Virus record (IMG/VR): IMGVR_UViG_3300042691_028844
Location: 22,581 to 86,580 of that record
Strand: one strand, 5' to 3'
Origin: a virus
DNA length: 64,000 nucleotides
Shown here piece after piece: positions 1 to 64,000 of this stretch; position 1 is the first letter of the stretch; each line of letters begins with the position of its first letter. The translations under genes were made by a program, and so were the position numbers. The notes under the pieces were generated by a model. It ran no database searches and was not told the DNA's origin. It was given only the letters and a program-made list of their open reading frames with translations.

Positions 1-362
1 TGATTCTTGTCGTAGAGGTAGCACTCTCCAGATAATCCAGATCGGCTATCGTATGTGATCCAAATTACTTTCATGTACTTGCTGACCATTAAGGTTGCGT
101 AGTGAGCTGAAATGAAGTCGAAAATGTCTTGGTCGTAGTTGCCATCTTCCGTGTCAAGTTTGATGGTTAGCTTGTCGCCGTCGAGTTCAAGATACTGCTC
201 GGTTTCCTCTACAAAACCCTCGTATGTTACCCATTCAAGTGAGGGCGGAATCTCATCCTCGTGATTGGTCAGGTAATCGTAAATGTGCAGAAGTACATCT
301 TCCTTAGACTTGATGTTAGCGACTGTGCAAGTAGCAATCGCAGCGTTATGGGTGTAAGACAT
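1..362 (-). CDS. Small acidic protein, C-terminus cut by window edge
   Basis: An open leftward frame starts at ATG 362 and runs off the left edge, giving about 120 residues beginning MSYTHNAAIATCTVANIKSK. It is acidic and rich in Tyr and Asp, with no membrane segment and no recognised domain. It is the last visible member of the leftward run of small genes that begins near 2.8 kb. The composition resembles soluble accessory proteins of T4-like cyanophages, but I cannot name a function. The frame is uninterrupted, so the coding call is fairly safe; its true length is unknown. Confidence 0.7.
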   Translation of the reverse strand, partial: MSYTHNAAIATCTVANIKSKEDVLLHIYDYLTNHEDEIPPSLEWVTYEGFVEETEQYLELDGDKLTIKLDTEDGNYDQDIFDFISAHYATLMVSKYMKVIWITYDSRSGLSGECYLYDKN

Positions 363-405
363 TGTGATTCAGTGGCAAATGGTAAAGGCGCCCCGCGTAG
401 CGGGA

Positions 406-597
406 TTAACGACAACGTGCATCCCTAGCTTCAGCGTGAAGCTCAGAGATCATGTCTTCTAGCTCATCTTCTGTCGGGGTACTTTTCAGCCGGTCGTAAA
501 TAAGCTCAGCCATCATGTAGATGTGTTCTGTTTCAAGGTAGTTACCTACAGCGTTGTGAGTTGATTTCACATACTCTTCGATTTGTTGGAGTTCCAT
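406..597 (-). CDS. Small acidic hypothetical protein (63 aa)
   Basis: A 63-residue acidic, helix-rich protein starting MELQQIEEYVKSTHNAVGNY. It contains a run of Glu/Asp around PTEDELEDMISELHAEA. No domain is recognised. It is separated by two bases from the next upstream gene (600-761), consistent with one leftward transcript. A GC-rich inverted sequence, CCCGC-GTA-GCGGG at 393-405, lies just after the stop; a similar CCCGCGTTAGCGGG sits at the end of the gene stopping at 1422. It could be a weak terminator, but no T-run follows. Confidence 0.65.
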   Translation of the reverse strand: MELQQIEEYVKSTHNAVGNYLETEHIYMMAELIYDRLKSTPTEDELEDMISELHAEARDARCR

Positions 598-599
598 AA

Positions 600-761
600 T
601 CAGTCAGAGTTCCAGGATTTGCATGGCCTGCGTGATACATAGTATCGCGCAACTGGATCAGAAATGTTGTATTCGTTGCACATACGTGAGGCTTCCTTGT
701 ATGTGTCGAACTGATCCACAGTTTCTAGTTCGTTTGTCGTTTTGCGTTGGATGTAGAACAT
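600..761 (-). CDS. Conserved-type small cyanophage protein (53 aa)
   Basis: ATG at 761 opens a 53-residue frame beginning MFYIQRKTTNELETVDQFDT and ending with a Trp-containing basic tail and stop at 600-602. The pattern (FYIQRKT, VDQFDTYKEA, ARYYVSRRPC) matches small proteins I associate with marine cyanophages, where they are of unknown function. The gene sits between neighbours with gaps of two bases on each side, so co-transcription and possibly coupled translation are likely. No catalytic motif is visible. Confidence 0.65.
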   Translation of the reverse strand: MFYIQRKTTNELETVDQFDTYKEASRMCNEYNISDPVARYYVSRRPCKSWNSD

Positions 762-763
762 AA

Positions 764-1111
764 TTAACCCCGGACGAAGTGGTGGTGAGAATTCACTTCA
801 ACCCTCCAATCATCTTCTTCGATTGCGGTGGCGAACCACTTGTGATTCTTCTGATAAATGCCTGCGCCACAAAGATTGTGCAGGATGACATTCAGGCGTG
901 ACTTAGTTGTAGGTGTTTGCCACCCACAGTCGCAGATACTTACAAGGTCGGGCCTGATCTGTGCGATCAGATTGTCGTGAAGGTAGACGTTAATCCGTTC
1001 GATGTTTGTGTCACCGTGCGGGAAGTACGTTACCTGAACTCGTGTATTGCTGGACTTCCAATCCTTACGATTGCGGATTGCATCCAGCATCTGCTGTTCG
1101 ATCACTCGCAT
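764..1111 (-). CDS. Conserved cyanophage protein of unknown function (115 aa)
   Basis: A 115-residue protein starting MRVIEQQMLDAIRNRKDWKS. The N-terminal block is strongly reminiscent of a protein found across cyanophages whose function is not established. The middle holds NIERINVYLHDNLIAQI, likely two beta strands, followed by a basic region (TTKSRLNVILHNL) that could bind nucleic acid; that last point is inference. The C-terminus carries an HHH run close to the end. It is co-directional with the other leftward genes. Confidence 0.75.
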   Translation of the reverse strand: MRVIEQQMLDAIRNRKDWKSSNTRVQVTYFPHGDTNIERINVYLHDNLIAQIRPDLVSICDCGWQTPTTKSRLNVILHNLCGAGIYQKNHKWFATAIEEDDWRVEVNSHHHFVRG

Positions 1112-1142
1112 TGTTCGATCCTCGTGGTTAGTTAGTGTGGAT

Positions 1143-1385
1143 TCAGTCAGTTAAGGTTGCAAGCACAATCTCACACCTATCCGTTGGACGGATGATGATG
1201 TAAGTGCCCCAATCTGAGGTGATACAGGGTAATCCTGTCCACCCAAGTTCTTTCTTGAGTGTGCGTACAATCCACGCTGAACTGTACTTTTCAGGTATCT
1301 CTACCTCGCTGCGGTTAACCCAGCAATAGTTAGGCTCTCCACCGAATGTATCGGTGTGCTCAATGCTCCACAGTTTGTGTGACAT
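1143..1385 (-). CDS. Small conserved phage protein, HTDTFGGE type (80 aa)
   Basis: An 80-residue protein beginning MSHKLWSIEHTDTFGGEPNY. The N-terminal HTDTFGGExNYxWV pattern occurs in small proteins I associate with cyanophages and other marine phages; their role is unknown. The second half alternates hydrophobic strands (TYIIIRP, EIVLATL), suggesting a small alpha/beta fold. It belongs to the leftward early-type cluster. Confidence 0.65.
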   Translation of the reverse strand: MSHKLWSIEHTDTFGGEPNYCWVNRSEVEIPEKYSSAWIVRTLKKELGWTGLPCITSDWGTYIIIRPTDRCEIVLATLTD

Positions 1386-1421
1386 TGTGATGTTGGTGTA
1401 ATTGTGTGAGTTGGCCCCGCG

Positions 1422-1613
1422 TTAGCGGGTGATAACCGTGTCGCCGTTATCCTCAATCTGAGAAGTTATAACTGTGCGCCCACAAAGTGCATTGTATGCT
1501 GCGGGGCACTCGCGCATAAGAATCCTGCGCAAATCCTGCGACATGTGGTAAGACATTGTGCGCAGGAGAATCTCTTTGTGGTAGTAGGAGATCTGGTCAA
1601 AGTTGCTGCTCAT
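1422..1613 (-). CDS. Small hypothetical protein (63 aa)
   Basis: A 63-residue protein starting MSSNFDQISYYHKEILLRTM. The first half is predicted helical with Met and Arg; the end is ITSQIEDNGDTVITR. No recognised domain. Its start overlaps the stop of the upstream gene (1610-1810) by four bases in the ATGA arrangement, so translation is probably coupled. Confidence 0.6.
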   Translation of the reverse strand: MSSNFDQISYYHKEILLRTMSYHMSQDLRRILMRECPAAYNALCGRTVITSQIEDNGDTVITR

Positions 1614-1810
1614 CGGTTTGGATTGCAGGTGTTGGGGATAATCTGGACCGTGGTGATGTTGCCCTCTATAGACAGAAGGGCGTCATCAATCTGTTTGATC
1701 TTGTCACCTAACGTTGTATAAACGTGCGGGTACCCATTAAATAATTGCAGTAATGCTGTGCGATAGTCAATCAAAGCTATGCGAATTGTGGTCGCGTCGA
1801 TTGTAGTCAT
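1610..1810 (-). CDS. Small hypothetical protein (66 aa)
   Basis: A 66-residue protein beginning MTTIDATTIRIALIDYRTAL, mostly helical. The stop overlaps the start of the following leftward gene by four bases. No domain is recognised. Its place inside a tightly packed set of similar-sized genes is the main support. Confidence 0.6.
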   Translation of the reverse strand: MTTIDATTIRIALIDYRTALLQLFNGYPHVYTTLGDKIKQIDDALLSIEGNITTVQIIPNTCNPNR

Positions 1811-1841
1811 GGCGGTGAATGATGATAGTAATTTGATGCAG

Positions 1842-2012
1842 TCAGTCTGTAGGTGAGCCTGCTAGAAACTCAGCCTCGCTGATAATCTCTACCCAAGCGT
1901 GTGGGAGAGATTCAGCGAATGAATCGTAGGCGTCATCAGCTTCTGAATAAGAGTCAAAGTGTGCGAGAGTTTCGTAGCCATAGGGCGAGAGATTAACGAT
2001 GCGGTAAGACAT
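1842..2012 (-). CDS. Small acidic protein (56 aa)
   Basis: ATG at 2012 opens a 56-residue frame beginning MSYRIVNLSPYGYETLAHFD and ending AEFLAGSPTD, stop at 1842-1844. It is acidic, Tyr/Ser-rich and looks like a small two-layer fold (RIVNLSP, WVEIISEAEF strands). It starts with MSYR like several small cyanophage proteins. It fills what would otherwise be a gap between 1811 and 2034, which supports it as a real gene. Confidence 0.6.
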   Translation of the reverse strand: MSYRIVNLSPYGYETLAHFDSYSEADDAYDSFAESLPHAWVEIISEAEFLAGSPTD

Positions 2013-2034
2013 GATTCAGAAAGAATAGGTGAGG

Positions 2035-2193
2035 TTAGGCTTGGTCAGGGTAAATAAGTTTATGCTGTTTAAGCAAGATCATGTGATCGAGTGCGTCACC
2101 TAAGGTAGAGCGAACATACTCATCCTTCAGGCCAGCTAACTCATAGGCTTCGTAAACAGCGCGATAGAGTTCATCGAATTGTGTTTGTATCAT
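2035..2193 (-). CDS. Small helical protein (52 aa)
   Basis: ATG at 2193 opens a 52-residue frame starting MIQTQFDELYRAVYEAYELA and ending YPDQA, stop at 2035-2037. It is predicted nearly all helical, with LGDALDHMILLKQHKL as a second helix. It follows the tight leftward spacing of its neighbours. No function can be assigned. Confidence 0.55.
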   Translation of the reverse strand: MIQTQFDELYRAVYEAYELAGLKDEYVRSTLGDALDHMILLKQHKLIYPDQA

Positions 2194-2223
2194 GGTGACA
2201 AGATGCAGGGTTAGTTACAGCAA

Positions 2224-2433
2224 TCAAGTATTCGGTTTGATTAACTTAAACTCCTGAATGTCGTAATAAGCAATAGTGTCTGCACTATAACTACGCAAAC
2301 GCTTTAACTCATTCTGTGCGCCGCGATCAGACTTGAACCACTGGTGATTCCATCGGCCGCGAGACTTAACAGCCACGCAATGCGTGGCATTCTTCTCAAC
2401 TTGGCGACCAGTTGCGAGGGTAAAAGTGTTCAT
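2224..2433 (-). CDS. Small basic protein (69 aa)
   Basis: The open frame extends to 2481, but the ATG at 2431-2433 is preferred because it lies just past the stop of the upstream gene (2441) instead of overlapping it by 40 bases. The product starts MNTFTLATGRQVEKNATHCV and is basic, with SRGRWNHQWFKSDRGAQNEL, a pattern seen in small cyanophage proteins. It could be a nucleic-acid-binding peptide, but no motif proves it. Confidence 0.6.
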   Translation of the reverse strand: MNTFTLATGRQVEKNATHCVAVKSRGRWNHQWFKSDRGAQNELKRLRSYSADTIAYYDIQEFKLIKPNT

Positions 2434-2440
2434 GATTAAA

Positions 2441-2797
2441 TCAAACAGACTGACGAAGATGAGAGAAACCGGGCACTTCATGAGCCCAGTCGGGTGAGGG
2501 CAACGTGCGCCGCAATTCGTTATACAAACCCGGCTTAATGTTTATACGTTCCGCATCGTATGCGGCACTGCGCCAGATACCTGGCACTGCATCGCTACCC
2601 ATGTAGCCTTCATCCCATGCGGCTATACGTTGCCCTTCATTAACAAGAACATACAGCCGCCGTGGGTTACCATTACGGTCGTTATGTGTGCAAAGATGTT
2701 GGAAGTACATGGCAAAAGATGCGACGAATTTAGTAAAACAATCAGCGAGAAAGTTTGGCCGATTGTTTACGCGAAAGGTTCGCAGCCTTGCGAGCAA
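2441..2797 (-). CDS. Cyanophage-type protein with apparent 5' frameshift
   Basis: The open frame gives about 118 residues including FRVNNRPNFLADCF, RLYVLVNEGQRIAAWDEGYM, ERINIKPGLYNEL and SPDWAHEVPGF, a series I associate with a conserved cyanophage protein. That family usually begins MTAKQIEAIA followed directly by the RVxNRPNFxAD block. Here MTAKQIEAIARK is encoded from ATG 2822 in a different frame, which stops near 2743. The join would need a frameshift near 2780-2792. Translation could instead start at TTG 2797. Possible explanations are a base error, gene decay or programmed frameshifting. Confidence 0.6.
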   Translation of the reverse strand: MLARLRTFRVNNRPNFLADCFTKFVASFAMYFQHLCTHNDRNGNPRRLYVLVNEGQRIAAWDEGYMGSDAVPGIWRSAAYDAERINIKPGLYNELRRTLPSPDWAHEVPGFSHLRQSV

Positions 2798-2945
2798 TTG
2801 CTTCGATTTGCTTAGCAGTCATGACGGATCACCTGTTAAAACAATGTGGACGTTGAGAGAGTGAATCTCTCAGGTAAAGTGTAAGTTACACCCTACGGGA
2901 GAGAATCACGCTGACAAGATAAACGCTAAGATTGATTCAGTGCCA

Positions 2946-2962
2946 TGATCTAATTTAGATCA
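2946..2962. repeat. Perfect palindrome TGATCTAA-T-TTAGATCA
   Basis: Eight-base arms with a single central base, embedded in AT-rich sequence about 125 bases upstream of the leftward cluster's first start codon. The size and symmetry suit an operator for a dimeric repressor; that role is inferred. Confidence 0.6.
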
Positions 2963-3059
2963 TAACTTGATCCACGATTGGTCTACCTTGTCAGCGGACT
3001 AGAAACAATCCGGGATCCCTCAAAGGATCATCCGGTAATCAAACGGAAAACATAATCGA

Positions 3060-3224
3060 CGCACAGTGTTAGTTACAGCGTACGAATGCAATCGCTGGCA
3101 GATAACTAATCCCGCCATCCTACGGGCGCCGCCGTGGTGAGGGATCAGTGTCCAACGGTCCGCGTACCTGCTCTAAAGACAGATACGCTGGACACAATCA
3201 GTACAATGTAACTAACACTGTGCG
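3060..3224. repeat. Inverted repeat, 18-base exact arms, with nested hairpin
   Basis: CGCACAGTGTTAGTTACA at 3060-3077 is matched exactly by its reverse complement at 3207-3224. Inside the 129-base loop a second pairing is possible between GTGTCCA (about 3149-3155) and TGGACAC (about 3189-3195), extended by GCGTA/TACGC. The whole could fold into a long cruciform or a structured RNA. Confidence 0.7.
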
Positions 3225-3262
3225 CTGATAATGTGTACGGTGCGACCCATACATTGCGCAGC

Positions 3263-3302
3263 TAGTTACAGGGAACGACCCTGCAGATCAGTTGTAGTTA
3301 CA
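3263..3302 (+). repeat. TAGTTACA boxes
   Basis: The octamer TAGTTACA occurs at 3263-3270 and 3295-3302, again at 3070-3077 and 2212-2219, and inverted at 3207-3214. CTGATAATG[CT]GT is likewise repeated near 3225 and 3311. Short repeated boxes close to inverted repeats could be iteron-like protein sites; no function is shown. Confidence 0.5.
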
Positions 3303-3346
3303 ACGTGCCCACTGATAATGCGTGACATAGATACAGAGCGTGAGTA

Positions 3347-3363
3347 GATAGGGTTCGCCTATC
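3347..3363. repeat. Perfect hairpin GATAGG-GTTCG-CCTATC
   Basis: Six-base perfect arms around a five-base loop, without a following T-run, within the non-coding region. It is probably part of the structured origin-like region and not a terminator. Confidence 0.5.
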
Positions 3364-3807
3364 GGACAGTGTGACCCACGGTTATACCTTGCGGGGGAAC
3401 TTCCGCGCCCGCTTCATCACTTAAGTATGAAATAGTTAGCTATTGTGTCGGCTACCCGTGCTAACCCGCACACACATAACTAAACTATTTAATTGTCAAG
3501 GTTCGTCAACCTAGTTACCTACTACAACTCCCGCCGCTCACGTTCGGTTACACCATGCCTGCCATCGCCTACGTTTCGGGGAAGAGCTCCCTACCATCGG
3601 CGGCACGCGTGGCGACCGTTCGGCCATCGCGGGGTTGATTCAGTTTTCAAGGTTCAACCGATCGGGTTTCGATCAGTGAGCACAGCATCGCCCCGATCTG
3701 GTCCGTCCGTCAACCCTTTCCACTAGGTACAAATACCTATTCTTCTATAAGCGTAGCTAATGGTACAGGTGTCCTAGTCTGCCAGGGTCCTTCTCCAGTA
3801 GGAGGAA

Positions 3808-3888
3808 ACGCACGCACGCACACACACACACGCACACGCACACACGCACACACGCACACACGCACACACACACGCGAGCGCGCGCGTT
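3808..3888. repeat. Alternating CA/CG microsatellite tract
   Basis: About 80 bases alternate purine and pyrimidine almost without break (ACGCACGCACGCACACACAC and similar, ending in CGCGAGCGCGCGCG). Such sequence can adopt left-handed Z-DNA under negative supercoiling. It is directly followed by an AT-rich stretch containing TAAATAAAACTAC and GTATTGTATAACAATAGAG. Confidence 0.85.
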
Positions 3889-4212
3889 AAATAAAACTAC
3901 CTACCCCCTCAGTATTGTATAACAATAGAGTTGTTGTAGCCTACTCCTTGTGTGTTAGTTATACTCAGTGCTAAGTATAAAGAATAGCGAACGCTAAGTG
4001 TATAGCTTATGCTTACTGTCCGTGTTGGTCGCAAGGTCCTTTTTTTTATATAGCGCGCTTACTCGTCGGCGTGGGCGAGAAGGGTCTGGTAATTTTCTGG
4101 GTAAATTGGGGGGCGTAGTTTTGAGTGACAGCATATTGACAGATGCTTCACAAAAATTTTTTCGCCGCGTGGTTTTTGCTTTAGACTTATTCCACGCCGC
4201 GCAGAGTACGGA

Positions 4213-4434
4213 ATGTACTACAGAGATCAGGTTGTAACAGGGCCAGAATTACTGGAAGAGTACATTGCGCAGGTTACTCCTCGTATTGTTCGTAATATCT
4301 ACTCTGGGTACAGTGGTGAACCGCATATTATTACGCCTGGGGACAAATTAAATATGTTGATGGATTACCGTGATGTTATAGATCACGACGCGAATACTTT
4401 GCGTCAGGTTTTAGGCCCTATTCAAGCTCCTTGA
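4213..4434 (+). CDS. Small hypothetical protein (73 aa)
   Basis: A 73-residue protein starting MYYRDQVVTGPELLEEYIAQ, acidic and mixed helix/strand, with PHIITPGDKLNMLMDYRDVI in the middle. It is the first rightward gene after the non-coding region. No clear Shine-Dalgarno precedes it. It ends four bases before the next start. Its regular composition and place in the head of the rightward operon support it. Confidence 0.65.
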   Translation: MYYRDQVVTGPELLEEYIAQVTPRIVRNIYSGYSGEPHIITPGDKLNMLMDYRDVIDHDANTLRQVLGPIQAP

Positions 4435-4438
4435 TACC

Positions 4439-4645
4439 ATGTCTATCTTCAAAGAAGAGGATGCTGCCTTAGGTAAGATCCCTTTTAGCGCAATGGTTCG
4501 GAAATACGGGCCTGAGTTAGCTCTTGCGGGTTACTTCGAGGAGCTTACAGACGCCCCTGACGAGCCTCCGTCACCGATTGCGACAGCTTTCTTACGCAAG
4601 TACCTGTCTGAGCTACCGTCGGAGGACGCTCCTTCTTTCGGGTAA
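4439..4645 (+). CDS. Small acidic hypothetical protein (68 aa)
   Basis: A 68-residue protein starting MSIFKEEDAALGKIPFSAMV. The C-terminal half is Pro/Glu/Asp-rich (DAPDEPPSP, LSELPSEDAPSFG). It lies four bases downstream of the previous gene and just upstream of tRNA-Arg. No domain is recognised. Confidence 0.6.
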   Translation: MSIFKEEDAALGKIPFSAMVRKYGPELALAGYFEELTDAPDEPPSPIATAFLRKYLSELPSEDAPSFG

Positions 4646-4657
4646 AGCGTTTTCCGG

Positions 4658-4731
<74 letters not shown>

Positions 4732-4743
4732 TTAGAGCTTCTT

Positions 4744-5178
4744 TTGTCGTGTCGGGTTATTCCACTCCCGCGCCACGGAAGGGTGTTCAGGGCGTGTGTT
4801 TATCGCAGATACGAAGCTTCATTTAGACTAAAACAAGCTCGATTTTCACTTGTGACTTATTATTCGCCCGATTATGCGCGTTACAACGACCCTGAAGGCT
4901 CTTATGGAGTTCCGGATGAGCTGGGGCCTGTACTCAGGGCTGACCCTAAGTCTTTTCTGTTTGATTACTTGAATAAGAACCTTATTCAAGGACCTCCAGA
5001 GAACATAGATATTTATGAGCAAGAAATGTATAGAGAAGACTCTTCCCCTTCTTTTAAATTAGAGCCGTCTAAATTAGACTTACGCGAATTTAGGGACCCT
5101 AGAGCTCCCGTTACTCCTCGTGAATTTCTAGATCGCGATAAGTTTTTACTTTTGAGCCCTAGGAGTCCCTTGACCTGA
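4744..5178 (+). CDS. Hypothetical protein, acidic, start uncertain
   Basis: The longest frame starts at TTG 4744 (144 residues) and contains SPDYARYNDPEGSYGVPDEL, then FLFDYLNKNLIQGPP and a Pro/Glu/Asp-rich C-terminus. The first 35 residues look unlike the rest; starts further in, such as the GTG before TYYSPDYARY, would drop them. No function is recognised. The last 33 bases overlap the oppositely directed gene at 5146-5535. Its composition resembles the N-terminal part of the large virion protein that follows. Confidence 0.5.
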   Translation: MSCRVIPLPRHGRVFRACVYRRYEASFRLKQARFSLVTYYSPDYARYNDPEGSYGVPDELGPVLRADPKSFLFDYLNKNLIQGPPENIDIYEQEMYREDSSPSFKLEPSKLDLREFRDPRAPVTPREFLDRDKFLLLSPRSPLT

Positions 5179-5535
5179 CATTGATTCAAGGTGAAAAAAG
5201 ATACATTCAGGAAAATCTGCAAAAAACTTAAGTGTAGCGGGGCATAACCAACCTCTAAGTTCGTCTTTTTGCTCTGCTTGTAAGGCGTACCATGCTCCCC
5301 CATGCTCGTTTTTATCTCTTTTTAAGTGTGTTTTGCAATTAGGGAACATTTCTGAGCTAAAAATGATCCTGTACTTGTTTTCCGTGTTCTGTGACGGCAG
5401 GCTTTCGATCATGTAATCGACGATTTCAGGCGTTCCGAGGACAAACGGCTCGTGAATCAAGCCTCGTTTTTCGTCTGTGAAGCACCATGTGTCGGCGTAT
5501 CGGTAGATTTCTACCGTCATCATGCTGTTAGACAA
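5146..5535 (-). CDS. DUF6717-like protein (129 aa)
   Basis: A 129-residue protein with the series VEIYRYADTWCFTDEKRGLI, EPFVLGTPEIVDYMI, KYRIIFSS, GGAWYAL and GWLCPATLKFFADFPECIF. This pattern matches a small soluble domain family (DUF6717) I associate with cyanobacteria and other bacteria, function unknown. It faces its neighbours and overlaps the rightward gene before it at the 3' end. It looks like a single-gene insertion, possibly of host origin. Start at ATG 5535; a GGTAC/CCAGTATGGTAC box lies about 30 bases upstream. Confidence 0.75.
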   Translation of the reverse strand: MSNSMMTVEIYRYADTWCFTDEKRGLIHEPFVLGTPEIVDYMIESLPSQNTENKYRIIFSSEMFPNCKTHLKRDKNEHGGAWYALQAEQKDELRGWLCPATLKFFADFPECIFFHLESMSGQGTPRAQK

Positions 5536-5610
5536 AGCACTGAGCGCATAGGACTCGTGTAGTGTACCATACTGGACCGAGACCCGTCCTGCCTCCGTGG
5601 CCAGACCTCG

Positions 5611-5616
5611 TATACT
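5611..5616 (+). promoter_or_regulatory. -10-like box TATACT
   Basis: TATACTTAAAGTA sits 22 bases before the GTG start of the large protein at 5638. No good -35 is seen. It is one of a recurring set of TANACT boxes 20-30 bases before starts in this window. Confidence 0.5.
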
Positions 5617-5637
5617 TAAAGTAAAGCGGGTTGTTAC

Positions 5638-8600
5638 GTGCCTTCTCCACTTAATACAGAGACTTTACGTAAGGCTCTAGACGCTTATTCAGAGTATGGG
5701 GACGTTAATCCTTACTCCCAAGACGACGCTCGTGATGCGTTAGTTGATCGTGCTCTCAATCAAGGGTTTTTAGATGACTATATCGAAGAAGAGATAAGGA
5801 CAAATCGCGAGTACAATGATCCTGATTACGATCCCGATGATTATATTGGACCCGAAGAAGTAGAGGCTTATAGGAGGAGAGTTGATTCGAGCGATTTTCC
5901 AGATAGAGTTCCGTTTTCTGAAGATGTCAGCATAGACCCTGATCTAGAAGAGTATAACGTTTATAACTTTGTAAACCAGAACCCTAAAGCTAGAGAGTAC
6001 TTTACGAATCAGACTATAAACATACGCGGCACAGATGCGGGGGATCGGTTTCTTCGGGCTTTACGTGCGGGCTCTTTTACTCCTGAACAGTTAAGGACTC
6101 TTCGAACCGTACGCTTTGCAGGTAATTCTGACGTATTAGAAAACACTAGAGACTATGATGCTGCCACGGAGGCAGCTAATTTTGTAAATCAGAATGCTAC
6201 CGGGCGTAGCGATATTCCTTCAATTGAGCCTGTTTATGAGAACACTGCCGAAGCTTTAAATCAAATACAGGATTTAGAGTCTATTGCGGCTCGAGTGAAT
6301 GCGTATTCTGAGGATATTGCTACCACTCAGAATCGACTCCAAAATATCAGCCCTAGCAATGCTTCGTTGGCGAGTCTGTACGAGTCTGCTCCCCGGAGCC
6401 TAACTTCTCGTCAGCTTGCTTTACCGCTTGAAGTTGATCCATACGGGGATCGGGTTAATGAGTTTGCTTCTCGCATTCAATCCCTACCTTTGTCTTTTAA
6501 CACTGTTGCAGAGTTAACTGACGCTACTAATCGTTTGTCCTCGATTCAACGAGATCTTGGTGGGTTAGTTAGTCAAATAACTCATCCTAGTGAGCGTGCT
6601 AGAGCGTTTATTGCGGAGACAGTGTTACCGCAAGTCGAACAAGCGCTCGGCCCGTATGGGGTTCAGCGTGCTACGCGTCGAGCGTTTGAGGAAAGTCGAG
6701 GGGCTTCAATGGACGCCGCTCGGGAGGAAGACGCTAGGCGTGAGTACTTCAATCTTCTTCGGCGGCAGGACTCAGCGGACCGTGTGCCAACTGCTCCCCC
6801 AGCGGATAGAACGCCGCAGGTTCAGGTTCTTGAGTCGTCCCAAGGTATGGAGCCTATACCTGGATTGAATGCGGCTATTCAAAAGGATCGTTTAGAAGCT
6901 ATTAAACGAGTTGTTTCCCAGTATCCAGAAGTTGAACGGCTATTAGCCAGCGCACCTAAGGACCCGCAACGGCGTCCTCTTCGTGGTCCGTCTGTTAAAG
7001 AGTATCTACCTTATGTAGACAGGGAGCAGGTTATTTCATTGCCGGAGCAGCGAAAAGCTATATACGACGTATTGTTAAATAGTGATGCAGAATTTGTTAA
7101 CAACCCTGCACTAGGTCGGAGTTTTGTAGATGATGTTGAATCACTCTACACTAGCGGTAATACTGAACTACAGCAAAACGCTTTACAGCAGTTAGACACC
7201 CGTGGTTACGGTGACGCCATGCGTGCTGTCTCCGCTCCCGCGACATACCCAACTCGGCCAATCGTCGGCGGTGGTAAGTACATCCGTACGAATGATCCTT
7301 CCAGTGGTCCGGAAGTGGCCGCAATGGTGAAGAAAATTCGCAACCGGGCGGAGGCTCTTGACCGTGCTCTCCCACGGTCGGAAGCTCTCTTGCGGGAGGC
7401 TTATCCTAATTTTTCGACGCGGCCGGATACTGTACGAAAGTTAGAGTTAAATTATGACCCTGATACCGATTCCGTCTCTTTACCTGAACCTGGGGAAAGA
7501 GGGCAGTACGGGATTGATGTGAGTACCGGTACCCCTCGGTTGAATCCGCTTTCGGCGCTCAGCTCTATGCCGAACAATGTTTCTCTCAATGCGCTTCGGT
7601 TCCTCGCGGATAATCCTGTTCTGGGAACTGCATCTGTTTCTTTCATGACTAAGGGACCTGGCCCTGGCCAGGGGTACAGCTACGAACCGAAAGAGTTGCC
7701 TTCGGCTGTTTCCGACGCCTTTGGGCGATTTGCTCAAGGTAAAGCTTTAGAAGGTTTGCCTCCGGGTACACTCGTGAGCAACTCCCCCCTCAAGTCCCGA
7801 GACATCGTTGAACAAAAAAAGCGCGAAGGGCGCACGGCTGACACAAGTTCCACGCTGCGTAAGCTTGAGCCGTTTATTGACGCTAGGCAACAGCTTCCCA
7901 ACATCCGTGGCGCAGCTTATCAAACTGCCGGGTTTGGGCCTTATACAGCAGAAGGTAATCAGCTTGCGTACATCGACGCAAATGGGCAAGTCGTACCGCT
8001 GCAATTGACTCGGCCTGAGGCAGGTTTGGCGGGATCTGTTCGTATGGACCGCAGTAGAAATACGACTGAGGTTGGGCAGGGAAGATTGCCTTTAACTACA
8101 AAGTCGTATTATTCCATTCCCCCTGAAGTTATTGCTGCCAAAGGTCTGCAAGAACTTGGCCGAGGCATCAGACAAACTCCGTCTGCGTTGTTGCCTGGTG
8201 CTGCTGATTTAATTCCTAGCCCCGAAGCTATACAAACGGGGTATCGCGAGGGTCCCGTAGCGATGGGCAGGCAGATGGCGCAAGAGTATGCGCAGAGTCT
8301 CCCTTCCGCCGTGGCGGCTGCAGGAGTTTTAGCGACACCGGCTGCGGCTCCCCTTGCTCCGGGAATTGGCGTGGGCATGGTCGGCACCGCTGCTGCCCGA
8401 GCTGTGAATGAGGTTGTTCGCCAACAGACTGGCGAAGGTATCGTTCCCAAACTTCGTCAAGCTCTTGGTACGGCTCCAAGAAGCGGAGTGGCGTCGCCAC
8501 AACGTACGACGCCCAGGCCGTTAACAGCCAGCATTCAAGCCCTAACTCCTGCTCAGCGGGTTGAGATGAGCCGGCGGCAGAATCGAAATGAGTTACAACG

Positions 8601-8679
8601 TAGAGTTGACTTAGCTAAAGAAAGGTTTAACCCAGCTAGATTGGAGTTTGGACTCTCTGAGTTATTCCGTGGAAGGTGA
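5638..8679 (+). CDS. Very large virion-type protein (1013 aa)
   Basis: GTG start at 5638, 22 bases after a TATACT box. The 1013-residue product is hydrophilic and low in Cys/Trp, with an acidic Tyr/Asp-rich N-terminus (res. 1-120), a long helical Gln/Ala/Arg middle (res. 130-560), and near res. 887-920 an Ala/Gly/Pro-rich hydrophobic stretch (SAVAAAGVLATPAAAPLAPG) that could insert in a membrane. It ends in a basic helical tail. Size, composition and context suggest a structural or injected internal virion protein, but no enzymatic domain is seen and I do not recognise the family. Confidence 0.7.
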   Translation: MPSPLNTETLRKALDAYSEYGDVNPYSQDDARDALVDRALNQGFLDDYIEEEIRTNREYNDPDYDPDDYIGPEEVEAYRRRVDSSDFPDRVPFSEDVSIDPDLEEYNVYNFVNQNPKAREYFTNQTINIRGTDAGDRFLRALRAGSFTPEQLRTLRTVRFAGNSDVLENTRDYDAATEAANFVNQNATGRSDIPSIEPVYENTAEALNQIQDLESIAARVNAYSEDIATTQNRLQNISPSNASLASLYESAPRSLTSRQLALPLEVDPYGDRVNEFASRIQSLPLSFNTVAELTDATNRLSSIQRDLGGLVSQITHPSERARAFIAETVLPQVEQALGPYGVQRATRRAFEESRGASMDAAREEDARREYFNLLRRQDSADRVPTAPPADRTPQVQVLESSQGMEPIPGLNAAIQKDRLEAIKRVVSQYPEVERLLASAPKDPQRRPLRGPSVKEYLPYVDREQVISLPEQRKAIYDVLLNSDAEFVNNPALGRSFVDDVESLYTSGNTELQQNALQQLDTRGYGDAMRAVSAPATYPTRPIVGGGKYIRTNDPSSGPEVAAMVKKIRNRAEALDRALPRSEALLREAYPNFSTRPDTVRKLELNYDPDTDSVSLPEPGERGQYGIDVSTGTPRLNPLSALSSMPNNVSLNALRFLADNPVLGTASVSFMTKGPGPGQGYSYEPKELPSAVSDAFGRFAQGKALEGLPPGTLVSNSPLKSRDIVEQKKREGRTADTSSTLRKLEPFIDARQQLPNIRGAAYQTAGFGPYTAEGNQLAYIDANGQVVPLQLTRPEAGLAGSVRMDRSRNTTEVGQGRLPLTTKSYYSIPPEVIAAKGLQELGRGIRQTPSALLPGAADLIPSPEAIQTGYREGPVAMGRQMAQEYAQSLPSAVAAAGVLATPAAAPLAPGIGVGMVGTAAARAVNEVVRQQTGEGIVPKLRQALGTAPRSGVASPQRTTPRPLTASIQALTPAQRVEMSRRQNRNELQRRVDLAKERFNPARLEFGLSELFRGR

Positions 8680-8818
8680 TCTAACGGATAAACCAAACTA
8701 CGAGAAGTGGCTGCAAGTTAAGAAGATACTGGAGAAATCGGGTAAAACGTCGGGCCCTTTCTACGAGAGGGCTCTGACGATTCTTCGAACCGGCGTGGAC
8801 CCTCAACTTGGCAAATAA
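8669..8818 (+). CDS. Small protein, NYEKWL type (49 aa)
   Basis: GTG at 8669 overlaps the end of the large virion gene by 11 bases and gives a 49-residue frame ending at TAA 8818. It contains NYEKWLQVKKILEKSGKTSG and FYERALTIL, a pattern recurring in small phage proteins of unknown role. The frame lies opposite the leftward gene 8718-8930. Coding character (regular charged helix) favours it. Confidence 0.55.
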   Translation: MEGDLTDKPNYEKWLQVKKILEKSGKTSGPFYERALTILRTGVDPQLGK

Positions 8819-8930
8819 CGTAGCCCTCAGCCACTAAGCGTTTACGGGTGTTTTCTTCGTCTTTAGTGCTGACTTTAAATTTTTGAAAGATACCCGAACG
8901 GTAGGCGTGGATCTGAACAGTTGAGGGCAT
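8718..8930 (-). CDS. Small basic protein (70 aa)
   Basis: A 70-residue protein starting MPSTVQIHAYRSGIFQKFKV with STKDEENTRKRLVAEGYVIC, a plausible small alpha/beta fold. The C-terminal third (EESSEPSRRKGPTFYPIS) overlaps, antisense, the 49-residue rightward frame, so one of the two may be shorter than drawn. Function unknown. Confidence 0.5.
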   Translation of the reverse strand: MPSTVQIHAYRSGIFQKFKVSTKDEENTRKRLVAEGYVICQVEGPRRFEESSEPSRRKGPTFYPISPVSS

Positions 8931-9002
8931 CGCGCTTTAGTCGCCAACTTACTTTAACGGGTCTGTTCGAGGTTCCCTCGATGTCTTCCATCTTTTTGTG
9001 TG

Positions 9003-9008
9003 TAAAAT
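9003..9008 (+). promoter_or_regulatory. -10-like box TAAAAT
   Basis: TGTAAAATATAG lies 22 bases before the GTG start at 9030, in the gap after a leftward gene, so a promoter is needed about here. No clear -35. Confidence 0.4.
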
Positions 9009-9029
9009 ATAGAGAGCTGAGAGATTTAC

Positions 9030-9314
9030 GTGGCGTACGCTTCGATTGGGGAGCTGATGGCGAATATGCCTAATTTCGATGAGATGGGTATCCCTGGTGG
9101 CGCTTCTCTACATTCTTTTCCGGCTCTGCCTGGGGAGCTGCGCCTAATCCCTCGAATGCAAAAAATGCGGGATATGCAGGATAAGCTGCAACCAGCATTG
9201 CCTCCTGTACGTAAAGCACAGATTGATTCTGAGCAATTTTTAGCAGACTATCTGATGGGTGTTGGTAGACCCATGGCTATAGCTGAAGCGAGCCGCGACG
9301 ACCGCTTGTATTAA
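9030..9314 (+). CDS. Small hypothetical protein (94 aa)
   Basis: GTG start preceded by GAGAGCTGAGAG. The 94-residue product starts MAYASIGELMANMPNFDEMG, rich in Met and Pro, with RLIPRMQKMRDMQDKLQPAL as a basic helix. Such Met/Pro-rich short proteins sit among virion genes in several phages, but no family is recognised. It ends just before a tRNA-like element. Confidence 0.65.
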   Translation: MAYASIGELMANMPNFDEMGIPGGASLHSFPALPGELRLIPRMQKMRDMQDKLQPALPPVRKAQIDSEQFLADYLMGVGRPMAIAEASRDDRLY

Positions 9315-9377
9315 TCACTTAGGCAGGATTCGAACCTGCGTTGCTCCGCAGTAGCAGAACCGCCTGCTCACACCGTG
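9315..9377 (-). tRNA. Truncated tRNA-like element
   Basis: Read on the minus strand this has a good T-arm (GCAGG-TTCGAAT-CCTGC), a D-arm (AGCA-GGCGGTTC-TGCT) and matching end bases (CAC/GTG), but only 12 bases lie between D- and T-arms, so the normal anticodon arm is missing; the acceptor middle is mismatched. It is probably a tRNA remnant or a tRNA-like structure, not a working tRNA. No anticodon is assigned. Confidence 0.4.
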
Positions 9378-9395
9378 ATCGGAATTTCCGGCCAC

Positions 9396-9420
9396 GGGGT
9401 GTCAGTTGAAATGACGCCCC
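9396..9420. terminator. Hairpin between convergent genes
   Basis: GGGGTGTCA-GTTGAAA-TGACGCCCC forms a nine-pair stem with one G-U, in the 167-base gap between the convergent genes ending at 9314 and 9482. Position suits a bidirectional terminator, but no T-run follows. CCCC/GGGG pairing is also possible just downstream (about 9433-9455). Confidence 0.35.
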
Positions 9421-9481
9421 TCTCGTCGACATTTAGTCCCCCGTGGTTTGATGGGGCTAGCGAGCACGGACTTACCGAAGC

Positions 9482-10162
9482 TCAATGGGCTTGTTCGTCA
9501 GCGTCCTTTGGGGTCCCCTTGATGCACCAGAGCTGCCAGCCGGGACAAAACGCTTTTTCGATGCACCTCAGTGCAGCCAGAGCACCCTCAACACCCCTAG
9601 CTACGTCCGCATCACCGAAATCGTCGAAGATAACTGCCCCGTGGTGACGGACTAGGGGCACGTAAAGAGCTGCGTCACGGCATACGGCTTCCGCTGTGTG
9701 CTCTCCGTCAATGTACAGGATGTCGATCTTGCGGTTCTCAGCCTGAAGTTGCCTTGCGACAAGGGGAAACAGGTCCCACGAGGCGCCTTTCATCACCGTA
9801 ACTTTGCCCGGATGCTTACTTTTAGCGATATTTGAGCGTGCAATGTACTCAATATCGTTAAGTGTCGGGAATTTTTCCCTGTTTTGCCGATATTCTTCGT
9901 TCCCTGTGAACGGATCGATTGAAATTAGACGACTTTCCGGGTGTTCTAGGAAGTTATCGGACCACCAGCACGACGAAGCACCTTCGTACACCCCTATTTC
10001 AACGATCGTACGATATTCATCCGGCAGGAATCGTAACTTTTCCGCCGTGGGCTCGTTGCTGACTCGCTGGTAACTGGCTAGGAGCTGCTCGTACCACGCG
10101 TGAGTGATTCTGTAGTCTTTGTTTAATTTGGAGTCCATAGGTGAAATTTTTTCAAACAACAT
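9482..10162 (-). CDS. Class I SAM-dependent methyltransferase (226 aa)
   Basis: A Rossmann-fold methyltransferase. Motif I is VEIGVYEGASSCWW (res. 54-67), binding S-adenosylmethionine; a later acidic strand is DILYIDGEHT (about res. 146-155), followed by YVPLVRHHGAVIFDDF. This matches the Methyltransf_24/cephalosporin-hydroxylase-like family that often modifies sugars or small molecules. The substrate is unknown. It is leftward among rightward genes, with a TAGTTT -10-like box (10187-10192) about 25 bases before its start, so it looks like a self-contained insertion. It may act with the scattered glycosyltransferases on a surface sugar (inference). Confidence 0.82.
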   Translation of the reverse strand: MLFEKISPMDSKLNKDYRITHAWYEQLLASYQRVSNEPTAEKLRFLPDEYRTIVEIGVYEGASSCWWSDNFLEHPESRLISIDPFTGNEEYRQNREKFPTLNDIEYIARSNIAKSKHPGKVTVMKGASWDLFPLVARQLQAENRKIDILYIDGEHTAEAVCRDAALYVPLVRHHGAVIFDDFGDADVARGVEGALAALRCIEKAFCPGWQLWCIKGTPKDADEQAH

Positions 10163-10260
10163 CTTACTGGCTCTGTCAACCTTGTTAAACTAGGCCCGAT
10201 CCGCTCTGAGCTTACTGTTGTGTTTTATTAAGTGTTTACACGGTTTCACTCGCGTTATTA

Positions 10261-10515
10261 GTGCTCAAGACACTGTTTCACAGCAACATGGCTCCTTTGA
10301 ATTTACTTGACATCAGTTTTGCTGCTTCGCTTTTTAATCGCTTGCCTTCTTCTTTGAGCGTTGGGTCCGTCTTGTGCGGGCTACATTCTGAGCTGTTATC
10401 TCAGTATTTCTCAGAGGAGGAAGTTATGTTTTTGAAATCCTTGTTCAGGGGTTCGTATGCTGTGGATTACTCACCTGAAGCCAGGAAAGCTTTAGATCGT
10501 ATTAGGATGCTTTAG
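10261..10515 (+). CDS. Hypothetical protein (84 aa)
   Basis: GTG start at 10261. The 84-residue product has a hydrophobic first half (NMAPLNLLDISFAASLFNRL, LPSSLSVGSVLCGL) and a polar second half with QYFSEEEVMFLKSLFRGSYA. No TM segment long enough to be sure, no family recognised. It heads a short rightward run leading to two zinc-ribbon proteins. Confidence 0.55.
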   Translation: MLKTLFHSNMAPLNLLDISFAASLFNRLPSSLSVGSVLCGLHSELLSQYFSEEEVMFLKSLFRGSYAVDYSPEARKALDRIRML

Positions 10516-10539
10516 TACATTTAAATCTCTTCTGTTCTC

Positions 10540-10755
10540 ATGTCAGTCTCAGCCTTAAACGAATTACGGTCAGCGTGCCCCTACTGCGGTGAAGAGGTTG
10601 TTCTGCGCGGAGCCCGTCTTCGCGTGTGGCTTCAGCGGGCAGCACAAAACCCCACCAGAACTGGTCCTTACTGCAACTATGTGTGCTCGTCTCGCACTAA
10701 CATTCAATTAGCGGTAAATCGTCGTTCTCGGAACACCGAAAAAGTTTTTATCTAA
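10540..10755 (+). CDS. Small zinc-binding protein (71 aa)
   Basis: A 71-residue protein with CPYCGEEVVLRGARL near res. 13-27 and a second Cys pair around PYCNYVCSSR, giving a C4-type zinc site. The intervening helix is basic. Likely a nucleic-acid or protein-binding adaptor. It is followed after one base by another zinc-ribbon protein. Confidence 0.7.
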   Translation: MSVSALNELRSACPYCGEEVVLRGARLRVWLQRAAQNPTRTGPYCNYVCSSRTNIQLAVNRRSRNTEKVFI

Positions 10756-10756
10756 C

Positions 10757-11131
10757 GTGACTACAAACTCAACTCGCGTTGCTAACGATCTCCACATCGT
10801 ACAGCATCTGCACGGAAAGCTTACAAAAGCTGATAAGGTCTGTTATACATGCGGGACTTTATTTGGCTCTCCTATGCCTGGCGGTGTTTCGACATTCCAT
10901 TATGGAGATTGCGATGTCTGCGGTCAAGTTGAAGTCCCTGTGACTGAAACCCGCGACTACGGGTATCTGATCCGTGGCATTATGCACCTAGAAAACCGGC
11001 TGGCAGAGGACCACGTTCTGGGAGCAGAAACAGAGCAAGTTTCTGAAAATGACCGTGATCCGCTGATGCGGCGGTTTTTGGACACCTGTGACAAGGCGGG
11101 AACCCCCGTGGAGAATTATGAGTCTCGATAG
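10757..11131 (+). CDS. Zinc-ribbon protein (124 aa)
   Basis: GTG start at 10757, one base after the previous stop. VCYTCGTLFG (about res. 28-37) and GDCDVCGQVEVPV (about res. 50-62) form a CxxC...CxxC zinc ribbon; the C-terminal half is acidic and helical (MHLENRLAEDHVLG). Similar small zinc-ribbon proteins are common in phages; function unknown. Probably co-transcribed with 10261-10755. Confidence 0.7.
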   Translation: MTTNSTRVANDLHIVQHLHGKLTKADKVCYTCGTLFGSPMPGGVSTFHYGDCDVCGQVEVPVTETRDYGYLIRGIMHLENRLAEDHVLGAETEQVSENDRDPLMRRFLDTCDKAGTPVENYESR

Positions 11132-11173
11132 ATAACGAACTGTTTAAAGCCCGTTGGGTTCGCTGCCGCCAGT

Positions 11174-11179
11174 TATACT
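11174..11179 (+). promoter_or_regulatory. -10 box TATACT before the tRNA pair
   Basis: TATACT ends 11 bases before the first base of tRNA-Met, close to the spacing expected for a -10 element driving a tRNA transcript. No convincing -35 is seen. This is the best-placed example of the TANACT box set. Confidence 0.6.
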
Positions 11180-11190
11180 GTGCTCGCCAG

Positions 11191-11266
11191 GCGCGTCTAG
11201 CAATCTGGTGAATGCAGCGAACTCATAATTCGCCTAAGGTGGGTTCAATTCCCTCGACGCGCACCA
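11191..11266 (+). tRNA. tRNA-Met (CAU)
   Basis: Acceptor GCGCGTC pairs fully with GACGCGC, discriminator A and an encoded CCA (11264-11266). Anticodon stem GCGAA/TTCGC with loop CTCATAA gives CAT. The G1-C72 pair argues against an initiator tRNA; it could be elongator Met, or Ile2 if lysidine-modified. It is directly followed by tRNA-Leu without a gap. Confidence 0.93.
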
Positions 11267-11351
11267 GCCCTGGTGGTGGAATCGGTAGACACAACAGACT
11301 TAAAATCTGTCGGCCATTGCGGTTGTGCGAGTTCAAGTCTCGCTCAGGGCA
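11267..11351 (+). tRNA. tRNA-Leu (UAA)
   Basis: An 85-base class II tRNA: acceptor GCCCTGG/TCAGGGC, anticodon stem ACAGA/TCTGT with loop CTTAAAA (anticodon TAA), long variable arm around CGGCCATTGCGGTTG, T-arm GCGAG-TTCAAGT-CTCGC. CCA is not encoded. It starts at the base after the tRNA-Met CCA, so both are cut from one transcript, and the zinc-ribbon gene follows 15 bases later. Confidence 0.93.
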
Positions 11352-11366
11352 TTCAACTTTAATCTC

Positions 11367-11720
11367 ATGTCTGGCTTAACCCCTACTTGCTGTCCTGCTT
11401 GCACTGCCTTTGAGTTGCGGGTGATTGAGAGTCGTAGGAAGGCTCGCTACACCAGACGGCGGAAAGAGTGCGGTGGCTGTGGCCATCGCCTTACGACGTA
11501 CGAACTGTCGGCCGAATACTTTGAGGAGGTCCGAGACGCCAAATTGCAGCTCAACAAAATTTATAAAGTTTTGGGTTCTGCTGAGGTTTCGACTCCCACG
11601 AAGGAAGGTGTTACGTGCTATATGTGTATTCACATGACTGGTAGGGGCTGCCAACTTGATTTTCCCGAAGCCGGTGGAGCCTTCGCAGCCGAGTGCTCTT
11701 CGTATCAAGAGTTTGTATAA
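11367..11720 (+). CDS. NrdR-type zinc-ribbon protein (117 aa)
   Basis: ATG 11367 is chosen because the longer frame (from 11325) would start inside tRNA-Leu. Residues 9-46 follow the NrdR N-terminal zinc ribbon: CPAC, then RVIESRRKARYTRRRKECGG and CGHRLTTYEL. NrdR represses ribonucleotide reductase genes, but the ATP-cone domain is absent here; instead there is a helical middle and a second Cys-rich tail (CYMCIHMTGRGCQLDF ... ECSSY). So a zinc-ribbon DNA-binding protein is likely, its target unknown. Confidence 0.7.
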   Translation: MSGLTPTCCPACTAFELRVIESRRKARYTRRRKECGGCGHRLTTYELSAEYFEEVRDAKLQLNKIYKVLGSAEVSTPTKEGVTCYMCIHMTGRGCQLDFPEAGGAFAAECSSYQEFV

Positions 11721-11724
11721 ATAC

Positions 11725-12627
11725 TTAAATTTGCCCCTTTAGGACTTCTCGGTACGCTAGACCTGGATTCTGAGTTGCCCATTTGATAAGGGCGTCTTCA
11801 GGCATATCCTCTACACGGCCGGTTTCTTTCATCAATCGAACCAGCTCGGTTGCACCTAATTTTTTGCCGAGCTCATCCTGTGCCCTGTAGAACTGTGCTA
11901 AAGGTACGTTTGTAGGAGCTACGAACTGTGATGATTGTTCCAGTATTTCTGGCGAAACTCTCGGCGCCGTCTGTGCTGTCGCTGTCGGTTGCGATGGGAG
12001 GCTTGTGCGAGCAGTTGCATCCATCGGTGAGGGCCATGGATTCGTGGCCGCTGGCGATTGCCTCGGACCCGGTGGCGCATAGGCCGCTTCTGCCGGAGCT
12101 GGCAGGCTTAACCCTGCGCGAGCGGAAGTATCAGACCGTGGTTCAGTTCTCTGCGCCTGGTTGCGTGCTCGCGCATCACGAGTATCAGCGGCCTCGCGCT
12201 CATAACGAGCCCGCTCCTGCTTCATAAGTTCTTCTTCGCCACGGTTGACCGGCGTGGGCCATAAAGCTGCTGCTGCAGCGAGTCGTTGAAGCGGACCTCC
12301 TACAGGTAAGGAGGTAAGGAGATACGCGCTTCCTATATCCGCACCGAGTTGCTTGTTGGGTATTGCTTTTGCAATATTTTCTACTAGCGTGTCGACGGCG
12401 TATCCGGCGCCTAAGGTTCTAAGAACTGGCCCCGGTTTGAGTGGAATATTGGCGTTGGACAGGGGGTTGACCGCAACTCTGATTGAAGGAGGCAGGCGAC
12501 GGTACTGTTCCACAACGGGACGAGCCACAGGGTTTTGCGTGGCGATCCTGATTGCACGCTGACCTGCCTGCTGGACACTTTGGCCGCCCCGCTGTAACGT
12601 CTGTAATGCAGTGTTCCACCAGCTCAT
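11725..12627 (-). CDS. Virion-type protein with hydrophobic centre (300 aa)
   Basis: A 300-residue protein starting MSWWNTALQTLQRGGQSVQQ. Layout: basic Gln-rich N-terminus, hydrophobic Ala/Gly-rich section (res. 70-125, with LGAGYAVDTLVENIAKAI), a charged linker (QERARYEREAADTRDARAR), a Pro/Ala/Ser-rich region, and a helical C-terminus ending WATQNPGLAYREVL. The end matches WARSNPSLAYQL in the 614-residue virion protein at 35976, suggesting a common assembly motif. Probably a minor or internal virion protein, oddly on the opposite strand. It overlaps the start region of the dCMP deaminase frame. Confidence 0.6.
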   Translation of the reverse strand: MSWWNTALQTLQRGGQSVQQAGQRAIRIATQNPVARPVVEQYRRLPPSIRVAVNPLSNANIPLKPGPVLRTLGAGYAVDTLVENIAKAIPNKQLGADIGSAYLLTSLPVGGPLQRLAAAAALWPTPVNRGEEELMKQERARYEREAADTRDARARNQAQRTEPRSDTSARAGLSLPAPAEAAYAPPGPRQSPAATNPWPSPMDATARTSLPSQPTATAQTAPRVSPEILEQSSQFVAPTNVPLAQFYRAQDELGKKLGATELVRLMKETGRVEDMPEDALIKWATQNPGLAYREVLKGQI

Positions 12628-13144
12628 TTTGGGGCGCGACTTCTTGTCTCAGTCTACTTATAAGCCTGGGGATTCCTCTGCCCTGAGTTGGGATGTAAGG
12701 TTCTTATCTTTCGCTAAGCATGTGTCTGATTGGTCTAAGGACCCGTCCACGAAGGTTGGCGCTGTGGCGGTCCGCGATCGCCGTGTCTTAGCTACAGGTT
12801 ACAACGGGTTCCCGCAACACATCGTTGATTTGCCTGGAAGGCTGCTGGATCGTGAAGAAAAGCTACTACGCACCGTTCACGCGGAAGCGAACATCGTGGC
12901 GCAGGCCGCAAGAAATGGTGTTTGCCTGGATGGCTCGACGGTTTACGTGTGGCCGTTCTTGCCGTGCAATACGTGCTGCACGTTGTTGATACAGGCAGGA
13001 TTTAAGCGCGTCGTGGCACCAGAAATTGATATCCCCGATAGGTGGCTCAAGAGCTTCACCGCGTCCAAGGATATGTTTACTGAGGTGGGGATTAATTTGA
13101 CTTTAATTGATCCTTCTCTTGTAGAGCCAGATACATGTTCGTGA
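12611..13144 (+). CDS. Deoxycytidylate (dCMP) deaminase
   Basis: Zinc-dependent cytidine-deaminase fold. HAE at res. 90-92 (VHAEANIVAQ) supplies the zinc ligand and catalytic Glu; PCNTC (res. 118-122) supplies the Cys ligands. SKDPSTKVGAV and GYNGFP are typical of phage and bacterial dCMP deaminases, which turn dCMP into dUMP, the substrate for thymidylate synthase. ThyX at 59.5 kb would use that product. The frame is open from 12611, overlapping the opposite gene by 17 bases; a start near TTG 12635 is also possible. The 3' end overlaps the FkbM gene by 53 bases. Confidence 0.87.
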   Translation: MFHQLILGRDFLSQSTYKPGDSSALSWDVRFLSFAKHVSDWSKDPSTKVGAVAVRDRRVLATGYNGFPQHIVDLPGRLLDREEKLLRTVHAEANIVAQAARNGVCLDGSTVYVWPFLPCNTCCTLLIQAGFKRVVAPEIDIPDRWLKSFTASKDMFTEVGINLTLIDPSLVEPDTCS

Positions 13145-13805
13145 ACGGCTGGATCTGGGCAATTGAATAATTGAGGCTAGTTAAATATTTGAATAAGGTG
13201 TCCTTGGAATCGGAGTACCACGGGTGATTGTTAGATTCGAAAACAATCGGTGGGTAGTTACTGGCTTCGAGGGACCGCTTGGCTCCTAGTAGAGCTTTGT
13301 ATTCGCTGCCTTCAACGTCGAGTTTGATCAAGCCGATATTTTCGAGTGTGTAGTCGTCAAGCGCGCACGTACGGACTTCCAATGTGGATTTAACTTTTTC
13401 CGGCGTGGCTTCAAGTGTTGAGCCCCCGCCGTCATCGGATACGATGGATAATGTACGTACGTCAGCAAAGTCGGTTAGGGCTGCTGCATGAGGTACGATA
13501 TTGTGTTTCTCGTTGATGAATATGTTGCCACAGAGCTGGAAGTACGTTCTGTTCTGGGGCTCAAAAGCGTACACCTGTTTAAAGCTGTCGGCTAACAGGA
13601 TCGAGTACACGCCCATGTGCGCTCCACCATCGACAAAAATCGAATCCGGGGAACTGAACTGTTTGACGAAGTTAACTAAGGCTAATTCAGGTATGCCGAC
13701 TTGGAACATCTGGCACCGGCCGGAGTCGTCGTCGTGCATTAAGAAAGCCGTTTCCGGCGTGGGCACGATCAGTCGTTGCTCCGGACCCCAGAGGTAGGTC
13801 GCCAT
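13092..13805 (-). CDS. FkbM-family methyltransferase (237 aa)
   Basis: SAM motif I FVDGGAHMGVYS (res. 57-68) is followed by AFEPQNRTY and, near res. 157-172, GLIKLDVEGSEYKALLGA, the signature of FkbM-type O-methyltransferases. Members methylate sugars or natural products; in phages they occur with glycosyltransferases. The target here is unknown. An AGTATA (TATACT reversed) box lies 20 bases before the start (13825-13830). It is convergent with dCMP deaminase and overlaps it. Confidence 0.85.
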   Translation of the reverse strand: MATYLWGPEQRLIVPTPETAFLMHDDDSGRCQMFQVGIPELALVNFVKQFSSPDSIFVDGGAHMGVYSILLADSFKQVYAFEPQNRTYFQLCGNIFINEKHNIVPHAAALTDFADVRTLSIVSDDGGGSTLEATPEKVKSTLEVRTCALDDYTLENIGLIKLDVEGSEYKALLGAKRSLEASNYPPIVFESNNHPWYSDSKDTLFKYLTSLNYSIAQIQPFTNMYLALQEKDQLKSN

Positions 13806-13824
13806 GCAGGTTGATTATAGTGCC

Positions 13825-13830
13825 AGTATA
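13825..13830 (-). promoter_or_regulatory. -10 box TATACT (minus strand)
   Basis: TATACT on the minus strand, 20 bases upstream of the FkbM start at 13805. Same box type as on the plus strand. Confidence 0.5.
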
Positions 13831-13844
13831 TTAGCAGTTTTTTG

Positions 13845-14582
13845 TTAGACCAGCGTGATGCCCCACTTAGAGGCTAGCCATGATTGCAACGAGTCTCGAT
13901 CGGTGCTGTTCAGAACAGAAGAGAAACAGATCACTTCACCCATCAGGCCAAGCCAACCGCGAGTGCCGAGGTAGAAATTGCTTCTATCGTTACCCAGCTG
14001 AACACCCTGGTTGGTATTGAATGAAGCCGAACCATTATTTAAGATGCGAATAATCGAGGGGTTGTCTACACTTGGCGAAGTAAAGTGCGACGTTCCAAAT
14101 CTGTTGGTTGCTCCACCGTTAATGTAAGCCCTATCAAAACCTGTGCTTGCTTGGGTGTAAGCTGTATTGAGCCCACTAATGTACCAACCTGGATCATCAT
14201 AGGCAGTTATTAGGCCACCAAAAGCAGTGTAAGTTCCGCCAAATGCCCCGTCCATGACAACGTAAATTTCAGCTATAGCAGTTGTTGTTGTAGTAGAATT
14301 GCGCAGATAGTTACTGTGATTACTGCTGCCCCAGTCTACGCATTTCTTGCCGTTGATACCGGTGACATACTGCGGGCCGGTTGCGCTTTTAGTGAGCGTC
14401 CACGCCCTGCTGCCTTTGCTGGTTACTGCCGTGATCTCAGTACCAGATGTTGTTACGGTTGTCTGATCGGCAAAGTCATACCAAAGAACTGGAGATAGCC
14501 CTGGCGTTGGGTCGACGGGCCCACCTCCTGTTTTTCTTCTTGCCGAGGCACTAAATCTTGCTTTCGGTGGGATTAAAAACAT
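13845..14582 (-). CDS. Adhesin with concanavalin-like domain, copy 1 (245 aa)
   Basis: A 245-residue protein with a short basic N-terminus and then PGLSPVLWYDFADQTTVTTS, GINGKKCVDWG, RAYINGGATNRF and the C-terminal NSTDRDSLQSWLASKWGITL. The same framework recurs in the proteins at 52304 and 53520, so this is one of three paralogues. The beta-rich fold and end position in fibre genes suggest a jelly-roll receptor-binding module at a fibre tip (inference). It follows the fibre-stem-like gene 14585-15226 in a leftward pair, two bases apart. Confidence 0.75.
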   Translation of the reverse strand: MFLIPPKARFSASARRKTGGGPVDPTPGLSPVLWYDFADQTTVTTSGTEITAVTSKGSRAWTLTKSATGPQYVTGINGKKCVDWGSSNHSNYLRNSTTTTTAIAEIYVVMDGAFGGTYTAFGGLITAYDDPGWYISGLNTAYTQASTGFDRAYINGGATNRFGTSHFTSPSVDNPSIIRILNNGSASFNTNQGVQLGNDRSNFYLGTRGWLGLMGEVICFSSVLNSTDRDSLQSWLASKWGITLV

Positions 14583-14584
14583 GA

Positions 14585-15226
14585 TTAAGCTGAGGTTTCG
14601 CCGGTAAGAATGTATCTGTCTGCGGATATACCGATCACACCCGCCACTGCAAATTGCCTTGCAGTCTTAAACGTGGCTCCCGCAGAGTCCAGCGTAACGG
14701 AGGTACCCGAAGTAACCGTTACTTGACCAGAAGCCAGCTGAATCAGCGTGCAGTTAAATCCGTTTGTCAGACCTTGTGGCACCTGGACGGCTACACCCGT
14801 CGCGTTCGTGAAGAGAACCGTTCTGCCGTTATCCGTAGCGGCCAGTACGTACCCCGTGGTAGCTACGGTGTTTAAGCTCGCCAGGGTAGTTGTGTAGCTC
14901 GGTGACGTTATGCCCGAAGCGTAGATTCCTGAGCCAGTGAAAATCGCATTTTCGCTGCCTGAAGCTGTAGTACCAGCTTTGAATTGAATGGCGCCAGCCG
15001 GCCCTAGTGTAGTGCTGCCACCTACTGTAATGTATGCAGCTGCTGCGGCCGCAAAGCCACTAACAGTTACTTTCTTTGGTTGTGCGTCTGCGTCGATCTC
15101 GCTGACATCTAATACTGCTAAAACGTCAGCTCCGGAGAGCGCAGAGTCTCCAGTCTGCAGATCATGAATGGGCTGGATGCTGCGACCGTAGGATCTAGCG
15201 TCATCCAGATTACGCCGCGTAGCCAC
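14585..15226 (-). CDS. Fibre or appendage protein (213 aa)
   Basis: Starts MATRRNLDDARSYGRSIQPI, then SGADVLAVLDVSEIDADAQP and KKVTVSGFAAAAAAYI, an N-terminal module I associate with cyanophage fibre proteins. The rest is beta-rich, Thr/Ser/Gly/Ala repetitive sequence with few charged residues, as in fibre shafts. It is followed by the adhesin 13845-14582 and probably assembles with it. A TATACT box lies 23 bases upstream on the minus strand (15249-15254). Confidence 0.72.
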   Translation of the reverse strand: MATRRNLDDARSYGRSIQPIHDLQTGDSALSGADVLAVLDVSEIDADAQPKKVTVSGFAAAAAAYITVGGSTTLGPAGAIQFKAGTTASGSENAIFTGSGIYASGITSPSYTTTLASLNTVATTGYVLAATDNGRTVLFTNATGVAVQVPQGLTNGFNCTLIQLASGQVTVTSGTSVTLDSAGATFKTARQFAVAGVIGISADRYILTGETSA

Positions 15227-15248
15227 TGGTTTTTCTTTATTTAACTCC

Positions 15249-15254
15249 AGTATA
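15249..15254 (-). promoter_or_regulatory. -10 box TATACT (minus strand)
   Basis: GGGCTATACTGGAG on the minus strand lies 23 bases before the fibre gene start at 15226. The gap to the rightward gene (15317) is a divergent promoter region; on the plus strand TAGTAT near 15291 could serve the glycosyltransferase. Confidence 0.55.
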
Positions 15255-15316
15255 GCCCTACTTTTTTCTGCTGAAGACTGTTAGTATGGTGGCAGATTGA
15301 TTTTATTCGCTAATAC

Positions 15317-16081
15317 ATGATCCCTGTTATCGGTACAGCTGTTGTTAATGCGCCTCATTGGGTATACAGATTATTCTACAGCATAGACTATCCGGTTGAT
15401 ACCTTTGTTATTTTCAATAACAACGGCCGAGGTCAAATCACTGAAGAACTGGACTATTTAACTAAGGTTCCGCATAAGTACGTGAAGCGGGTTGTCGTGA
15501 CCCACATGCCGTCGAACTTCGGTTGTTCTGGCGCGTGGAATCTGATCATCAAGTCGTTTATGTTTGCTCCGTACTGGATCATCACAAACCATGACTTGAT
15601 GTTCACACCGGGGTTTTTAAAGCAAGCCGTGGAGCACGCAGCAGATGCGGAAACCGGTATCGTCCACGGGGAGAACGGCAGTTGGGATTTCTTTCTCTTA
15701 AAAGACTGGGTTGTGCAGCAGTACGGGTTGTTTGATGAGAACTTGTATCCGGCGTACTGTGAGGATATGGATTACGGAATGCGTTTTAAACATAAGGATT
15801 TAAAGCGTTGTATGTCTGTAGGTCTGCCTTATTACCATGGGGAGACCTGCGGTGATTACGCTGACGGGTCACAAACCTGGCGATCTGAGCCCGAACTGGC
15901 GTCCAAAATTAACCTGGCGCACGAGCTGAACAAACAGTATCTGCACGCCAAGTGGAATCCAGCGTGGCAGGCTCACGTTGAGGGTGAAGTTTATAAAACT
16001 CCTTTTAACAACCCGAGTATCCCGCTGGACTTCACAACGTACGATTTACACTTCGTTCGTAGTAAAAGTCTAGGGTTTTAA
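15317..16081 (+). CDS. Glycosyltransferase, GT2-like (254 aa)
   Basis: A GT-A-type transferase. Key places: FVIFNNNGRGQI (res. 30-41), SNFGCSGAWN (res. 66-75, like the NxGxAxAxN of rhamnosyltransferase-type GT2), NHDLMFTPGFL (res. 91-101, the DxD-type position as HDL) and FDENLYPAYCEDMDYGMR (about res. 138-155, with the catalytic-type ED). It would transfer a sugar from a nucleotide sugar; acceptor unknown. It is divergent from the fibre gene and followed six bases later by a regulator. Confidence 0.82.
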   Translation: MIPVIGTAVVNAPHWVYRLFYSIDYPVDTFVIFNNNGRGQITEELDYLTKVPHKYVKRVVVTHMPSNFGCSGAWNLIIKSFMFAPYWIITNHDLMFTPGFLKQAVEHAADAETGIVHGENGSWDFFLLKDWVVQQYGLFDENLYPAYCEDMDYGMRFKHKDLKRCMSVGLPYYHGETCGDYADGSQTWRSEPELASKINLAHELNKQYLHAKWNPAWQAHVEGEVYKTPFNNPSIPLDFTTYDLHFVRSKSLGF

Positions 16082-16086
16082 GTATA

Positions 16087-16389
16087 GTGAGCGAAGCGAA
16101 TAGTCAGTATGCTGTCGGAATGCCTTACTACTCGTCACACACTGACCGAGGTCAATTAGTTAACTCCCTCAAAGAGGTGCTAGATCAGCGCGGCGTTTCT
16201 TCTTTTAAACTTAGCGTCGAGGCTGAACTTTCACCTACGACTACACGTAAGATCTACTCAGACCATAAGTATATACCTTCTCCTACTGTTTTAGAACGAA
16301 TTTGTTTAGTTTTAAATATTCAGCCTGGCGAGATTCTAAAAATTTCGTCTAATATGGAATCACAAGTAGCGGTGTGTTCCGGTGTTTAG
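16087..16389 (+). CDS. XRE-type helix-turn-helix regulator (100 aa)
   Basis: GTG start at 16087. Res. 20-75 form a Cro/CI-like HTH: LVNSLKEVLDQRGVSSFKLS, EAELSPTTTRKIYSDHK, SPTVLERICLVLNIQPGEIL. Such domains bind operator DNA as dimers. It overlaps the next gene by eight bases and so is made with the virion cluster; it may time late expression, or act on a host gene (both inference). Confidence 0.75.
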   Translation: MSEANSQYAVGMPYYSSHTDRGQLVNSLKEVLDQRGVSSFKLSVEAELSPTTTRKIYSDHKYIPSPTVLERICLVLNIQPGEILKISSNMESQVAVCSGV

Positions 16390-16888
16390 TCCTGCTGATT
16401 ACGAGCTGGCGGCTCGATTGACCGGATTACCCGTTCCGCGTACGGCTGCCGAGCAGGCTGCAGCAGCACCTATCGTATCCAACATTCTTAGGACTTTTGG
16501 GCGGGCTCCGGCGCCTATGCCTGGTTTTGATGACTCTCGTGGAATGTCAACGTCGCCCACGAGGTCTCTCAACATGATGCCTGATGTTTCCCAGCCGGAA
16601 GCTAAGGATCAGTTAGAGCATCGTCTTCGTGCAGGTATGACGGATCCGGACGCGTTTGCCGAAATTGCAGACTTACTAGAGATAATTGAGCAAGATCCGG
16701 AGATTGTAGATCAGCTGTTAGCTGCCCTTAGGGATATGCAGGATGACTCTGCGGCTTCTGGTGAGATGCTTAGTCAGCAGCGTCCTCTGTATTACGACAC
16801 TCCTAATTATGGCGGGCAGTACTCTGTGCTGAACGCCCCTAGCTCCAGTCCCATCCCTCCGTCCATTCGTTATCAGGAATTGGGCTGA
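16382..16888 (+). CDS. Virion-cluster protein (168 aa)
   Basis: GTG start at 16382 overlapping the regulator's end. The N-terminus (SPADYELAARLTGLPVPRTA) is Ala/Pro-rich; res. 80-125 form an acidic helix pair (DAFAEIADLLEIIEQDPEIV, DQLLAALRDMQDD); the C-terminus is Pro/Ser/Tyr-rich. No family recognised. Two bases separate it from the next gene in a six-gene run that continues to 19968. Confidence 0.62.
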   Translation: MFSPADYELAARLTGLPVPRTAAEQAAAAPIVSNILRTFGRAPAPMPGFDDSRGMSTSPTRSLNMMPDVSQPEAKDQLEHRLRAGMTDPDAFAEIADLLEIIEQDPEIVDQLLAALRDMQDDSAASGEMLSQQRPLYYDTPNYGGQYSVLNAPSSSPIPPSIRYQELG

Positions 16889-16889
16889 T

Positions 16890-17126
16890 ATGGACCGTAT
16901 TCGTCAGTTAATGGACAGGGACGTTAGATACGACGCTCCTGAACTCTCTCCTAGTGAGTTTTTACAGTCTTATTTAGATTCTAATTTTCCACAAACTGCA
17001 ACACACCCCTCAGCCGAGCAGAAGGCTATGGGTGTATCTAAGTCAACTGATGAAGATGAGCTAAACTTTAATAAGATGAAGCGTGCGCCTACGGGCGTTG
17101 GCTACGACCGTCCGCAAGTCAGCTAA
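16890..17126 (+). CDS. Small virion-cluster protein (78 aa)
   Basis: A 78-residue acidic protein starting MDRIRQLMDRDVRYDAPELS, with SPSEFLQSYLDSNFPQ. Its stop shares one base with the next gene's ATG (TAATG). FLQSYLDSNF resembles SEQFLADYLM in the protein at 9030, hinting at a shared short helix. Function unknown. Confidence 0.6.
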   Translation: MDRIRQLMDRDVRYDAPELSPSEFLQSYLDSNFPQTATHPSAEQKAMGVSKSTDEDELNFNKMKRAPTGVGYDRPQVS

Positions 17127-17878
17127 TGGCCCCTATTCCCGTTCGCGGTCTCGCTGGTTTAGGCACAGGAGCAATCGAAGCTCTTGTTAAAGCCGGCGTG
17201 GATCCTAACGACCTGTTAAAGACTTTGGGCGAAGGGACGCAGGAAGGTGTCCAACGAATTCCTGGCGAAACTCGTCGAGCACTTTTACGAGACATTCTTG
17301 CCAGCGTCATAGGGGGAGGTATTGCTACCTCTGTACCTAATCTCGTAGAGAGTATCGTAAAACCGTCTGCTATTGCGGGTCCTCCGGCAGAAGGCCGGTA
17401 CATGGTTGGGCCAGATGTCGACCTGCGGCTGATTCCGGATTATCGGGCCGATGTCTTTAGGACGCGGCTTCTAAATCTCCTGCCGGGAGTTGAGCTCCCC
17501 ATGCCTAGATCCCCTCAAGATGTATTAGGGGAAATCGAGGCCCGTATTACGCGTCAGGCCCGAGACTTAACGGAAAGAGAAATTGCGAAGACTAGAGCTG
17601 AACGAGAGTTTGATGTTGCTTTGAAGAGGCTAGAGACACAAGGTGCTCTCCAAAGAGCCCAAGTGGAGGCTGCTAGCGCTATTCGCCAGCAAGAGATTGC
17701 TAGTGGAGCCGATATTCGCTCCCGCGAGCTGCAGAGTTTAGGCGACGTTCAGCGCCAAAGGCTGAGTTCGTCCTATGATTTTGCTAAGGGAGCATTGGAG
17801 AACGCCATTCAAAACGTACTCCAATCTGGGGTTATTAATGATCGTTCTGTTCAGCAAGAGTTAGCTCGCATTCAATAA
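17126..17878 (+). CDS. Coiled-coil virion-type protein (250 aa)
   Basis: Starts MAPIPVRGLAGLGTGAIEAL. A Gly/Ala-rich N-terminus with hydrophobic RDILASVIGGGIATSVPNLV (about res. 51-70) precedes a long Arg/Glu/Ala/Gln coiled coil (res. 130-245; EIEARITRQARDL, AEREFDVALKRLETQG, EASAIRQQEIASG). Layout fits an internal or ejection protein of a tailed phage. Overlaps the preceding gene by one base; five bases to the next gene. Confidence 0.6.
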   Translation: MAPIPVRGLAGLGTGAIEALVKAGVDPNDLLKTLGEGTQEGVQRIPGETRRALLRDILASVIGGGIATSVPNLVESIVKPSAIAGPPAEGRYMVGPDVDLRLIPDYRADVFRTRLLNLLPGVELPMPRSPQDVLGEIEARITRQARDLTEREIAKTRAEREFDVALKRLETQGALQRAQVEAASAIRQQEIASGADIRSRELQSLGDVQRQRLSSSYDFAKGALENAIQNVLQSGVINDRSVQQELARIQ

Positions 17879-17882
17879 GAAC

Positions 17883-18737
17883 ATGGCCCTTCCTCTCCCT
17901 GTTAATCCCTTTCAAAACGTAACTCCTGCGGAGCTCTTAACTCCTCTTGGGTTTGTAACTCTCCCTTTTCGCGGGGCGGCGGCGGTAATGTCTGGCCTTA
18001 GTGGTGCGGACCAGAGTCGCCCTACAGCCCGTGGAGGACAAAAAGCGACCCTTGGCGGAAAGCCTGTCGTCTTTGATGCTGGCTCCAATAAATGGGAGCC
18101 TGACCTGAGTACTCCGGAAGGTAAGGATGCTTGGAGGGCTCCCGGAACTCGGGCTACGCTGGGAAGCGCTTCCGTAACTTGGGACCCTAAAGAGGGTTGG
18201 GTTGCGGACAGGCGATCAGCCAATGATTCTTCATTGCCACCCCCTCCTCCGACTGACGCTTACACCGGGGGAAACATTGATACGGATACTGGGGTTCCTC
18301 CTGTACCTAATCTTCCCGCGCCAACCGAGGGCGCTCCGGGTACTTTTCCGTCACCAAACACGCCTTTAGGCAAACAGCAGCCTGATATTGATCCCAAGCT
18401 TCCGTTTGATTATACGGAACGGATGATCCGGGACTACTTTGTACCGCTCCGAGAGCGAGAGCGCAAAGGAGCACTGATTGAGAGCATTGTTACTTCCCAG
18501 TTACGCGATCGTGGCTTACGAGAGTTATCGCGTCGGGCGATCGAAACCGAAAACATTAAAGCTTGGAGAGAGATTGAGGTGGCTCGACAGCAGGCTATGT
18601 CGAACCAAGCTATTGCATTGGCTAATACGGCGTACCTCTCTCAAATTCCTAATACGGGGATTATGCAGGCGATGTCCGAGACGATGAAAGCCTCTATGCA
18701 GCCTGTATCTTTAGCTTCTGTTGGGACGGTGGGCTGA
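17883..18737 (+). CDS. Virion-type protein with ATLGG repeats (284 aa)
   Basis: N-terminal hydrophobic segment (FVTLPFRGAAAVMSGLSG), then two imperfect repeats, KATLGGKPVVFDAGSNKWEP and RATLGSASVTWDPKEGWVAD (about res. 54-111), a Pro-rich linker (res. 115-170) and a charged helical C-terminus ending in a Met/Ala-rich tail (IMQAMSETMKASMQPV). The ATLxGxPVxWxxxxxGW repeat occurs in some phage structural proteins. Role unknown; probably virion. Confidence 0.6.
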   Translation: MALPLPVNPFQNVTPAELLTPLGFVTLPFRGAAAVMSGLSGADQSRPTARGGQKATLGGKPVVFDAGSNKWEPDLSTPEGKDAWRAPGTRATLGSASVTWDPKEGWVADRRSANDSSLPPPPPTDAYTGGNIDTDTGVPPVPNLPAPTEGAPGTFPSPNTPLGKQQPDIDPKLPFDYTERMIRDYFVPLRERERKGALIESIVTSQLRDRGLRELSRRAIETENIKAWREIEVARQQAMSNQAIALANTAYLSQIPNTGIMQAMSETMKASMQPVSLASVGTVG

Positions 18738-19444
18738 TGGCTGGTCCTCTTGCTGCTCTTGGTGCGATTGGCACTTTCGCTAGTGGGGCGGGCAGTCTCG
18801 CTGGATCCTTAGGTTTAGGCGGCAGCGGCCCAAGCCCAGGAACTCCAACCGGAGCGGATTACGTATCCCTGTACGCTTCGTCGTTAGCTCCGGGTAACAC
18901 ACAACTCACTATCGCTGCGCAACAGTTAGCTGCGATGATGGGGCCTTATATCCAAGGGCTCAATACATCCACGGCTCTACAAGGATCGCAGTCTTTAGGT
19001 CAATTCAATCAAGCTGCTTATCGCGACCAAAAGGTAACTGATTTGTACTCCGGTATTGCCGGGGGGTACTCTAACTCGCTAATTGGTAATGAAGATCTCG
19101 TAGCTAAGTATAAAACGGCTACAGAATTCCTAGGACCCTCAGCTGCTGCTGATCTCACATCTAAGTATGCTGATACTGCATCCGCTCTGCAGGCCAGAGT
19201 GTTAGAAGGTGAATCGAGTGCCCTGAATAAGGTCACTGAAGGACAGGTTTTGGCGGGTATGGACGCGTCTGAGAAGCGCAATGAGTTTGCTTCGAATATC
19301 GCGAACACTAATCTTGATATTCGTAAACGTCAGGAAGACACTAAGAACGCGTTAGCTCTCCAGCGTGGGCAATTTGAAGCTTGGAGAGCTAAACACGCAA
19401 TAGGTCAAGGTAGTGCGCTCGCCGGGCTAAGAATGTTCGCATGA
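18737..19444 (+). CDS. Internal virion-like protein (235 aa)
   Basis: Starts MAGPLAALGAIGTFASGAGS: a Gly/Ala-rich hydrophobic N-terminus (res. 1-35), a helical middle (res. 50-170) and a charged helical end (NTNLDIRKRQEDTKNALALQ). Hydrophobic N-terminus plus long helix is typical of short-tail ejection proteins such as T7 gp14-type, though sequence identity to that family is not claimed. The start overlaps the previous stop by one base, and its stop region overlaps the next start by four. Confidence 0.6.
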   Translation: MAGPLAALGAIGTFASGAGSLAGSLGLGGSGPSPGTPTGADYVSLYASSLAPGNTQLTIAAQQLAAMMGPYIQGLNTSTALQGSQSLGQFNQAAYRDQKVTDLYSGIAGGYSNSLIGNEDLVAKYKTATEFLGPSAAADLTSKYADTASALQARVLEGESSALNKVTEGQVLAGMDASEKRNEFASNIANTNLDIRKRQEDTKNALALQRGQFEAWRAKHAIGQGSALAGLRMFA

Positions 19445-19968
19445 TTTCTACGATTGGTAACTCCCAAACTGTTGCAGACTGGCTTGCTCTTTTAGATAAG
19501 TCTGCGAAAGACGCTTTTGTCCATTACGCTAAGAATTCCGCTAGCGATATTGAGGCTTACTTGTACGCCCGGTTTATGAAGCCGTCGTACACCGGAAGCA
19601 TCAGCGATCTTTCCGCGTGGGTTCAAGAGAAGTACCCGAAAACTGATTTACGTAAAATCCTGTTATTCGAAATCGACGAGCTTCAGCAAGATATTCATAA
19701 AGTTAGGGACATGACCATAACAGGCATGTTAGATCACGCCACGGCGGCCACGAAGATCTCCGCTCTTCAGAAAGAACTTCGGTCTCACATTCAGTCTGTT
19801 CGAGCTATGTCAGATGGGCTTGACCGGCGTGGATTGCTGCTTGCCGGCGCTGATCGATGCCTCAGAGAGTTGACCCAGACCTTCGAATCTCAACCTACGA
19901 TTCAAGCTTTGTTAGAAGACTCGGCTTTATTGGTCTGGTCAACTCTGGAGCGTGAAGAACGCAGCTAA
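19441..19968 (+). CDS. Helical protein in virion cluster (175 aa)
   Basis: A 175-residue all-helical protein starting MISTIGNSQTVADWLALLDK, with DLRKILLFEIDELQQDIHKV and ALQKELRSHIQSVRAMSDGL. It is the last gene before two leftward sugar enzymes and precedes the large terminase by 2.3 kb. A small-terminase role is possible from position and helicity, but no HTH is clear. Overlaps the preceding gene by four bases (ATGA). Confidence 0.55.
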   Translation: MISTIGNSQTVADWLALLDKSAKDAFVHYAKNSASDIEAYLYARFMKPSYTGSISDLSAWVQEKYPKTDLRKILLFEIDELQQDIHKVRDMTITGMLDHATAATKISALQKELRSHIQSVRAMSDGLDRRGLLLAGADRCLRELTQTFESQPTIQALLEDSALLVWSTLEREERS

Positions 19969-19969
19969 T

Positions 19970-21061
19970 TCACACGCTGATAACTTTAGTCATTCGCTTC
20001 ATTATGTTTTCTAGCGGGCACCTAAACGTGCCCATAAACGCGTCATTGACCCCTAAAGCCATCACAACTTCTGTGTTTTCGATAAACGCCCCGAAAGGGA
20101 GGATAACTGCGGGCTGAAAGGACACAATATTTCCTGTTACGTCAGTCCACGCAATGAGCTGGTCATTTAGGGATCCTTCAAACAACGGATTTTCGTCGTA
20201 GTACAGGATTTTCTCAAAAGTCTTATCGACTATGTAAGAACCTAAATAGTATTTAAGATACACAAATCCGTTAGAGTCTGTCTCCATACGCTTCCAGTGA
20301 TAAAACACTAGATGGCCGTATCCGATATTGATCGGAGCCGTGGAGTTGAAGGTAGCAGCTCCGTGCGTTGCGCCCTCCAGTACGGTTGTGTCTGTTGTAA
20401 TCGTTGGGCTTGACTCTCGCTCAATGATCAAGGGTCGCGTTGAGTACAGACAACACAACTCGTCTTTATGGGTAAAGAAGCACCAGTTTTTCTCTGCGGC
20501 TTCTTTTTCTCGGTTTTTTCCGATCGGCGGAATTGCTGGTGTAACAGCTTCCCCTGTTTCGTTGACGTAGGCGACGATTACCTTCGGTTGATCGAAGAGT
20601 TTCGCACCGCCTTTATTTCTCTGACTTGCATAAGTTGAGCCAACAAACTGAACGTAAAGTTCAGAGTCTGGGCCAATAAAAAGTCGAGGATCCTCGTAAC
20701 TGAGCTTGTGAGGTTTTGATCTGATTTTTTTCGTTCCGATGATTGTGGAGTCATTCAGCAGCTCTCCGATGTAAACATCCGTTGGCTGACTATTCATGTA
20801 GAAGTAATTATTGTCATATCTAAAGCAAAAAGGCTCTGGTTGTGATCTCCATGCAATCAGAGTTTTATTGTTATGCTTTAGAACACAAGGGCTGAAATTG
20901 GCAACTGAATTTTTAGGTAGGCCCTTGGTTATTCGCACGAAAGTACCGCCAAGACTCTCCGCTTGCTGGTAAACAGTTGGAGTTCCGGGGTGATCCTGTT
21001 TGATGCGGATAGCAACCTGAGAATGCTCGTGGTAAAACCGTGCGCTGTTCATGGGTATCAA
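19970..21061 (-). CDS. GH130-like beta-propeller sugar enzyme (363 aa)
   Basis: A five-bladed propeller-type protein: ANFSPCVLKHNNKTLIAWRS (res. 54-73), SYEDPRLFIG (res. 121-130), EKNWCFFTHKDELCCLYST, GATHGAATFNSTAPINIGYG and EVVMALGVND. These are the order and style of the GH130/DUF377 family, mannoside phosphorylases and relatives, which contain the EDPR strand. In sugar clusters some relatives act as glycosyltransferase-like modules. The substrate is unknown. Its ATG overlaps the end of the GT4 gene by four bases, so the two are coupled. Confidence 0.72.
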   Translation of the reverse strand: MIPMNSARFYHEHSQVAIRIKQDHPGTPTVYQQAESLGGTFVRITKGLPKNSVANFSPCVLKHNNKTLIAWRSQPEPFCFRYDNNYFYMNSQPTDVYIGELLNDSTIIGTKKIRSKPHKLSYEDPRLFIGPDSELYVQFVGSTYASQRNKGGAKLFDQPKVIVAYVNETGEAVTPAIPPIGKNREKEAAEKNWCFFTHKDELCCLYSTRPLIIERESSPTITTDTTVLEGATHGAATFNSTAPINIGYGHLVFYHWKRMETDSNGFVYLKYYLGSYIVDKTFEKILYYDENPLFEGSLNDQLIAWTDVTGNIVSFQPAVILPFGAFIENTEVVMALGVNDAFMGTFRCPLENIMKRMTKVISV

Positions 21062-22230
21062 GCTAAAAGGTCGTTAATTGCTGCTACAAACCCCGCAGCT
21101 ACGGTTTCCCACCGGTATTCGGGTCTTTGAGTCAGTGCGTAGCAAGCATCGGCAACTTCTTTGTAAATTAACTTGTCGTGATACAGCGTGTTAAGTTGCT
21201 CCACAGCGTGATCTGTTTCGATTAGACCGCGCTCAACGCCTAGGTCTTTGTCGTAGACCCACGTAGCAATGTCCGTGGTCATGCCAACGCCTTCCCACAG
21301 ATCGCGGCACACTGTGTGATTGGGAACAATCTGAGGCTTGCGGCAACTTGCGTGTTCGAAGCTGACAAGCCCCCAGCCCTCACCATCCGCAGTATTCAAC
21401 CCTACGTTTGAGACGTTGTAGATCTTATTAAGAAGTTCGTCGGATGGTGCATCCGTGTAAGACATTGAGTTAGTCGTCAGCACCAGCCTGTTCTCGGCGC
21501 TTAGCCCACGCTTCTCCATCTCGTGACGGAAAAGAGGCATAATATCCCACCCAAGATCTTTAAGCGCCATGTGCAGATACAGCATTGTATCTGGCTTATC
21601 GACTGCAAATTTTGCGAAGGTTTGAATGGTTAGGTCTATACGTTTCCGAGGTTGGTTTCGATTACCGTTGAAAACAATAAACTTGTCCTTAGGAATTCCG
21701 AGTTGGTCGCGGGCTTCGTCCATTGGCATGGGGTTGAAGCGACCAATGTCCACCCCGTGGGGGATAACAGCTAGTTTCTGTGCTTCTACTCCTTGATCTA
21801 GAAGACGCTCAGCGCTTCCTACGGTAAACGTAGTTGCTAGATCCCAGTGGGGGATATTTCGCAGCATATCAGAGAGGTAACTCTGACTATCTGTTGGGAA
21901 GTATGCGAAAAACTTGAACTTTTGAGTTTCGCGAAGGAACTGAGCTCTCTCCCAAACCTGATTTAGAACCCAAATATCCCCTAAGGCAATAAAAACATCA
22001 GGCTTGACTTTCGACAGGATCTCCGGAATTCGGTTGAAGCCGTGGCGATCCGGTGCATTGACGGTAGCCGCCGGGTAAATGTCGAAAGGGTAATCGTGCG
22101 GATCTCCTACAGCGTTAACCCCGAGGACAGTGACTTCGTGCTGTTTACTTAGGTGGTTTAAGATGCTGTGCGTTACTCTACCGAATCCAGTATTACAGCA
22201 CGCATCGCCATACCAAAGTACTTTCGCCAT
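21058..22230 (-). CDS. Glycosyltransferase family 4 (390 aa)
   Basis: GT-B fold. N-terminal domain begins VLWYGDACCNTGFGRVTHSI with the glycine loop; HGVDIGRFNP (res. 158-167) marks the domain junction; NQPRKRIDLTIQTFAKF (res. 192-208) and ADGEGWGLVSFEHASC (res. 281-296, the E-x7-E-type donor site) are in the C-terminal domain. It transfers a nucleotide-activated sugar with retention (family knowledge). Donor and acceptor unknown. A TATATT box lies 26 bases upstream on the minus strand. Coupled to 19970-21061. Confidence 0.87.
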   Translation of the reverse strand: MAKVLWYGDACCNTGFGRVTHSILNHLSKQHEVTVLGVNAVGDPHDYPFDIYPAATVNAPDRHGFNRIPEILSKVKPDVFIALGDIWVLNQVWERAQFLRETQKFKFFAYFPTDSQSYLSDMLRNIPHWDLATTFTVGSAERLLDQGVEAQKLAVIPHGVDIGRFNPMPMDEARDQLGIPKDKFIVFNGNRNQPRKRIDLTIQTFAKFAVDKPDTMLYLHMALKDLGWDIMPLFRHEMEKRGLSAENRLVLTTNSMSYTDAPSDELLNKIYNVSNVGLNTADGEGWGLVSFEHASCRKPQIVPNHTVCRDLWEGVGMTTDIATWVYDKDLGVERGLIETDHAVEQLNTLYHDKLIYKEVADACYALTQRPEYRWETVAAGFVAAINDLLA

Positions 22231-22255
22231 CCCGATGTAGAATCTGAATACAGTT

Positions 22256-22261
22256 AATATA
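22256..22261 (-). promoter_or_regulatory. -10-like box TATATT (minus strand)
   Basis: CTGCTATATTAACTG on the minus strand lies 26 bases upstream of the GT4 start, in the 53-base divergent gap before the terminase gene. Confidence 0.45.
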
Positions 22262-22283
22262 GCAGCACTGTCAGGATATTGAT

Positions 22284-23804
22284 ATGCCGAGCCGGGAATC
22301 CTTTGCTTATCGTCGCGGTGCTCAGATCAAGGCAGTTAGAGCGCAAGAGGACACTTCAACTAAGTTAGATAACGTCTATTCGCGGGCTTCAGCGGATTTT
22401 CACACGTTCTGTACTCTTCTGGATAAGCCTCCGGCAAAGCACATGCTGGAGTGGCACCAGCACTTAATTACAGGTGCCTCAAACAAGTACTTAATTGATA
22501 TTGCTGGGCCGAATCTAGATATCTTAAGTCCCCGAGGATCCGCAAAGTCTACTGTACTTAACCTGTTTACCGCTTGGATCATAGGTAGGCACACATCAGC
22601 TGGGTTGCCACTGCAGATTATCTATGTGTCGTATAACATCGCCACTGCCACGCCGAAGAGCCGGATTATTAAGCAGCTGATCGATTCAACTGTCTACAAA
22701 AAGATTTTTCCTAAGGTCCAGCTAAAGGCTGGGATGCAGTCCGACATTGGCTGGTCGATTGACTTTGAGTACGCTGGTATTCCCCGCGTGGGCGATGAAG
22801 AGTTTACGTTGCGTGCTGCTGGCTTACGAGGTTCGATTACATCCAAACGCGCACATTTAGTTATCGTTGATGACCCTATTAAGTCCAGTACGGATATTAA
22901 AAATCCCGCAATTAGGGATGAAATGAATACTAACTGGTCGTCTGTTATTGCCCCAATTATCTTCGAGGGCGGACGCTCGATTTGTCTAGGCACCCGCTTC
23001 CACCCTCTAGACATTCATAAAACTCTCTTTGTTGAGTCTAAGGGATGGAAACAGGTGACTCAAGAGGCGCTTACCTACGACAACCACGGAAACCCCCGGA
23101 GTTACTGGCCGGAACAATGGTCTGTTAATTACCTGATGCAGCAGAAAGAACTTGATCCTGTTGCGTTTGCCTTCCAGTACCAACAACAACCCGTTCTTAC
23201 TTCGGATCTTATCGTTTCTCCTGAGTTAATCATTAAGGGAGATGTTGTTACAGAGTTCGATTCGCTCGCCGTGGGAATTGACCTCTCAGCTAGTCGTAGT
23301 GAAACAAGCGACTACACCGCATTTGTTCTCGGAGGACGCCTTAAGGACAAGTACTACATTATCGACGCTCATCAGTGTAGAAGTATCGGTAATTTAGAGA
23401 AGATAGATTTACTGTGCGACATGTTGTTGGAGTGGGGGATCCTGGTAAAACAGGATGGACAGTTCCTGCCTACTTATTCCACCGTTACCCTTGTTGTTGA
23501 GTCTGTTGCGTATCAAGCTTCTCTGGCTGCGGATATCCGGCGGGTTCTCTTAACTGAGCGGGGCTTAGGCAACCTTCACATTCACGAAGTCAAAGGCTTC
23601 CGTGGAGATAAGATTGCTCGGTTCAGAGGAACCCTCGGTTTGTTAGAGAATAAAAAGATCGTCTTTAACAAATATAGAAAGTTTGATGCGCTGCTTGACC
23701 AGCTGATTAATATAGGCGCTACGTCTCACGATGACTTACTTGACGCCTATACCTGGCTCATCACTTTCTTGCAGCGACGCGGAACCTTCTCCATCGAGTA
23801 CTAA
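22284..23804 (+). CDS. Terminase large subunit (506 aa)
   Basis: Packaging motor. N-terminal ATPase: Walker A SPRGSAKST (res. 82-90) and Walker B LVIVDDP (res. 192-198). C-terminal RNase-H-like nuclease: VGIDLSAS with D333, a middle TLVVESVAY strand, and SHDDLLDAYTWLITFL near the end with the last acidic residues. It drives DNA into procapsids at the portal (27075) and cuts DNA. Its N-terminal extension (res. 1-60) is helical and basic. The next gene starts 10 bases after its stop. Confidence 0.95.
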   Translation: MPSRESFAYRRGAQIKAVRAQEDTSTKLDNVYSRASADFHTFCTLLDKPPAKHMLEWHQHLITGASNKYLIDIAGPNLDILSPRGSAKSTVLNLFTAWIIGRHTSAGLPLQIIYVSYNIATATPKSRIIKQLIDSTVYKKIFPKVQLKAGMQSDIGWSIDFEYAGIPRVGDEEFTLRAAGLRGSITSKRAHLVIVDDPIKSSTDIKNPAIRDEMNTNWSSVIAPIIFEGGRSICLGTRFHPLDIHKTLFVESKGWKQVTQEALTYDNHGNPRSYWPEQWSVNYLMQQKELDPVAFAFQYQQQPVLTSDLIVSPELIIKGDVVTEFDSLAVGIDLSASRSETSDYTAFVLGGRLKDKYYIIDAHQCRSIGNLEKIDLLCDMLLEWGILVKQDGQFLPTYSTVTLVVESVAYQASLAADIRRVLLTERGLGNLHIHEVKGFRGDKIARFRGTLGLLENKKIVFNKYRKFDALLDQLINIGATSHDDLLDAYTWLITFLQRRGTFSIEY

Positions 23805-23814
23805 TACGCACGCG

Positions 23815-24690
23815 ATGAATAAACGAATTTGGGTCGCAATCACCGCACACAAACCTCTGGATAGGTTATCACCCTTACTGCATGTAATTTCTCAGTACGA
23901 GTCGTTTCCATTTGATGTTAAGGTTTGTGTTTACATTGATTATGACTCACAAAATGATGTTGAGCTTTTACACAACTTTTTCGGTATTTTTAAGAAGGTA
24001 GAAGTTGAAGTTAAAGTTGCTTCGCCTGGTTATGAAGATTGGTATTTAACCTGGGCGCACAAAACGGATCTAGCGCTTGAGATTCTCAATAAACGTGCAG
24101 ATTACTATATTTATCAAGAGAATGACATGGTATTAACTCTAGAGAACTTTAAGTACTGGATGGTTTGGCAACCTCGTCTAGCTCAGCGTGGATTAGAACC
24201 GGGCTTTATTCGGTACGAAAATTACAGCGGTTTAAAGGTCCCTTTTGATAATCACTACGTCTACTCGCTGACTAAAACCACGCCGGATATCTGGGGGTCA
24301 GTTGGGTTCACTGTCCCGAAGATTTTAGTTATTGATCACGAGATAGATTTATTTGTTCAGGTAGCCAACCCTTATTACGGGGGGATGATTCTCACTCAAG
24401 CTGACGGGGATAAATACATACGCTCAATGAGTTACGACCCGGAGATGAGCTATTCCCGCGTAGGCATTCGTAATTGGCCCATCGCAGATCGTAGTTCTAT
24501 GGGGTTGGCGTTCGAAGGTGTGCCAGCAGAGTACGAACACAGACGCTGCATTCCCCTTAAGAAAGTTTCAGAGGGTTACGAGCCCCTCGATTTTTGTTTG
24601 ATTCACCATGACGACTTCAAATATGCTCCGGAACTAAAGCAAAAAAATGTAACTTTATTAGATTGTAAGCAGATGTTTTCCTTGAGTTGA
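23815..24690 (+). CDS. Glycosyltransferase-like protein, GT-A type (291 aa)
   Basis: ATG 23815 is chosen because the longer frame (23731) would overlap the terminase coding end. The protein starts MNKRIWVAITAHKPLDRLSP, has VKVCVYIDYDSQNDVE, YYIYQENDMVLTLENFKYWM (a DxD-like site in END) and WGSVGFTVPKIL. This matches a glycosyltransferase-like group seen in cyanobacteria and phages. Sugar and acceptor are unknown. It is likely co-transcribed with the terminase. Confidence 0.65.
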   Translation: MNKRIWVAITAHKPLDRLSPLLHVISQYESFPFDVKVCVYIDYDSQNDVELLHNFFGIFKKVEVEVKVASPGYEDWYLTWAHKTDLALEILNKRADYYIYQENDMVLTLENFKYWMVWQPRLAQRGLEPGFIRYENYSGLKVPFDNHYVYSLTKTTPDIWGSVGFTVPKILVIDHEIDLFVQVANPYYGGMILTQADGDKYIRSMSYDPEMSYSRVGIRNWPIADRSSMGLAFEGVPAEYEHRRCIPLKKVSEGYEPLDFCLIHHDDFKYAPELKQKNVTLLDCKQMFSLS

Positions 24691-24725
24691 GAACTCCTCG
24701 TGGAGCTGAGTACGTAAAAGTCTGC

Positions 24726-24731
24726 TATACT
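24726..24731 (+). promoter_or_regulatory. -10 box TATACT plus strong RBS
   Basis: CTGCTATACTCTCGC is followed by AGGAAGGAG (24737-24745) and the GTG start at 24751. The ribosome site decides the GTG over the out-of-frame ATG at 24749 and later ATGs. Confidence 0.55.
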
Positions 24732-24750
24732 CTCGCAGGAAGGAGTACAT

Positions 24751-25110
24751 GTGAAGTTCTGTATAGAACAGACGCATACAACCTTCGTAAACATATTCAA
24801 GCTTTACATGGAACCATTTACTGGTTTAACCCGTCCTGAGGATCTGGTTGGCGTTTTAACCGAGCGTGGATCTAGATACGGTGCTTTCATGGGCCACGCG
24901 GGTGTCACTTGCAAGCTGAAAGACGTTATCCGCGCTGAGCTTAACCACCGTTCTAAACAACTTGAGGTAGATCAATTAGAGGCTTTAGATATGATTTGTC
25001 ATAAAATCGGACGAATTATTAATGGAGATGCCGACTATGACGACAGTTGGCGGGATATTGCTGGATATTCTATGCTTGTTTGTGATCGTTTAAACGGAAT
25101 TGTTCGCTAA
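24751..25110 (+). CDS. DUF6378-like protein (119 aa)
   Basis: Core: VLTERGSRYGAFMGHAGVTC, then QLEALDMICHKIGRIINGDA and DDSWRDIAGYSMLVCDRL. This is the pattern of a phage family (DUF6378) with a helical bundle resembling MazG-type folds; the conserved E-RG-xRYG and DSWRDIAGY parts are clear. A nucleotide-pool role has been proposed for such folds but is not shown. GTG start with strong RBS. Confidence 0.8.
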   Translation: MKFCIEQTHTTFVNIFKLYMEPFTGLTRPEDLVGVLTERGSRYGAFMGHAGVTCKLKDVIRAELNHRSKQLEVDQLEALDMICHKIGRIINGDADYDDSWRDIAGYSMLVCDRLNGIVR

Positions 25111-25130
25111 CTCTTCCTGGTTAAACTCGA

Positions 25131-25136
25131 TAGACT
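25131..25136 (+). promoter_or_regulatory. -10 box TAGACT
   Basis: CGATAGACTGTTTTTAAG lies 21 bases before the ATG at 25158. Confidence 0.45.
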
Positions 25137-25157
25137 GTTTTTAAGTAGAGCTTTTTT

Positions 25158-25451
25158 ATGGATTTTCGCGCTTTCGGCACCACGTATCCTTACTCTGGTA
25201 CGGTCCCCTTCACGAGCGGTTTCGGCATGGTGCCGCATGCTTCTGGCGGAGGAGAAGCACACTTTGCTTCCTGTAGAGCACTGTTTATTGAGGCGAAGTC
25301 AGGCGGTAGCGGAGGCTTTCTCGCTGTGGAGATGACGGACGCACCTAATCAGATCATACGGGCACAAAACCTTAAAGGGGATCAACTGTATCCTATCTCT
25401 TGTATCGCTATTCACAGCGGTGACGTTGCTGGCGTGTTTGTTCTTTACTGA
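25158..25451 (+). CDS. Small virion-type protein (97 aa)
   Basis: Starts MDFRAFGTTYPYSGTVPFTS, Gly/Ser/Phe-rich, with SGGSGGFLAVEMTDAPNQII and a hydrophobic beta-rich end (CIAIHSGDVAGVFVLY). Composition and size suit a head decoration or stabilising protein; inference only. It lies in the terminase-to-portal segment. Confidence 0.6.
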   Translation: MDFRAFGTTYPYSGTVPFTSGFGMVPHASGGGEAHFASCRALFIEAKSGGSGGFLAVEMTDAPNQIIRAQNLKGDQLYPISCIAIHSGDVAGVFVLY

Positions 25452-25472
25452 TTTCTCTGCTGAGGAGGGTTT

Positions 25473-25700
25473 ATGTCCGAAATAGCGAAGAAAAAGCACC
25501 CTGAAAAGTGGGCTAGAGCTAAGGCTAAAGCCCGCGCAAAACTCGGCGGCCATAGCGCTAGAGCTATGCAGCTCGCCACAAAGTACTACAAGGACATGGG
25601 AGGTGAGTATTCGGGTAGAAAATCCGGTGAAAATCGTCTCTCTCGCTGGTCTAAGGAAGATTGGCAGACGAAGGAAGAGTATGAGTCGAACAAAGACTGA
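25473..25700 (+). CDS. DUF5872-like basic protein (75 aa)
   Basis: A very basic 75-residue protein: KKKHPEKWARAKAKARAKLG, SARAMQLATKYYKDMGGEYS and NRLSRWSKEDWQTKEE. The LATKYYKxxGGxYxGxKSxxNxLxxWxxExW pattern matches a small family found alone and at the ends of other proteins in phages and giant viruses (DUF5872). Likely binds nucleic acid. GAGGAGGG precedes the ATG. Confidence 0.75.
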   Translation: MSEIAKKKHPEKWARAKAKARAKLGGHSARAMQLATKYYKDMGGEYSGRKSGENRLSRWSKEDWQTKEEYESNKD

Positions 25701-25702
25701 AA

Positions 25703-25921
25703 ATGGCTGATTTAGCTAGGGAGAAAGGGCGGACTGAACGTTATTTACCTCGTTCAGCTTGGGCTCAACTCAGCCCAGAGGAGCGTCGAGCGACGGATGA
25801 AAAGAAAAAGAGGGCCACGGCTGGCGATAAACCAGTGAATACCCGCGTGGCTAATACCGAAGCAGCCAAAAGAGCTCGCGCAAAAGCATCAGAGTACATC
25901 CGACGCAAATCTCAAGCCTAA
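25703..25921 (+). CDS. Basic protein, ERYLPRSAW type (72 aa)
   Basis: Starts MADLAREKGRTERYLPRSAW, then LSPEERRATDEKKKRATAGD and a basic helical tail. ERYLPxSAWxxLSPxERxATDxKKK recurs in small basic phage and virus proteins, often beside the DUF5872-like one, as here two bases upstream. Possibly DNA-associated. Confidence 0.7.
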   Translation: MADLAREKGRTERYLPRSAWAQLSPEERRATDEKKKRATAGDKPVNTRVANTEAAKRARAKASEYIRRKSQA

Positions 25922-25923
25922 AA

Positions 25924-26157
25924 ATGGAACCTTCCTCTAGTTCTGCTCGATATTTTCTTCGCGGTTACGTAGAAAAACCTAAGGATGAGCAGGGCGAGCA
26001 GCAATCTTTCGGGGCTGAGCCCGAAGAACCCTCTAAATTTGAGTCCCCGGAAGATTATCTGAACGAGGGGCCGAATATTGCGGACGTTGAGGAGGTCAAA
26101 GACCACTTAATCGAGAAAGCTCAGGCCGCGAAACGGGTATCTGCCCCCTACGCCTAG
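25924..26157 (+). CDS. Small acidic hypothetical protein (77 aa)
   Basis: Starts MEPSSSSARYFLRGYVEKPK; the rest is Glu/Pro-rich (GEQQSFGAEPEEPSKFESPE) with a C-terminal helix (VEEVKDHLIEKAQAAKRV). Two bases after the preceding gene. No family recognised. Such a charged, disordered protein could partner the basic ones before it (inference). Confidence 0.6.
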   Translation: MEPSSSSARYFLRGYVEKPKDEQGEQQSFGAEPEEPSKFESPEDYLNEGPNIADVEEVKDHLIEKAQAAKRVSAPYA

Positions 26158-26207
26158 CGTATTCCGTAAAAACCGTCCTAGTATGCTGCTAGCTCGCACC
26201 TGGCGCC

Positions 26208-27053
26208 GTGCTTTTTGACTGTTTTTTGTATTTCAACGAACGTGAACTGCTAGAACTGCGTTACGAGATACTCAAAGACGTTGTAGACGGCTTTATTATC
26301 ACAGACGCTAACAGAACTTTCAAAGGAGATCCTAAACCTTTTACTTGCGTTGATACTCTCCGCGAGCTGGGGATCCCTGAGGACAAAGTTCAGGTTCTAC
26401 ACGTTGAACTTCCCTCAAAGGAAGAGATTTTTGATCCATGGGTGAGGGAATACGCCCAAAGGGATGCTCTCGCCGTGGGTATGCGGATGACCCCTCCCGA
26501 CTCGGTGTTTTTCTTCAGCGATGTTGACGAAATTCCTCGCCCAGAAGCGTTACTAGACGCCGCTAAGATCGCTCAAAGGTCCCCAGATCGCTGTATACGC
26601 TTATCAATGCCTATGTTTTATGGGCGTGGCGATCTGCGGGTGGTGAATCCAAACGGTCGCGATTCGGAAGCACCAAATAATTGGGTTTGCGGCACAATTG
26701 TTTTACATGATCATCTACACCAAACACTTTCGCAAATTCGTCGTAACCCACGCGATGTTGTTTACGGCTATTGCGACGCCGGGTGGCACTTCTCCTGGAT
26801 GGGTGACTCAAATCGTTTGAAAACTAAGGTACAGTCGTTCTCTCACTGTTACGACGACATTCCTAATTCCGTGGCCCCAGCCGACAGTCAAGAATTGCTT
26901 GATTTTATGGATCAGTATAAGGCTGTTGAAGGCGCTACAGATCCGTTAGGGCGCACAGATCACATTCTGGTTAACTACCCGCATGAGCTTTTGCCTCCTG
27001 AGCTGTTTAGAATGGATCGAGTCAGAGATTTTCTGCTCCCGACTGTAGATTGA
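26208..27053 (+). CDS. Glycosyltransferase family 17 (281 aa)
   Basis: Starts at GTG 26208. The N-terminus DCFLYFNERELLELRYEILK is the hallmark of GT17 (the MGAT3-like N-acetylglucosaminyltransferases). FFFSDVDEIPRPEALL (res. 101-116) carries the acidic donor/metal motif, and DAGWHFSWMG lies near res. 184-193. GT17 enzymes transfer GlcNAc or related sugars; bacterial and phage members have unknown acceptors. It sits just before the portal gene. A TAGTAT box at about 26181 may drive it. Confidence 0.85.
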   Translation: MLFDCFLYFNERELLELRYEILKDVVDGFIITDANRTFKGDPKPFTCVDTLRELGIPEDKVQVLHVELPSKEEIFDPWVREYAQRDALAVGMRMTPPDSVFFFSDVDEIPRPEALLDAAKIAQRSPDRCIRLSMPMFYGRGDLRVVNPNGRDSEAPNNWVCGTIVLHDHLHQTLSQIRRNPRDVVYGYCDAGWHFSWMGDSNRLKTKVQSFSHCYDDIPNSVAPADSQELLDFMDQYKAVEGATDPLGRTDHILVNYPHELLPPELFRMDRVRDFLLPTVD

Positions 27054-27074
27054 ACGTAAGAGGATCCGGATCTA

Positions 27075-29303
27075 ATGCCTTCAGATAATCTGAGTGTCCG
27101 CAGTCGATTTTCAGAAATTCTGGAGGCTGCTAGAACCCAAGATCGTAGTAAACAGTCTACGACGATGGTTGTTCTCAGCCATCTTCAGCAGATGACGCTG
27201 CTGATGCTTAAAAAAGGACTATATTTTTATTGTGAACAAGATACCTATAATGCTCGAACTCGTTTTCTTCAAGATTTAATCGAGTTAAATAGATTAGACA
27301 TACGGTTTCCCGCAATTATCCGGAATTTTTTGATTGACGGCTGCGGATTGTTCTATTTCCGTCCTGACGTTAAGTTAAAGTACCAAATTTATTTCTTTAA
27401 TAAAAATCAATATAAGGTTTATCATGATGTAAACGGTAATATAGAGGAAGTCGTAATTCTTTATAGCTACCAAGTTAGAGGATCCTTGTTGGGTCTTCCC
27501 GGTGACTCGACGAACCAAAACAAGCGTTATGTTCGGTTGTCTCTGACCTCTGAATTCATATCAGAGTATGAATCAAATACCGAACTCAGTTTTGATTTAG
27601 AACCAGGCGGAATTATCAGTCCAAAGAGTAAAAAACCCAACGGTTTAGGGTTCATTCCCGCCGTGGAGGTTCTGAATAAGCCGAACTCCAGCGGAACTGA
27701 AGGCGAAGGGGACTTTGAGCAGTTCATGGAAGCGGTTGTGCTCCATGACCAGATGATGAGCACTATTGCCAAGAATATTGAGTTCTTCGGTAATCCCACG
27801 CTTGTCAGCTCCCGTCCCAGAAGTGATCTGGTCGAAGCTTCGGATGCTGAGCGCAATTTCAGACCGACTATTAGTAGTCAGAGCGGTTTTGCGGGGCCGG
27901 ATTCTCCGTCCACGCGTGTGTCGGAGCCATTCGGCGCATCTTCTGCGCTCGGGGGTCTCCGTGTTCCACGGATTATTGCGAACGTTGAGCCAACGGATCG
28001 AGTCGGTTTCATTACGCCCGACCCGGTTAACGGAGATATGAACCGTTACTCTCTCCTGTTACGGGAAGAGATTCGAACGGCTCTCGGAGGTGTCGACGAA
28101 ATTTCTGTGTCGGCTGGTGCAACCGCGACGGAAATTAAGGGTCTCATGGGTCGGGCTCAGGCCACGGCGCTCCGTAAGAACAAGAGCTTCCTGAATTACG
28201 GATTCTGTAAACTCTTGGAGATGATTATTTATCACCAAGAGAATGTATTTAGAGAGAGTTTTGCAGAAATTACTGGGCTGAAAGCTCCGCAGCCTCCGGC
28301 TGAAGAAACTGAAGAAAGCGTCACTCTTTATCAAACGAAGCTGGCTAAGTTTGAGGCCAAGCTTGACGCCGCTATTCAAAAAGCAACTCAAGAAGGGAAA
28401 GTCCCTCGGGGCGTCTACGGTCTTCCTCCGGATGGGGATCGTAAAGTTTCCTATCGTTTCCAAGGTGACGTTTACGAAGACACGGCCTACGACATTAATC
28501 AGAAGTCGATTGTCGTTCGTAACCTTCAAGAACTTGGCGTGGATAGCGTCGAAGCTCTTAAGTACCTCTTCCCTGATAAGACTGACAGTGAGCGGGCTGA
28601 GATGTTGAAGGGGTTCCCCTTCCGAATGATTCAGCAGACTCAGAGCGCTTTTCAACAATTTCTATTATTATTGAATCAGATGTTGCAAGTGCCACATCCG
28701 CTTCAGCCGAATCAACCGCTTGCGGCTGATCCCCGGCTAAATCTAACGGCCCTTCTTTATAGGACGTTTGATCACCTTGCGCAAGAACTGACTTACTCGG
28801 GCAGCTATGAGCCAGCAGATCCCAGCTTCGATCCCGAGCCCGGTATCCCCGGCGGTAGCTCCCTCGCAGGCAGCGCCAATGGCGGATATGGGCGCGGGCA
28901 ACTACCCACAATGGGTAGCACATACCCAGGCGGCACCTTCGGCAACTATGCCGCAAATGCCGTCGCCGGGAACACCGGTTTCGGTCCCTTCTACCAGCAA
29001 CCAGTCCAGCCAGTCTCAGTCCAGCTTCTCCCCGAACAATCCGTGGGAAGCGGCTATGAGCAGCCTGGAGCGGGTGGTTTCCCGGATCTCGCCGTCCCCC
29101 AGCCAGACAGCACAGTATCCTTCGTACCAAACGGCGCAGCCGGGTACAACACAGTACAATCCGAGTTTACAGGCCCAACCGGCGCAATATCCGGTGGCCC
29201 AGGCTCCGCAGACCTCGTACAGCAACGGCTATACGACCCCAACTTCCTCTCGGGGTTCTACGGAAACACCGCAGCTCAGCGCGGAAACCGCCGCCGTCGT
29301 TAA
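27075..29303 (+). CDS. Portal protein (742 aa)
   Basis: Called from position (after terminase, before scaffold and capsid), length, and layout: helical N-terminus, a beta-rich clip region (RPDVKLKYQIYFFNKNQYKV, EEVVILYSYQV), a long helical stem region (res. 215-420, with LREEIRTALGGVDEISVSAG) and a crown/barrel-type helical part. The last 165 residues are Gly/Pro/Gln-rich low-complexity sequence and share their DNA with the scaffold gene. The portal forms the ring at one capsid vertex through which DNA is packaged. Confidence 0.8.
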   Translation: MPSDNLSVRSRFSEILEAARTQDRSKQSTTMVVLSHLQQMTLLMLKKGLYFYCEQDTYNARTRFLQDLIELNRLDIRFPAIIRNFLIDGCGLFYFRPDVKLKYQIYFFNKNQYKVYHDVNGNIEEVVILYSYQVRGSLLGLPGDSTNQNKRYVRLSLTSEFISEYESNTELSFDLEPGGIISPKSKKPNGLGFIPAVEVLNKPNSSGTEGEGDFEQFMEAVVLHDQMMSTIAKNIEFFGNPTLVSSRPRSDLVEASDAERNFRPTISSQSGFAGPDSPSTRVSEPFGASSALGGLRVPRIIANVEPTDRVGFITPDPVNGDMNRYSLLLREEIRTALGGVDEISVSAGATATEIKGLMGRAQATALRKNKSFLNYGFCKLLEMIIYHQENVFRESFAEITGLKAPQPPAEETEESVTLYQTKLAKFEAKLDAAIQKATQEGKVPRGVYGLPPDGDRKVSYRFQGDVYEDTAYDINQKSIVVRNLQELGVDSVEALKYLFPDKTDSERAEMLKGFPFRMIQQTQSAFQQFLLLLNQMLQVPHPLQPNQPLAADPRLNLTALLYRTFDHLAQELTYSGSYEPADPSFDPEPGIPGGSSLAGSANGGYGRGQLPTMGSTYPGGTFGNYAANAVAGNTGFGPFYQQPVQPVSVQLLPEQSVGSGYEQPGAGGFPDLAVPQPDSTVSFVPNGAAGYNTVQSEFTGPTGAISGGPGSADLVQQRLYDPNFLSGFYGNTAAQRGNRRRR

Positions 29304-29745
29304 TCACTTCGGCATTGAGGCTCCCGGCATTCTGAATCAGTATGCCACGACCCTCGAAGATGCTCTGATTCAGCAGCAAGCTGTGCTCGAAAGTGTGGCC
29401 TCTCGTGCCGCTGCTATGGAGCACATTCTGACTGACGGTGAGCAGCTCGCTGATTACACCAATCGGTATTTCACTGATGTAGAGCCCATCGATATCGATG
29501 AGGCCATTACTGCAGTGACTCCTGATTACGGTTACCAGCAAAATGCTGAGTACACCCCCCGCTACGATCAGGTTCCCTCTATTCCCGCTAACGCGTCTGC
29601 TGGCTCCCGCCCCGTGGATCCCCAGACTCAGTGGAACGGTTTTGGTAACGTTATGAACCAGAGCCCCGATCAGGCTTGGCGCTATCTGTCTCAGATGAGC
29701 CCCGATGCTATCCGTAGCAAGCTTTTGTTTATGGATCAGGCTTGA
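28807..29745 (+). CDS. Capsid scaffold protein, overlaps portal by 497 nt
   Basis: ATG 28807 opens a 312-residue frame in a second reading frame of the portal gene's 3' end. The N-terminal part is Pro/Ser/Gln-rich; res. 77-95 (NNPWEAAMSSLERVVSRISP) and the helical section after res. 150 (APGILNQYATTLEDALIQQQ, AVLESVASRAAAMEHIL) look like a scaffold. The C-terminal helix (SPDAIRSKLLFMDQA) would bind the capsid protein. Later ATGs at 28879, 28948 or 29056 would shorten the overlap, but the conserved-looking NPWEAA block lies before 29056. A terminator follows at 29775. Confidence 0.72.
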   Translation: MSQQIPASIPSPVSPAVAPSQAAPMADMGAGNYPQWVAHTQAAPSATMPQMPSPGTPVSVPSTSNQSSQSQSSFSPNNPWEAAMSSLERVVSRISPSPSQTAQYPSYQTAQPGTTQYNPSLQAQPAQYPVAQAPQTSYSNGYTTPTSSRGSTETPQLSAETAAVVNHFGIEAPGILNQYATTLEDALIQQQAVLESVASRAAAMEHILTDGEQLADYTNRYFTDVEPIDIDEAITAVTPDYGYQQNAEYTPRYDQVPSIPANASAGSRPVDPQTQWNGFGNVMNQSPDQAWRYLSQMSPDAIRSKLLFMDQA

Positions 29746-29774
29746 TAGACTGGTTCTGGAATATCGAACTTAGG

Positions 29775-29799
29775 CCCCGTGAAAACGGGGTCTTTTTTT
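29775..29799 (+). terminator. Rho-independent terminator
   Basis: CCCCGT-GAAA-ACGGGG followed by TC and seven Ts: a stable GC stem with a GAAA tetraloop, 30 bases after the scaffold stop. Confidence 0.9.
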
Positions 29800-29844
29800 G
29801 TTTGTTACTTTTCAGCTAATATGTAGAAAGACTTGACCCGTACG

Positions 29845-30102
29845 ATGCCTTTTAAATCTGAGGCGCAACGCCGCAAATTTCACGCAATGGCTGACCGTGG
29901 CGAAATGCCTAGAAGCAAGGTAGACGAGTATGAAAGAGCGTCTAAAGGGGATATTCCTGAACGCGTAGGGGTTGAGAAACGAGAAATGAAAAGGAAGGCA
30001 AAGAAAAAAGCCCGCAAAAAACTTATGCGGACTGAGCAGCGAGAGACTAAACAAGAGGCTAGAAGCGGTGCCCCCGTGGCCGACACAGCTTCAAACGCTT
30101 AA
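29845..30102 (+). CDS. Small basic phage protein, MPFKSEAQRRKF type (85 aa)
   Basis: ATG 29845 is preferred to the TTG at 29833 because MPFKSEAQRRKFHAMADRGE is the usual start of this widespread small phage family. The protein is strongly basic (EKREMKRKAKKKARKKLM) and likely binds DNA or RNA. It lies just past the terminator, with GCTAATATG as a possible promoter box near 29815. Confidence 0.72.
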   Translation: MPFKSEAQRRKFHAMADRGEMPRSKVDEYERASKGDIPERVGVEKREMKRKAKKKARKKLMRTEQRETKQEARSGAPVADTASNA

Positions 30103-30124
30103 TTTCTTTACTCGGTAATTTCTA

Positions 30125-30349
30125 ATGCCTAACTCCATTGATCGTCGCCGTTTACAGACTCCTGCCGGTGTCTCGGATGAGGTAGAAAAACTCAAGGCCG
30201 AACTTGAGACTTTGCGGAAATTGTATCTGCAGGATATGGCTAATGTCAGCCGGGACATGCTGAGCCTTAGCGAACAGATTACTGCGCCCGCTGTGGCCGA
30301 GACCCTAGCGGATGACGAAAGCACGCCTCCGAGTAACTTGATCAATTAA
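30125..30349 (+). CDS. Small coiled-coil protein (74 aa)
   Basis: Starts MPNSIDRRRLQTPAGVSDEV; res. 17-55 form a coiled coil (EVEKLKAELETLRKLYLQDM). The tail is acidic/Pro-rich. It is nine bases before the next gene's GTG. Possible roles include head completion or scaffolding, none shown. Confidence 0.6.
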   Translation: MPNSIDRRRLQTPAGVSDEVEKLKAELETLRKLYLQDMANVSRDMLSLSEQITAPAVAETLADDESTPPSNLIN

Positions 30350-30358
30350 GGGCGCGCG

Positions 30359-31942
30359 GTGGCTTACCTTCCACTCCGTAATTATAAATACGACTCGGGT
30401 CCGCATCGGATACAATCCGGTCCTGATCATGAAGGATATATTGTAATTACACAGGGAGTTCAATCAACAGGGGCTGACAACGGAATTATCGTCGACGGCA
30501 CACCCCTTAGTGGCGTGGTTGGGTCCGGTCAACGATGGGGGTATGATGCAAATTGGCGTTATGTCCCAACGTCAGCCCCTTCGCTGAGCGGACGACTTAC
30601 CCCAACTTTACGGCAGCCAAGCGGAACTTTAGGGTCTTATACGTTCACCAGAATCTCTACTCCAACTAATGTCGCTGGGGTTAAAGTTGTTAGCTCTGTT
30701 GAATCCGACACGACTTTTAAGAATCTAAGAAAAAGAAAATCAGTTTATTACGGAGGAGCTTGTCCTGATAATCAAAACTACTCTCCTTTCAATACACCAG
30801 AAGGTAATACAGCTGCTGAAGGTAAAACGGGCGGAGGCGTTACCCACCCGCTGTACGAGAGTCCGTTATTAACTAATGTTTTAGGTGGCCAGGGTACGTC
30901 TGACAGAAGTGAATGGCAATATAGTTCTCCTGTATATTGTGCTGTATTTACAGAAGCTAAGCGATCAGAGACCCCTGGGGTAATGTCCGGTGTTATTAGG
31001 AGCACTTATCGGGGCGGGTCTTTAAGCTATTTAACGAACTACGGAAACGTAGTATTAGGAGGTCGGCAGTTTTCCGGCGGCGGCGGCGGCGGCGGCGACG
31101 ATCTTTATGAAGAAGAGATTGATGGAGGTTTTGGGGAGTGGGTCGAGGAAGATTTCTCGACTTGTACACCTTATACTCCGGAGTTACCTTCTAATAACAA
31201 TGAATACCCCAACCCCGCGACCGTATACGTAGGGGATATTTTAACTGCCAACTTTTTAACTGGGGAAATTAACGGAGCTTTATTCTGCGAGGACTCTTCT
31301 ATAGAGTGGTATAGTGACCGTGACGGCTATTTAGGGTCTGGCGAAACGTATCTTGTTCCGGCGGCTAATATAGGCTCCAGTATATATTACGAAGTTACTT
31401 ACGAAAACGATGAGATTCTACCATCCCCACTTACTGATCCTGTAGCGTATCCTCTTCCTTTTCCGCCCTGTGCAATTACAGATATACGCGCTATTGCCGT
31501 AAGACCGTCGAATGTCGCGGCTTGGCCGGTAGGGACTTACGACCCTTGTGGACGTAATGAAATGCAGTTTGAGGCTTTCGGGACCAAATTTAACCCGGAT
31601 AGCTGCGCTCGTGAATCATTTTACTCAGTTATCGGTTTTCCTGTTATAGACATTGGGGTTGGGCAGGTCGTGTGGCCCGCGCTCCCTGTCTTAGACAATG
31701 ACCTTTGTGAGAATTATACAATTCAAACGTACGAGGTTACCAGAGTATACCTTTCAAATCTAATAGGGAGTGTAACTGGAGCGTTTTTATTCCTGAGGAC
31801 GCAGAGAGGATTAGATGGCTACGTTACATGGACTGCAGCTATTCGCCCGATGAATCCCTCGGGACTATATGTCAGACCGTTCCCACAACCAGGGGAGACC
31901 GTATATGGTGAGGCACCTTTCATACCCTCAGTTTCCGGTTAA
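30359..31942 (+). CDS. Virion protein with Ig-like domain (527 aa)
   Basis: GTG start at 30359. The first part is Ser/Gly/Tyr-rich beta structure; a polyglycine run with acidic flank (SGGGGGGGDDLYEEEIDGGF, near res. 241-260) separates it from a probable Ig-like domain (res. 285-365; TVYVGDILTANFLTGEINGA, SIEWYSDRDGYLGSG, IYYEVTYENDE). The C-terminus has paired Cys and Pro-rich beta sequence. Location right before the capsid gene suggests an exposed capsid-associated protein; such Ig-like folds commonly decorate heads or tails. Confidence 0.62.
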   Translation: MAYLPLRNYKYDSGPHRIQSGPDHEGYIVITQGVQSTGADNGIIVDGTPLSGVVGSGQRWGYDANWRYVPTSAPSLSGRLTPTLRQPSGTLGSYTFTRISTPTNVAGVKVVSSVESDTTFKNLRKRKSVYYGGACPDNQNYSPFNTPEGNTAAEGKTGGGVTHPLYESPLLTNVLGGQGTSDRSEWQYSSPVYCAVFTEAKRSETPGVMSGVIRSTYRGGSLSYLTNYGNVVLGGRQFSGGGGGGGDDLYEEEIDGGFGEWVEEDFSTCTPYTPELPSNNNEYPNPATVYVGDILTANFLTGEINGALFCEDSSIEWYSDRDGYLGSGETYLVPAANIGSSIYYEVTYENDEILPSPLTDPVAYPLPFPPCAITDIRAIAVRPSNVAAWPVGTYDPCGRNEMQFEAFGTKFNPDSCARESFYSVIGFPVIDIGVGQVVWPALPVLDNDLCENYTIQTYEVTRVYLSNLIGSVTGAFLFLRTQRGLDGYVTWTAAIRPMNPSGLYVRPFPQPGETVYGEAPFIPSVSG

Positions 31943-32075
31943 AGCCTCTCCGATCTTTGATTTGATTCTCCGTCCTTAAAACCGTTAAAATAAACGCGGA
32001 ACTTGCGACAAAATCTTTGTTTAATAGGGTTAGGTTTGGTTAAACTTAACGTGTAGTTCTTCGGGGGTTGGCGCT

Positions 32076-33191
32076 TTGTTCGTCGACAATGATTTTCCGA
32101 AGCTGCTCGGCGCCGAATTATACCGTCCGCATCCTGCGTACGTTGTAGAAATGGCGGCTGAGCCCGTGGTTGTTCACGACTTTAGTAAGCAACCGGGCCA
32201 GACTGTGCAGCTTGACCGCTATAGATTCTGGGGCAATCCTGGGTCTAAAGAATCGCGTGAGCGTACGGCAGAACAGACCATCGGTACTGCGAACAGCAGG
32301 AACATTGTCAAGGACAAAGTTCTTGTGACTCTTCGCGAGTACACTGGTCCTGCTGACCCTGGCGATCCTACTCAGCCTAGCACTTTCAAGATTGCTAGAG
32401 AGACCTTAATTACCGCTCAAAGATTACTTTTAGACACAGGTAATCTTACAGCGTTCCATCAATCTATTGGTTCTCTAACTCTCTTAGATGACTATAGAAG
32501 ATGGCGCGACCGGGTGTTCATTAACGAACTCCTGAAAGCTGTCTCGAAGGGTCAATCGTCTGACACCCAAGGTGGTTACTACTACCCTGGCGATTTAGCT
32601 GTTGGCGCCCTCACCTATACCAACGCCGAACAAGCCAAGTTCGACGTTAAGGACGACCTGCTCCGCGTGGTTAAGAGCCTGCGTAAGCGCAACGTTCCTA
32701 CGTATCAGGACGGTTTCTATCGCTGTGTATGCGATCCGACCTTCCTTATGCACCTTAGACAGAATAGCGACTTCCGTGAGGTGGCTCGTTATCCTGGTAA
32801 CGGGCAAATTAACCCGCTCATGTCTTCGATGCAGCCCAACGCTGCCATCTACATGGGCCAAGGTTTCGGCCAAGCTACCTTTGTAGCAGGTGAGCCGATT
32901 ATGCCCACCGGCTTCGTGTTTGAGGGAGTTCGCTTCTTCGAATCCACGAACATGCCGTCTCAGTCTCAGACTGCTTCGATTGCTGGTGCTAGCGCCTCTT
33001 ACGAAGCAGCTGTTGGTATGTTCTTCGGCCCTCAAGCCGTAGGCGTAGGCATTGGTGGCAACAACGCTCAAGTGTTGTTGAATAATAATGACGATTTCAG
33101 TCGTTTCATCATGATGATCTGGTCTCTTTATGCCGGATTTGAACTGCTGAACGCTGACTTCGCCACCATCAGTTATTCCTTCAACGCTTGA
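32076..33191 (+). CDS. Major capsid protein (371 aa)
   Basis: Position after portal and scaffold, high coding quality, strong bias to favoured codons and absence of disordered ends support this. Features: HDFSKQPGQTVQLDRYRFWG, a long helix (RETLITAQRLLLDTGNLTAF, comparable to the HK97 spine helix), and FYRCVCDPTFLMHLRQNSDF with GNGQINPLMSSM as the axial part. Start TTG 32076 (MFVDNDFPKLLG) after GGGGGTT. An upstream gap of 133 bases carries TTGCGA and TTTAATAG, a plausible promoter. Confidence 0.85.
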   Translation: MFVDNDFPKLLGAELYRPHPAYVVEMAAEPVVVHDFSKQPGQTVQLDRYRFWGNPGSKESRERTAEQTIGTANSRNIVKDKVLVTLREYTGPADPGDPTQPSTFKIARETLITAQRLLLDTGNLTAFHQSIGSLTLLDDYRRWRDRVFINELLKAVSKGQSSDTQGGYYYPGDLAVGALTYTNAEQAKFDVKDDLLRVVKSLRKRNVPTYQDGFYRCVCDPTFLMHLRQNSDFREVARYPGNGQINPLMSSMQPNAAIYMGQGFGQATFVAGEPIMPTGFVFEGVRFFESTNMPSQSQTASIAGASASYEAAVGMFFGPQAVGVGIGGNNAQVLLNNNDDFSRFIMMIWSLYAGFELLNADFATISYSFNA

Positions 33192-33206
33192 TAGGAGGTA
33201 TTAACG

Positions 33207-34076
33207 ATGGCTATTAACGCAAACCAGCTTGCAGTTACCCGGATTTATCCCGGTAACTACACCAACGTGCTGAAGTATTGGCACGAAACCAAGACCGTTA
33301 CGTATTTAAACGAGAACGGTACTAGCCAGACCCTGACGGATCAACCCGTGGGCGGCCCTGTCGGCGTGGTCTTCCGCCCCGGCTGGATTGCTCAGCAGGC
33401 TGTTGGCTATGTGGACCTTTCGTATCAAGCGTTAGGTTCTATCAACCAAATGGAGTATTACACTACTCCTTACGCTTCTGGCGGCGCGTCTAACAAACCG
33501 TTTACTAACGGCACTGCGATTATCCCTTCCCCGGATTATCACAAAGACATCCGCGCCGACATCACCACCGGCATCAAAGTGCCTTCCGGCGCTTATGTGT
33601 ACCGTGTGGGTCTCCGTGTTGACGGCGGCGATGTGGTCAGCAGCGGTGTGGTTGGCGGTGTTTCCTCTCCGAAGCTGGGTCTCGGCCCTGGTCTCGGCAT
33701 TGGTCTCTCTGAAACTCCTTCCGCTAGCGGCTTCTACGCAACTGTTGTCGGTTCCAACAGCCGGATCACGAACGGTACGTGGAATTCCAGTAATGCCTGG
33801 AATGCCGCAAACATGCACCGTGTGACGGCTGAGACTGAGTACGCTCTGGCCACCGTGGGCAACCTCGGCGGCGCTGCAGCGTCCGGTCTGGCCCAGGCTT
33901 CGGGTGTTTATGACCCCCGTGCAGGTGTCGGTAAACTGTCCGGTCGCAATAAAGCCCTCGCTATTTGCGAGGTTTGCTGGCTGCTTCCTGACGAAACCCC
34001 GAACCGCGAAAGCCTTGGGCTTCAACCTGGCGGTGTGGTGGAGTCCAGCATTTACACTTCCACCTCTCCCACCTGA
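33207..34076 (+). CDS. Capsid decoration / second head protein (289 aa)
   Basis: A strong AGGAGG (33193-33198) precedes ATG 33207. The product is Gly/Ser/Val-rich and beta-dominated (VPSGAYVYRVGLRVDGGDVV, GFYATVVGSNSRITNG), and codon choice is as biased as in the capsid gene, implying high expression. It directly follows the capsid gene and precedes tandem terminators, as decoration or cement proteins often do. No family name is claimed. Confidence 0.68.
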   Translation: MAINANQLAVTRIYPGNYTNVLKYWHETKTVTYLNENGTSQTLTDQPVGGPVGVVFRPGWIAQQAVGYVDLSYQALGSINQMEYYTTPYASGGASNKPFTNGTAIIPSPDYHKDIRADITTGIKVPSGAYVYRVGLRVDGGDVVSSGVVGGVSSPKLGLGPGLGIGLSETPSASGFYATVVGSNSRITNGTWNSSNAWNAANMHRVTAETEYALATVGNLGGAAASGLAQASGVYDPRAGVGKLSGRNKALAICEVCWLLPDETPNRESLGLQPGGVVESSIYTSTSPT

Positions 34077-34100
34077 GATTAGGTTTAATCTCAAATTTAT

Positions 34101-34119
34101 CTCCGGTTACGGAGTTTTT
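34101..34119 (+). terminator. Terminator, first of tandem pair
   Basis: CTCCG-GTTA-CGGAG followed by TTTTT, 25 bases after the decoration gene stop. Confidence 0.7.
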
Positions 34120-34120
34120 A

Positions 34121-34143
34121 CCCCTCTCTACGAGGGGTTTTTT
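34121..34143 (+). terminator. Terminator, second of tandem pair
   Basis: CCCCTC-TCTAC-GAGGGG followed by six Ts, immediately after the first hairpin; the pair strongly ends the capsid transcript. Confidence 0.88.
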
Positions 34144-34155
34144 ATTGCGGAGGGC

Positions 34156-34161
34156 TATACT
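34156..34161 (+). promoter_or_regulatory. -10 box TATACT
   Basis: GGGCTATACTAAGG lies 23 bases before ATG 34185 and just after the tandem terminators, so a new transcript should start here. No -35 visible. Confidence 0.6.
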
Positions 34162-34184
34162 AAGGCTTAGCCAATAGCTTCATA

Positions 34185-34619
34185 ATGACAGTCACTGCCG
34201 TGAAAGAATTTACCTACGTTCCGAACGGTGTGAAAGTTACCGTTCTCAGTACTCACGATGATGGTGAGTACTACATGGTTCGTTCCATCACTACTGGCAA
34301 AGTTTTTTACGCACACAAGAATCAAATTGTTGAAAAAGATGTAGAAGAGGAGCTTGACGAAAAACCCGTTAAGCGTCGCCGGGGTCGGCAAATTGTTCGG
34401 CCCGAGTCGCCGGCTTTTACACGCATCAACATCAACAGCGCGCCTCCAGAGCTGTTAACTCAGATTCTTAACGGGGTTGGAATGAAGACCGCCGTGGCGA
34501 TTAAAGAGCTTCAGCAGTCCTTGCCTGGCGAGCGGTTCACCAAACTGGATCAATTAAAGAGTATTTCGGGCATCGACTGGGATGTCGTCCTTGAGGGAGA
34601 TATTGCTTATGTCGAATGA
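34185..34619 (+). CDS. Helix-hairpin-helix DNA-binding protein (144 aa)
   Basis: N-terminus (VPNGVKVTVLSTHDDGEYYM) is a small beta fold; a basic linker KRRRGRQIVRP follows; res. 80-138 form a ComEA-type HhH: ININSAPPELLTQILNGVGM, KTAVAIKELQQSLPG, KLDQLKSISGIDW. HhH motifs bind DNA backbone without sequence preference. A role in DNA ends, packaging or head completion is possible; not shown. Confidence 0.75.
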   Translation: MTVTAVKEFTYVPNGVKVTVLSTHDDGEYYMVRSITTGKVFYAHKNQIVEKDVEEELDEKPVKRRRGRQIVRPESPAFTRININSAPPELLTQILNGVGMKTAVAIKELQQSLPGERFTKLDQLKSISGIDWDVVLEGDIAYVE

Positions 34620-34636
34620 TTTGGAGTTAAATCTTT

Positions 34637-34642
34637 TAGACT
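34637..34642 (+). promoter_or_regulatory. -10 box TAGACT
   Basis: CTTTTAGACTGTTG lies 21 bases before GTG 34664. Confidence 0.4.
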
Positions 34643-34663
34643 GTTGTTAGCGGTCGGGTTTTA

Positions 34664-35296
34664 GTGGCTCGTCTTTTAACAGCAGAATTACAGCAAGTTC
34701 AGCAATACCTTGACGAACAAGGTGTTGTATTTGCCAGTGAGTTTACTGACGCTGCTCGGCTTGAAGTCGTTTATGCCGCAGTTAACTCTTTACTGAGGCA
34801 AGTTCCTCAAGTTCGGTCATGCTCTCTTGATGACTATAACTTTGAGCGTGTTTGTTATCACCTTAATTACAACATCTCTGCAGTTAGCCCCGCAGACTAC
34901 TCTAGGTTGCTGGAGGCTTGCAATAATATTCCTAGTGATTTTTACTACTCAAAAATCCTGAATCAGGTTGAGCGTTGCGATCGAGCCGAGGTGTACACAG
35001 AACTGGCATCCAATCGAGGCGCTAGCCAGCAGGAAGTGATTCTCGGTCAAGGAGAGGAAGTATTAAATAGAACCATAACGATTCAAGATAATCGAAAAGT
35101 TATGCGCGTCTGGCGTGAGAACTATTTATATGAGTGTGATCGACTTTCGGCCGTTTTGCATGTAGTTAATTACAAGGATCCGGTTATTGCTCACTCTCGT
35201 TTTATCGCCACGGAGGGTGAGTTCATCCAGAGTCTTCCCGGCCCACCTAGTCCAGCGCTATACGACGATATTTTCTTTTCTACCCTTTGGCATTGA
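34664..35296 (+). CDS. Connector-type protein, copy A (210 aa)
   Basis: GTG start. With the next gene it forms a tandem duplicated pair: both share QQxxxYLxxQGVV, a REIVYAAxN-type helix, LDDYNFxRVxYHLxYN, PADYSRLLxAC, YYxKIxxQxERC and WRENYxxExDRL. An all-helical protein of about 24 kDa between capsid and internal virion genes suits a head-tail connector or adaptor. Function is inferred from position. Confidence 0.65.
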   Translation: MARLLTAELQQVQQYLDEQGVVFASEFTDAARLEVVYAAVNSLLRQVPQVRSCSLDDYNFERVCYHLNYNISAVSPADYSRLLEACNNIPSDFYYSKILNQVERCDRAEVYTELASNRGASQQEVILGQGEEVLNRTITIQDNRKVMRVWRENYLYECDRLSAVLHVVNYKDPVIAHSRFIATEGEFIQSLPGPPSPALYDDIFFSTLWH

Positions 35297-35297
35297 T

Positions 35298-35303
35298 TAG
35301 ACT
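35298..35303 (+). promoter_or_regulatory. -10 box TAGACT
   Basis: GATTAGACTCTGTATAAACG lies 20 bases before GTG 35324; each copy of the duplicated pair thus has its own TAGACT box at almost the same distance. Confidence 0.4.
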
Positions 35304-35323
35304 CTGTATAAACGTAACCAGCC

Positions 35324-35944
35324 GTGGCTGAATTAAGTGTTCAAGAACTAGAGCAGATTTACAGCTACCTTGCGCAGCAGGGTGTTGTAACTCAGCCCAC
35401 CACCACGGATCGCACAAAACGAGAAATCGTTTATGCGGCGCTAAATGAAATCGGCCGCAACCCTGGCAAGGTTTTTGGTTTTAAGCTAGATGACTTTAAC
35501 TTCTCTAGAGTTGCGTATCACTTAGGGTATAACGTAGCGACTGTCCCTGCTGGCGATTACTCTCGTCTGCTGCTGGCTTGTACAAGTATCCCCAGTCAGT
35601 ATTTTTATGACAAGATTATCCAGCAGATTGAACGTTGCGAAGAGGCTGAAAGGCTTTCGGAATTAGCTGGTGGTAAAGGCACCAGCCGGCAAGAGATTAT
35701 TCTTGGTGACGTTAGCCGTACGATTAGCGTTCAGGATAAACAAGAGACAGCCAAAATCTGGCGGGAAAACTATATCTTTGAGACCGATAGGTTAGCCCAA
35801 ATGCTGTTCGTAGCTAACTACAGGAACCCCGTGGTTAATCGTTACCGTTTTGAGCGTAGTGGCGGCACGTATGTTCAGGCTCTGCCTGGTGCTCCCACGA
35901 TGTCGCGGGCCGATCGTCTCTATTTTGCGACTAATTGGCGTTAA
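35324..35944 (+). CDS. Connector-type protein, copy B (206 aa)
   Basis: GTG start; paralogue of the gene before it (shared motifs VYAALNEIGRNPGKVFGFKL, LDDFNFSRVAYHLGYN, AGDYSRLLLAC, WRENYIFETDRL, and PGAPTMSRADRLYFATNW matched by a similar end in copy A). Divergence is considerable, so the duplication is old and both copies are probably needed, perhaps as two ring or neck components. Confidence 0.65.
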   Translation: MAELSVQELEQIYSYLAQQGVVTQPTTTDRTKREIVYAALNEIGRNPGKVFGFKLDDFNFSRVAYHLGYNVATVPAGDYSRLLLACTSIPSQYFYDKIIQQIERCEEAERLSELAGGKGTSRQEIILGDVSRTISVQDKQETAKIWRENYIFETDRLAQMLFVANYRNPVVNRYRFERSGGTYVQALPGAPTMSRADRLYFATNWR

Positions 35945-35975
35945 AGCTATTATGGTATTAAGTACTGGTGTTTAG

Positions 35976-37820
35976 ATGGCTTTACTCGATCAGCTGCTTA
36001 GAGCGGGAGGTGTTAGCCCAGCTCAGATTCAGCGTGCTTTAGAGACTGTCGGCACAACCTTACTGCAACAGGGTAATCAGACAGGTCGGGAAATTCTTCG
36101 GCGGGTTAATCCGCAGTTAGAGAGAGCAGTAGATACAACTAGGCAGCAAGGTGCGTCTAGAGCTATTCGTCAATTTGAACAAAATCAAGCTGGACGCAGA
36201 GCGGCCGAAGCCGGAAGACCTGCACCCGTCCCACAGTTTGGTGGCGGCGGGCGTCCGCCAGCTCGACCTACAACTGCTGGTGGATCTGGGGCCAACCGTC
36301 CGCCCAATCCTCCTCGGGCGTCGGCTTCGCCTGAGCCTACCCCTTCGCCCCGCTCCACTGTTTATCAGCCCCCGTTACCTAATCCGCGTGGGCCCAGAGG
36401 ACAGTATCAATCTATTTATGGTGAACCGCGTTCGGTTATTGAAGCTCGTCTTCGCAGGGCTGTTCCCATTGAGCAGCCCCCAGCCACCGGGCCTGCTGTT
36501 AGTCCCGGTCAGTTAGCTTTTGACGCTCTTGGGCTGCAAGAGCCAATGGGTCCTCTCAGCAGACAACTACTTGAATCGGATCCGCAAACGTATAAGTCGA
36601 TCTCGGATCTTGCTGTTGCTGCTCAGCGGCAGTTTAATGTTCCGGTAACGGTTGAGGATCTGGTTGGCCCTCGGGGTACTTCACTTCTTAATGAGCTTCA
36701 GGCGAGTAGCGGCATAGTTAGATCTTCTGGCGGTCGTGCTGCTGGTTCGCTCTCTGCGCCTCGCGTCGAAGTTACCCTTGACCCCGATCCCAGCGATATT
36801 GTCCGTCGTGGATCTTCACAGGGGGTAAGTCTGTACCCAGAAGCTTCTGATGTTATCCAGACATCCACTGGGGCATACCAGTTACCTCCAGGAGGGGTGA
36901 AAGGGTTGCGAGGGTTCGGACCTACGGCTAATGCTGTTAGCGCCGTAGGTGAAGATGTTGTCGATATTCGGCCAGTTGTAGGCTCGCTAAGTGATGCCAC
37001 TGACTTCCGAAACGCTGTCGGCGGGTTACGCCAGCGTAATCTGGGCCGTTACGTTATGCCCGGTAGTCTCGGTGTAGCAGGCGGTCTTGGGGCGGGAGCC
37101 CTTGGATATTTTGCTCTGCGGGAAGATCAGCCGCCTGCAGGGCAGCGTTTAACCGATGCACAACTGTATCCCCCGCAGGGATCTGCGCTTCCGCTGACTT
37201 CTGATGGCGGTCCGAACGCGTATCCGCCCGCCGCATTCGATCAAGGCTTAGGTTCTGGTCAAACTCAAACCGCCACTACTGGCCAGATGGGTGCGGGCAC
37301 TGTAACCATTCGCATGAATGACAGTGCAAGCAATCAACGGCAAGCAGCTCAAAACGCTGCTGCTGGTGCCGGTATGTTCGAGCCCAGACCGCAGGACTTT
37401 AGAACTCCTAGAGAGTTTTATACCGCCGCATCCGCGTACGCCCGTCAACCTGGCGTGCGCGAGAACATTGCAGAGCAGTTAGCTCAGCGATCTGAAAGGA
37501 TGGGGCAGGTTGATATGCAGGCGTGGGCTAGATCAAATCCGAGTCTCGCTTATCAGCTGTCCCTGCGTAACGCCCCGCGAGACATTTCCCAGCAGACTCC
37601 GAATATCCAGGAGGGTGCAGTTGTTACATCTTTAGGGGAAAACAACGCGAACAATATGATTGGTAATACCGCTGAAGCGGTCAGAGTCGCTGAGGGCGCT
37701 CCTTCAGATATTAGGGACGCCACTGATCCCCGGTTAGCGGTTTCACTGAAGCCCATGCCCAGGGACCTTCAAGCGTTCTTTAATCGTCCTGGTTTCGCGG
37801 GCACCTCCCGTCTGTACTGA
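35976..37820 (+). CDS. Large virion protein with hydrophobic segment (614 aa)
   Basis: Layout: Gln/Arg-rich helical N-terminus (res. 1-80), Pro/Gly/Ser-rich disordered part (res. 85-150), a middle domain, a Gly/Ala hydrophobic stretch near res. 362-378 (GSLGVAGGLGAGALGYFAL), another disordered part, and a C-terminal segment with PQDFRTPREFYTAASAYARQ and WARSNPSLAY. The last motif is shared with the leftward 300-residue protein (11725-12627). Resembles ejection or internal virion proteins in composition. No enzyme domain. Confidence 0.65.
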   Translation: MALLDQLLRAGGVSPAQIQRALETVGTTLLQQGNQTGREILRRVNPQLERAVDTTRQQGASRAIRQFEQNQAGRRAAEAGRPAPVPQFGGGGRPPARPTTAGGSGANRPPNPPRASASPEPTPSPRSTVYQPPLPNPRGPRGQYQSIYGEPRSVIEARLRRAVPIEQPPATGPAVSPGQLAFDALGLQEPMGPLSRQLLESDPQTYKSISDLAVAAQRQFNVPVTVEDLVGPRGTSLLNELQASSGIVRSSGGRAAGSLSAPRVEVTLDPDPSDIVRRGSSQGVSLYPEASDVIQTSTGAYQLPPGGVKGLRGFGPTANAVSAVGEDVVDIRPVVGSLSDATDFRNAVGGLRQRNLGRYVMPGSLGVAGGLGAGALGYFALREDQPPAGQRLTDAQLYPPQGSALPLTSDGGPNAYPPAAFDQGLGSGQTQTATTGQMGAGTVTIRMNDSASNQRQAAQNAAAGAGMFEPRPQDFRTPREFYTAASAYARQPGVRENIAEQLAQRSERMGQVDMQAWARSNPSLAYQLSLRNAPRDISQQTPNIQEGAVVTSLGENNANNMIGNTAEAVRVAEGAPSDIRDATDPRLAVSLKPMPRDLQAFFNRPGFAGTSRLY

Positions 37821-37822
37821 TC

Positions 37823-38308
37823 ATGGCTGACTATTCCTCGATTGATTACAGCAGCGGTTTTAGTCAACCGTTTGATGCGTTTACAACCCCAGCTAACGCC
37901 GGCGGGTACGACTGGAGTCAGAGTACACCTTTTAGCGACCCTTATCAGCCGTCTATTCAGCAGAATGCCCCAGCGCAGACTAACTGGACAGACATTCTTA
38001 AGGGTGTAGGTATCGCTGCCGGCGGTGTTGCTAAAGGAATCGACGCTTACCGTGGCACTCCTTCCAGACCCGGTAACCCGTTCGATCAGTTTATGGCTCA
38101 AGAGGCCGAGAAGGAAAAGTACACTCGGGAGAAAGACTTAATTGGTGCTTTACTGGAGGAGTACACCCAAGGTAAAGATAAAAAAGAACAAGATCCAGAA
38201 GGTCTCCTTTGGCTAGATCGTGTTCTCGACCCTACGAAGCGGACTAAAGTTGCCGGTATAACGAGCGATTCGCCGCGCATGGCCGGCAGTATCTTCGGGA
38301 TGTCCTAA
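37823..38308 (+). CDS. Virion-cluster protein (161 aa)
   Basis: Two bases after the previous gene. Tyr/Ser/Gln-rich N-terminus (MADYSSIDYSSGFSQPFDAF), a Gly-rich hydrophobic part (GVGIAAGGVAKGIDAYRG, about res. 55-75) and a charged helix (EAEKEKYTREKDLIGALLEE). Similar layout to the GA-rich virion proteins above. Family unknown. Confidence 0.6.
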   Translation: MADYSSIDYSSGFSQPFDAFTTPANAGGYDWSQSTPFSDPYQPSIQQNAPAQTNWTDILKGVGIAAGGVAKGIDAYRGTPSRPGNPFDQFMAQEAEKEKYTREKDLIGALLEEYTQGKDKKEQDPEGLLWLDRVLDPTKRTKVAGITSDSPRMAGSIFGMS

Positions 38309-38320
38309 TCCTTTTTCACC

Positions 38321-38875
38321 ATGAGCTCAACTAGCACCAACAAATCGCCCTGCCTGATTGATCGCCCGTTTCTGCGTGGGGCTCGGATTACCTCGTCTAC
38401 CCAGACCTGTAACCCGAGCAATCCTAATCTTACTGACCTTATTCAGTTAGTTCGAGTAGGCGATCTTCCGTCTGAGGATGCTGCACTGATCGAGGATATC
38501 ACAATCGTCTCGAACGAGGATTATCCCGATCAATCAGGCATTCGTACAGCTGACTTAGGTTTGTACGTCTATGCACCCAATCAAGCTGCCCCTTCTACTT
38601 CTGCGGCTCTGATGGTTGGCCGCTTTGAAGTTGGTCTTAGCGGCTCCACCCACGGGTATCCTCAGTCGGTGCAACTGTTCGGCATTAACGCACCTGTTCC
38701 GCAAGTTGGGGACACAACGATTGTTGCCCCTATTCAGTTAGGCAAGGGCGAAGGTCTTTACCTTGAAAAAGGTTACATCCTCTGCGTAGGCTACATCGGC
38801 ACAGGACCGACTGCTGTTTCTGGTGGTTTAAGTCCGTCCGGTATTACTGTTTGGGCTCAGGGAGGTTTCTACTGA
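38321..38875 (+). CDS. Structural beta-rich protein (184 aa)
   Basis: Starts MSSTSTNKSPCLIDRPFLRG; beta-rich throughout (DLGLYVYAPNQAAPSTSAAL, MVGRFEVGLSG, GLYLEKGYILCVGYIGTG). Resembles small capsid- or tail-attached proteins with a single beta-sandwich. Three bases before the next gene. No family recognised. Confidence 0.6.
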   Translation: MSSTSTNKSPCLIDRPFLRGARITSSTQTCNPSNPNLTDLIQLVRVGDLPSEDAALIEDITIVSNEDYPDQSGIRTADLGLYVYAPNQAAPSTSAALMVGRFEVGLSGSTHGYPQSVQLFGINAPVPQVGDTTIVAPIQLGKGEGLYLEKGYILCVGYIGTGPTAVSGGLSPSGITVWAQGGFY

Positions 38876-38878
38876 TTT

Positions 38879-40411
38879 GTGCCCAAAAAATCTAACGGCG
38901 ACAACTTTAGTTTAAAAAGGAGCCGAGGGGAAAAACCAATCCCCAAGGTTCCTAAGTTTACTGGAGCGGACACACCGCATCAGCTATCCCAGCCGATGCC
39001 GTTTAAGCGCAGGTTTCGCCCTGTCGTAGGTACAAAGAACTTCAGTCTTCTAAGTGAATATGATTACGCATCTTTGTGGTCTCGTTGGAGGCGAGGATAC
39101 GAACTGTCGATGTATGCGCAGCAAGCATACAAAGGCGTAAATTACAGCTTCAAGTACTTCTACAGCGGAACAGCTGGAATAGGGTCTTACAGCCCAGGGT
39201 ACGTTTATTTGTACCCAACTACCCGAACTGACGACCGAATGTGGTCTGTCATTATTCAGCCTGAAAAAAATATAAGTTTCAAAGATTTTAGTTTAAGCAT
39301 AGCGTCTGTAACGAATTACTCTGATACAGTTTATGCTGTACAGTTTTCCGATAATTTTGGGCTGCCTTTTTCACAGCTTCATGGCGACACACTGGCTAAT
39401 AAGTTCACAGCGGGCGGGGTTGAAAAAGTAACTGGGTACAACAACTACACCGTCATCGGCGTGGGGAATAACGGTGTATTGGAGGCAAATCCTGATTACA
39501 CACAGTATTTCAACACTTTATTTTTAGATCACAGTCAAGCTAATAGCTGGGAAGTTGTTGACTCGAAGACTCTTAAAGTTCCAGCCTCTGGTCCTCCTGC
39601 CGTAGGCGAATTTTTGTGTACTAACTTCAAAGCTCAATGTACTTGTCCTGATTTTGTTGGTAGAGAAACTGTTAATCTTTACGACATATCACTTAAAAAA
39701 CGTTACCCCTACACTCCCCCTATCGACATGAAGCCGGGATTCTCTGATGCCGGTTCTCAGTCAGCGGAAGGACGAATTATAGATTCTATTGATAATCCTG
39801 GTTGGTCTAGGGCTTTTGGTTTTATATATCTGAACGAGATCTTTGAAATGCCTAGTTACAGCGAACGAGCGTATTCAGATCCTAATTTATTTTATTTTCA
39901 ACCAAAGTGGTGTAAACATGTGTATGCCGCTGTGTTCGACTTATCTCGCACACCGAATCAAACAGCTCTTACTTCAATTTATCTACCTCAGCCAAATGAC
40001 GAGCCGACCCACCCGGCTTACCGAGAAATGTTTGACCGTGAACTAGGCAAGCAGACTGATTTTTTTGAGAGGGAACGGGACTATCGCTGGTGGCTGCGTT
40101 TTGGCCCCACGAAGCAGACACTCCCTTCGCATATTATGCAGCCTGACACGTACAACGTGTTTTCTAAGGTAACTAACATTGGAACACTAGACAGCCCGAG
40201 CGCCGCCGTGGCATCCGGACTCTCATTCCTTGATGTAAATTCTTACAGCCCTTTTATTCCTTCTAGTGGCGTCGATTCTTATGTCAGTGATATATATGCT
40301 AGTGGTGTGTTGGCGACCTTCGATGCTGTTAACATAATTGACGGGGGGACGTATGCTAGCGGCGTACTTACATCACCATCTGCATACGCTATTAACGGAG
40401 GCACGTATTAG
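38879..40411 (+). CDS. Structural protein with SWIM-like Cys/His motif (510 aa)
   Basis: GTG start. Beta-rich protein with many aromatic residues (EYDYASLWSRWRRGYELSMY). FKAQCTCPDFVG (C254, C256) and, about 90 residues later, KWCKHVYAAVF (C345, H347) fit the CxC...CxH pattern of a SWIM zinc finger with an unusually long insert. The C-terminus ends in two YASGVL repeats that resemble the repeats of the next gene. Shares one base pair of its stop with the following GTG. Likely a tail or baseplate component (inference). Confidence 0.65.
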   Translation: MPKKSNGDNFSLKRSRGEKPIPKVPKFTGADTPHQLSQPMPFKRRFRPVVGTKNFSLLSEYDYASLWSRWRRGYELSMYAQQAYKGVNYSFKYFYSGTAGIGSYSPGYVYLYPTTRTDDRMWSVIIQPEKNISFKDFSLSIASVTNYSDTVYAVQFSDNFGLPFSQLHGDTLANKFTAGGVEKVTGYNNYTVIGVGNNGVLEANPDYTQYFNTLFLDHSQANSWEVVDSKTLKVPASGPPAVGEFLCTNFKAQCTCPDFVGRETVNLYDISLKKRYPYTPPIDMKPGFSDAGSQSAEGRIIDSIDNPGWSRAFGFIYLNEIFEMPSYSERAYSDPNLFYFQPKWCKHVYAAVFDLSRTPNQTALTSIYLPQPNDEPTHPAYREMFDRELGKQTDFFERERDYRWWLRFGPTKQTLPSHIMQPDTYNVFSKVTNIGTLDSPSAAVASGLSFLDVNSYSPFIPSSGVDSYVSDIYASGVLATFDAVNIIDGGTYASGVLTSPSAYAINGGTY

Positions 40412-41436
40412 TGACTACTACTCCCGTAGTTATTCTTCTTAAGAGATCTTCTCTAGATTCGGATCGTCCTAGCGGAGTTATCATCCAATACGGAGAATTG
40501 GCTCTGTGCCGAGGATCCGGAGACCCCGGTCTGTATTTTGAAGATAACGCCGACAATATTGTAAAGATTGGACCTCCAGGATACGGTCCCGTCGCACCGA
40601 ACGCAAATTACGTTGGGTCGTCTGGCAACTCCCTAGGCGAACCGTGGAATGACACCTCAAGTCCAACGCCGTATTACAGAGTATGGAATGGCGCGATTTG
40701 GGCAAAAATTAACGCTGGTTTTGCTGACACAGCTACTATAGCTTCTGGCGCTATTCTGGCTTCGGGTTCTTTATTAGCCTCAGGCGCATACTTAGCCTCA
40801 GGAGCTATTCAAGCTTCTGGCGCTATTCTGGCTTCGGGTTCTTTATTAGCCTCAGGCGCATACTTAGCCTCAGGAGCTATTCAAGCTTCTGGCGCTATTC
40901 TGGCTTCGGGAGCTATACAAGCATCAGGTGCATACTTAGCCTCAGGAGCTATTCAAGCCTCTGGTGCTATTCTGGCTTCGGGTTCTTTATTAGCCTCAGG
41001 TGCATACTTAGCCTCAGGAGCTATTCAAGCCTCTGGTGCTATTCTGGCTTCGGGAGCTATACAAGCATCAGGAGCGTACTTGGCGTCGGGCGCTATCCTG
41101 GCATCTGGTGCGATAGAAGCGCAAACAGCTACTTTGGCTTCCGGAGCTATTCTGGCTTCTGGCGCCGTGGAAGCTTACAGTGTCTTACTTTCGTCAGGCA
41201 CACTACAAGCTTCAGGAGCTTTATTAGCTTCTGGTGCATATATTGCTTCGGGTGCTATTTTAGCGTCGGGCGCTATCCTGGCATCTGGTGCGATAGAGGT
41301 CGTCACTGTGGTTTCTAGCGGTCTTCCCGACCCCGTTTCTACTGCATCTGGGGTCTTGTATCTTCAACTTGAGCCATCTGGAACATACGGCTCTGGTCTG
41401 TATGTTAGAGCTGGTTCTGCCTGGTACTTTGTTTAG
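40411..41436 (+). CDS. Fibre protein with ASGA hexapeptide repeats (341 aa)
   Basis: GTG start. Residues 1-105 match a fibre N-terminus: VILLKRSSLDSDRPSGVIIQ, GELALCRGSGDPGLYFEDNA, then a tail-like YRVWNGAIWAKI. Residues 108-295 are about 30 hexapeptides of the ASGAxx type. The C-terminus (VLYLQLEPSGTYGSGLYVRA) is a short tip. Regular six-residue turns suggest a beta-helix or trimeric shaft. The repeat number may vary by recombination. Confidence 0.8.
   Translation: MTTTPVVILLKRSSLDSDRPSGVIIQYGELALCRGSGDPGLYFEDNADNIVKIGPPGYGPVAPNANYVGSSGNSLGEPWNDTSSPTPYYRVWNGAIWAKINAGFADTATIASGAILASGSLLASGAYLASGAIQASGAILASGSLLASGAYLASGAIQASGAILASGAIQASGAYLASGAIQASGAILASGSLLASGAYLASGAIQASGAILASGAIQASGAYLASGAILASGAIEAQTATLASGAILASGAVEAYSVLLSSGTLQASGALLASGAYIASGAILASGAILASGAIEVVTVVSSGLPDPVSTASGVLYLQLEPSGTYGSGLYVRAGSAWYFV
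40741..41100 (+). repeat. 72-base tandem repeat in fibre gene, five units
   Basis: Units of 24 codons (four hexapeptides) start at 40741, 40813, 40885, 40957 and 41029. Units 1, 2 and 4 are near-identical in DNA; units 3 and 5 carry ASGAIQ in place of ASGSLL. Shorter 18-base similarity continues to about 41300. Confidence 0.9.
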
Positions 41437-41975
41437 CCCCTTAAGGTAGCTTTAAGCATCCACGAGGACTTAAAGCAGAAGTTGACGAGATCCGCTAGTT
41501 TATTTTCTACATCTGGCGCTTCCACGGTTTTAGCGGTATTTCCTACTTCTTTTGCGGCCATACCGAGTTCTTCTAAGTTATTTAGATAGGTCGTGACCAT
41601 AGATCTTGCGTCATATGATTTCACGTGAGTAAAGTTCATGCAAGCCGAATCGAGACCTTTCTCGCACATTGGCATTAAGTAATTCATCGAGCGAATAAGC
41701 TCAGCCAAAGTATCGAAGTTTTCGATGTTGCTGGCGTACTGCTCTTTAAAAAAATCGTGCAGAGGAAAAAACAACGGCCCTTCGACGTTTAAATGAATTA
41801 AATGTGATTGAATGTAGAGCTTGTTAATGTATGAAGACAGGGACATCAGTTGACGAATTAGTGTGTCAACTGACGCTCCCTGTTCCACCTCTACCGGTTC
41901 GCTAACTACAACCATTTCTCCCCGCGTGGTCGGAGGAGTCATAGCTATCTGTTCAAACGAACCGGAGAGAGTCAT
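41433..41975 (-). CDS. Dps-like ferritin-fold protein (180 aa)
   Basis: Residues 38-170 follow the Dps pattern: LSSYINKLYIQSHLIHLNVE, GPLFFPLHDFFKEQY, NFDTLAELIRSMNYL. By spacing against E. coli Dps, H61, H73, D88 and E92 match ferroxidase residues H51, H63, D78 and E82, but the position of D67 is lysine (K77), with E78 next to it. Dps proteins bind iron and protect DNA from peroxide. The N-terminus (res. 1-35) is acidic, not basic. It is leftward within rightward structural genes, three bases after a HTH gene. Confidence 0.72.
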   Translation of the reverse strand: MTLSGSFEQIAMTPPTTRGEMVVVSEPVEVEQGASVDTLIRQLMSLSSYINKLYIQSHLIHLNVEGPLFFPLHDFFKEQYASNIENFDTLAELIRSMNYLMPMCEKGLDSACMNFTHVKSYDARSMVTTYLNNLEELGMAAKEVGNTAKTVEAPDVENKLADLVNFCFKSSWMLKATLRG

Positions 41976-41977
41976 CG

Positions 41978-42247
41978 TCAGGCAGCTACAGCAGTCGAAA
42001 TAGTTTCGACAGTTTCTTCTTCCACTGTAGCCGCAGTGGAACTTTGCAGGTACTCTTCAAGCGCGACTTTCTTGACACGGAAGAGGGACTTAGCGCCGTT
42101 CGGCTGCAGATTTACATACACAGTTTTAGGCCAACCGCCAGGCTGGTTAGCTTCAGACAGCGCGATACGCTTCCGAACGAACCCACTGCTGCAGTTAAGC
42201 AGTTCCGCAGTTTCTGCAATCGTGAGCAGCGTTTTGTTGTCAGACAT
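41978..42247 (-). CDS. Excisionase/MerR-type HTH protein (89 aa)
   Basis: LTIAETAELLNCSSGFVRKR (res. 8-27) is a winged-HTH of the excisionase kind; the wing is around NLQPNGAKSLFRVKKVALEE. The tail is acidic Thr/Val/Glu-rich. It probably binds DNA as a regulator. It is transcribed with the Dps-like gene; the divergent promoter region (42248-42375) separates both from 42376. Confidence 0.75.
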   Translation of the reverse strand: MSDNKTLLTIAETAELLNCSSGFVRKRIALSEANQPGGWPKTVYVNLQPNGAKSLFRVKKVALEEYLQSSTAATVEEETVETISTAVAA

Positions 42248-42347
42248 TTGAAGTGTGTGCAGGAGAGCAACTTGGATATACTACTCTGGTTGTGTTCCCA
42301 GGCAACGGTGTTTGTGACTGTTAAAATCTTTTTAACATTTGTTTTGT

Positions 42348-42353
42348 TATAAT
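42348..42353 (+). promoter_or_regulatory. Extended -10 TGTTATAAT
   Basis: TTTTGTTATAATCAG gives a consensus TATAAT with the TG extension, 22 bases before ATG 42376. On the other strand TTGCCT and TAGTAT, 16 bases apart, may serve the HTH/Dps pair. Confidence 0.6.
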
Positions 42354-42375
42354 CAGTTTGATTTGATCTGGGCTC

Positions 42376-42624
42376 ATGACGGTTCGAATTGCAGGAGAGG
42401 TTTTTAAAGGGTACAATCAGCCGAAGCGAGACGTTCAGAGCGGCAAGGAATACTCCGTGGCAGCGAAGGAGAACGGTAAGATTCGTCTAGTTCGGTTTGG
42501 TGATCCGAACATGGAAAACCGCAGCGATGATCCGGCCCGCAAGCGAGCTTTCCGTTCCCGCCACAGCTGCGACGAGCCTAAGAGCAAACTGTCAGCAGGG
42601 TACTGGTCTTGTAAAGCTTGGTAA
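42376..42624 (+). CDS. Small basic phage protein, FKGYNxPKR type (82 aa)
   Basis: Pattern GEVFKGYNQPKRDVQSGKEY, AAKENGKIRLVRFGDPNM and RKRAFRSRHSCDEPKSKLSA-GYWSCKAW matches a small family widespread in marine phages (DUF5754-like), where the end is normally RHxxxxxKxKxSAxYWxxKxKW. Function unknown. Strong promoter upstream suggests good expression. Confidence 0.78.
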   Translation: MTVRIAGEVFKGYNQPKRDVQSGKEYSVAAKENGKIRLVRFGDPNMENRSDDPARKRAFRSRHSCDEPKSKLSAGYWSCKAW

Positions 42625-42667
42625 TGTATGCGTTCTGTGCGCTTTTATCGTTGCAGCCTGTCGGCCT

Positions 42668-42673
42668 TAGACT
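42668..42673 (+). promoter_or_regulatory. -10 box TAGACT
   Basis: CCTTAGACTGACG lies 22 bases before ATG 42696. Confidence 0.4.
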
Positions 42674-42695
42674 GACGACAGCTACCATGTAGTCG

Positions 42696-42956
42696 ATGGA
42701 CTCGCAGAACGATTCGGGCAGTGTTCAGGTTAGTCTGACACTAGAAGATGAGTTTGTATTAACCCAGATCAGAAACAAAGCAAAAGCTTGTAATACTCCC
42801 AAAGAACGAGATCAGTTTTTTTGGCTTACTGTGTGCCGCTTAATTGCGCGTGAACGTGCGTACAAGGCTGTATTGCACGGCTGCGGCATATCCGTCAGTG
42901 CTAACGTCCAGCTGTTCGAAGAGGAAGGTCCGGACGAAAAAGAAGTAGTAAACTGA
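42696..42956 (+). CDS. Small helical protein (86 aa)
   Basis: Starts MDSQNDSGSVQVSLTLEDEF, then helices FVLTQIRNKAKACNTPKERD and FWLTVCRLIARERAYKAVLH. The SLTLEDEFxLxxIRxxA arrangement resembles small cyanophage proteins (helical pair) of unknown function. Twenty-eight bases separate it from the muralytic gene. Confidence 0.62.
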   Translation: MDSQNDSGSVQVSLTLEDEFVLTQIRNKAKACNTPKERDQFFWLTVCRLIARERAYKAVLHGCGISVSANVQLFEEEGPDEKEVVN

Positions 42957-42984
42957 ATCTAAGTAGTTGTAGTTAGGGTTCGGT

Positions 42985-44301
42985 ATGGCTCCACAACGCC
43001 AAGCTCGCGTAGGGATCCTGCCTCCTGCAGATAAAGCGGCGATTGTTCGAGCGGCACAGCAATTACAGTTAGATCCTTATGAGCTTGGCGCGTTTCTCTC
43101 ACTGGAATCAGGGCCCAATATGGACCCCAACGTATGGGGCGGCCTTAATGACGATTACTATGGTTTGATTCAATTTGGTCGCAATGAGAGATCTAAATAT
43201 TTAGATCCTCGTTTAATAGGTACCTATACGCGAGCCGAGCAAATACCTAAGGCCGTTCAGTTCTTACTGGATAGGGGGTTTAAGCCCGGAAAGATGGGCG
43301 TAGGGCAAGCGTATGCGACAGTGCTACTAGGAAATCCTTATGAACCTTTAACAAACAAAGATTCGTGGGGAACAAGCCCCGCTAATTCCCTCCGCCGTTT
43401 CAAACCTGGCGGAGATTTGTATGCAAACGCAAAGAGAGTTTTAGGGGACATAGCCGCCCCCACGCAACCTTCGGGGCCGAGATTTGAGCGCCCTTCCCAA
43501 GTAGATATTCCGACTGGGCAACAGCCTGGTCAGCCTGCATCTGCGACAGTTAACCGCCCTCCGCAGGATATTTTTCAAAATTTAATGCAAGGCGTTCAAA
43601 AAATATTTGGTACAACCGGGCCTAGAAGATCGTCGAGCGAAGATTACTTAGATAAGGCTATGGCCCTTGATTCTGCGGGGCAATCAGATGAAGCTATGAA
43701 ATACTATGAAGCTGCTTTTGCTAGTGATGCTACTCCATCTAAATCAGACGATTTAGAGGAAACTTTTTCCTCTGTGTTACAACCGGCTGTTACATCTTAT
43801 CTTGATGTTATGAACCAGCGGAGTGCTACTGGGCCAACAACTACGGCTGCGCCAGCTCCTGCTCCGGGTACTCCTACTCCGGCTGGGCCCATGGGCTCGA
43901 TACGTGCTGGACGGATCGCTCACCCTCATGAAGATGTGTTCCCTACTACTGGCCCTCATCTGCATGTACGTGTCTTACGTAACAATGAGGATGTGAATCC
44001 TGAGTACACCCGGTCTATTCTCCAGAATCTTTATGCTGGAGGTAAACCGCTGTATGCTTTACAAGGCTCTGAGTGGAGACCTTCTTACCCTATAACTTCG
44101 CGGTTTGGTCCTCGTACGGCGCCGACCGCCGGGGCATCCACGTATCACCGAGGTGTTGATTACGGTATTCCCGCCGAAACTCCGTTGGAGTGGAGAGGTC
44201 GAGGAACGTACAGACCCGAGCGTGGCTTCGGTGTTATAGAAACTACAGATCCTCAGGGTCAACCATACACGATTAGATTAGCTCACACGGTTCCTGGTTA
44301 A
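42985..44301 (+). CDS. Muralytic protein: transglycosylase plus permuted M23-like domain
   Basis: Residues 20-155 are lysozyme-like: YELGAFLSLESGPNMDPNVW (E41 as likely acid) and YYGLIQFGRNERSKYL. Residues 217-250 resemble a TPR hairpin. After a Pro/Ala linker the C-terminus has M23 peptidase elements: GPHLHVRV (H325, H327), then SRFGPR (372-377), YHRGVDYG (H388, D392), GFGVIETTDPQGQPY and RLAHT (H434). In usual M23 enzymes HxxxD comes before HxH; here the order is reversed. Probably a virion-borne wall enzyme acting at DNA entry. Confidence 0.75.
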   Translation: MAPQRQARVGILPPADKAAIVRAAQQLQLDPYELGAFLSLESGPNMDPNVWGGLNDDYYGLIQFGRNERSKYLDPRLIGTYTRAEQIPKAVQFLLDRGFKPGKMGVGQAYATVLLGNPYEPLTNKDSWGTSPANSLRRFKPGGDLYANAKRVLGDIAAPTQPSGPRFERPSQVDIPTGQQPGQPASATVNRPPQDIFQNLMQGVQKIFGTTGPRRSSSEDYLDKAMALDSAGQSDEAMKYYEAAFASDATPSKSDDLEETFSSVLQPAVTSYLDVMNQRSATGPTTTAAPAPAPGTPTPAGPMGSIRAGRIAHPHEDVFPTTGPHLHVRVLRNNEDVNPEYTRSILQNLYAGGKPLYALQGSEWRPSYPITSRFGPRTAPTAGASTYHRGVDYGIPAETPLEWRGRGTYRPERGFGVIETTDPQGQPYTIRLAHTVPG

Positions 44302-44382
44302 TTGCTTCTGATCGCTATTACGCTTTTTGCTTTAACCTACGCTTGTTGTTTCAGCTAAGATACCGGTAGGGTTTTTTGTATT

Positions 44383-44937
44383 ATGGGCAAAAAAGACACT
44401 GGCGCTGCTTTCAGACCCGAGGTTAGAGAAGTTGTGCGCTCCGCAAAGCGGGAACAGCGAAAAATGACGCGTCAACTAAAGCGTAAAGCTGATAAATATG
44501 TTGGTAGTGCGCCTAAAAGCACTGGTGCTGTCCAGGAAGAATTGGGTTCAGCGTCGGGACGCACGTTCCCACAATATGTTTCTGGTACGGAACGACGATT
44601 TTTCGGGGGGACCACTGATGTCACAAACGCTTATCGCCAAGTTTTGCGTAATTTTCAGCCGAACATTCTCGGTTCGCGCAGCCAAACTGGTTTGGACTCT
44701 TATCTTGGCGGGTTGAGGAGAGCCTACGGTTCTGAAATTCAACAGCAGGGTTTGGCTGGCCGGGAACGGTTATCTACTCTGCCTGAAGAGGCTCGCACTG
44801 CATTTACCTTGTCGGAACAAAACCCAGCATTCAATAATTTAAGAAACGAGCAGTACATGTCTCTGGCTCAAGACCCGCCGACCGTCTCTAATGACGCCAT
44901 GGCTATGTATAGAAGTCTCTTTACTTATAATGTCTGA
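44383..44937 (+). CDS. Basic hypothetical virion-cluster protein (184 aa)
   Basis: Starts MGKKDTGAAFRPEVREVVRS; basic helical N-terminus (KREQRKMTRQLKRKADKYVG), a Tyr/Arg-rich middle (NAYRQVLRNFQPNILGSRSQ) and a helical end with NPAFNNLRNEQYMSLAQD. A TAAGAT box lies 20 bases upstream. Likely virion or DNA-associated; family not recognised. Confidence 0.6.
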   Translation: MGKKDTGAAFRPEVREVVRSAKREQRKMTRQLKRKADKYVGSAPKSTGAVQEELGSASGRTFPQYVSGTERRFFGGTTDVTNAYRQVLRNFQPNILGSRSQTGLDSYLGGLRRAYGSEIQQQGLAGRERLSTLPEEARTAFTLSEQNPAFNNLRNEQYMSLAQDPPTVSNDAMAMYRSLFTYNV

Positions 44938-45217
44938 TCAGCTTCCCAGCACACGACGGGAGCGGAGGATAGGTTTTCATTCGGAAGCACCCTTCGCCAA
45001 GCACGAATATCGGTTTAGAAATCGTTTAGACATCCGTTTAGCTGGGAAAATCTGGGAAGAGGGGCCTCGGGAGCGACAAATTCGTTTAGCGCGTGAGCGG
45101 AATAAGCGTCGTGGTAAACAAGATTCAGCGTGGATACCCGCACCTACAAGTAATAAGCCCGATGAAGATTACTCAACTGTAGAGTACATCACACATATAC
45201 CCGGCCTAGCAGACTGA
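44930..45217 (+). CDS. Small basic hypothetical protein (95 aa)
   Basis: ATG 44930 overlaps the previous stop by eight bases; the longer frame from 44891 would overlap much more. Basic Arg-rich (RERQIRLARERNKRRGKQDS) with DYSTVEYITHIPGLAD at the end. Last gene of the rightward block; it overlaps by 29 bases the leftward gene that ends at 45189. Confidence 0.55.
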   Translation: MSDQLPSTRRERRIGFHSEAPFAKHEYRFRNRLDIRLAGKIWEEGPRERQIRLARERNKRRGKQDSAWIPAPTSNKPDEDYSTVEYITHIPGLAD

Positions 45218-45794
45218 ACATATCTATAAATTCTCTAACCCGTGCTTCTGTGTTGTAGGGTGACGGTACGTAAAAAATAAAACCTAGACACCTAGTGTTT
45301 TCTAACTTACTTAGATTTGGTTCATCTACATAAAGTTCAGGTTTTTTACTCATAATACAAACAGGTAAATCTATATTCAGTTGTTGGGTTGTTAATAGAG
45401 CCACTTCTGTGGAAGTGAGGAAGATTAAGCCTTCTTCGTATTCTTGTCTTTTGTATTTTCTAATAGCTTCTTCTAACCATATGCGTTGAGCGGACTTTCT
45501 TGCTCGCTTTACCCGGCGGTATAACAGCATGTCCTTAGGCTGCTCTTCTTTATTTAAGAAGTCCCGAGGAGGAAACAAATAGAGTGTTTTAGCTTTCCAT
45601 AACTGTTTTAGTCCGTCTTCTTTTGGTGTATAGTATGTGTGTGCGTTTATAACTGTGTTTGCTACATCACTTGAGGCCGGGTCTAAATCGATCCGGCCGT
45701 TGAAGAACGCCGTGGCAACCCCCGCTACGTCGGGAGGAGAGACAAAATCAATTGCTGCTAGTGGCATCCAAGATTCTTTTATCGATCGTCTCAT
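45189..45794 (-). CDS. Phage Dam-like protein with altered catalytic motif (201 aa)
   Basis: DFVSPPDVAGVATAFFNGRI, DLDPASSDVANTVINAHTYY, TPKEDGLKQLW and RIWLEEAIRKYKRQEYEEGL match the layout of phage DNA N6-adenine methyltransferases (Dam, pfam05869). That family has NPPY after the strand following the DGL-W block; here the place reads LYLFPPRDF (res. 71-79). So either a diverged active site or a non-enzymatic relative. Ends a seven-gene leftward cluster. Confidence 0.62.
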   Translation of the reverse strand: MRRSIKESWMPLAAIDFVSPPDVAGVATAFFNGRIDLDPASSDVANTVINAHTYYTPKEDGLKQLWKAKTLYLFPPRDFLNKEEQPKDMLLYRRVKRARKSAQRIWLEEAIRKYKRQEYEEGLIFLTSTEVALLTTQQLNIDLPVCIMSKKPELYVDEPNLSKLENTRCLGFIFYVPSPYNTEARVREFIDMFSLLGRVYV

Positions 45795-46167
45795 CCACGG
45801 AGTCTGAGTCGAGCAGGTGAATACTTAGACTAGCGTCGTTTACCATTACTACTACTGGTGTAGTGTTATTTTCGTTTTTTTCAATAACGTTTAATAGCTT
45901 CTGTAAGAACTCTTTTGTTTTTTTATCCATCATTTCTTCTGCTACCGTAATATCCTTATATATCTCTTTTACATCTAGATAGATAGATCTGTTTGGGTAC
46001 TCTAAGTTGAAAAATAAGGCTCCCAGTCCTTCGGCTTTCCTAAACTCAGAGTACAGCGTAATGATGTCGCTAACGATTAGCTTCACTGCGCTCTTTGCTA
46101 TTCTGTTTTGAACTTCAGAACTACTGAACAGCTTCTTAATGAGTTGTTCTGCGCGATCGAGTGCCAT
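45748..46167 (-). CDS. Hypothetical helical protein (139 aa)
   Basis: The frame is open to 46287, but ATG 46167 is chosen because it sits at the end of the upstream gene (stop 46169). Product starts MALDRAEQLIKKLFSSSEVQ, helical with SAVKLIVSDIITLYSEFRKA and TPVVVMVNDASLSIHLLDSD. Its 3' end overlaps the next gene by 47 bases. No family recognised. Confidence 0.55.
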   Translation of the reverse strand: MALDRAEQLIKKLFSSSEVQNRIAKSAVKLIVSDIITLYSEFRKAEGLGALFFNLEYPNRSIYLDVKEIYKDITVAEEMMDKKTKEFLQKLLNVIEKNENNTTPVVVMVNDASLSIHLLDSDSVDETIDKRILDATSSN

Positions 46168-46168
46168 T

Positions 46169-46486
46169 TTAGTTTGCGTAATTAGAAAAAGAACCCCAAG
46201 CATCGGAAAGTATACGAGACAAATTAAAACGGTAGTTAGAGATGTTCCTTTCATCGGGGTCAAGTTTACAGTAATGCACTCGTTCAACTAAACCGGATTT
46301 GCCTTGAGACACGATGCCCTGGTAAACGAGCTTATCAATTGTAACGGCTTTGACTCCAAGCGCTTCAGCTACTTGTTTTTTGGTCACTAAAACAGCAGGT
46401 GCGTTATCATTTTGTCTAGACGCAATAACTTGTAACGATAAATCGATGCTCTGTAGAATTTGTGTGATTTCTTTAAGTGATTCCAT
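46169..46486 (-). CDS. MerR-like HTH protein (105 aa)
   Basis: ATG 46486 (MESLKEITQILQSIDLSLQV) is preferred over the 46534 start. Residues 34-75 hold a winged HTH: LVTKKQVAEALGVKAVTIDK, LVYQGIVSQGKSGLVERVHY. An N-terminal helix may form a dimer coil. Likely a DNA-binding regulator. Confidence 0.68.
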   Translation of the reverse strand: MESLKEITQILQSIDLSLQVIASRQNDNAPAVLVTKKQVAEALGVKAVTIDKLVYQGIVSQGKSGLVERVHYCKLDPDERNISNYRFNLSRILSDAWGSFSNYAN

Positions 46487-46587
46487 AAGAGAAAGGTGTG
46501 GGGCCGCCTGATCACCGGAACGTCCGGCAATCAAGATCGCTTACGTCGCGCAGGAAAGGGCGAAAACTGCACGAGCCCCATAGTACT

Positions 46588-46616
46588 GTTTGCAGGCCCT
46601 TCTTACCGCAAACAGC
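46588..46616. other. Hairpin between leftward genes
   Basis: CTGTTTGC and GCAAACAG form eight-base perfect arms around a 14-base loop, in the 139-base gap (46487-46625) between two leftward genes. The gap also holds GATCACCGG/CCGG pairings and a GGGGC/GCCCC pair that could enclose a longer RNA structure. Could be an attenuator or structured leader; untested. Confidence 0.35.
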
Positions 46617-46625
46617 GAGCTCAGT

Positions 46626-47051
46626 TTAAACCTCTCTTAGCCATTGCGCATCTGGTATTTTTGTGAAATCTACCTTTCTCCTATTAAATCCGCTAGTTAC
46701 AACTTTGTTTATGGTTGTTTTTTCAAACCGTGAGCGCTTATGAGCCGGATTTACACAGGTTTTATCCGTGCAGATCGGTTTTAAAACAGCGTTAGCTATG
46801 TCACCTTTATAGAAAGCATAAAGGAGATTCTCTGTTTTAAACGTTCTGTTATTCACTTTAATTTTGTGTCTGTTTACGTACCAGCAGTTTCCTATCACCC
46901 GCTTGGACGATTTCACAGACATAAAAAGAGCCCTTAGTTCGGGCTCCATGTCAGCTAAACAAGGTTCGATGATTGGTTTGTTTATCTCGTTTACGCAAGT
47001 TGGACAAACTGTAGTGAACCCTGTGTGATTTTTGTTCTTAACGCACTTCAC
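46626..47051 (-). CDS. HNH-type zinc protein (141 aa)
   Basis: N-terminal CPTCVNEIN Cys pair, then a helical part, WYVNRHKIKVNNRTFKTENL and ICTDKTCVNPAHKRSRF. The C-x3-CVNPxH end is the core of HNH/zinc-finger nucleases (the NPxH alpha helix). The first catalytic His is not obvious, so it may bind DNA without cutting. Overlaps the upstream gene by four bases. Confidence 0.6.
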   Translation of the reverse strand: MKCVKNKNHTGFTTVCPTCVNEINKPIIEPCLADMEPELRALFMSVKSSKRVIGNCWYVNRHKIKVNNRTFKTENLLYAFYKGDIANAVLKPICTDKTCVNPAHKRSRFEKTTINKVVTSGFNRRKVDFTKIPDAQWLREV

Positions 47052-47476
47052 AACAGTTGTTCTAGGCGAGGAACGAAATCGATCGGGTCTTCAATCAAAA
47101 GATGAATCAACGTATCGATTTTATAGGTAAGTTTGTCGTCACTTTGATTGCGCTCATTTAATAGTAACCAGTAAGTATATGCGTTAAGCAAATACATATG
47201 AGTCTGCTTAGCCCTAAGAGCTTGAGTTTTCCACTTTTCGTACTCAAAGCTTGTCTGGTGCCGGCTATTTCCTGTCCTCAACTCCAGATCTCTAATTTCG
47301 ATTTGTAAGCTGATATCGTCCATAGTGTATTTCAAGGACGAAATTTTAGCCTTACACTCAGACAAACTATTGGGTTGCTCGTTATCGGTATAGATCCACA
47401 TAGGCAGATTTTCGATAACATATCTGGAATCCCAGAGCGAAATTTTTTGCTCGACAGGCGTGGGGGAGATACTCAT
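47048..47476 (-). CDS. Helical hypothetical protein (142 aa)
   Basis: Starts MSISPTPVEQKISLWDSRYV; predicted mostly helical with coiled-coil potential (LKYTMDDISLQIEIRDLELR, FEYEKWKTQALRAKQTHMYL, LLNAYTYWLLLNERNQ). No domain recognised. Four-base overlaps on both sides tie it to its neighbours. Confidence 0.6.
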   Translation of the reverse strand: MSISPTPVEQKISLWDSRYVIENLPMWIYTDNEQPNSLSECKAKISSLKYTMDDISLQIEIRDLELRTGNSRHQTSFEYEKWKTQALRAKQTHMYLLNAYTYWLLLNERNQSDDKLTYKIDTLIHLLIEDPIDFVPRLEQLL

Positions 47477-47703
47477 AGTTTTAATGTGTGTTGAATAAGG
47501 GTGTTGTAGCTGCCGTTAATTGCGTACAACGTGTGACTTTCAAAGTCTACCCTAATAACAATGTTAACACTCATCAGTTGTCGTAGGGATCTTTGAAGTC
47601 TGTCTTTGGGTATGTAAAATTCCTCACGAAGTTCAGCCGCCGAAAGCGGTTGCTGGAATATTAACAGCCGCAGTAACTCATCGTGCCGGCGGATTGCCGC
47701 CAT
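47473..47703 (-). CDS. Winged-helix DNA-binding protein (76 aa)
   Basis: ATG 47703 (MAAIRRHDELLRLLIFQQPL) is chosen; the longer frame from 47805 would overlap the upstream gene by 145 bases and its extra 34 residues are disordered. Residues 5-65 form a DeoR/MarR-like wHTH: LSAAELREEFYIPKDRLQRS, LRQLMSVNIVIRVDFESHTL. Likely a small transcription regulator. Confidence 0.62.
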   Translation of the reverse strand: MAAIRRHDELLRLLIFQQPLSAAELREEFYIPKDRLQRSLRQLMSVNIVIRVDFESHTLYAINGSYNTLIQHTLKL

Positions 47704-48359
47704 TCTTTTTGAATTAGTTGAATTGTTCGCACTGAGATTTTCTTTTGATACTTGGTGTTTATAAGTTCGACGATCGCTTTTGTTTTGATGTTCTTCTCCA
47801 GCCATGTTGTAATGTCTTTCTCCATTTGAGGTGTTATTTTTTTAGCTGGGCTTTTACCTAGCATCATATGTAGAGGGTTTAGGCAGGCCAGATCGCCGCA
47901 AGTCGACAGCACATGATCCTCCGACCCTAGGTCTGCCCCGTGGTAAGCCTGGTAAACGCACCGTTTAGGGCGCATAATTTGACCTTCTGAAACAAATCGC
48001 TTCAGATTTTCGGGTAGATAAAGGTGAGAGTCCTGATTAAGTGCGAACCGATTACGGCGAATCCACGCTTCTACTAATTGTGATCTGGATTTACTGTTTT
48101 TAAATTCTTGTACGCAGATGTCGCAAGCTTCTAGCCCGTGCAGCGGGCTTGCCTTGCGCAAGTCCTTTGTGTGTACGGGGATCCGGGGGCTGCGGCCGCA
48201 CAAACACTCAAGCTCCGCCACCTCCTCCCAAAGCCGAACCCGAAAATTTCCTCTGACGTACGTCTCGCGTGCCAGCGTGGAGGGCACCGCAATCGGGATG
48301 GGGTCAAGGATCCCGAGGCAATAGGTCAGAATAGTCGTAGGTGTCATAGGCACATCCAA
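47661..48359 (-). CDS. HNH-type domain fused to HTH (232 aa)
   Basis: Cys pair CLCGRSPRIP and CDICVQEFKNS, a middle helical part, RPKRCVYQAYHGADLGSEDH, STCGDLACLNPLHMMLGKSP (the CxNPxH core) and a C-terminal helix-turn-helix (res. 172-220; ITPQMEKDITTWLEKNIKTK, ELINTKYQKKISVRTIQLIQ). This is a DNA-binding protein; whether it cuts DNA is open. First gene of the leftward regulator cluster; TAGTCT box (48370-48375) lies 11 bases upstream of the first ATG, so the true start might be further in. Confidence 0.65.
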   Translation of the reverse strand: MDVPMTPTTILTYCLGILDPIPIAVPSTLARETYVRGNFRVRLWEEVAELECLCGRSPRIPVHTKDLRKASPLHGLEACDICVQEFKNSKSRSQLVEAWIRRNRFALNQDSHLYLPENLKRFVSEGQIMRPKRCVYQAYHGADLGSEDHVLSTCGDLACLNPLHMMLGKSPAKKITPQMEKDITTWLEKNIKTKAIVELINTKYQKKISVRTIQLIQKEWRQSAGTMSYCGC

Positions 48360-48723
48360 CTTAGTCTCAGACTAGCACAGCGCACAGAGCGCACACAGTG
48401 TAGGGCTCAGCCGCTTCGGTTTCCTTTCTTTATTTTGGTCTTACTAAGGGAAAACCCTTAACCGAATTTCGTTTTTTAGGTGTTTTTAAAAAATCCAGTG
48501 GTTTGGCGGTTTTGTAGCTCGACACATTTATTTTAACGCGTAATTATATTTTAAACTATTTATAATACGCTGTTAAAGCGAATTTTGCGTTAAGCGGGAG
48601 AAATTTAAGGCTTATTTTTCAAGCACAGTTTTCTGAACCCAACGTGGCCTACAGTTCTTCGTCCTTTTGTTGCCTACTGCTGATCTTCTTGAATTTCTGA
48701 ATTTCTTTTGGTATTGTTAACAT
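48360..48723. promoter_or_regulatory. 364-base divergent control region
   Basis: Separates the leftward regulator cluster from rightward genes. It holds TTAGTCTCAGACTAG (palindromic, 48361-48375), TAAGGG-AAAA-CCCTTA hairpin (48445-48460), a very AT-rich stretch (48520-48620) with TATAAT at 48561-48566, and GTTAACATATG at the next start. Leftward and rightward promoters are both expected here. No gene is seen in it. Confidence 0.5.
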
Positions 48724-48915
48724 ATGGACTCCAGATTCATCGTGAACTCCGACCTCACTGGAACCCGGAACTTAAATGAAGTTCCTGATGACGAATTTTG
48801 GTCTGAATGCCGCAGACAGGCTGTCACGCTCAATATTCCTGCCTGGATGATTGCTGAGCAGTCTTTTGTTCACGGTAGGGTTGACGACAGAGCTGCCAGC
48901 CAGTATCGTGCGTAA
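48724..48915 (+). CDS. Small acidic hypothetical protein (63 aa)
   Basis: Starts MDSRFIVNSDLTGTRNLNEV, with PDDEFWSECRRQAVTLNIPA and QSFVHGRVDDRAASQYR. The IPAWMIAEQSFVHGRVDD part might be a small helix-turn segment. First rightward gene after the control region; 15 bases before the sigma-like HTH gene. Confidence 0.58.
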   Translation: MDSRFIVNSDLTGTRNLNEVPDDEFWSECRRQAVTLNIPAWMIAEQSFVHGRVDDRAASQYRA

Positions 48916-48930
48916 AGCCATGCTTTAAGT

Positions 48931-49287
48931 ATGCTTTCTAGTAACAACTTGACTGTGCATAATGTTTGCCTCCGTCGTGAAAGATTTGAGCGTATGTACT
49001 CACTGTGCTTGGAGGGCAAGTCTTACTCAGAAATAGGCAAAGAGTTCGGCATAACAAAAGAGCGTGTTAGACAGGTCTTAAATAAGTACGCTACGGAAGA
49101 GCAGTTTAAGCAAATTCGAGAATCAGTTGAGCGGCGCACATTGTCATCTTGGTTTTGTTCCGAAATTTTGGCTCAGCTAGAAGCTGGACATACCTGTAGT
49201 CAGGTATCTAAAAATCTCGGGTGCCATATCGGCGTTGTGAAGCGCGTTTCGGCTAAACGGAGAAAGAAGCTGGCTGAAAATGGATGA
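48931..49287 (+). CDS. Sigma-region-4-like HTH protein (118 aa)
   Basis: Residues 28-50 (EGKSYSEIGKEFGITKERVR-QVL) match the region 4.2 HTH of sigma-70 proteins. A second HTH-like helix pair follows (AQLEAGHTCSQVSKNLGCHI, GVVKRVSAKRR). Regions 2 and 3 are absent, so it is not a complete sigma factor; it may be an activator or co-sigma for the TANACT promoters (inference). Confidence 0.72.
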   Translation: MLSSNNLTVHNVCLRRERFERMYSLCLEGKSYSEIGKEFGITKERVRQVLNKYATEEQFKQIRESVERRTLSSWFCSEILAQLEAGHTCSQVSKNLGCHIGVVKRVSAKRRKKLAENG

Positions 49288-49289
49288 GC

Positions 49290-49295
49290 TATACT
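49290..49295 (+). promoter_or_regulatory. -10 box TATACT
   Basis: GAGCTATACTTTAAG lies 55 bases before the fibre gene ATG at 49351, just after the sigma-like gene. Confidence 0.5.
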
Positions 49296-49350
49296 TTAAG
49301 TGTTCAGCCTGATTATCTCCTGGACAACACAGTTTTGTCGTAAATAGCTC

Positions 49351-50211
49351 ATGAGTAATACCAATTATTCTCAGAGCTTTGAAGGCATTATTGACGCTTT
49401 AACCGACGTTATCTTCACCGTCAGCGGCGTGGGAACCACCTCATTTACATTATCGAGTCAAGGTTATCCTTCAAATTTTGCTGGTGTCGTTCAAGCAATT
49501 ACTGATTTAAACTATACGCTTAGTGGTGTTACAGGTGGCGGCGGGGGCGGAGGCACGCCTATCGCAGCTGGTTCGGGTATTTATCTAACTACGAGCGGCG
49601 CTGTTTCGATCATTAACTCGGCTATTACCAGTGCATCTGGCACAGTCTTTTCCGCCGGCTCTGGGCTTTATCTTGTTAACTCTACTGAGTTCAATATTAA
49701 TTATGATTCTGTATTCCAAAATTCAGTTTCTGGGCACGTTTTAGCTGCTGGTAGCAATACCGTACTTTCTAGTGGCAATGTGCTTACCGTTAGTGGTACG
49801 GATATTAGTTCTGTACGAACTTATGTTGCTGCTGAGTCGATCGCTTCCGGTCAGCCCGTGACGTTTGATGCTGGCGCACTGGTTGTTGCTTCCGCTGCTA
49901 GCGGTGTGAGTTCGTCTCGACATAATGTTTTTGGCTTTGCAGTCGATGCTGCGGCCGCTTCGGGCACCGTAACGATTAATTCCGACAATATCGTTACAGT
50001 GTACGGATCTAATATTACTGCAGACGCTCAGCTTACACCGGGAGATTCCTATTATCTCTCCAAGTTCTCAGGGCAGCTCACCAAGTACACAACTACGTCT
50101 GGCGCTATCTCGTTGGCGGATGGTTACGGTGCTTTGGTGTATGTTGGCCGTGCTTTAAGTCAGAATCAACTTGAGGTTGAGATTCAGCCTAAAATCATTC
50201 TGACTGAGTAG
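49351..50211 (+). CDS. Fibre protein (286 aa)
   Basis: N-terminus MSNTNYSQSFEGIIDALTDV with a repeated motif (YPSNFAGVVQAITDLNYTLS), a glycine run (GGGGGGG at about res. 65), then Ser/Ala/Gly beta-rich shaft sequence (GSGIYLTTSGAVSIINSAIT) and a final domain with FDAGALVVASAASGVS and LTPGDSYYLSKFSGQ. It opens the host-recognition cluster (49.3-54.4 kb). Likely the trunk to which the following small adhesins attach (inference). Confidence 0.7.
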   Translation: MSNTNYSQSFEGIIDALTDVIFTVSGVGTTSFTLSSQGYPSNFAGVVQAITDLNYTLSGVTGGGGGGGTPIAAGSGIYLTTSGAVSIINSAITSASGTVFSAGSGLYLVNSTEFNINYDSVFQNSVSGHVLAAGSNTVLSSGNVLTVSGTDISSVRTYVAAESIASGQPVTFDAGALVVASAASGVSSSRHNVFGFAVDAAAASGTVTINSDNIVTVYGSNITADAQLTPGDSYYLSKFSGQLTKYTTTSGAISLADGYGALVYVGRALSQNQLEVEIQPKIILTE

Positions 50212-50215
50212 TTTC

Positions 50216-50503
50216 ATGGCATTAAGAACACCTCTTATCTTAATTAGCGGCGGTTTCTCTCAGCTTCCCGTTGGGGACACGGTTCCGGGTACAGATACCG
50301 CAGCACAAGCCAGCGGTAACGCAGCCCTTAGTCTTGCTTCGACGGCACTTGCTAGTGGTAACTCTGCCCTCGTGGTCGGGACAACAGCGCTCTCCAGCGG
50401 TAACGCTGCTCTTAGTCTTGCCGCCACTGCTTTAGCTAGTGGAAATGCGGCTCTGGCGCGACCTGCTGGCGCCGAGGTCACGGATACTTTATTACTTCTG
50501 TAA
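50216..50503 (+). CDS. Small repeat protein, 14-residue units (95 aa)
   Basis: Residues 32-80 contain three and a half units of the type ASGNAALSLASTAL, each 14 residues (42 bases). The end AxxTDTLLLL is hydrophobic. Short shaft or coiled spacer between fibre parts is likely. Four bases after the fibre gene, three before the LamG gene. Confidence 0.65.
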   Translation: MALRTPLILISGGFSQLPVGDTVPGTDTAAQASGNAALSLASTALASGNSALVVGTTALSSGNAALSLAATALASGNAALARPAGAEVTDTLLLL

Positions 50504-50506
50504 CTC

Positions 50507-51241
50507 ATGCCGTTTCGTCGCACTTCTGTTCGGGCTAGTAAGGGTAGCGGATTCTATTTGCCTAAAGCTTTTCGTGTGACGGGGAGTCGGTCAACGGGAA
50601 GTCCGACTGATCCGAATTTTTCCAGCGTCTCCCTGCTGCTGCACATGGACGGCAGCAACGGGAGCACAACGTTTACAGACAGCAGCACAAATGCACTCAC
50701 GATGACATCCACGGCTGTTGTAACAACAGCTCAGTACAAGTTCGGCACAGGGTCTGCCGACTTCCAATCTGGATCCAAAGTCATTGAAACGCCAGCCAGC
50801 TCCCTATTTAATTTTCCCGGCGATTTCACTGTTGAAATGTGGGCACGCTGGAGCACAACAGCAGGCGCAATCTTTTACCGAACACTATTTACGCTAGGAA
50901 ATTATACAGACGGCATCTTGTTCAGGGATGATCAAATGTATGTCAACAACAACGTAGTGGCCAGCAACCTTGGCTTAGATGATGACAACAACTGGCACCA
51001 TTATGCTGTTGCGCGCTCTGGATCATCCTTAAAGGCATTTAAGGATGGCACAGCATTTGCAACGGCCACCACCAGCGCCACTATAAATAGTGGCAGCGCA
51101 TCAATGCAACTGGGCAGATCACAGCACGCTACCGGCAGTGAGTATTGGATTGGGCAGATTGATGACCTCCGCATCACCAAAGGCGTTGCCCGCTACACCG
51201 CCAACTTCACCCCACCGACCGCCGCCTTCCCTGATTCTTGA
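50507..51241 (+). CDS. LamG-like adhesin (244 aa)
   Basis: N-terminal tag MPFRRTSVRASKGSGFYLPK, shared with 51666. Residues 40-240 form a LamG/concanavalin jelly roll: VSLLLHMDGSNGSTTFTDSS, KFGTGSADFQSG, FTVEMWARWSTTAG, NWHHYAVARSGSSLKAFKDG, YWIGQIDDLRITKGVARYT. Such domains bind sugars. Probable receptor-binding protein. GC content is higher than in adjacent fibre genes, hinting at separate origin. Confidence 0.82.
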   Translation: MPFRRTSVRASKGSGFYLPKAFRVTGSRSTGSPTDPNFSSVSLLLHMDGSNGSTTFTDSSTNALTMTSTAVVTTAQYKFGTGSADFQSGSKVIETPASSLFNFPGDFTVEMWARWSTTAGAIFYRTLFTLGNYTDGILFRDDQMYVNNNVVASNLGLDDDNNWHHYAVARSGSSLKAFKDGTAFATATTSATINSGSASMQLGRSQHATGSEYWIGQIDDLRITKGVARYTANFTPPTAAFPDS

Positions 51242-51259
51242 TCTATTGCTTTAATTTGC

Positions 51260-51265
51260 TAGACT
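51260..51265 (+). promoter_or_regulatory. -10 box TAGACT
   Basis: TTGCTAGACTTAACT, 38 bases before ATG 51304. Confidence 0.4.
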
Positions 51266-51303
51266 TAACTAAAGTCGTGTAGTTCCTTCATTTTCTTACT
51301 GCA

Positions 51304-51654
51304 ATGGCTAGACAATATACACGCCTCGCAAATATCCAACGTGTACCTAACGCTACTGGAGTTCTGTACACTAATCCTTCTGGCGTTAAGAGCTACATAA
51401 AAGGATTTTCTTTTTACAATGCCGGTTCAGCCTCAGGCACCGTGGCGATCTTTAACGTGCCTGACGTTTCTTTAGCCACTGGAATTCCAAGTTCAGGTAA
51501 TAAAATTACTGAAATTGTTCTTGCTAGTACTGAAACATTTTTACTTGAGTATCCGTATCCTGTTACCTTGATTGATCAGGGTGACAGTATTCAAGGTTAT
51601 GCAACTACCGTTTCTGATGTTACAGTGCAGATTCTAGGCGATACGGATGTGTAG
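51304..51654 (+). CDS. Small beta-rich virion protein (116 aa)
   Basis: Starts MARQYTRLANIQRVPNATGV; beta-rich with NPSGVKSYIKGFSFYNAGSA, SGTVAIFNVPDV and a final LIDQGDSIQGYATTVSDVTV. Resembles small receptor- or fibre-associated proteins with a single jelly-roll-like domain; the later protein at 51936 has a related pattern (EGDSLRAVASAASDLELVIS). Function not known. Confidence 0.65.
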   Translation: MARQYTRLANIQRVPNATGVLYTNPSGVKSYIKGFSFYNAGSASGTVAIFNVPDVSLATGIPSSGNKITEIVLASTETFLLEYPYPVTLIDQGDSIQGYATTVSDVTVQILGDTDV

Positions 51655-51665
51655 GTGTAATCCTT

Positions 51666-51932
51666 ATGCCTATACGTAGAACATCTAATCGCAGTAGTCA
51701 GGACACTGGTTTTTATACACCAGAAGTTTACAGCGATGTCGGTAGCCGAAATATTAATGCTCCCGTCGTTGTTGTCACGGAATCAAATGGCTACTGGAAC
51801 GATTGGAGCGACTGGAACTGGAACTCGCAGGAGCCATTTTTGTTTGTTGAAGACGCGGCTACTGATGATGCTGACGTAGGATTTGCGGCGTGCTTATACT
51901 GGAATTATATTCTCTACACTGATTGGCGCTGA
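51666..51932 (+). CDS. Small protein with shared N-terminal tag (88 aa)
   Basis: Starts MPIRRTSNRSSQDTGFYTPE, matching the tag of the LamG adhesin (50507). The rest is Trp/Asp/Asn-rich (GYWNDWSDWNWNSQEPF). The tag probably docks these proteins to one shared partner (inference). Three bases before the next gene. Confidence 0.62.
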   Translation: MPIRRTSNRSSQDTGFYTPEVYSDVGSRNINAPVVVVTESNGYWNDWSDWNWNSQEPFLFVEDAATDDADVGFAACLYWNYILYTDWR

Positions 51933-51935
51933 TCC

Positions 51936-52304
51936 ATGGCTGCTCCCAATATCAAGAGTGGATCGTCCGTCACGACGGTAACCGGCAAGACCGAAGGCTA
52001 CGCTGTTACTGCTAGCCTCGCTGCAGCGCTCACCAACAGCGCAGCCAGCGGCAAAGTTTTCAAGATCAACAGTGTCTACTGCGCCAATGTGGACGGCGCC
52101 GCAGCGGCCGACATCAGCCTCAGCTACTACAACGGCACCACAGACTTCTACCTGGCCAAGACCCTCGCCGTGCCAGCTGATGCCACGCAAGTGCTGGTAA
52201 CTCGTGAGGCGTACATCTATTTGGAAGAAGGCGACAGCCTCCGCGCCGTGGCTAGTGCCGCCAGCGATCTGGAGTTGGTCATCAGCTACGAGGAAATCAG
52301 CTGA
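51936..52304 (+). CDS. Small beta-rich protein (122 aa)
   Basis: Starts MAAPNIKSGSSVTTVTGKTE; beta-rich with VFKINSVYCANVDGAAAADI, SLSYYNGTTDFYLAKTLAVP and LEEGDSLRAVASAASDLELV. Looks like a short virion beta-sandwich related in pattern to 51304. Stop overlaps the next ATG by one base. High GC third positions. Confidence 0.65.
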   Translation: MAAPNIKSGSSVTTVTGKTEGYAVTASLAAALTNSAASGKVFKINSVYCANVDGAAAADISLSYYNGTTDFYLAKTLAVPADATQVLVTREAYIYLEEGDSLRAVASAASDLELVISYEEIS

Positions 52305-53101
52305 TGCTCGGCTTCAATGGTGGGCTGTTAGGTACGCGCAAGGTGCCGACCGCTAACTCGGCATCTGGCCTGTGGTTCCAGAATGAGCAGAGCGTGGCCA
52401 AGCGTGCTGGGATTTGGCCGCAAGTCATCACCGATCCAACGGCAGGCTTGTCGCCGGTACTGTGGTACGACTTTGCCGATGAGACTAAAGTGACAGTCTC
52501 TGGAAGTGACATTACGTCAGTCACTGACAAAGGCAGCCGAGGGTGGACGTTAACTTCCTCATTTACAAAGCCAACTTATGTTACCGGCATCAACGGCAAA
52601 AAATGCTTAAATTGGGGCACAAGTGCTGCTCACGCTAATTTCATGTACAACAGCAGCACTACATCTACTACGATCGGCGAGGTGTATGTAGTTGTGGATG
52701 CAAGCTTTGGCGGCACCATAGGAGGTAGCGGTTACGCCGGCCTCTTCACTTCTTACAATGATGCCTGGTATATGCTCGGCGCTGGCGGAGCGCTTACCCA
52801 GTCGGGCACTGGGTTCAATCGCGCATATATCAACGGAGGCGCCAGCGACAGATACTCAAGCCTGTTTAGCTCGCCGTCAATAGACAATCCTGCAATCATG
52901 CGGATTAACAACTCATCGGACGCTACTTTTAATACAACTGGCGGGTTTGAAATCGGCAATGATCGCGGCAACTACGGACTAAATCGTGGATGGTCTGGCT
53001 TGATTGGCGAATACATTGTTTTTTCCTCCGTCCTGAACAGCACTGATCGAGACTCGCTGCAAGCATGGCTAGCCTTTAAGTGGGGCATCACACTGGTCTA
53101 A
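52304..53101 (+). CDS. Concanavalin-like adhesin, copy 2 (265 aa)
   Basis: N-terminal 45 residues (MLGFNGGLLGTRKVPTANSA) followed by DPTAGLSPVLWYDFADETKV, GINGKKCLNWG, RAYINGGASDRY and NSTDRDSLQAWLAFKWGITL. Same framework as copies 1 (13845) and 3 (53520). The first and last parts are nearly identical between copies at DNA level, the middle varies, as expected of receptor-binding modules under diversification. A chaperone-type gene follows two bases later. Confidence 0.78.
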   Translation: MLGFNGGLLGTRKVPTANSASGLWFQNEQSVAKRAGIWPQVITDPTAGLSPVLWYDFADETKVTVSGSDITSVTDKGSRGWTLTSSFTKPTYVTGINGKKCLNWGTSAAHANFMYNSSTTSTTIGEVYVVVDASFGGTIGGSGYAGLFTSYNDAWYMLGAGGALTQSGTGFNRAYINGGASDRYSSLFSSPSIDNPAIMRINNSSDATFNTTGGFEIGNDRGNYGLNRGWSGLIGEYIVFSSVLNSTDRDSLQAWLAFKWGITLV

Positions 53102-53103
53102 CC

Positions 53104-53517
53104 ATGCTCTACTCCCACCGCCAAACAGAGCCCGCCCCGTTGCCGCACCGAATCCGGTTTGCGGACGGATCAACGCGCACCGACAACTCCACCTTCACCG
53201 CCGACGAGCTGGAGCGTGCCGGCTACAGCGGACCTTACGAGCGCCCCGAGTGCGACTACAAGACCGAGACCGTGGACTGGGACGGCTCTGACTTCCAGGT
53301 GCGTCCCTATAACTTCGATGAGCTGCAAGAGCAACACGCCAAGGTGCGCCAGCAGCGCATTCAACTGCTGCAGGCCAGCGACTGGACACAGATCGCTGAC
53401 TACGATCTCGGCGCTGATCGCGTCGCCTGGGCCACCTACCGCCAAGAGTTGCGCGACCTCGCCGATGCACCCAATCCGTTTGACATCACCTGGCCGATGC
53501 CACCTTCCGTCAACTAG
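53104..53517 (+). CDS. Tail fibre assembly-type protein (137 aa)
   Basis: ATG 53104 (MLYSHRQTEPAPLPHRIRFA) is preferred to the start at 53080 inside the adhesin gene. The C-terminal half, HAKVRQQRIQLLQASDWTQI, DRVAWATYRQELRDLADAPN, ITWPMPP, is the signature of phage tail assembly chaperones (Phage_tail_APC). It likely helps fold or attach the adhesin next to it. A broken copy lies at 54308. Confidence 0.8.
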   Translation: MLYSHRQTEPAPLPHRIRFADGSTRTDNSTFTADELERAGYSGPYERPECDYKTETVDWDGSDFQVRPYNFDELQEQHAKVRQQRIQLLQASDWTQIADYDLGADRVAWATYRQELRDLADAPNPFDITWPMPPSVN

Positions 53518-53519
53518 CC

Positions 53520-54305
53520 ATGTCTCCTGTCTTCGCTACAAACGGCGGCCTGTCCGGCGCCAAGCGCACAACCACCACCAGCAGCGCCCCAGGTGTCTGG
53601 ATGCTAGAGGAGCAGGCAGTGGCCAAGCGCGCTGGAATTTGGCCGCAAGTCATCACCGATCCAACGGCAGGATTGTCACCGGTTCTTTGGTACGACTTTG
53701 CTGATGAATCGACCGTAACTACCTCCAGCGGGCAGATCACGCAAATCACAGACAAAGGAAGTGCAAACCGCACGCTAACCAAGTCAGCAACTGGTCCGAC
53801 CTACGCAACAACAATCAACAGCAAAAAAGTATCGGATTGGGGCACATCAACCCATAGCAACTATTTGCGCAGCAGCTCCACTGCATCGCTGACAGTTGCT
53901 GAGTTGTACATAATAGCAGACAGCAGCGCTACCGGGAGCGTTAGCGGATACGCTGCGCTAATCACAAGTCTTAGCAATACAAACATTTACCTCAACGTAA
54001 CAGGGAGCGGGTTTGAGGGCCCCTATGGAATTGATAGAGTTTACCTTAATGGAGGGACAACAAATCAATTCAGTGACATTTTCCCCGAGATCGAAAGCCC
54101 ATGCTTACTTAGAGCAAACAAATCCGACCTAACCGCAATTACTACAACCAATGGCTTCCAGCTCGGCATGGATCGTGACAATGCTGATCGCGGATGGCGG
54201 GGTTTAATTGCTGAAGTCATTTGCTTTTCTTCTGTGCTTGGCAGCACTGATCGAGACTCGCTGCAAGCATGGCTAGCCTTTAAGTGGGGCATCACGCTGG
54301 TCTGA
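53520..54305 (+). CDS. Concanavalin-like adhesin, copy 3 (261 aa)
   Basis: Starts MSPVFATNGGLSGAKRTTTT; then DPTAGLSPVLWYDFADESTV, TTINSKKVSDWG, YGIDRVYLNGGTTNQF and GSTDRDSLQAWLAFKWGITL. Closest to copy 2 at its ends (the last 60 bases are almost identical), with a strongly different middle. Two bases after the chaperone gene; followed by the broken chaperone copy. Confidence 0.78.
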   Translation: MSPVFATNGGLSGAKRTTTTSSAPGVWMLEEQAVAKRAGIWPQVITDPTAGLSPVLWYDFADESTVTTSSGQITQITDKGSANRTLTKSATGPTYATTINSKKVSDWGTSTHSNYLRSSSTASLTVAELYIIADSSATGSVSGYAALITSLSNTNIYLNVTGSGFEGPYGIDRVYLNGGTTNQFSDIFPEIESPCLLRANKSDLTAITTTNGFQLGMDRDNADRGWRGLIAEVICFSSVLGSTDRDSLQAWLAFKWGITLV

Positions 54306-54307
54306 TT

Positions 54308-54418
54308 ATGCTCTACTCTCACCGTCAAGCAGAACCCGCACCACCTTCACCGCTGACGAGCTGGAGCGTGGCGCCGCCGACTTTGACACGGACAGCTTCA
54401 GGACAACGCCGCTTTAGT
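54308..54418 (+). pseudogene. Broken copy of fibre assembly gene
   Basis: ATGCTCTACTCTCACCGTCA matches the start of 53104 with two changes. After about 30 bases a block of about 50 bases is missing relative to 53104; the sequence resumes with CCTTCACCGCTGACGAGCTG, now out of frame, and a short stretch like the original DFDTDSF part ends at a stop. So the adhesin-plus-chaperone unit was duplicated and this chaperone copy decayed by deletion. Confidence 0.75.
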
Positions 54419-54478
54419 CCTTGTTTGAACTGAATTTACTGGGGATTAAAAGCGTCGACAAATTTTTACTCTTGGAGC

Positions 54479-54484
54479 TAAACT
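54479..54484 (+). promoter_or_regulatory. -10-like box TAAACT
   Basis: GGAGCTAAACTCTTAG lies 22 bases before ATG 54507. Confidence 0.4.
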
Positions 54485-54506
54485 CTTAGTAGATTGGTTT
54501 TTTGTT

Positions 54507-54680
54507 ATGGTCACACCCGATAAAACCGAAATGTGGGCAGCTATCGCCCTCTTCGTTCTCTCCGAAGTTGTCGGTATGTCTAAGCTTCGTGAGAACTCTT
54601 TAGTTCAACTTGCCTTCACTCTGTTACGGAATCTGTTTCCTGCTCAGTTAAAGATTAAGAAACCCAAAGCACCTAGATAA
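54507..54680 (+). CDS. Small membrane protein, holin candidate (57 aa)
   Basis: ATG 54507; 57 residues. MWAAIALFVLSEVVGMSKLR provides one hydrophobic segment (res. 9-24), then LVQLAFTLLRNLFPAQ and a Lys-rich end. Small membrane proteins with IALFxLSEVxG occur in cyanophages. Holin or holin-accessory is a guess based on size, one TM and nearness (2.3 kb) to the endolysin. Confidence 0.6.
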   Translation: MVTPDKTEMWAAIALFVLSEVVGMSKLRENSLVQLAFTLLRNLFPAQLKIKKPKAPR

Positions 54681-54681
54681 A

Positions 54682-55563
54682 TTAGAACTCCCTCATTAAT
54701 TTTTCTATCTGATCCTTCCACTTCTCTTTTGTCCTAGCCCATAAACGTTGACAGTTTATCTGCAGCGTTTCTGTTTTGTGTAACTCTATAGTTTTATTTA
54801 CTTGTTCTCTGCATTCTTGCCAAGAGTCTCCGAGAATAAACGGTAGTTCTTGCTCGCCTTCGAAAATTGCGTGCCAGTAGCTCGGGTGAATCGGCACTCG
54901 TTCGGTCCGTTTTAGCGCGACCGGGATGCAACCGGCCTCAAGGGCTTCGTATATCCGAAAGCTATCCATGCTGTCTTGCCCCGGCGGACATAACGCAAAT
55001 ACACTGTCATTAAGAACGCTGGCGTATTCTTCTACCCCTAATCCGTCCGCTGCATTAAATCCCGAGCAGTAGTGGATTTTGCCTACTTGCAAGTCTTTAA
55101 AGCACTCAGTCATCACACCCCGCTCACCGTGGGGAGTACCAGCAAAACACCACCAGTACTTTCGCTCATATATTGATTTTTCTTTTAACCGTCCGTTAAT
55201 AAATCCTCTTTTATACCCGAGTCCTATCGTTGTTACCTTCGGGTGCCCAAATAGCCACGGGTTTACGTAATTCCGTATTGAGAACAAGCACGAGGGATCG
55301 TGCAGCCATTCACACGGTTCGATAAGATTTTCGTCCGATAATAATAAGACACCATACTTTTTATGGTTTTGTCTAAGATCTTCTAGAATGTATCTATAAT
55401 TTACTGCATGGTTACCTATAATCAAAGTGTTTTTATCAACTAAACTATCCTTTACTACGTCTCTGACTATGTGTATAGCTTCGATTTGTAGAATCTCTTG
55501 TAGCCAGTCAAGTTCAAATAAATCCGGGTCCTGTGTGACCCACTGAATATTTAAATTGTTCAA
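54682..55563 (-). CDS. Exostosin/GT47-like glycosyltransferase (about 293 aa)
   Basis: EYASVLNDSVFALCPPGQDS, then MDSFRIYEALEAGCIPVALK are the nucleotide-sugar binding part of GT47/exostosin proteins. The N-terminal half is a Rossmann-like GT-B lobe (LIIGNHAVNYRYI, GVLLLSDENLIEP). The frame is open to GTG 55581, but the TATACT box at 55588-55593 would start RNA about there, so TTG 55563 (MNNLNIQWVTQDPD) is preferred; leaderless use of the GTG is possible. Sugar and acceptor unknown. Leftward, flanked by lysis-type genes. Confidence 0.75.
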   Translation of the reverse strand: MNNLNIQWVTQDPDLFELDWLQEILQIEAIHIVRDVVKDSLVDKNTLIIGNHAVNYRYILEDLRQNHKKYGVLLLSDENLIEPCEWLHDPSCLFSIRNYVNPWLFGHPKVTTIGLGYKRGFINGRLKEKSIYERKYWWCFAGTPHGERGVMTECFKDLQVGKIHYCSGFNAADGLGVEEYASVLNDSVFALCPPGQDSMDSFRIYEALEAGCIPVALKRTERVPIHPSYWHAIFEGEQELPFILGDSWQECREQVNKTIELHKTETLQINCQRLWARTKEKWKDQIEKLMREF

Positions 55564-55587
55564 TTTACTTATGTGAAGCACCTAGGC

Positions 55588-55593
55588 AGTATA
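55588..55593 (-). promoter_or_regulatory. -10 box TATACT (minus strand)
   Basis: AAGGCTATACTGCC on the minus strand, just upstream of the GT47-like gene, preceded by TTGACA only six bases away (too close for a -35). Confidence 0.5.
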
Positions 55594-55601
55594 GCCTTCT
55601 G

Positions 55602-55871
55602 TCAAGGCTTATCCTTCATAATCAGTTGATCCAGTTTGTCGTTGATGCTGCTGAGTCTGCGCCTAATATCGTCTAACTGCACCTCCAGATCTGCTTTTAA
55701 CACATACTTAATTGGCAACTCGTTTAATCTAGTTTCCACTGACTCTATCTTGTTTTTTACCGAATCGAATCGTGTGTCAATCACCCGCTGGCGCTGCTGG
55801 TGGTTCCAAGTCAAAAAAGCTGTCACAGCCGCTCCTAAAGCTACGACCGTTTCGGGTCCCACGTTCCACAA
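55602..55871 (-). CDS. Membrane-anchored coiled-coil protein (89 aa)
   Basis: Residues 5-22 (GPETVVALGAAVTAFLTWNH) are one TM segment; the rest is a coiled coil (RFDSVKNKIESVETRLNELP, LDDIRRRLSSINDKLDQLI). Layout is that of small phage lysis membrane proteins (holin or spanin-like). The protein at 60450 has the same layout. Nearby endolysin supports a lysis role; not proven. Confidence 0.6.
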   Translation of the reverse strand: MWNVGPETVVALGAAVTAFLTWNHQQRQRVIDTRFDSVKNKIESVETRLNELPIKYVLKADLEVQLDDIRRRLSSINDKLDQLIMKDKP

Positions 55872-55943
55872 ACTAACTTTTTAAATTCTACTTTCTTCCG
55901 GTTCGTTTCGATTTTTTTACAATTCTTGCTACGGTTTTTTGCC

Positions 55944-55949
55944 TACACT
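55944..55949 (+). promoter_or_regulatory. -10-like box TACACT
   Basis: GCCTACACTTGAAG lies 21 bases before the GTG at 55971; an almost identical CCTACACTTAG precedes the gene at 56371. Confidence 0.4.
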
Positions 55950-55970
55950 TGAAGCAGCCGAGCAACCCGC

Positions 55971-56282
55971 GTGGGCGAAGGGCAACTGGTTTTTAACCTT
56001 GAATGCCTCCAGAAAAATAAAGCGCGAAAACGATTCAGGCGAGACATTTTTGATTCCTGGGGCTGCTGTGCCTATTGCGGCGCTCATAGGCCCACCACCT
56101 TAGATCATGTTATTGCTAGAGCTAAAGGCGGATTGACTGTCAAGAACAATTTGGTCGCTGCTTGTGCAGCCTGTAATCTCAAAAAGGGTTCTTTGGACTT
56201 TATGGAGTGGTTCAGGGGTCAGGTGTTTTGGTCTAGTGAACGGGAGCTCAAGTTACTTGCTTGGGTTCATAACAATATTTAG
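55971..56282 (+). CDS. HNH endonuclease (103 aa)
   Basis: GTG start. CCAYCGAHRPTTLDHVIARA, KGGLTVKNNLVAACAACNLK: full HNH motif with two Cys pairs (CAYC and CAAC), the DH of the first strand, and the central Asn. Single-domain HNH nucleases act in phage packaging or as mobile endonucleases. It is free-standing between lysis-type genes, with its own TACACT box, so a mobile element origin is possible. Confidence 0.85.
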   Translation: MGEGQLVFNLECLQKNKARKRFRRDIFDSWGCCAYCGAHRPTTLDHVIARAKGGLTVKNNLVAACAACNLKKGSLDFMEWFRGQVFWSSERELKLLAWVHNNI

Positions 56283-56342
56283 CTGATCTTTCACTTATAT
56301 ATTTCAGTTTTTTAAGGCTCTCCGCTTTTCGTTTTTTCTCCC

Positions 56343-56348
56343 TACACT
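56343..56348 (+). promoter_or_regulatory. -10-like box TACACT
   Basis: CCCTACACTTAGTG, 22 bases before ATG 56371. Confidence 0.4.
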
Positions 56349-56370
56349 TAGTGCGCCTGAATTTTTTCTG

Positions 56371-56496
56371 ATGGCAAAACCCAAAGGCGTCTCAAACAAA
56401 ATCGAATCGAAGCCGAAGACCACTTCTATCGGCCATGGGGTGCTGTCCCGCCCGAAGCGCCGTGGACGCAAAAAGTACCGGGGACAAGGCAAATAG
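56371..56496 (+). CDS. Small very basic peptide (41 aa)
   Basis: ATG 56371. MAKPKGVSNKIESKPKTTSI then GHGVLSRPKRRGRKKYRGQG. SKPKTTSIG and KKYRGQGK-type ends occur in short basic proteins I associate with cyanophages. Probably binds nucleic acid. A leftward frame over the same DNA is only its shadow. Confidence 0.65.
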   Translation: MAKPKGVSNKIESKPKTTSIGHGVLSRPKRRGRKKYRGQGK

Positions 56497-56505
56497 TTAG
56501 TTAGC

Positions 56506-56511
56506 TAAACT
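56506..56511 (+). promoter_or_regulatory. -10-like box TAAACT
   Basis: TTAGCTAAACTTTCTC, 47 bases before ATG 56559. Confidence 0.35.
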
Positions 56512-56558
56512 TTCTCTCCGTTTATCGTTTAAAGTGTACTTACAGCTTCCTTGATAAC

Positions 56559-56996
56559 ATGGCTCAGTTCACGAAAGATTCTGAGTTAGATACAACGTTG
56601 GGTAGTGGTATCACCGCTTCCGATCGTCGAACCTGCTCAACACACTTTGATCAGCGTCGTGTTCTGAACGCCAGTGGCGTCGTTGTTAACTCCGCTACTT
56701 CTAAAACTTATACTGCTGACGGTTACTACAAAATTTCTGATTTTTATCCGCTTACTTTTAACGCAACTGGTATTCTTCAGGTGAACATCCGGGAGCAGAG
56801 AAACTGCGGCAACGTCGTCATCCTTAACGCTTCTGGTGTCGAGATTATTGAAGCGTCGCCGTCTAAACTCAGTTCCCGCCAAAACAGCATTACGACCAGG
56901 ACTATTAACGCTTCTGGTACGCACTATGCGTACGTTGAGCTTTACGGGCGTAGTAGCGCATCCTATAAGATTGGTATTGACTTGTACAGCAGCTGA
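56559..56996 (+). CDS. Beta-rich virion-type protein (145 aa)
   Basis: Starts MAQFTKDSELDTTLGSGITA; beta-rich, Ser/Thr/Asn-rich with NASG repeated four times (VLNASGVVV, ILNASGVEI, TINASGTHY). End HYAYVELYGRSSASYKIGI. A small surface protein or fibre fragment is likely. Five bases before the endolysin. Confidence 0.62.
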   Translation: MAQFTKDSELDTTLGSGITASDRRTCSTHFDQRRVLNASGVVVNSATSKTYTADGYYKISDFYPLTFNATGILQVNIREQRNCGNVVILNASGVEIIEASPSKLSSRQNSITTRTINASGTHYAYVELYGRSSASYKIGIDLYSS

Positions 56997-57001
56997 TTTG
57001 C

Positions 57002-58267
57002 ATGAAAACCGGGCAGAAAGGTGTTGACCTTATTAAACAATTCGAGGGTCTTCGCCTAGTCGGGTACTTGTGTCCCGCGAATGTCCCCACCGTGGGCTAC
57101 GGAACTACGGGCCCAAATATTCGCGTCGGTATGCGAATTACGGAGGGTGAGGCTGAGGAGTATCTGCGGAACTCCTTAACTTCTATTGAGCAGGGTATCG
57201 GTAAAACTGTTACTGTTTCTCTAAATCAGAATGAGTTTGATGCTTTAGTCAGCTTTGCTTATAACGTTGGCTCTAGCGCATTATACAATTCGACTCTAAT
57301 CAGACTGTTAAATTCCGAGACAGACAAGAAAACTGTTGCCGCTGAATTTTTTCGCTGGGATAAAGTAAACGGAAAACCTATTCTTGGGTTAACCCGACGC
57401 CGCAAAGCTGAACACGATTTATTCTTAACTCTCCCCAATCCTATTGAAATGACTTCTTCGATTTTTGCTGTTGAGGACACCTGGCTAAAGCGGGAGCCGC
57501 TACAGGCGTCTGAGCTCCCTGCTGAAAAGAAACTGTTTGTCCCCCAAGGTAGCGCTCACCAATGGGACTCAATCGAGCAGATCGCTGGTGAACCCCACTA
57601 CAAAGTGCATTTAACCCGCCACCCGGAACAGCCGTGGTGGTTCTGGCCCAGCCATTTCAAGATTGTTAACGAGAGTCACCCCCTCGCACCTACTCCTCCG
57701 GCTACACCTAGCGCAGCAGTTATCGGTGTTACGCCCCCTCCGGTGCTGGATGTTCCGTACTATTCACAGTTAGACAATAGTCGGGACCCGTACAGAACAT
57801 GCTTCAGTAGCTCCTGCGCCATGCTGCTAAAGTATTTGAAACCAAAAGCCATCAAGAGCGACGACGAATACATCAACACTGTCTTTAGCTACGGGGATAC
57901 TACCGACGCTTCTGTTCAAATAAAAGCACTCAAGCACTACGGCGTAACCGCTCAGTTCAAACAAACCGGCTCGTGGGCAGAGCTGACGCGTTTAATTCGC
58001 GTCGGTATTCCTATTCCTATCGGATTTCTTCATAAAGGGCGTGTTGATGCTCCTACCGGCGGAGGACACTGGCTCACGGTTATCGGAGTTTGGAAGAATT
58101 ATCAGGGTGTAATTGTCAACGATCCTTTTGGGGAATTGGATCTTGTTAGCGGCACGTACCTCAATACCAACGGTAAAGCCCTGCGGTATAGTCAAAAGAA
58201 CCTTGGTCCCCGCTGGTTGCCTGAAGGGCCCAAGTCTGGCTGGTACATTGAGGCTATCTCTTGGTGA
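57002..58267 (+). CDS. Endolysin: GH24 lysozyme plus C39-like peptidase (421 aa)
   Basis: N-terminal GH24 (res. 1-145): FEGLRLVGYLCPANVPTVGY with E15, C24 and T30 in the spacing of the T4 lysozyme E11-D20-T26 triad (Asp replaced by Cys, common in this family). Residues 155-220 are an SH3-like linker domain (LKREPLQASELPAEKKLFVP). C-terminal C39-like (res. 240-421): VPYYSQLDNSRDPYRTCFSS with C267, GGGHWLTVIGV with H356 and VNDPFG with D374. The first domain cleaves glycan; the second may cut peptide or bind wall. Lysis of the host is the likely role. Confidence 0.85.
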   Translation: MKTGQKGVDLIKQFEGLRLVGYLCPANVPTVGYGTTGPNIRVGMRITEGEAEEYLRNSLTSIEQGIGKTVTVSLNQNEFDALVSFAYNVGSSALYNSTLIRLLNSETDKKTVAAEFFRWDKVNGKPILGLTRRRKAEHDLFLTLPNPIEMTSSIFAVEDTWLKREPLQASELPAEKKLFVPQGSAHQWDSIEQIAGEPHYKVHLTRHPEQPWWFWPSHFKIVNESHPLAPTPPATPSAAVIGVTPPPVLDVPYYSQLDNSRDPYRTCFSSSCAMLLKYLKPKAIKSDDEYINTVFSYGDTTDASVQIKALKHYGVTAQFKQTGSWAELTRLIRVGIPIPIGFLHKGRVDAPTGGGHWLTVIGVWKNYQGVIVNDPFGELDLVSGTYLNTNGKALRYSQKNLGPRWLPEGPKSGWYIEAISW

Positions 58268-58269
58268 TT

Positions 58270-58509
58270 ATGAAACTGACGAACACCTACGACATCGAGA
58301 ATGTTCTTCTGACTTGGGATGTTGTCGCAGAGGAAAGAAAAGCTAACTTCATGGAGTTCTTGTACCGCAAATACCAGCCAGAAAATCACTGCTATACAGG
58401 TCTTGCAGATAGATTTAAAGAGGAGCTCTTTCTCACATTCCGTGATAAGGGCCCCCATGCAGTTCTTGAGCTGCGGAATATCGAGCACTTAGCAGCCCCT
58501 CGTGGCTAA
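58270..58509 (+). CDS. Small helical protein (79 aa)
   Basis: ATG 58270 (MKLTNTYDIENVLLTWDVVA) is preferred to the start at 58261 inside the endolysin gene. Helical, acidic and basic residues mixed (RFKEELFLTFRDKG). No family recognised. Two bases after the endolysin. Confidence 0.58.
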   Translation: MKLTNTYDIENVLLTWDVVAEERKANFMEFLYRKYQPENHCYTGLADRFKEELFLTFRDKGPHAVLELRNIEHLAAPRG

Positions 58510-58513
58510 TTAG

Positions 58514-58741
58514 ATGACTTCCGACCGTAACTATCGTGAAGAGTACGATTCGTATCACGGTACGGAGTCTCAGAAGAGACGCCGAGCAGCTCGAAATAAG
58601 GCTCGTCGCCGTCTAGAGCGAGCCGGCAGAGTCTCAAAAGGAGACGGACGGGATGTAGACCATAAAGACGGCAATCCTCTTAACAACAGTTCAGCTAATA
58701 TACGTGTAATCAGTCAAAGTAAAAATCGAGGGGACCACTGA
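58514..58741 (+). CDS. HNH-fold small phage protein (75 aa)
   Basis: Pattern NYREEYDSYHGTESQKRRRA, ARNKARRRLERAGRVSKGDG, RDVDHKDGNPLNNSSANIRV. DVDHKDGNPLNNSxxNxRV is an HNH-type core (the DH and the NPLNN-N helix). A widespread small protein in marine phages. May bind or nick DNA. One-base overlap with the next gene. Confidence 0.78.
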   Translation: MTSDRNYREEYDSYHGTESQKRRRAARNKARRRLERAGRVSKGDGRDVDHKDGNPLNNSSANIRVISQSKNRGDH

Positions 58742-59244
58742 TGGCTGTTTTACCTCAACCCGGTGCGGCTCCGGTCCCCGAACTCAACCCGGAAATGCGC
58801 TTTCCGGCTGGCTTGACGGGCTATAACACCCCGCTTCTGGCTTCAATTCGCCGGAGTATGGTCTTCGACCACAACGGTTCTACGCGGGTTGCGGCGCAGC
58901 TTGAAAAGGATCTCGGGTCCTACAGCCGTGCTCCGGTCCCGCCTGTCGAGTACGGCGAAGGGAACATCAAAAAATCGACCTACGTCAGCGGCGTGGCCGG
59001 GTACAACCAGCAAGCTATTGCTCTGCCGGATAGTCCCGATGATATGACTCAGGAAGAGTACATGCTGTCGTTCGCTCAGAACAAGCCTGAAAGCCGTGAG
59101 CGTATGCGGTTAGCTATGTCTCTGCCTGTGCAAAACTTTTTACGTCGGCCCCCTGTGAGTTCAGAGTATCCACTGAACACACACAATATGGCCAATAACC
59201 TTCTGGCTGCATCTAAACTTAAAGTACAGGAGGCAAAAAATTGA
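58741..59244 (+). CDS. Hypothetical virion-cluster protein (167 aa)
   Basis: Starts MAVLPQPGAAPVPELNPEMR; Pro/Ala/Met-rich with YVSGVAGYNQQAIALPDSPD and MTQEEYMLSFAQNKPESRER. Resembles the small Pro/Met-rich protein at 9030. Stop overlaps the next TTG start by four bases. Confidence 0.6.
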   Translation: MAVLPQPGAAPVPELNPEMRFPAGLTGYNTPLLASIRRSMVFDHNGSTRVAAQLEKDLGSYSRAPVPPVEYGEGNIKKSTYVSGVAGYNQQAIALPDSPDDMTQEEYMLSFAQNKPESRERMRLAMSLPVQNFLRRPPVSSEYPLNTHNMANNLLAASKLKVQEAKN

Positions 59245-59366
59245 ACGACTTTCCTATCCGTTTAGCGGGTCAGAGGCTATCCTTTAACCCCAGAGAGCTC
59301 CGGGGTCTTACAGCTTCGGATATCACCAAGCGTTTACGGTACGAACAAACTTTCCCCAGAACTTGA
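59241..59366 (+). CDS. Small basic peptide (41 aa), TTG start
   Basis: AGGAGG (59228-59233) precedes TTG 59241, seven bases away, giving MNDFPIRLAGQRLSFNPREL and a basic end. The strong ribosome site and four-base overlap with the preceding stop support it. The RLAGxxLxF motif recurs at the start of the next protein. Confidence 0.55.
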   Translation: MNDFPIRLAGQRLSFNPRELRGLTASDITKRLRYEQTFPRT

Positions 59367-59367
59367 T

Positions 59368-59541
59368 ATGAGACTCGCCGGCACTGAGCTTGATTTTGAT
59401 CTTGCTGCCGATTCTGATGTGGAGGCGAGCAGATTTGCTGGCGCCATCGGCGTGGCCAATCCTGAGCTAGTCGACCGAATCAAAGCTACGATTGCCGGAG
59501 CTGTACCGGAGTTCGGCACTCTTGACGAATCCCCTGAGTGA
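59368..59541 (+). CDS. Small acidic protein (57 aa)
   Basis: ATG 59368; 57 residues starting MRLAGTELDFDLAADSDVEA and ending GTLDESPE. RLAGTELDF parallels RLAGQRLSF of the preceding peptide, so the two may be related and complementary in charge. It overlaps the thyX start region by about 20 bases in another frame. Confidence 0.55.
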   Translation: MRLAGTELDFDLAADSDVEASRFAGAIGVANPELVDRIKATIAGAVPEFGTLDESPE

Positions 59542-60250
59542 CTTAAATAAGGTCAGCCTTGATTGGATTACGGAGGAGCCTGAGCGTGTTTTAGCTCGTC
59601 ACGCTCGGGTTTCCACAGAAAATCCGGACCGACCTGAGTTTATAAAGCTGTTAAAGTACTGCATTCAGAAGGGACACGTTAGCGTTTTTGAGCAAGTTTG
59701 TGCCAGCTATGAAATCATAACGACTAGAGATATTTCCGCTCAGATTATCCGTCATAAGTCTTTTTCGTTCCAGGAGACTAGCCAGCGCTATTGCGACCCT
59801 AACAAGGTGCTTTCAGGTCTCGCCGGGGATCCAGCGTTCTTTGAGCTGCGGCGCCAAGACCTGAAAAACAGACAAAATAGTGTTGAGTACGACGATTTGT
59901 TTATCGAGGAACAGTACAGGGGTAAGATTCGTCTGGTTTGGTCTATGGCTCAGAATTTATACGAAGCCATGGTTGAGGACGGCGTGGCAAAAGAGTGCGC
60001 TCGGAGAGTTCTTCCTATCGGATCCCCTACGCGCTTACATATGCAAGGTACTCTGAGAAGCTGGTTATTTTTTGTTGGTGTTCGCTCTGCGCCTGGTACA
60101 CAAAAAGAACACAAGTATATAGCTAACTGTATCGGCCGGGATCTTCGCCTTCGGATGCCTGATGTCATTTCAGCCGTTATCGAGGCTGCTACCTCCGACG
60201 CTTCCCTTGGCTTGGCCGGTTGGGCTCATATTGATGAGCTTAATCCATGA
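59522..60250 (+). CDS. thyX: Flavin-dependent thymidylate synthase ThyX
   Basis: Signature RHKSFSFQETSQRY (res. 77-90 from the TTG at 59522) is the ThyX motif for FAD and dUMP binding; also HVSVFEQVCASYEI, CARRVLPIG and RSWLFFVGVRSAPGTQKEHK. It makes dTMP from dUMP with methylenetetrahydrofolate and FADH2, using dUMP that the dCMP deaminase at 12.6 kb would supply. The frame is open from 59492; TTG 59522 (MTNPLSDLNKVSLDWITEEP) gives about 242 residues. The 3' end overlaps the leftward gene by 11 bases. Confidence 0.92.
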   Translation: MTNPLSDLNKVSLDWITEEPERVLARHARVSTENPDRPEFIKLLKYCIQKGHVSVFEQVCASYEIITTRDISAQIIRHKSFSFQETSQRYCDPNKVLSGLAGDPAFFELRRQDLKNRQNSVEYDDLFIEEQYRGKIRLVWSMAQNLYEAMVEDGVAKECARRVLPIGSPTRLHMQGTLRSWLFFVGVRSAPGTQKEHKYIANCIGRDLRLRMPDVISAVIEAATSDASLGLAGWAHIDELNP

Positions 60251-60410
60251 TGCTCTTGATCGCTGTTCGTACGATCGCCTGCCTTAACTGTTTTTCTTTT
60301 TCTTCGACAAGATGATGGCTGCTGACGATGCAGCAGGCTGTGATACCTTCTTCAGAAAGGCACACTCTTATACAACCGTCGTCGAGAGTACTGAGAACTA
60401 ATTCGCTCAT
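60240..60410 (-). CDS. Small hypothetical protein (56 aa)
   Basis: ATG 60410; 56 residues starting MSELVLSTLDDGCIRVCLSE, with beta then helix (KEKQLRQAIVRTAIKSIMD). Convergent with thyX, overlapping by 11 bases. Plausible small alpha/beta fold; function unknown. Confidence 0.58.
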   Translation of the reverse strand: MSELVLSTLDDGCIRVCLSEEGITACCIVSSHHLVEEKEKQLRQAIVRTAIKSIMD

Positions 60411-60449
60411 ATTCAGTTTTGGTTTTACTTATGCTAGCAGCTGTTTCGA

Positions 60450-60689
60450 TTACTGCTCCTTCCGGAGTTCTTGCAGGAGATACTGTTTTAAAGCTTGATC
60501 GGCCGGCGTGGGGGACGACTTAAGGTCAATTTCCAGTATCCGCAGCTTTAATTGTTTAGCGTAGTACTCCTCTAGCTGTTGTTTTACTTCAGCTGATTTT
60601 GCATAACGAGTTTCTATTGTTATTGTCCCGCCTATAATTGCTGTAAGTAGAGCTATTACCGCTCCTACAGTTGTTACCCAGCGATCCAT
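60450..60689 (-). CDS. Membrane-anchored coiled-coil protein (79 aa)
   Basis: Residues 3-25 (RWVTTVGAVIALLTAIIGGT) are a TM segment; the rest is a charged coiled coil (KQQLEEYYAKQLKLRILEID). Same layout as 55602-55871: N-in short tail, TM, coil. Spanin- or holin-like lysis role is possible. TACTAT box (60704-60709 reversed) 15-20 bases upstream. Confidence 0.6.
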   Translation of the reverse strand: MDRWVTTVGAVIALLTAIIGGTITIETRYAKSAEVKQQLEEYYAKQLKLRILEIDLKSSPTPADQALKQYLLQELRKEQ

Positions 60690-60717
60690 CGAACCGAAAT
60701 GGACATAGTAGCTCTGC

Positions 60718-60801
60718 TTATTGTACTGACGATATGTACAATACTCCTATTGCAACAGCTGTAAAAATACAGAAGATCAGGGCGGCAGTGTCGTCGTTCA
60801 T
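60718..60801 (-). CDS. Tiny membrane peptide (27 aa)
   Basis: ATG 60801 gives 27 residues with one hydrophobic helix (AALIFCIFTAVAIGVLYISS). It lies directly upstream of the TM/coil protein and could be a lysis-timing peptide. Very short, so evidence is weak; the hydrophobic pattern and position are the only support. Confidence 0.4.
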   Translation of the reverse strand: MNDDTAALIFCIFTAVAIGVLYISSVQ

Positions 60802-60823
60802 TTTCTGCTCTGGGCAACCCCTA

Positions 60824-61060
60824 TTATCCCCACAGAGCTAAAACTTCGCGAGCGAACGCCACTTCCTCTTCGCGATATCCCGAATCCGGAAAAAATCTTT
60901 CTGCGAGCATCAGCAACTGGCGCCGCGTGGGCCGATCTCCGGACTCGGATTCTAGCTCAATCGCAGCTTTTAGTTTTTTTATAGCGTTATCCCATTCCTC
61001 AAAAACCCCATTTTCTCTGATATCTATCAGTTCTTTACATAGTTGTTTGTAGTCTGTCAT
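60824..61060 (-). CDS. Small helical protein (78 aa)
   Basis: Starts MTDYKQLCKELIDIRENGVF; helical, with ELESESGDRPTRRQLLMLAE and EEEVAFAREVLALWG. Similar in style to the MTLDYRAMCAELVDAL protein at 63159 (both open with DYxxxCxEL), so the two are probably paralogues. TAAAAT box 27 bases upstream (61087-61092). Confidence 0.65.
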   Translation of the reverse strand: MTDYKQLCKELIDIRENGVFEEWDNAIKKLKAAIELESESGDRPTRRQLLMLAERFFPDSGYREEEVAFAREVLALWG

Positions 61061-61102
61061 TGTCTTAGATTCGGATTTGCTAGATGATTTTAGTGCCGAT
61101 GT

Positions 61103-61297
61103 TTAGTTTGTCAGTTTAGTGGGGACTACAATCGCACTTCGCCTCTCTGCTCCGCAGCTTGGGCAGAAGTTAAAGCGATGCCGAGTGCCGGTCAGATGAG
61201 GAATCCGGTAGACACCTTCTGTGTCCCCAAACCAGTTGGCAGAATCTGCCCAGCTCTCCCGTGCTTCGCAGCACTCCGGTGTGGTGCGTTCAGCCAT
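61103..61297 (-). CDS. Small zinc-type protein (64 aa)
   Basis: CCEARESW near the start and FNFCPSCGAERR near the end give CC...CxxC, a probable zinc site. Middle WFGDTEGVYRIPHLTGTRHR. Overlaps the next gene by eight bases. First Cys-bearing member of the leftward small-gene array; function unknown. Confidence 0.65.
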   Translation of the reverse strand: MAERTTPECCEARESWADSANWFGDTEGVYRIPHLTGTRHRFNFCPSCGAERRSAIVVPTKLTN

Positions 61298-61550
61298 TGC
61301 TCCCCTCCAGCTCGGCGGCGATGATAAGCAGGTCGTTGCGAATCATCATGCGCTGAATGCCGCGATCGGATTTGGTGCTGCATACAGGCACCACCTGATC
61401 CGCAGCGGCCCGCAGGGCAGCGGCAACGTTTTCACGCAAGTCATCCATCTGCAAGCCAGTGTCTTCTGCGTCCCCAAGGAAGGCATCTAGCACCGCTTGC
61501 GCGGCGGGGGAGAAGACCTTTTTCGTGGTGTCACGAAATTGGTTAGCCAT
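61290..61550 (-). CDS. MTDLSPAA-family small protein, variant (86 aa)
   Basis: ATG 61550 (MANQFRDTTKKVFSPAAQAV) is chosen; earlier start would lie in the next gene. It contains the family core FSPAAQAVLDAFLGD and ENVAAALRAAADQVVP, then IRNDLLIIAAELEGSNG. The family is an all-helical small protein; function unknown. Overlaps both neighbours by eight bases. Confidence 0.68.
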   Translation of the reverse strand: MANQFRDTTKKVFSPAAQAVLDAFLGDAEDTGLQMDDLRENVAAALRAAADQVVPVCSTKSDRGIQRMMIRNDLLIIAAELEGSNG

Positions 61551-61770
61551 TTGCGCCCTCCAGCTCGGCGGCGATGGCGAGGATTTGGCGGCGGATGGAA
61601 AACGCTGCTTCACTCGGCCAGATTTTGGATCCCCCAGGTGTTACCTCGGGCTCTGGCACCATCAGATCCGCAGCAGCCCGCAGGGCGGCGGCTACACGCT
61701 TTTCAAGCTCGGGCCCTTTGTAAATGGCTTGGTCCAGCACCGCCTGGGCGGCGGGGGAGAGGTCAGTCAT
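61543..61770 (-). CDS. MTDLSPAA-family small protein (75 aa)
   Basis: ATG 61770: MTDLSPAAQAVLDQAIYKGP, then KRVAAALRAAADLMVPEPEV, and ends RRQILAIAAELEGANG. Full-length member of the family: start module, AAALRAAADxxVP helix, and IAAELEG end. Overlaps the next gene by eight bases. Confidence 0.7.
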   Translation of the reverse strand: MTDLSPAAQAVLDQAIYKGPELEKRVAAALRAAADLMVPEPEVTPGGSKIWPSEAAFSIRRQILAIAAELEGANG

Positions 61771-62041
61771 TGGCGCCCTCCAGCTCGGCAAGCGCCAACT
61801 CCTTCAAGCTCGGAGGCTTGGGGCGGCGTGCGTTGCGGAGTTCAGTCAAGCGATGCCATGGGTTGGCAAACCACTTGCCTTCGCCGCCGATGTAGTTGAT
61901 ACACGCCTCCAGCTCTTGGTCGCCACCCCAGCGGGCGGCTTGGGTGGCGATGTAAAGCTGCTCCGGCATTTCTGCAGCGACAGCCTCGCTATCCCACTGC
62001 TCCACCAGCTCAGGCGGTGGGGTGATCGGGTGGTCAGCCAT
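61763..62041 (-). CDS. PPPELVEQW-type small protein (92 aa)
   Basis: MADHPITPPPELVEQWDSEA, then YIATQAARWGGDQELEACIN and NARRPKPPSLKELALAELEG. Paralogue of 62786-63166, which has the MTDHSPAAAA start module added in front. Helical; function unknown. In this family, ELEACxxxxxxxW and ARRPKPPSLKExAL are fixed points. Confidence 0.7.
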   Translation of the reverse strand: MADHPITPPPELVEQWDSEAVAAEMPEQLYIATQAARWGGDQELEACINYIGGEGKWFANPWHRLTELRNARRPKPPSLKELALAELEGAND

Positions 62042-62207
62042 TGGCCCCCTCCAACTCGTCAGCCAGGCTTAGCACGATTGCTGAGTCGCGCTTGCAGTAC
62101 AGCGCAGCAGCACGCAGGGCGGCGGCAACGCGAATGCGAGTCGCCCAGTCTTCCGGGTAATCAGTCGCATCCAGCACCGCCTGCGCGGCGGGGGAGAGGT
62201 CAGTCAT
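62034..62207 (-). CDS. MTDLSPAA-family small protein, short form (57 aa)
   Basis: ATG 62207: MTDLSPAAQAVLDATDYPED, then RIRVAAALRAAALYCKRDSA and LADELEGANG. Shorter than its relatives by a deletion after the AAALRAAA helix. Overlaps its neighbours by eight bases each. Confidence 0.65.
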   Translation of the reverse strand: MTDLSPAAQAVLDATDYPEDWATRIRVAAALRAAALYCKRDSAIVLSLADELEGANG

Positions 62208-62541
62208 CGGTGTCATCAGGAATTGGTTGATACTGCGGGAGCCAGTGGCCTTGCTTGTCAGTGAAGCCAGCCTCATGCAGGAACTGCTTGGCGGCGGTGG
62301 CATCGCCTTTCATGGCGCGTTCCAGCAGGGTTGGAGCCTCTAGCGCGTCGGCCAGGTCCTCAAGGGTGCGGGTTGGAACGGCGTAAAACGATTCCATGTC
62401 GCCGTATTGAGCATCGGTGTCCGCGATATGCCGAAGCACGCCAGCGATGCCGTGGCGGATGTTGTACTTCCCGCCCTCCCAATCAGTGGCAGCTTCTTCA
62501 AACTCATCGACGAGGCGCTGGGCGCGGGTGTTGCTAGTCAT
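62200..62541 (-). CDS. Small helical protein (113 aa)
   Basis: ATG 62541: MTSNTRAQRLVDEFEEAATD, then YNIRHGIAGVLRHIADTDAQ and ALEAPTLLERAMKGDATAAK, QFLHEAGFTDKQGHWLPQYQ. The GIAGVLRHIADTD helix may be a distant form of the AAALRAAAD helix. Overlaps both neighbours by eight bases. Confidence 0.65.
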   Translation of the reverse strand: MTSNTRAQRLVDEFEEAATDWEGGKYNIRHGIAGVLRHIADTDAQYGDMESFYAVPTRTLEDLADALEAPTLLERAMKGDATAAKQFLHEAGFTDKQGHWLPQYQPIPDDTDD

Positions 62542-62581
62542 CGAGCTGCTCCAGGGCGGCGGCGGGGGAGAGGTCAATCAC
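62534..62581 (-). CDS. 15-residue micro-frame, truncated family member
   Basis: GTG 62581 to TAG 62536: MIDLSPAAALEQLDD. It joins the family start (IDLSPAAA) to an ELDD-type end with everything between lost, and is linked by overlaps to 62578 and 62541. Too short to call as a gene with certainty; it may be a translation-coupling relic. Confidence 0.35.
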   Translation of the reverse strand: MIDLSPAAALEQLDD

Positions 62582-62793
62582 TTGTCCAACTCCTTCACAA
62601 GTTTCTTCAGTGCTTTGAACTCACCCCAGGTCAGCTTGAAGCTCTGATCGCAGTAACTGCTCAGGTGGACATCAAAGCCTTCGCAGTTGTGCCATAGCGA
62701 CACTTCAATGAAAGCGTCAGGTTTGGCGCAGTGGTCAAAACTCTCTAGCGGCGCAAACGCGGCGTCCAGCTTGTAGGTGGTGATGTCAGTCAT
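62578..62793 (-). CDS. Small hypothetical protein (71 aa)
   Basis: Starts MTDITTYKLDAAFAPLESFD, beta/alpha, with AFIEVSLWHNCEGFDVHLSS and CDQSFKLTWGEFKALKKLVK. No family match. MTDI may derive from the shared start module. Overlaps the next gene by eight bases. Confidence 0.65.
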   Translation of the reverse strand: MTDITTYKLDAAFAPLESFDHCAKPDAFIEVSLWHNCEGFDVHLSSYCDQSFKLTWGEFKALKKLVKELDK

Positions 62794-63166
62794 CTAAAGC
62801 CTCCAGTGCGCGGCGGATAATGGAAACATCAACACCTACCGTTCGACCTTCGTTATCGTGAGTCGGGATGCGATCCAACTCGTCAAGCGCCTGCTCCTTC
62901 AAGCTCGGCGGCTTGGGACGGCGGGCGGTGCGGAGATCCTTAGAGAACTTCCAGCCGGCGGAGTAGTGGATGTCGCCCCATTTGTCCATCTCTGAGCAAC
63001 ACGCCTCCAGCTCCTGGTCGGCACCCCAGCGGGCGGCTTGGGCAATGGCGTGCTCGGAAGCGCTGCAGTAATCCTGATGGTGGCCCTCGGTGCGCCACTG
63101 CTGCACCAGCTCAGGCGGTGGGGTGATCGGATGCTGCGCGGCGGCAGCGGGGGAGTGGTCAGTCAT
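62786..63166 (-). CDS. PPPELVQQW-type protein with added start module (126 aa)
   Basis: MTDHSPAAAAQHPITPPPEL, AIAQAARWGADQELEACCSE, RTARRPKPPSLKEQALDELD, then a C-terminal extension ending SIIRRALEALDD. A fusion of the MTDxSPAA start with the 61763-type body. Overlaps both neighbours by eight bases. Function unknown. Confidence 0.7.
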   Translation of the reverse strand: MTDHSPAAAAQHPITPPPELVQQWRTEGHHQDYCSASEHAIAQAARWGADQELEACCSEMDKWGDIHYSAGWKFSKDLRTARRPKPPSLKEQALDELDRIPTHDNEGRTVGVDVSIIRRALEALDD

Positions 63167-63485
63167 TGGTCACTTCTTCGATGGTTGATACGCAATGCCG
63201 CTGAATGATCAGCTTGTGGGGCCCATCTTGCGAGTAGGTTTGCAGGTAGTGATTACCTTCTCTTTGAACATCTTCCAAGCTGTTGGCGGAACCACCGGCT
63301 TGCCAATCACCCTCGGCATCGTGCAGTTCCCAGGCGTAGTGAATGTCATCCTCTTCTGGCTCGGGCTGGGCCAACAGTGTGCGGGCGCGGTCTGCTAGCG
63401 GGGACATGCGAATCCTTCCGGCTGGAATACCAGAATCCAGCGCATCAACAAGCTCAGCGCACATGGCGCGGTAGTCGAGGGTCAT
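63159..63485 (-). CDS. Small hypothetical protein (108 aa)
   Basis: Starts MTLDYRAMCAELVDALDSGI, then SPLADRARTLLAQPEPEEDD, IHYAWELHDAEGDWQAGGSA and a beta-rich end (GPHKLIIQRHCVSTIEE). N-terminal DYxAMCAELVDALDSG is a paralogue signature shared with 60824. Overlaps neighbours by four to eight bases. Confidence 0.68.
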   Translation of the reverse strand: MTLDYRAMCAELVDALDSGIPAGRIRMSPLADRARTLLAQPEPEEDDIHYAWELHDAEGDWQAGGSANSLEDVQREGNHYLQTYSQDGPHKLIIQRHCVSTIEEVTND

Positions 63486-63685
63486 GGCTGAGCCTCCAGC
63501 TCGGTGGCGATGAGTTGGATCTGCGAACAGTCCACACCGCGGACGCCCAGGATTTCATGGCCGAGTTGGCTGTCTAGAGCCCGCAGGGCGGCGGCGATAT
63601 TCGCAGGGGTGAAGTCTTCACGGAAATCAAGGTCTCTCCAAAAGGCATCTAGCACGGCAGCGGCAGCGGGGGAGAGGTCAGTCAT
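63482..63685 (-). CDS. MTDLSPAA-family small protein (67 aa)
   Basis: ATG 63685: MTDLSPAAAAVLDAFWRDLD, then ANIAAALRALDSQLGHEILG and IQLIATELEAQP. Start chosen at the family start; the longer frame from 63820 would overlap the previous gene. Overlaps both neighbours. Confidence 0.68.
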   Translation of the reverse strand: MTDLSPAAAAVLDAFWRDLDFREDFTPANIAAALRALDSQLGHEILGVRGVDCSQIQLIATELEAQP

Positions 63686-63902
63686 TGGTGCCCTCCAGCT
63701 CGGCGGCAATGTCGAGAAGTTCGTCCTTGGATATGACGTAATAAGCACTCCCGTCAAGGCAGTAGCCAAGCTGATCCGCAGTAGCCCGCAGGGCGGCGGC
63801 AGCAATCCAGCGTGACTCACTTAGGCAGTCATCTGGACCGTAGGAGCTGCGACCGTTGGCGGCATCCAGCACCGCCTGGGCGGCAGGGGAGAGGTCAGTC
63901 AT
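63678..63902 (-). CDS. MTDLSPAA-family small protein (74 aa)
   Basis: ATG 63902: MTDLSPAAQAVLDAANGRSS, then WIAAAALRATADQLGYCLDG and DELLDIAAELEGTND. Full-length member; closest to 61543-61770 at both ends. Overlaps both neighbours by eight bases. Confidence 0.7.
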   Translation of the reverse strand: MTDLSPAAQAVLDAANGRSSYGPDDCLSESRWIAAAALRATADQLGYCLDGSAYYVISKDELLDIAAELEGTND

Positions 63903-63945
63903 CGAGGGCTTCCAGTGCGCGAGCAGCGGAGGAGAGGTCAGTCAT
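63895..63945 (-). CDS. 16-residue micro-frame, family deletion product
   Basis: ATG 63945 to TGA 63895: MTDLSSAARALEALDD. The first half is the family start; the second half equals the end of 62786-63166 (RRALEALDD). So a deletion has fused the start of one gene to the end of another. Coupled by eight-base overlaps on both sides. May be a relic or a micro-protein. Confidence 0.4.
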   Translation of the reverse strand: MTDLSSAARALEALDD

Positions 63946-64000
63946 TGAGCTGCTCCATTTGTTGTTCCATGTGCTCTGCCCATGCCACCAAGTCGCTGGC
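63938..64000 (-). CDS. Partial gene cut by right window edge
   Basis: The last 20 residues (ASDLVAWAEHMEQQMEQLND) of a leftward gene that continues beyond the window. It overlaps the micro-frame start by eight bases, as elsewhere in the array. Confidence 0.6.
   Translation of the reverse strand, partial: ASDLVAWAEHMEQQMEQLND

Follow-up and report, generated by a model that had tools for sequence, protein, structure and literature searches.

M23 metallopeptidases conventionally present their motifs in the order H(x)nD...H...HxH. This order is absent from a 438-residue open reading frame of the window (the whole 64,000-nucleotide stretch analysed here, part of an 86,580-base IMG/VR virus record), where the elements run HxH...H(x)3D...H in a frame uninterrupted by stops (42985-44301). 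How can an M23 domain be built from elements in this order? A sequence-only reading of the window had proposed either a circular permutation or two half-domains contributed by swapped subunits, linked in both cases to a transglycosylase-type domain in the same protein. Our results point to the former. With a probability of about 0.85, residues ~303-438 form a circularly permuted, single-chain M23 domain which, together with the transglycosylase domain, makes up a probable virion-associated hydrolase at DNA entry.

Organization of the protein

Translation of the open reading frame, which encodes a cyanophage protein, recovered the M23 elements in the reversed order initially noticed: GPHLHVRV at residues 323-330 comes first, followed by SRFGPR from residue 372, YHRGVDYG (to 394) and RLAHT (to 435). 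These residue numbers held, whereas the start of the domain did not, being at about residue 303, i.e. slightly upstream of position 43900 where it had been placed (Table 1). Segment A corresponds to the C-terminal part of conventional M23 domains (G-x-I hairpin strand, TTGPHLHVRV and VNPE) and segment B to their N-terminal part (ITSRFGPR, H388xxxD392 and LAH434). A helix immediately precedes the short linker between them (DSSP of the AlphaFold2 model). The longer linker upstream of segment A displays one weak TPR-like helix pair at residues 221-248 (TPR_8, 16.4 bits, under the cut-off).

Table 1. Domain organization of the 438-residue protein, with positions given on the window.
Feature	Residues	Positions	Strand	Basis
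Open reading frame of 438 residues: lytic transglycosylase domain, linker and permuted M23 domain		42985..44301	+	Open reading frame; relatives
N-terminal lytic transglycosylase (SLT-like) domain, LSLESG...YGLIQF motif	8-156	43006..43452	+	Identity, Pfam, profile
Pro/Gln-rich linker	157-302	43453..43890	+	Sequence
Permuted segment A	303-350	43891..44034	+	Conventional M23 profile, columns 83-117 (hhalign)
Linker between old C- and N-termini	351-365	44035..44079	+	DSSP of the AlphaFold2 model
Permuted segment B	366-438	44080..44298	+	Conventional M23 profile, columns 1-74 (hhalign)

Circular permutation of the M23 domain

The domain was cut and rejoined at every position and each product was scored with an HMM built from 74 conventional M23 domains. 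A single optimum was observed, located just past the HLH segment, in the linker beside residue 350, at which the rejoined chain spans the whole profile. There, the window domain rose from 45.9 to 62.7 bits and its profile coverage from positions 3-42 to 3-119 of 126. The Moraxella domain likewise rose from 54.7 to 86.0 bits, three divergent permuted relatives carrying textbook GSTGxSxGPHxH motifs (L285, L294 and L306) gained 28-31 bits, and the median gain over 80 relatives was 10 bits. Conventional M23 controls (n=70) gained at most 0.1 bits, and half B joined to shuffled versions of half A reached a maximum of 54.9 bits in 300 shuffles, against 62.7 for the rotated window domain. One cut and one rejoining were sufficient to restore full-length collinearity, as expected of a circular permutation.

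Profile-profile alignment led to a similar picture. When a family profile of 39 sequences in native order was compared with the conventional M23 profile (hhalign), two matches were obtained in swapped order, one for the SRFGPR...LAH part (probability 99.4%, E 2.6e-21) and one for the HLH part (probability 92.7%, E 4.1e-7), whereas the rotated profile gave one whole-domain match (E 2.6e-28). The two native matches, together with the invariance of key His and Asp residues (see below), indicate that the motif order is not due to chance. In a profile search of the PDB, two stretches, 71-138 and 5-43 (11-41), matched the solved M23 structures 3SLU, 6MUK and 6UE4, ShyA among them, with their order along the chain reversed. 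At the sequence level, the permutation is established together with its conservation: rotation, profile-profile alignment, swapped-order matches to solved structures and the persistence of the order across phages all back it.

The Pfam M23 model (PF01551, cut-off 28.7 bits) gave mixed results. The window domain alone scored 13.6 and 13.7 bits in the two orders, far under the cut-off and a point against our reading, and the native window protein displayed no family above cut-off in Pfam and NCBIfam scans. Relatives L285 (30.0 bits), L294 (30.3) and L306 (38.1) all passed it natively; rotation raised L294 to 37.3 and L306 to 43.6 bits, turning two matched stretches into one. The Moraxella domain went from 26.5 to 41.4 bits.

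M23B metallopeptidases (LytM, lysostaphin, ShyA and NMB0315; PF01551) share both sequence blocks with the window domain, with the H(x)3D and HxH motifs, the extra catalytic His and the FGxR block, as well as the same strands in AlphaFold2 models. The difference lies in the block order, circularly permuted in the window with termini in the loop after the L-x-H strand, and in the HxD, not HxH, of most permuted relatives. In the arrangement proposed here, the old N- and C-termini would be joined through a linker of ~15 residues and new termini would have been created between two elements, the strand that finishes with the catalytic L-x-H and the V-x-x-G-x-x-I hairpin located ahead of GPHLH.

Predicted fold and structure searches

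AlphaFold2 was confident on the native order as a single chain (pLDDT 92.2, pTM 0.86), and the strands and helix of this permuted model correspond, once rotated, to those of a conventional control model. With Foldseek, the control was identified as M23 through 53 matches (E <= 0.001), whereas the permuted model matched no M23 structure in the PDB. Such a miss was expected since the search is order-dependent, and a limited capacity of structure search tools, Foldseek included, to retrieve circular permutants has been described (PMC12667903). Yet a match to one half of the domain would not have been surprising, and its absence counts against our reading. In BFVD, only two viral proteins were matched with support, one of them being 851 residues long, as is the Moraxella Mcat18 protein. 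On our reading, the native chain would fold as one domain, with its active-site residues brought together as in conventional M23 enzymes.

Predicted active site

Residues H325, H388, D392 and H434 were invariant in an alignment of 41 rows, and so were GAS and the glycine and arginine of FGxR. The zinc motif H(x)nD is present as H388xxxD392 and the HxH motif as H325-L-H327. The further catalytic His (LytM H260, about 30 residues before HxH) corresponds to H434, which precedes HxH only after rotation. Alignment to M23 enzymes as described in PMC9662197 suggests that zinc would be bound by H388, D392 and H327, and water activated by H325 and H434, as in conventional M23. For the permuted domain as a whole, we infer both catalysis and substrate.

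Position 327 is occupied by His in the window and by Asp (HxD) in the 80 loci kept from the viral contig scan (see below). HxH is also present in deeper permuted members (L294, L271, L285, L306 and L277) and in tape-measure proteins (L261-L263). Since the window groups with the Asp-bearing L011 in the tree (support 100/99), its His327 is probably a reversion. This Asp/His switch of the third ligand constitutes a natural test of zinc-site tolerance. In a side observation, HxD was found paired with Arg two residues further on (HLDVR, HLDIR), the window displaying HLHVR (positions 327 and 329) and permuted tape-measure proteins with HxH having Gln there instead (HLHIQ, HLHVQ, HLHLQ).

Distribution of the permuted order

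A search for the same order in other phages had been suggested from the sequence, and it was successful: roughly a hundred different phage proteins conserve the rearranged order. The scan of viral contigs yielded 380 relatives, among which 80 were kept, and the permuted order was contiguous in all 80 of these IMG/VR loci. In S-EIV1-like phages, the domain is usually a stand-alone protein starting a few residues before the permuted start, which indicates that nothing upstream supplies a missing half. Protein AHV82231 of Synechococcus phage S-EIV1 ('peptidase M23 family') carries the same permuted domain, 51% identical to that of the window, but is 248 residues long, has the domain at its N-terminus, displays HxD and is devoid of the transglycosylase domain. 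Its annotation is silent on the permutation.

The same permuted order was also encountered inside tape-measure proteins of Acinetobacter (Vieuvirus) and Moraxella Mcat phages, which differ by the carrier protein and by an identity of only ~30-40%. This form was recorded in 12 of 249 genomes of the Acinetobacter family, the 12 matches all spanning the whole domain, while a search of 369 gammaproteobacterial genomes returned it in the seed only; in this sample, it looks confined to Moraxellaceae. Within the Moraxella phages Mcat18, Mcat21 and Mcat22 (L009:4183), a frame change in the permuted M23 domain splits the tape-measure gene (HRGIDT*), and the genes of Mcat19, 20 and 23 are without that split.

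Origin of the permutation

Circular permutations usually arise through tandem duplication followed by trimming, or through fission and fusion. The cyanophage and tape-measure forms displayed an identical cut site. When rotated sequences were placed in a tree, the tape-measure form grouped with a conventional cyanobacterial M23 (97/90), apart from the cyanophage form, and may represent a separate permutation event, but a single clade of both forms was not rejected (p-AU 0.26). We put forward only tentatively, and with some doubt, that the same M23 loop was opened by permutation on two or more occasions, once in S-EIV1-like cyanophages and once in Moraxellaceae tape-measure proteins. If so, this loop would be a repeatedly used permutation site, and phages would select permuted M23 domains in virion entry proteins.

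The transglycosylase partner

The transglycosylase-type domain suspected at the N-terminus was also recovered. A profile of this region and two relatives matched a lytic transglycosidase (PDB 9udh, E 3.6e-5). The window segment alone displayed no Pfam match, and the relative in L001 passed Pfam SLT (PF01464; 24.6 bits, cut-off 21.3). Stand-alone genes of L001 and L027 share 58-67% identity with the domain.

Related phages encode the lytic transglycosylase domain in a separate neighbouring gene, a permuted M23 gene being found nearby on the same strand in 34 of the 58 viral loci having that domain. The two genes abut in the window order, with overlapping stop and start (TGATG), in L318:7818-9358 and L320:2957-4494, plausibly representing an intermediate of the window fusion. 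Other combinations were also observed. The closest relative of the window M23 part (L011:4056-5405) carries a different, apparently lysozyme-like, N-terminal region (RYAEGT...GAYQF), and phages related to the window phage display the transglycosylase fused to a degenerate M23 domain in conventional order (GGKGMDF...GAHISMDFF; L270:7917-9371 and L276:7917-9365) whose catalytic residues are partly lost. These varied fusions and neighbourhoods indicate that the pairing of glycan- and peptide-cutting domains recurs, while the M23 order varies.

Gene context and relation to known entry proteins

The gene is located downstream of genes for the terminase (22284), a portal-like structural protein (27075) and the major capsid protein (32076), the latter being about 68% identical to that of S-EIV1. 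Gene position within the structural cluster, the presence of a separate endolysin-like gene, tape-measure homologues, an N-terminus resembling an annotated internal capsid protein and the M23 domain of the cyanophage A4 pre-ejectosome led us to favour, by inference, a virion-associated lytic transglycosylase and endopeptidase at DNA entry. Such a bifunctional peptidoglycan hydrolase would cleave both the glycan strands and the stem peptides as the DNA enters.

The gp13 protein of phage phi29 carries an N-terminal lysozyme domain, a two-activity layout like that of the window protein. This tail-knob enzyme (3CSQ, PMC9662197) is a phage entry protein with an M23 domain, as is proposed for the window protein; its M23 domain is in conventional order. 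The pre-ejectosome protein of cyanophage A4 (PDB 9k2v) is a virion ejection protein that likewise contains an M23 domain, presumably in conventional order since the conventional-order control model matched its whole length.

Alternative readings

A domain-swapped dimer or oligomer, for instance in a virion core, in which each active site is built from two subunits, is permitted by the motif order itself, and oligomerisation is common among virion proteins. Half-domains from swapped subunits are nonetheless not needed, as AlphaFold2 folds one chain with high confidence and stand-alone proteins of 208-245 residues hold the whole domain; moreover, the linker is long enough and placed after the helix, and tape-measure versions have only a short linker from the HLD strand to the S-x-YG-x-R segment. 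We consider this arrangement very improbable. An assembly artefact, a frameshift or a fortuitous joining of two M23 pieces has a negligible probability: nothing was found in its favour, the frame is open without stops, and the order recurs across numerous independent contigs as well as in the genomes of isolates (S-EIV1, Acinetobacter and Moraxella phages).

LytM factors usually lose their catalytic residues, and the permuted M23 fold could similarly have become structural or peptidoglycan-binding; the Asp found as third ligand in nearly all close relatives and the degenerate M23 fused to the same transglycosylase in a related lineage (L270, L276) would agree with this. Asp is nevertheless able to act as a zinc ligand, the four key residues are invariant, and HxH is kept in the window and in the five deeper members, making a loss of catalysis rather unlikely. 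A role as endolysin in host lysis is quite improbable, although some phage M23 proteins are endolysins (PMC9662197): the window harbours a distinct endolysin-like gene (57002-58267, Phage_lysozyme PF00959 with a C39-type cysteine peptidase), the 438-residue gene lies downstream of those for the capsid and, presumably, the tail, permuted homologues of the domain belong to tape-measure proteins, and the N-terminal domain is similar to a Rhizobium phage Pasto protein annotated as an internal capsid protein.

Novelty and consequences for annotation

A search of open-access papers found no prior report of permutation in M23 or LytM. The nearest paper concerned permuted NlpC/P60, not M23 (PMC6403190), and 'permut' is absent from the M23 review PMC9662197. 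As far as found in this literature, the domain is a real and undescribed M23 variant. Few wall hydrolases have been studied as well as the M23 peptidases, which are also used as antibacterials, and a natural, conserved permutant shows where the M23 fold accepts new termini. The number of permuted hydrolases in phage virions is probably underestimated because standard annotation misses such domains or halves them, as illustrated by the Pfam and Foldseek results for the window.

Other genes of the window

Three further observations were made in the window. A ferritin/Dps-like gene (41433-41975, PF00210, E 4.6e-10), also present in L011, occurs on the opposite (-) strand within the structural cluster. 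Two adjacent genes (34664-35296 and 35324-35944) both match a single S-EIV1 gene (L002:6781-7242), reflecting a tandem duplication with divergence. Finally, the protein encoded at 40411-41436 is mostly composed of (L/A)ASGA(I/Y/L) repeats, possibly a fibre, and is 341 residues long versus 241 in L011.
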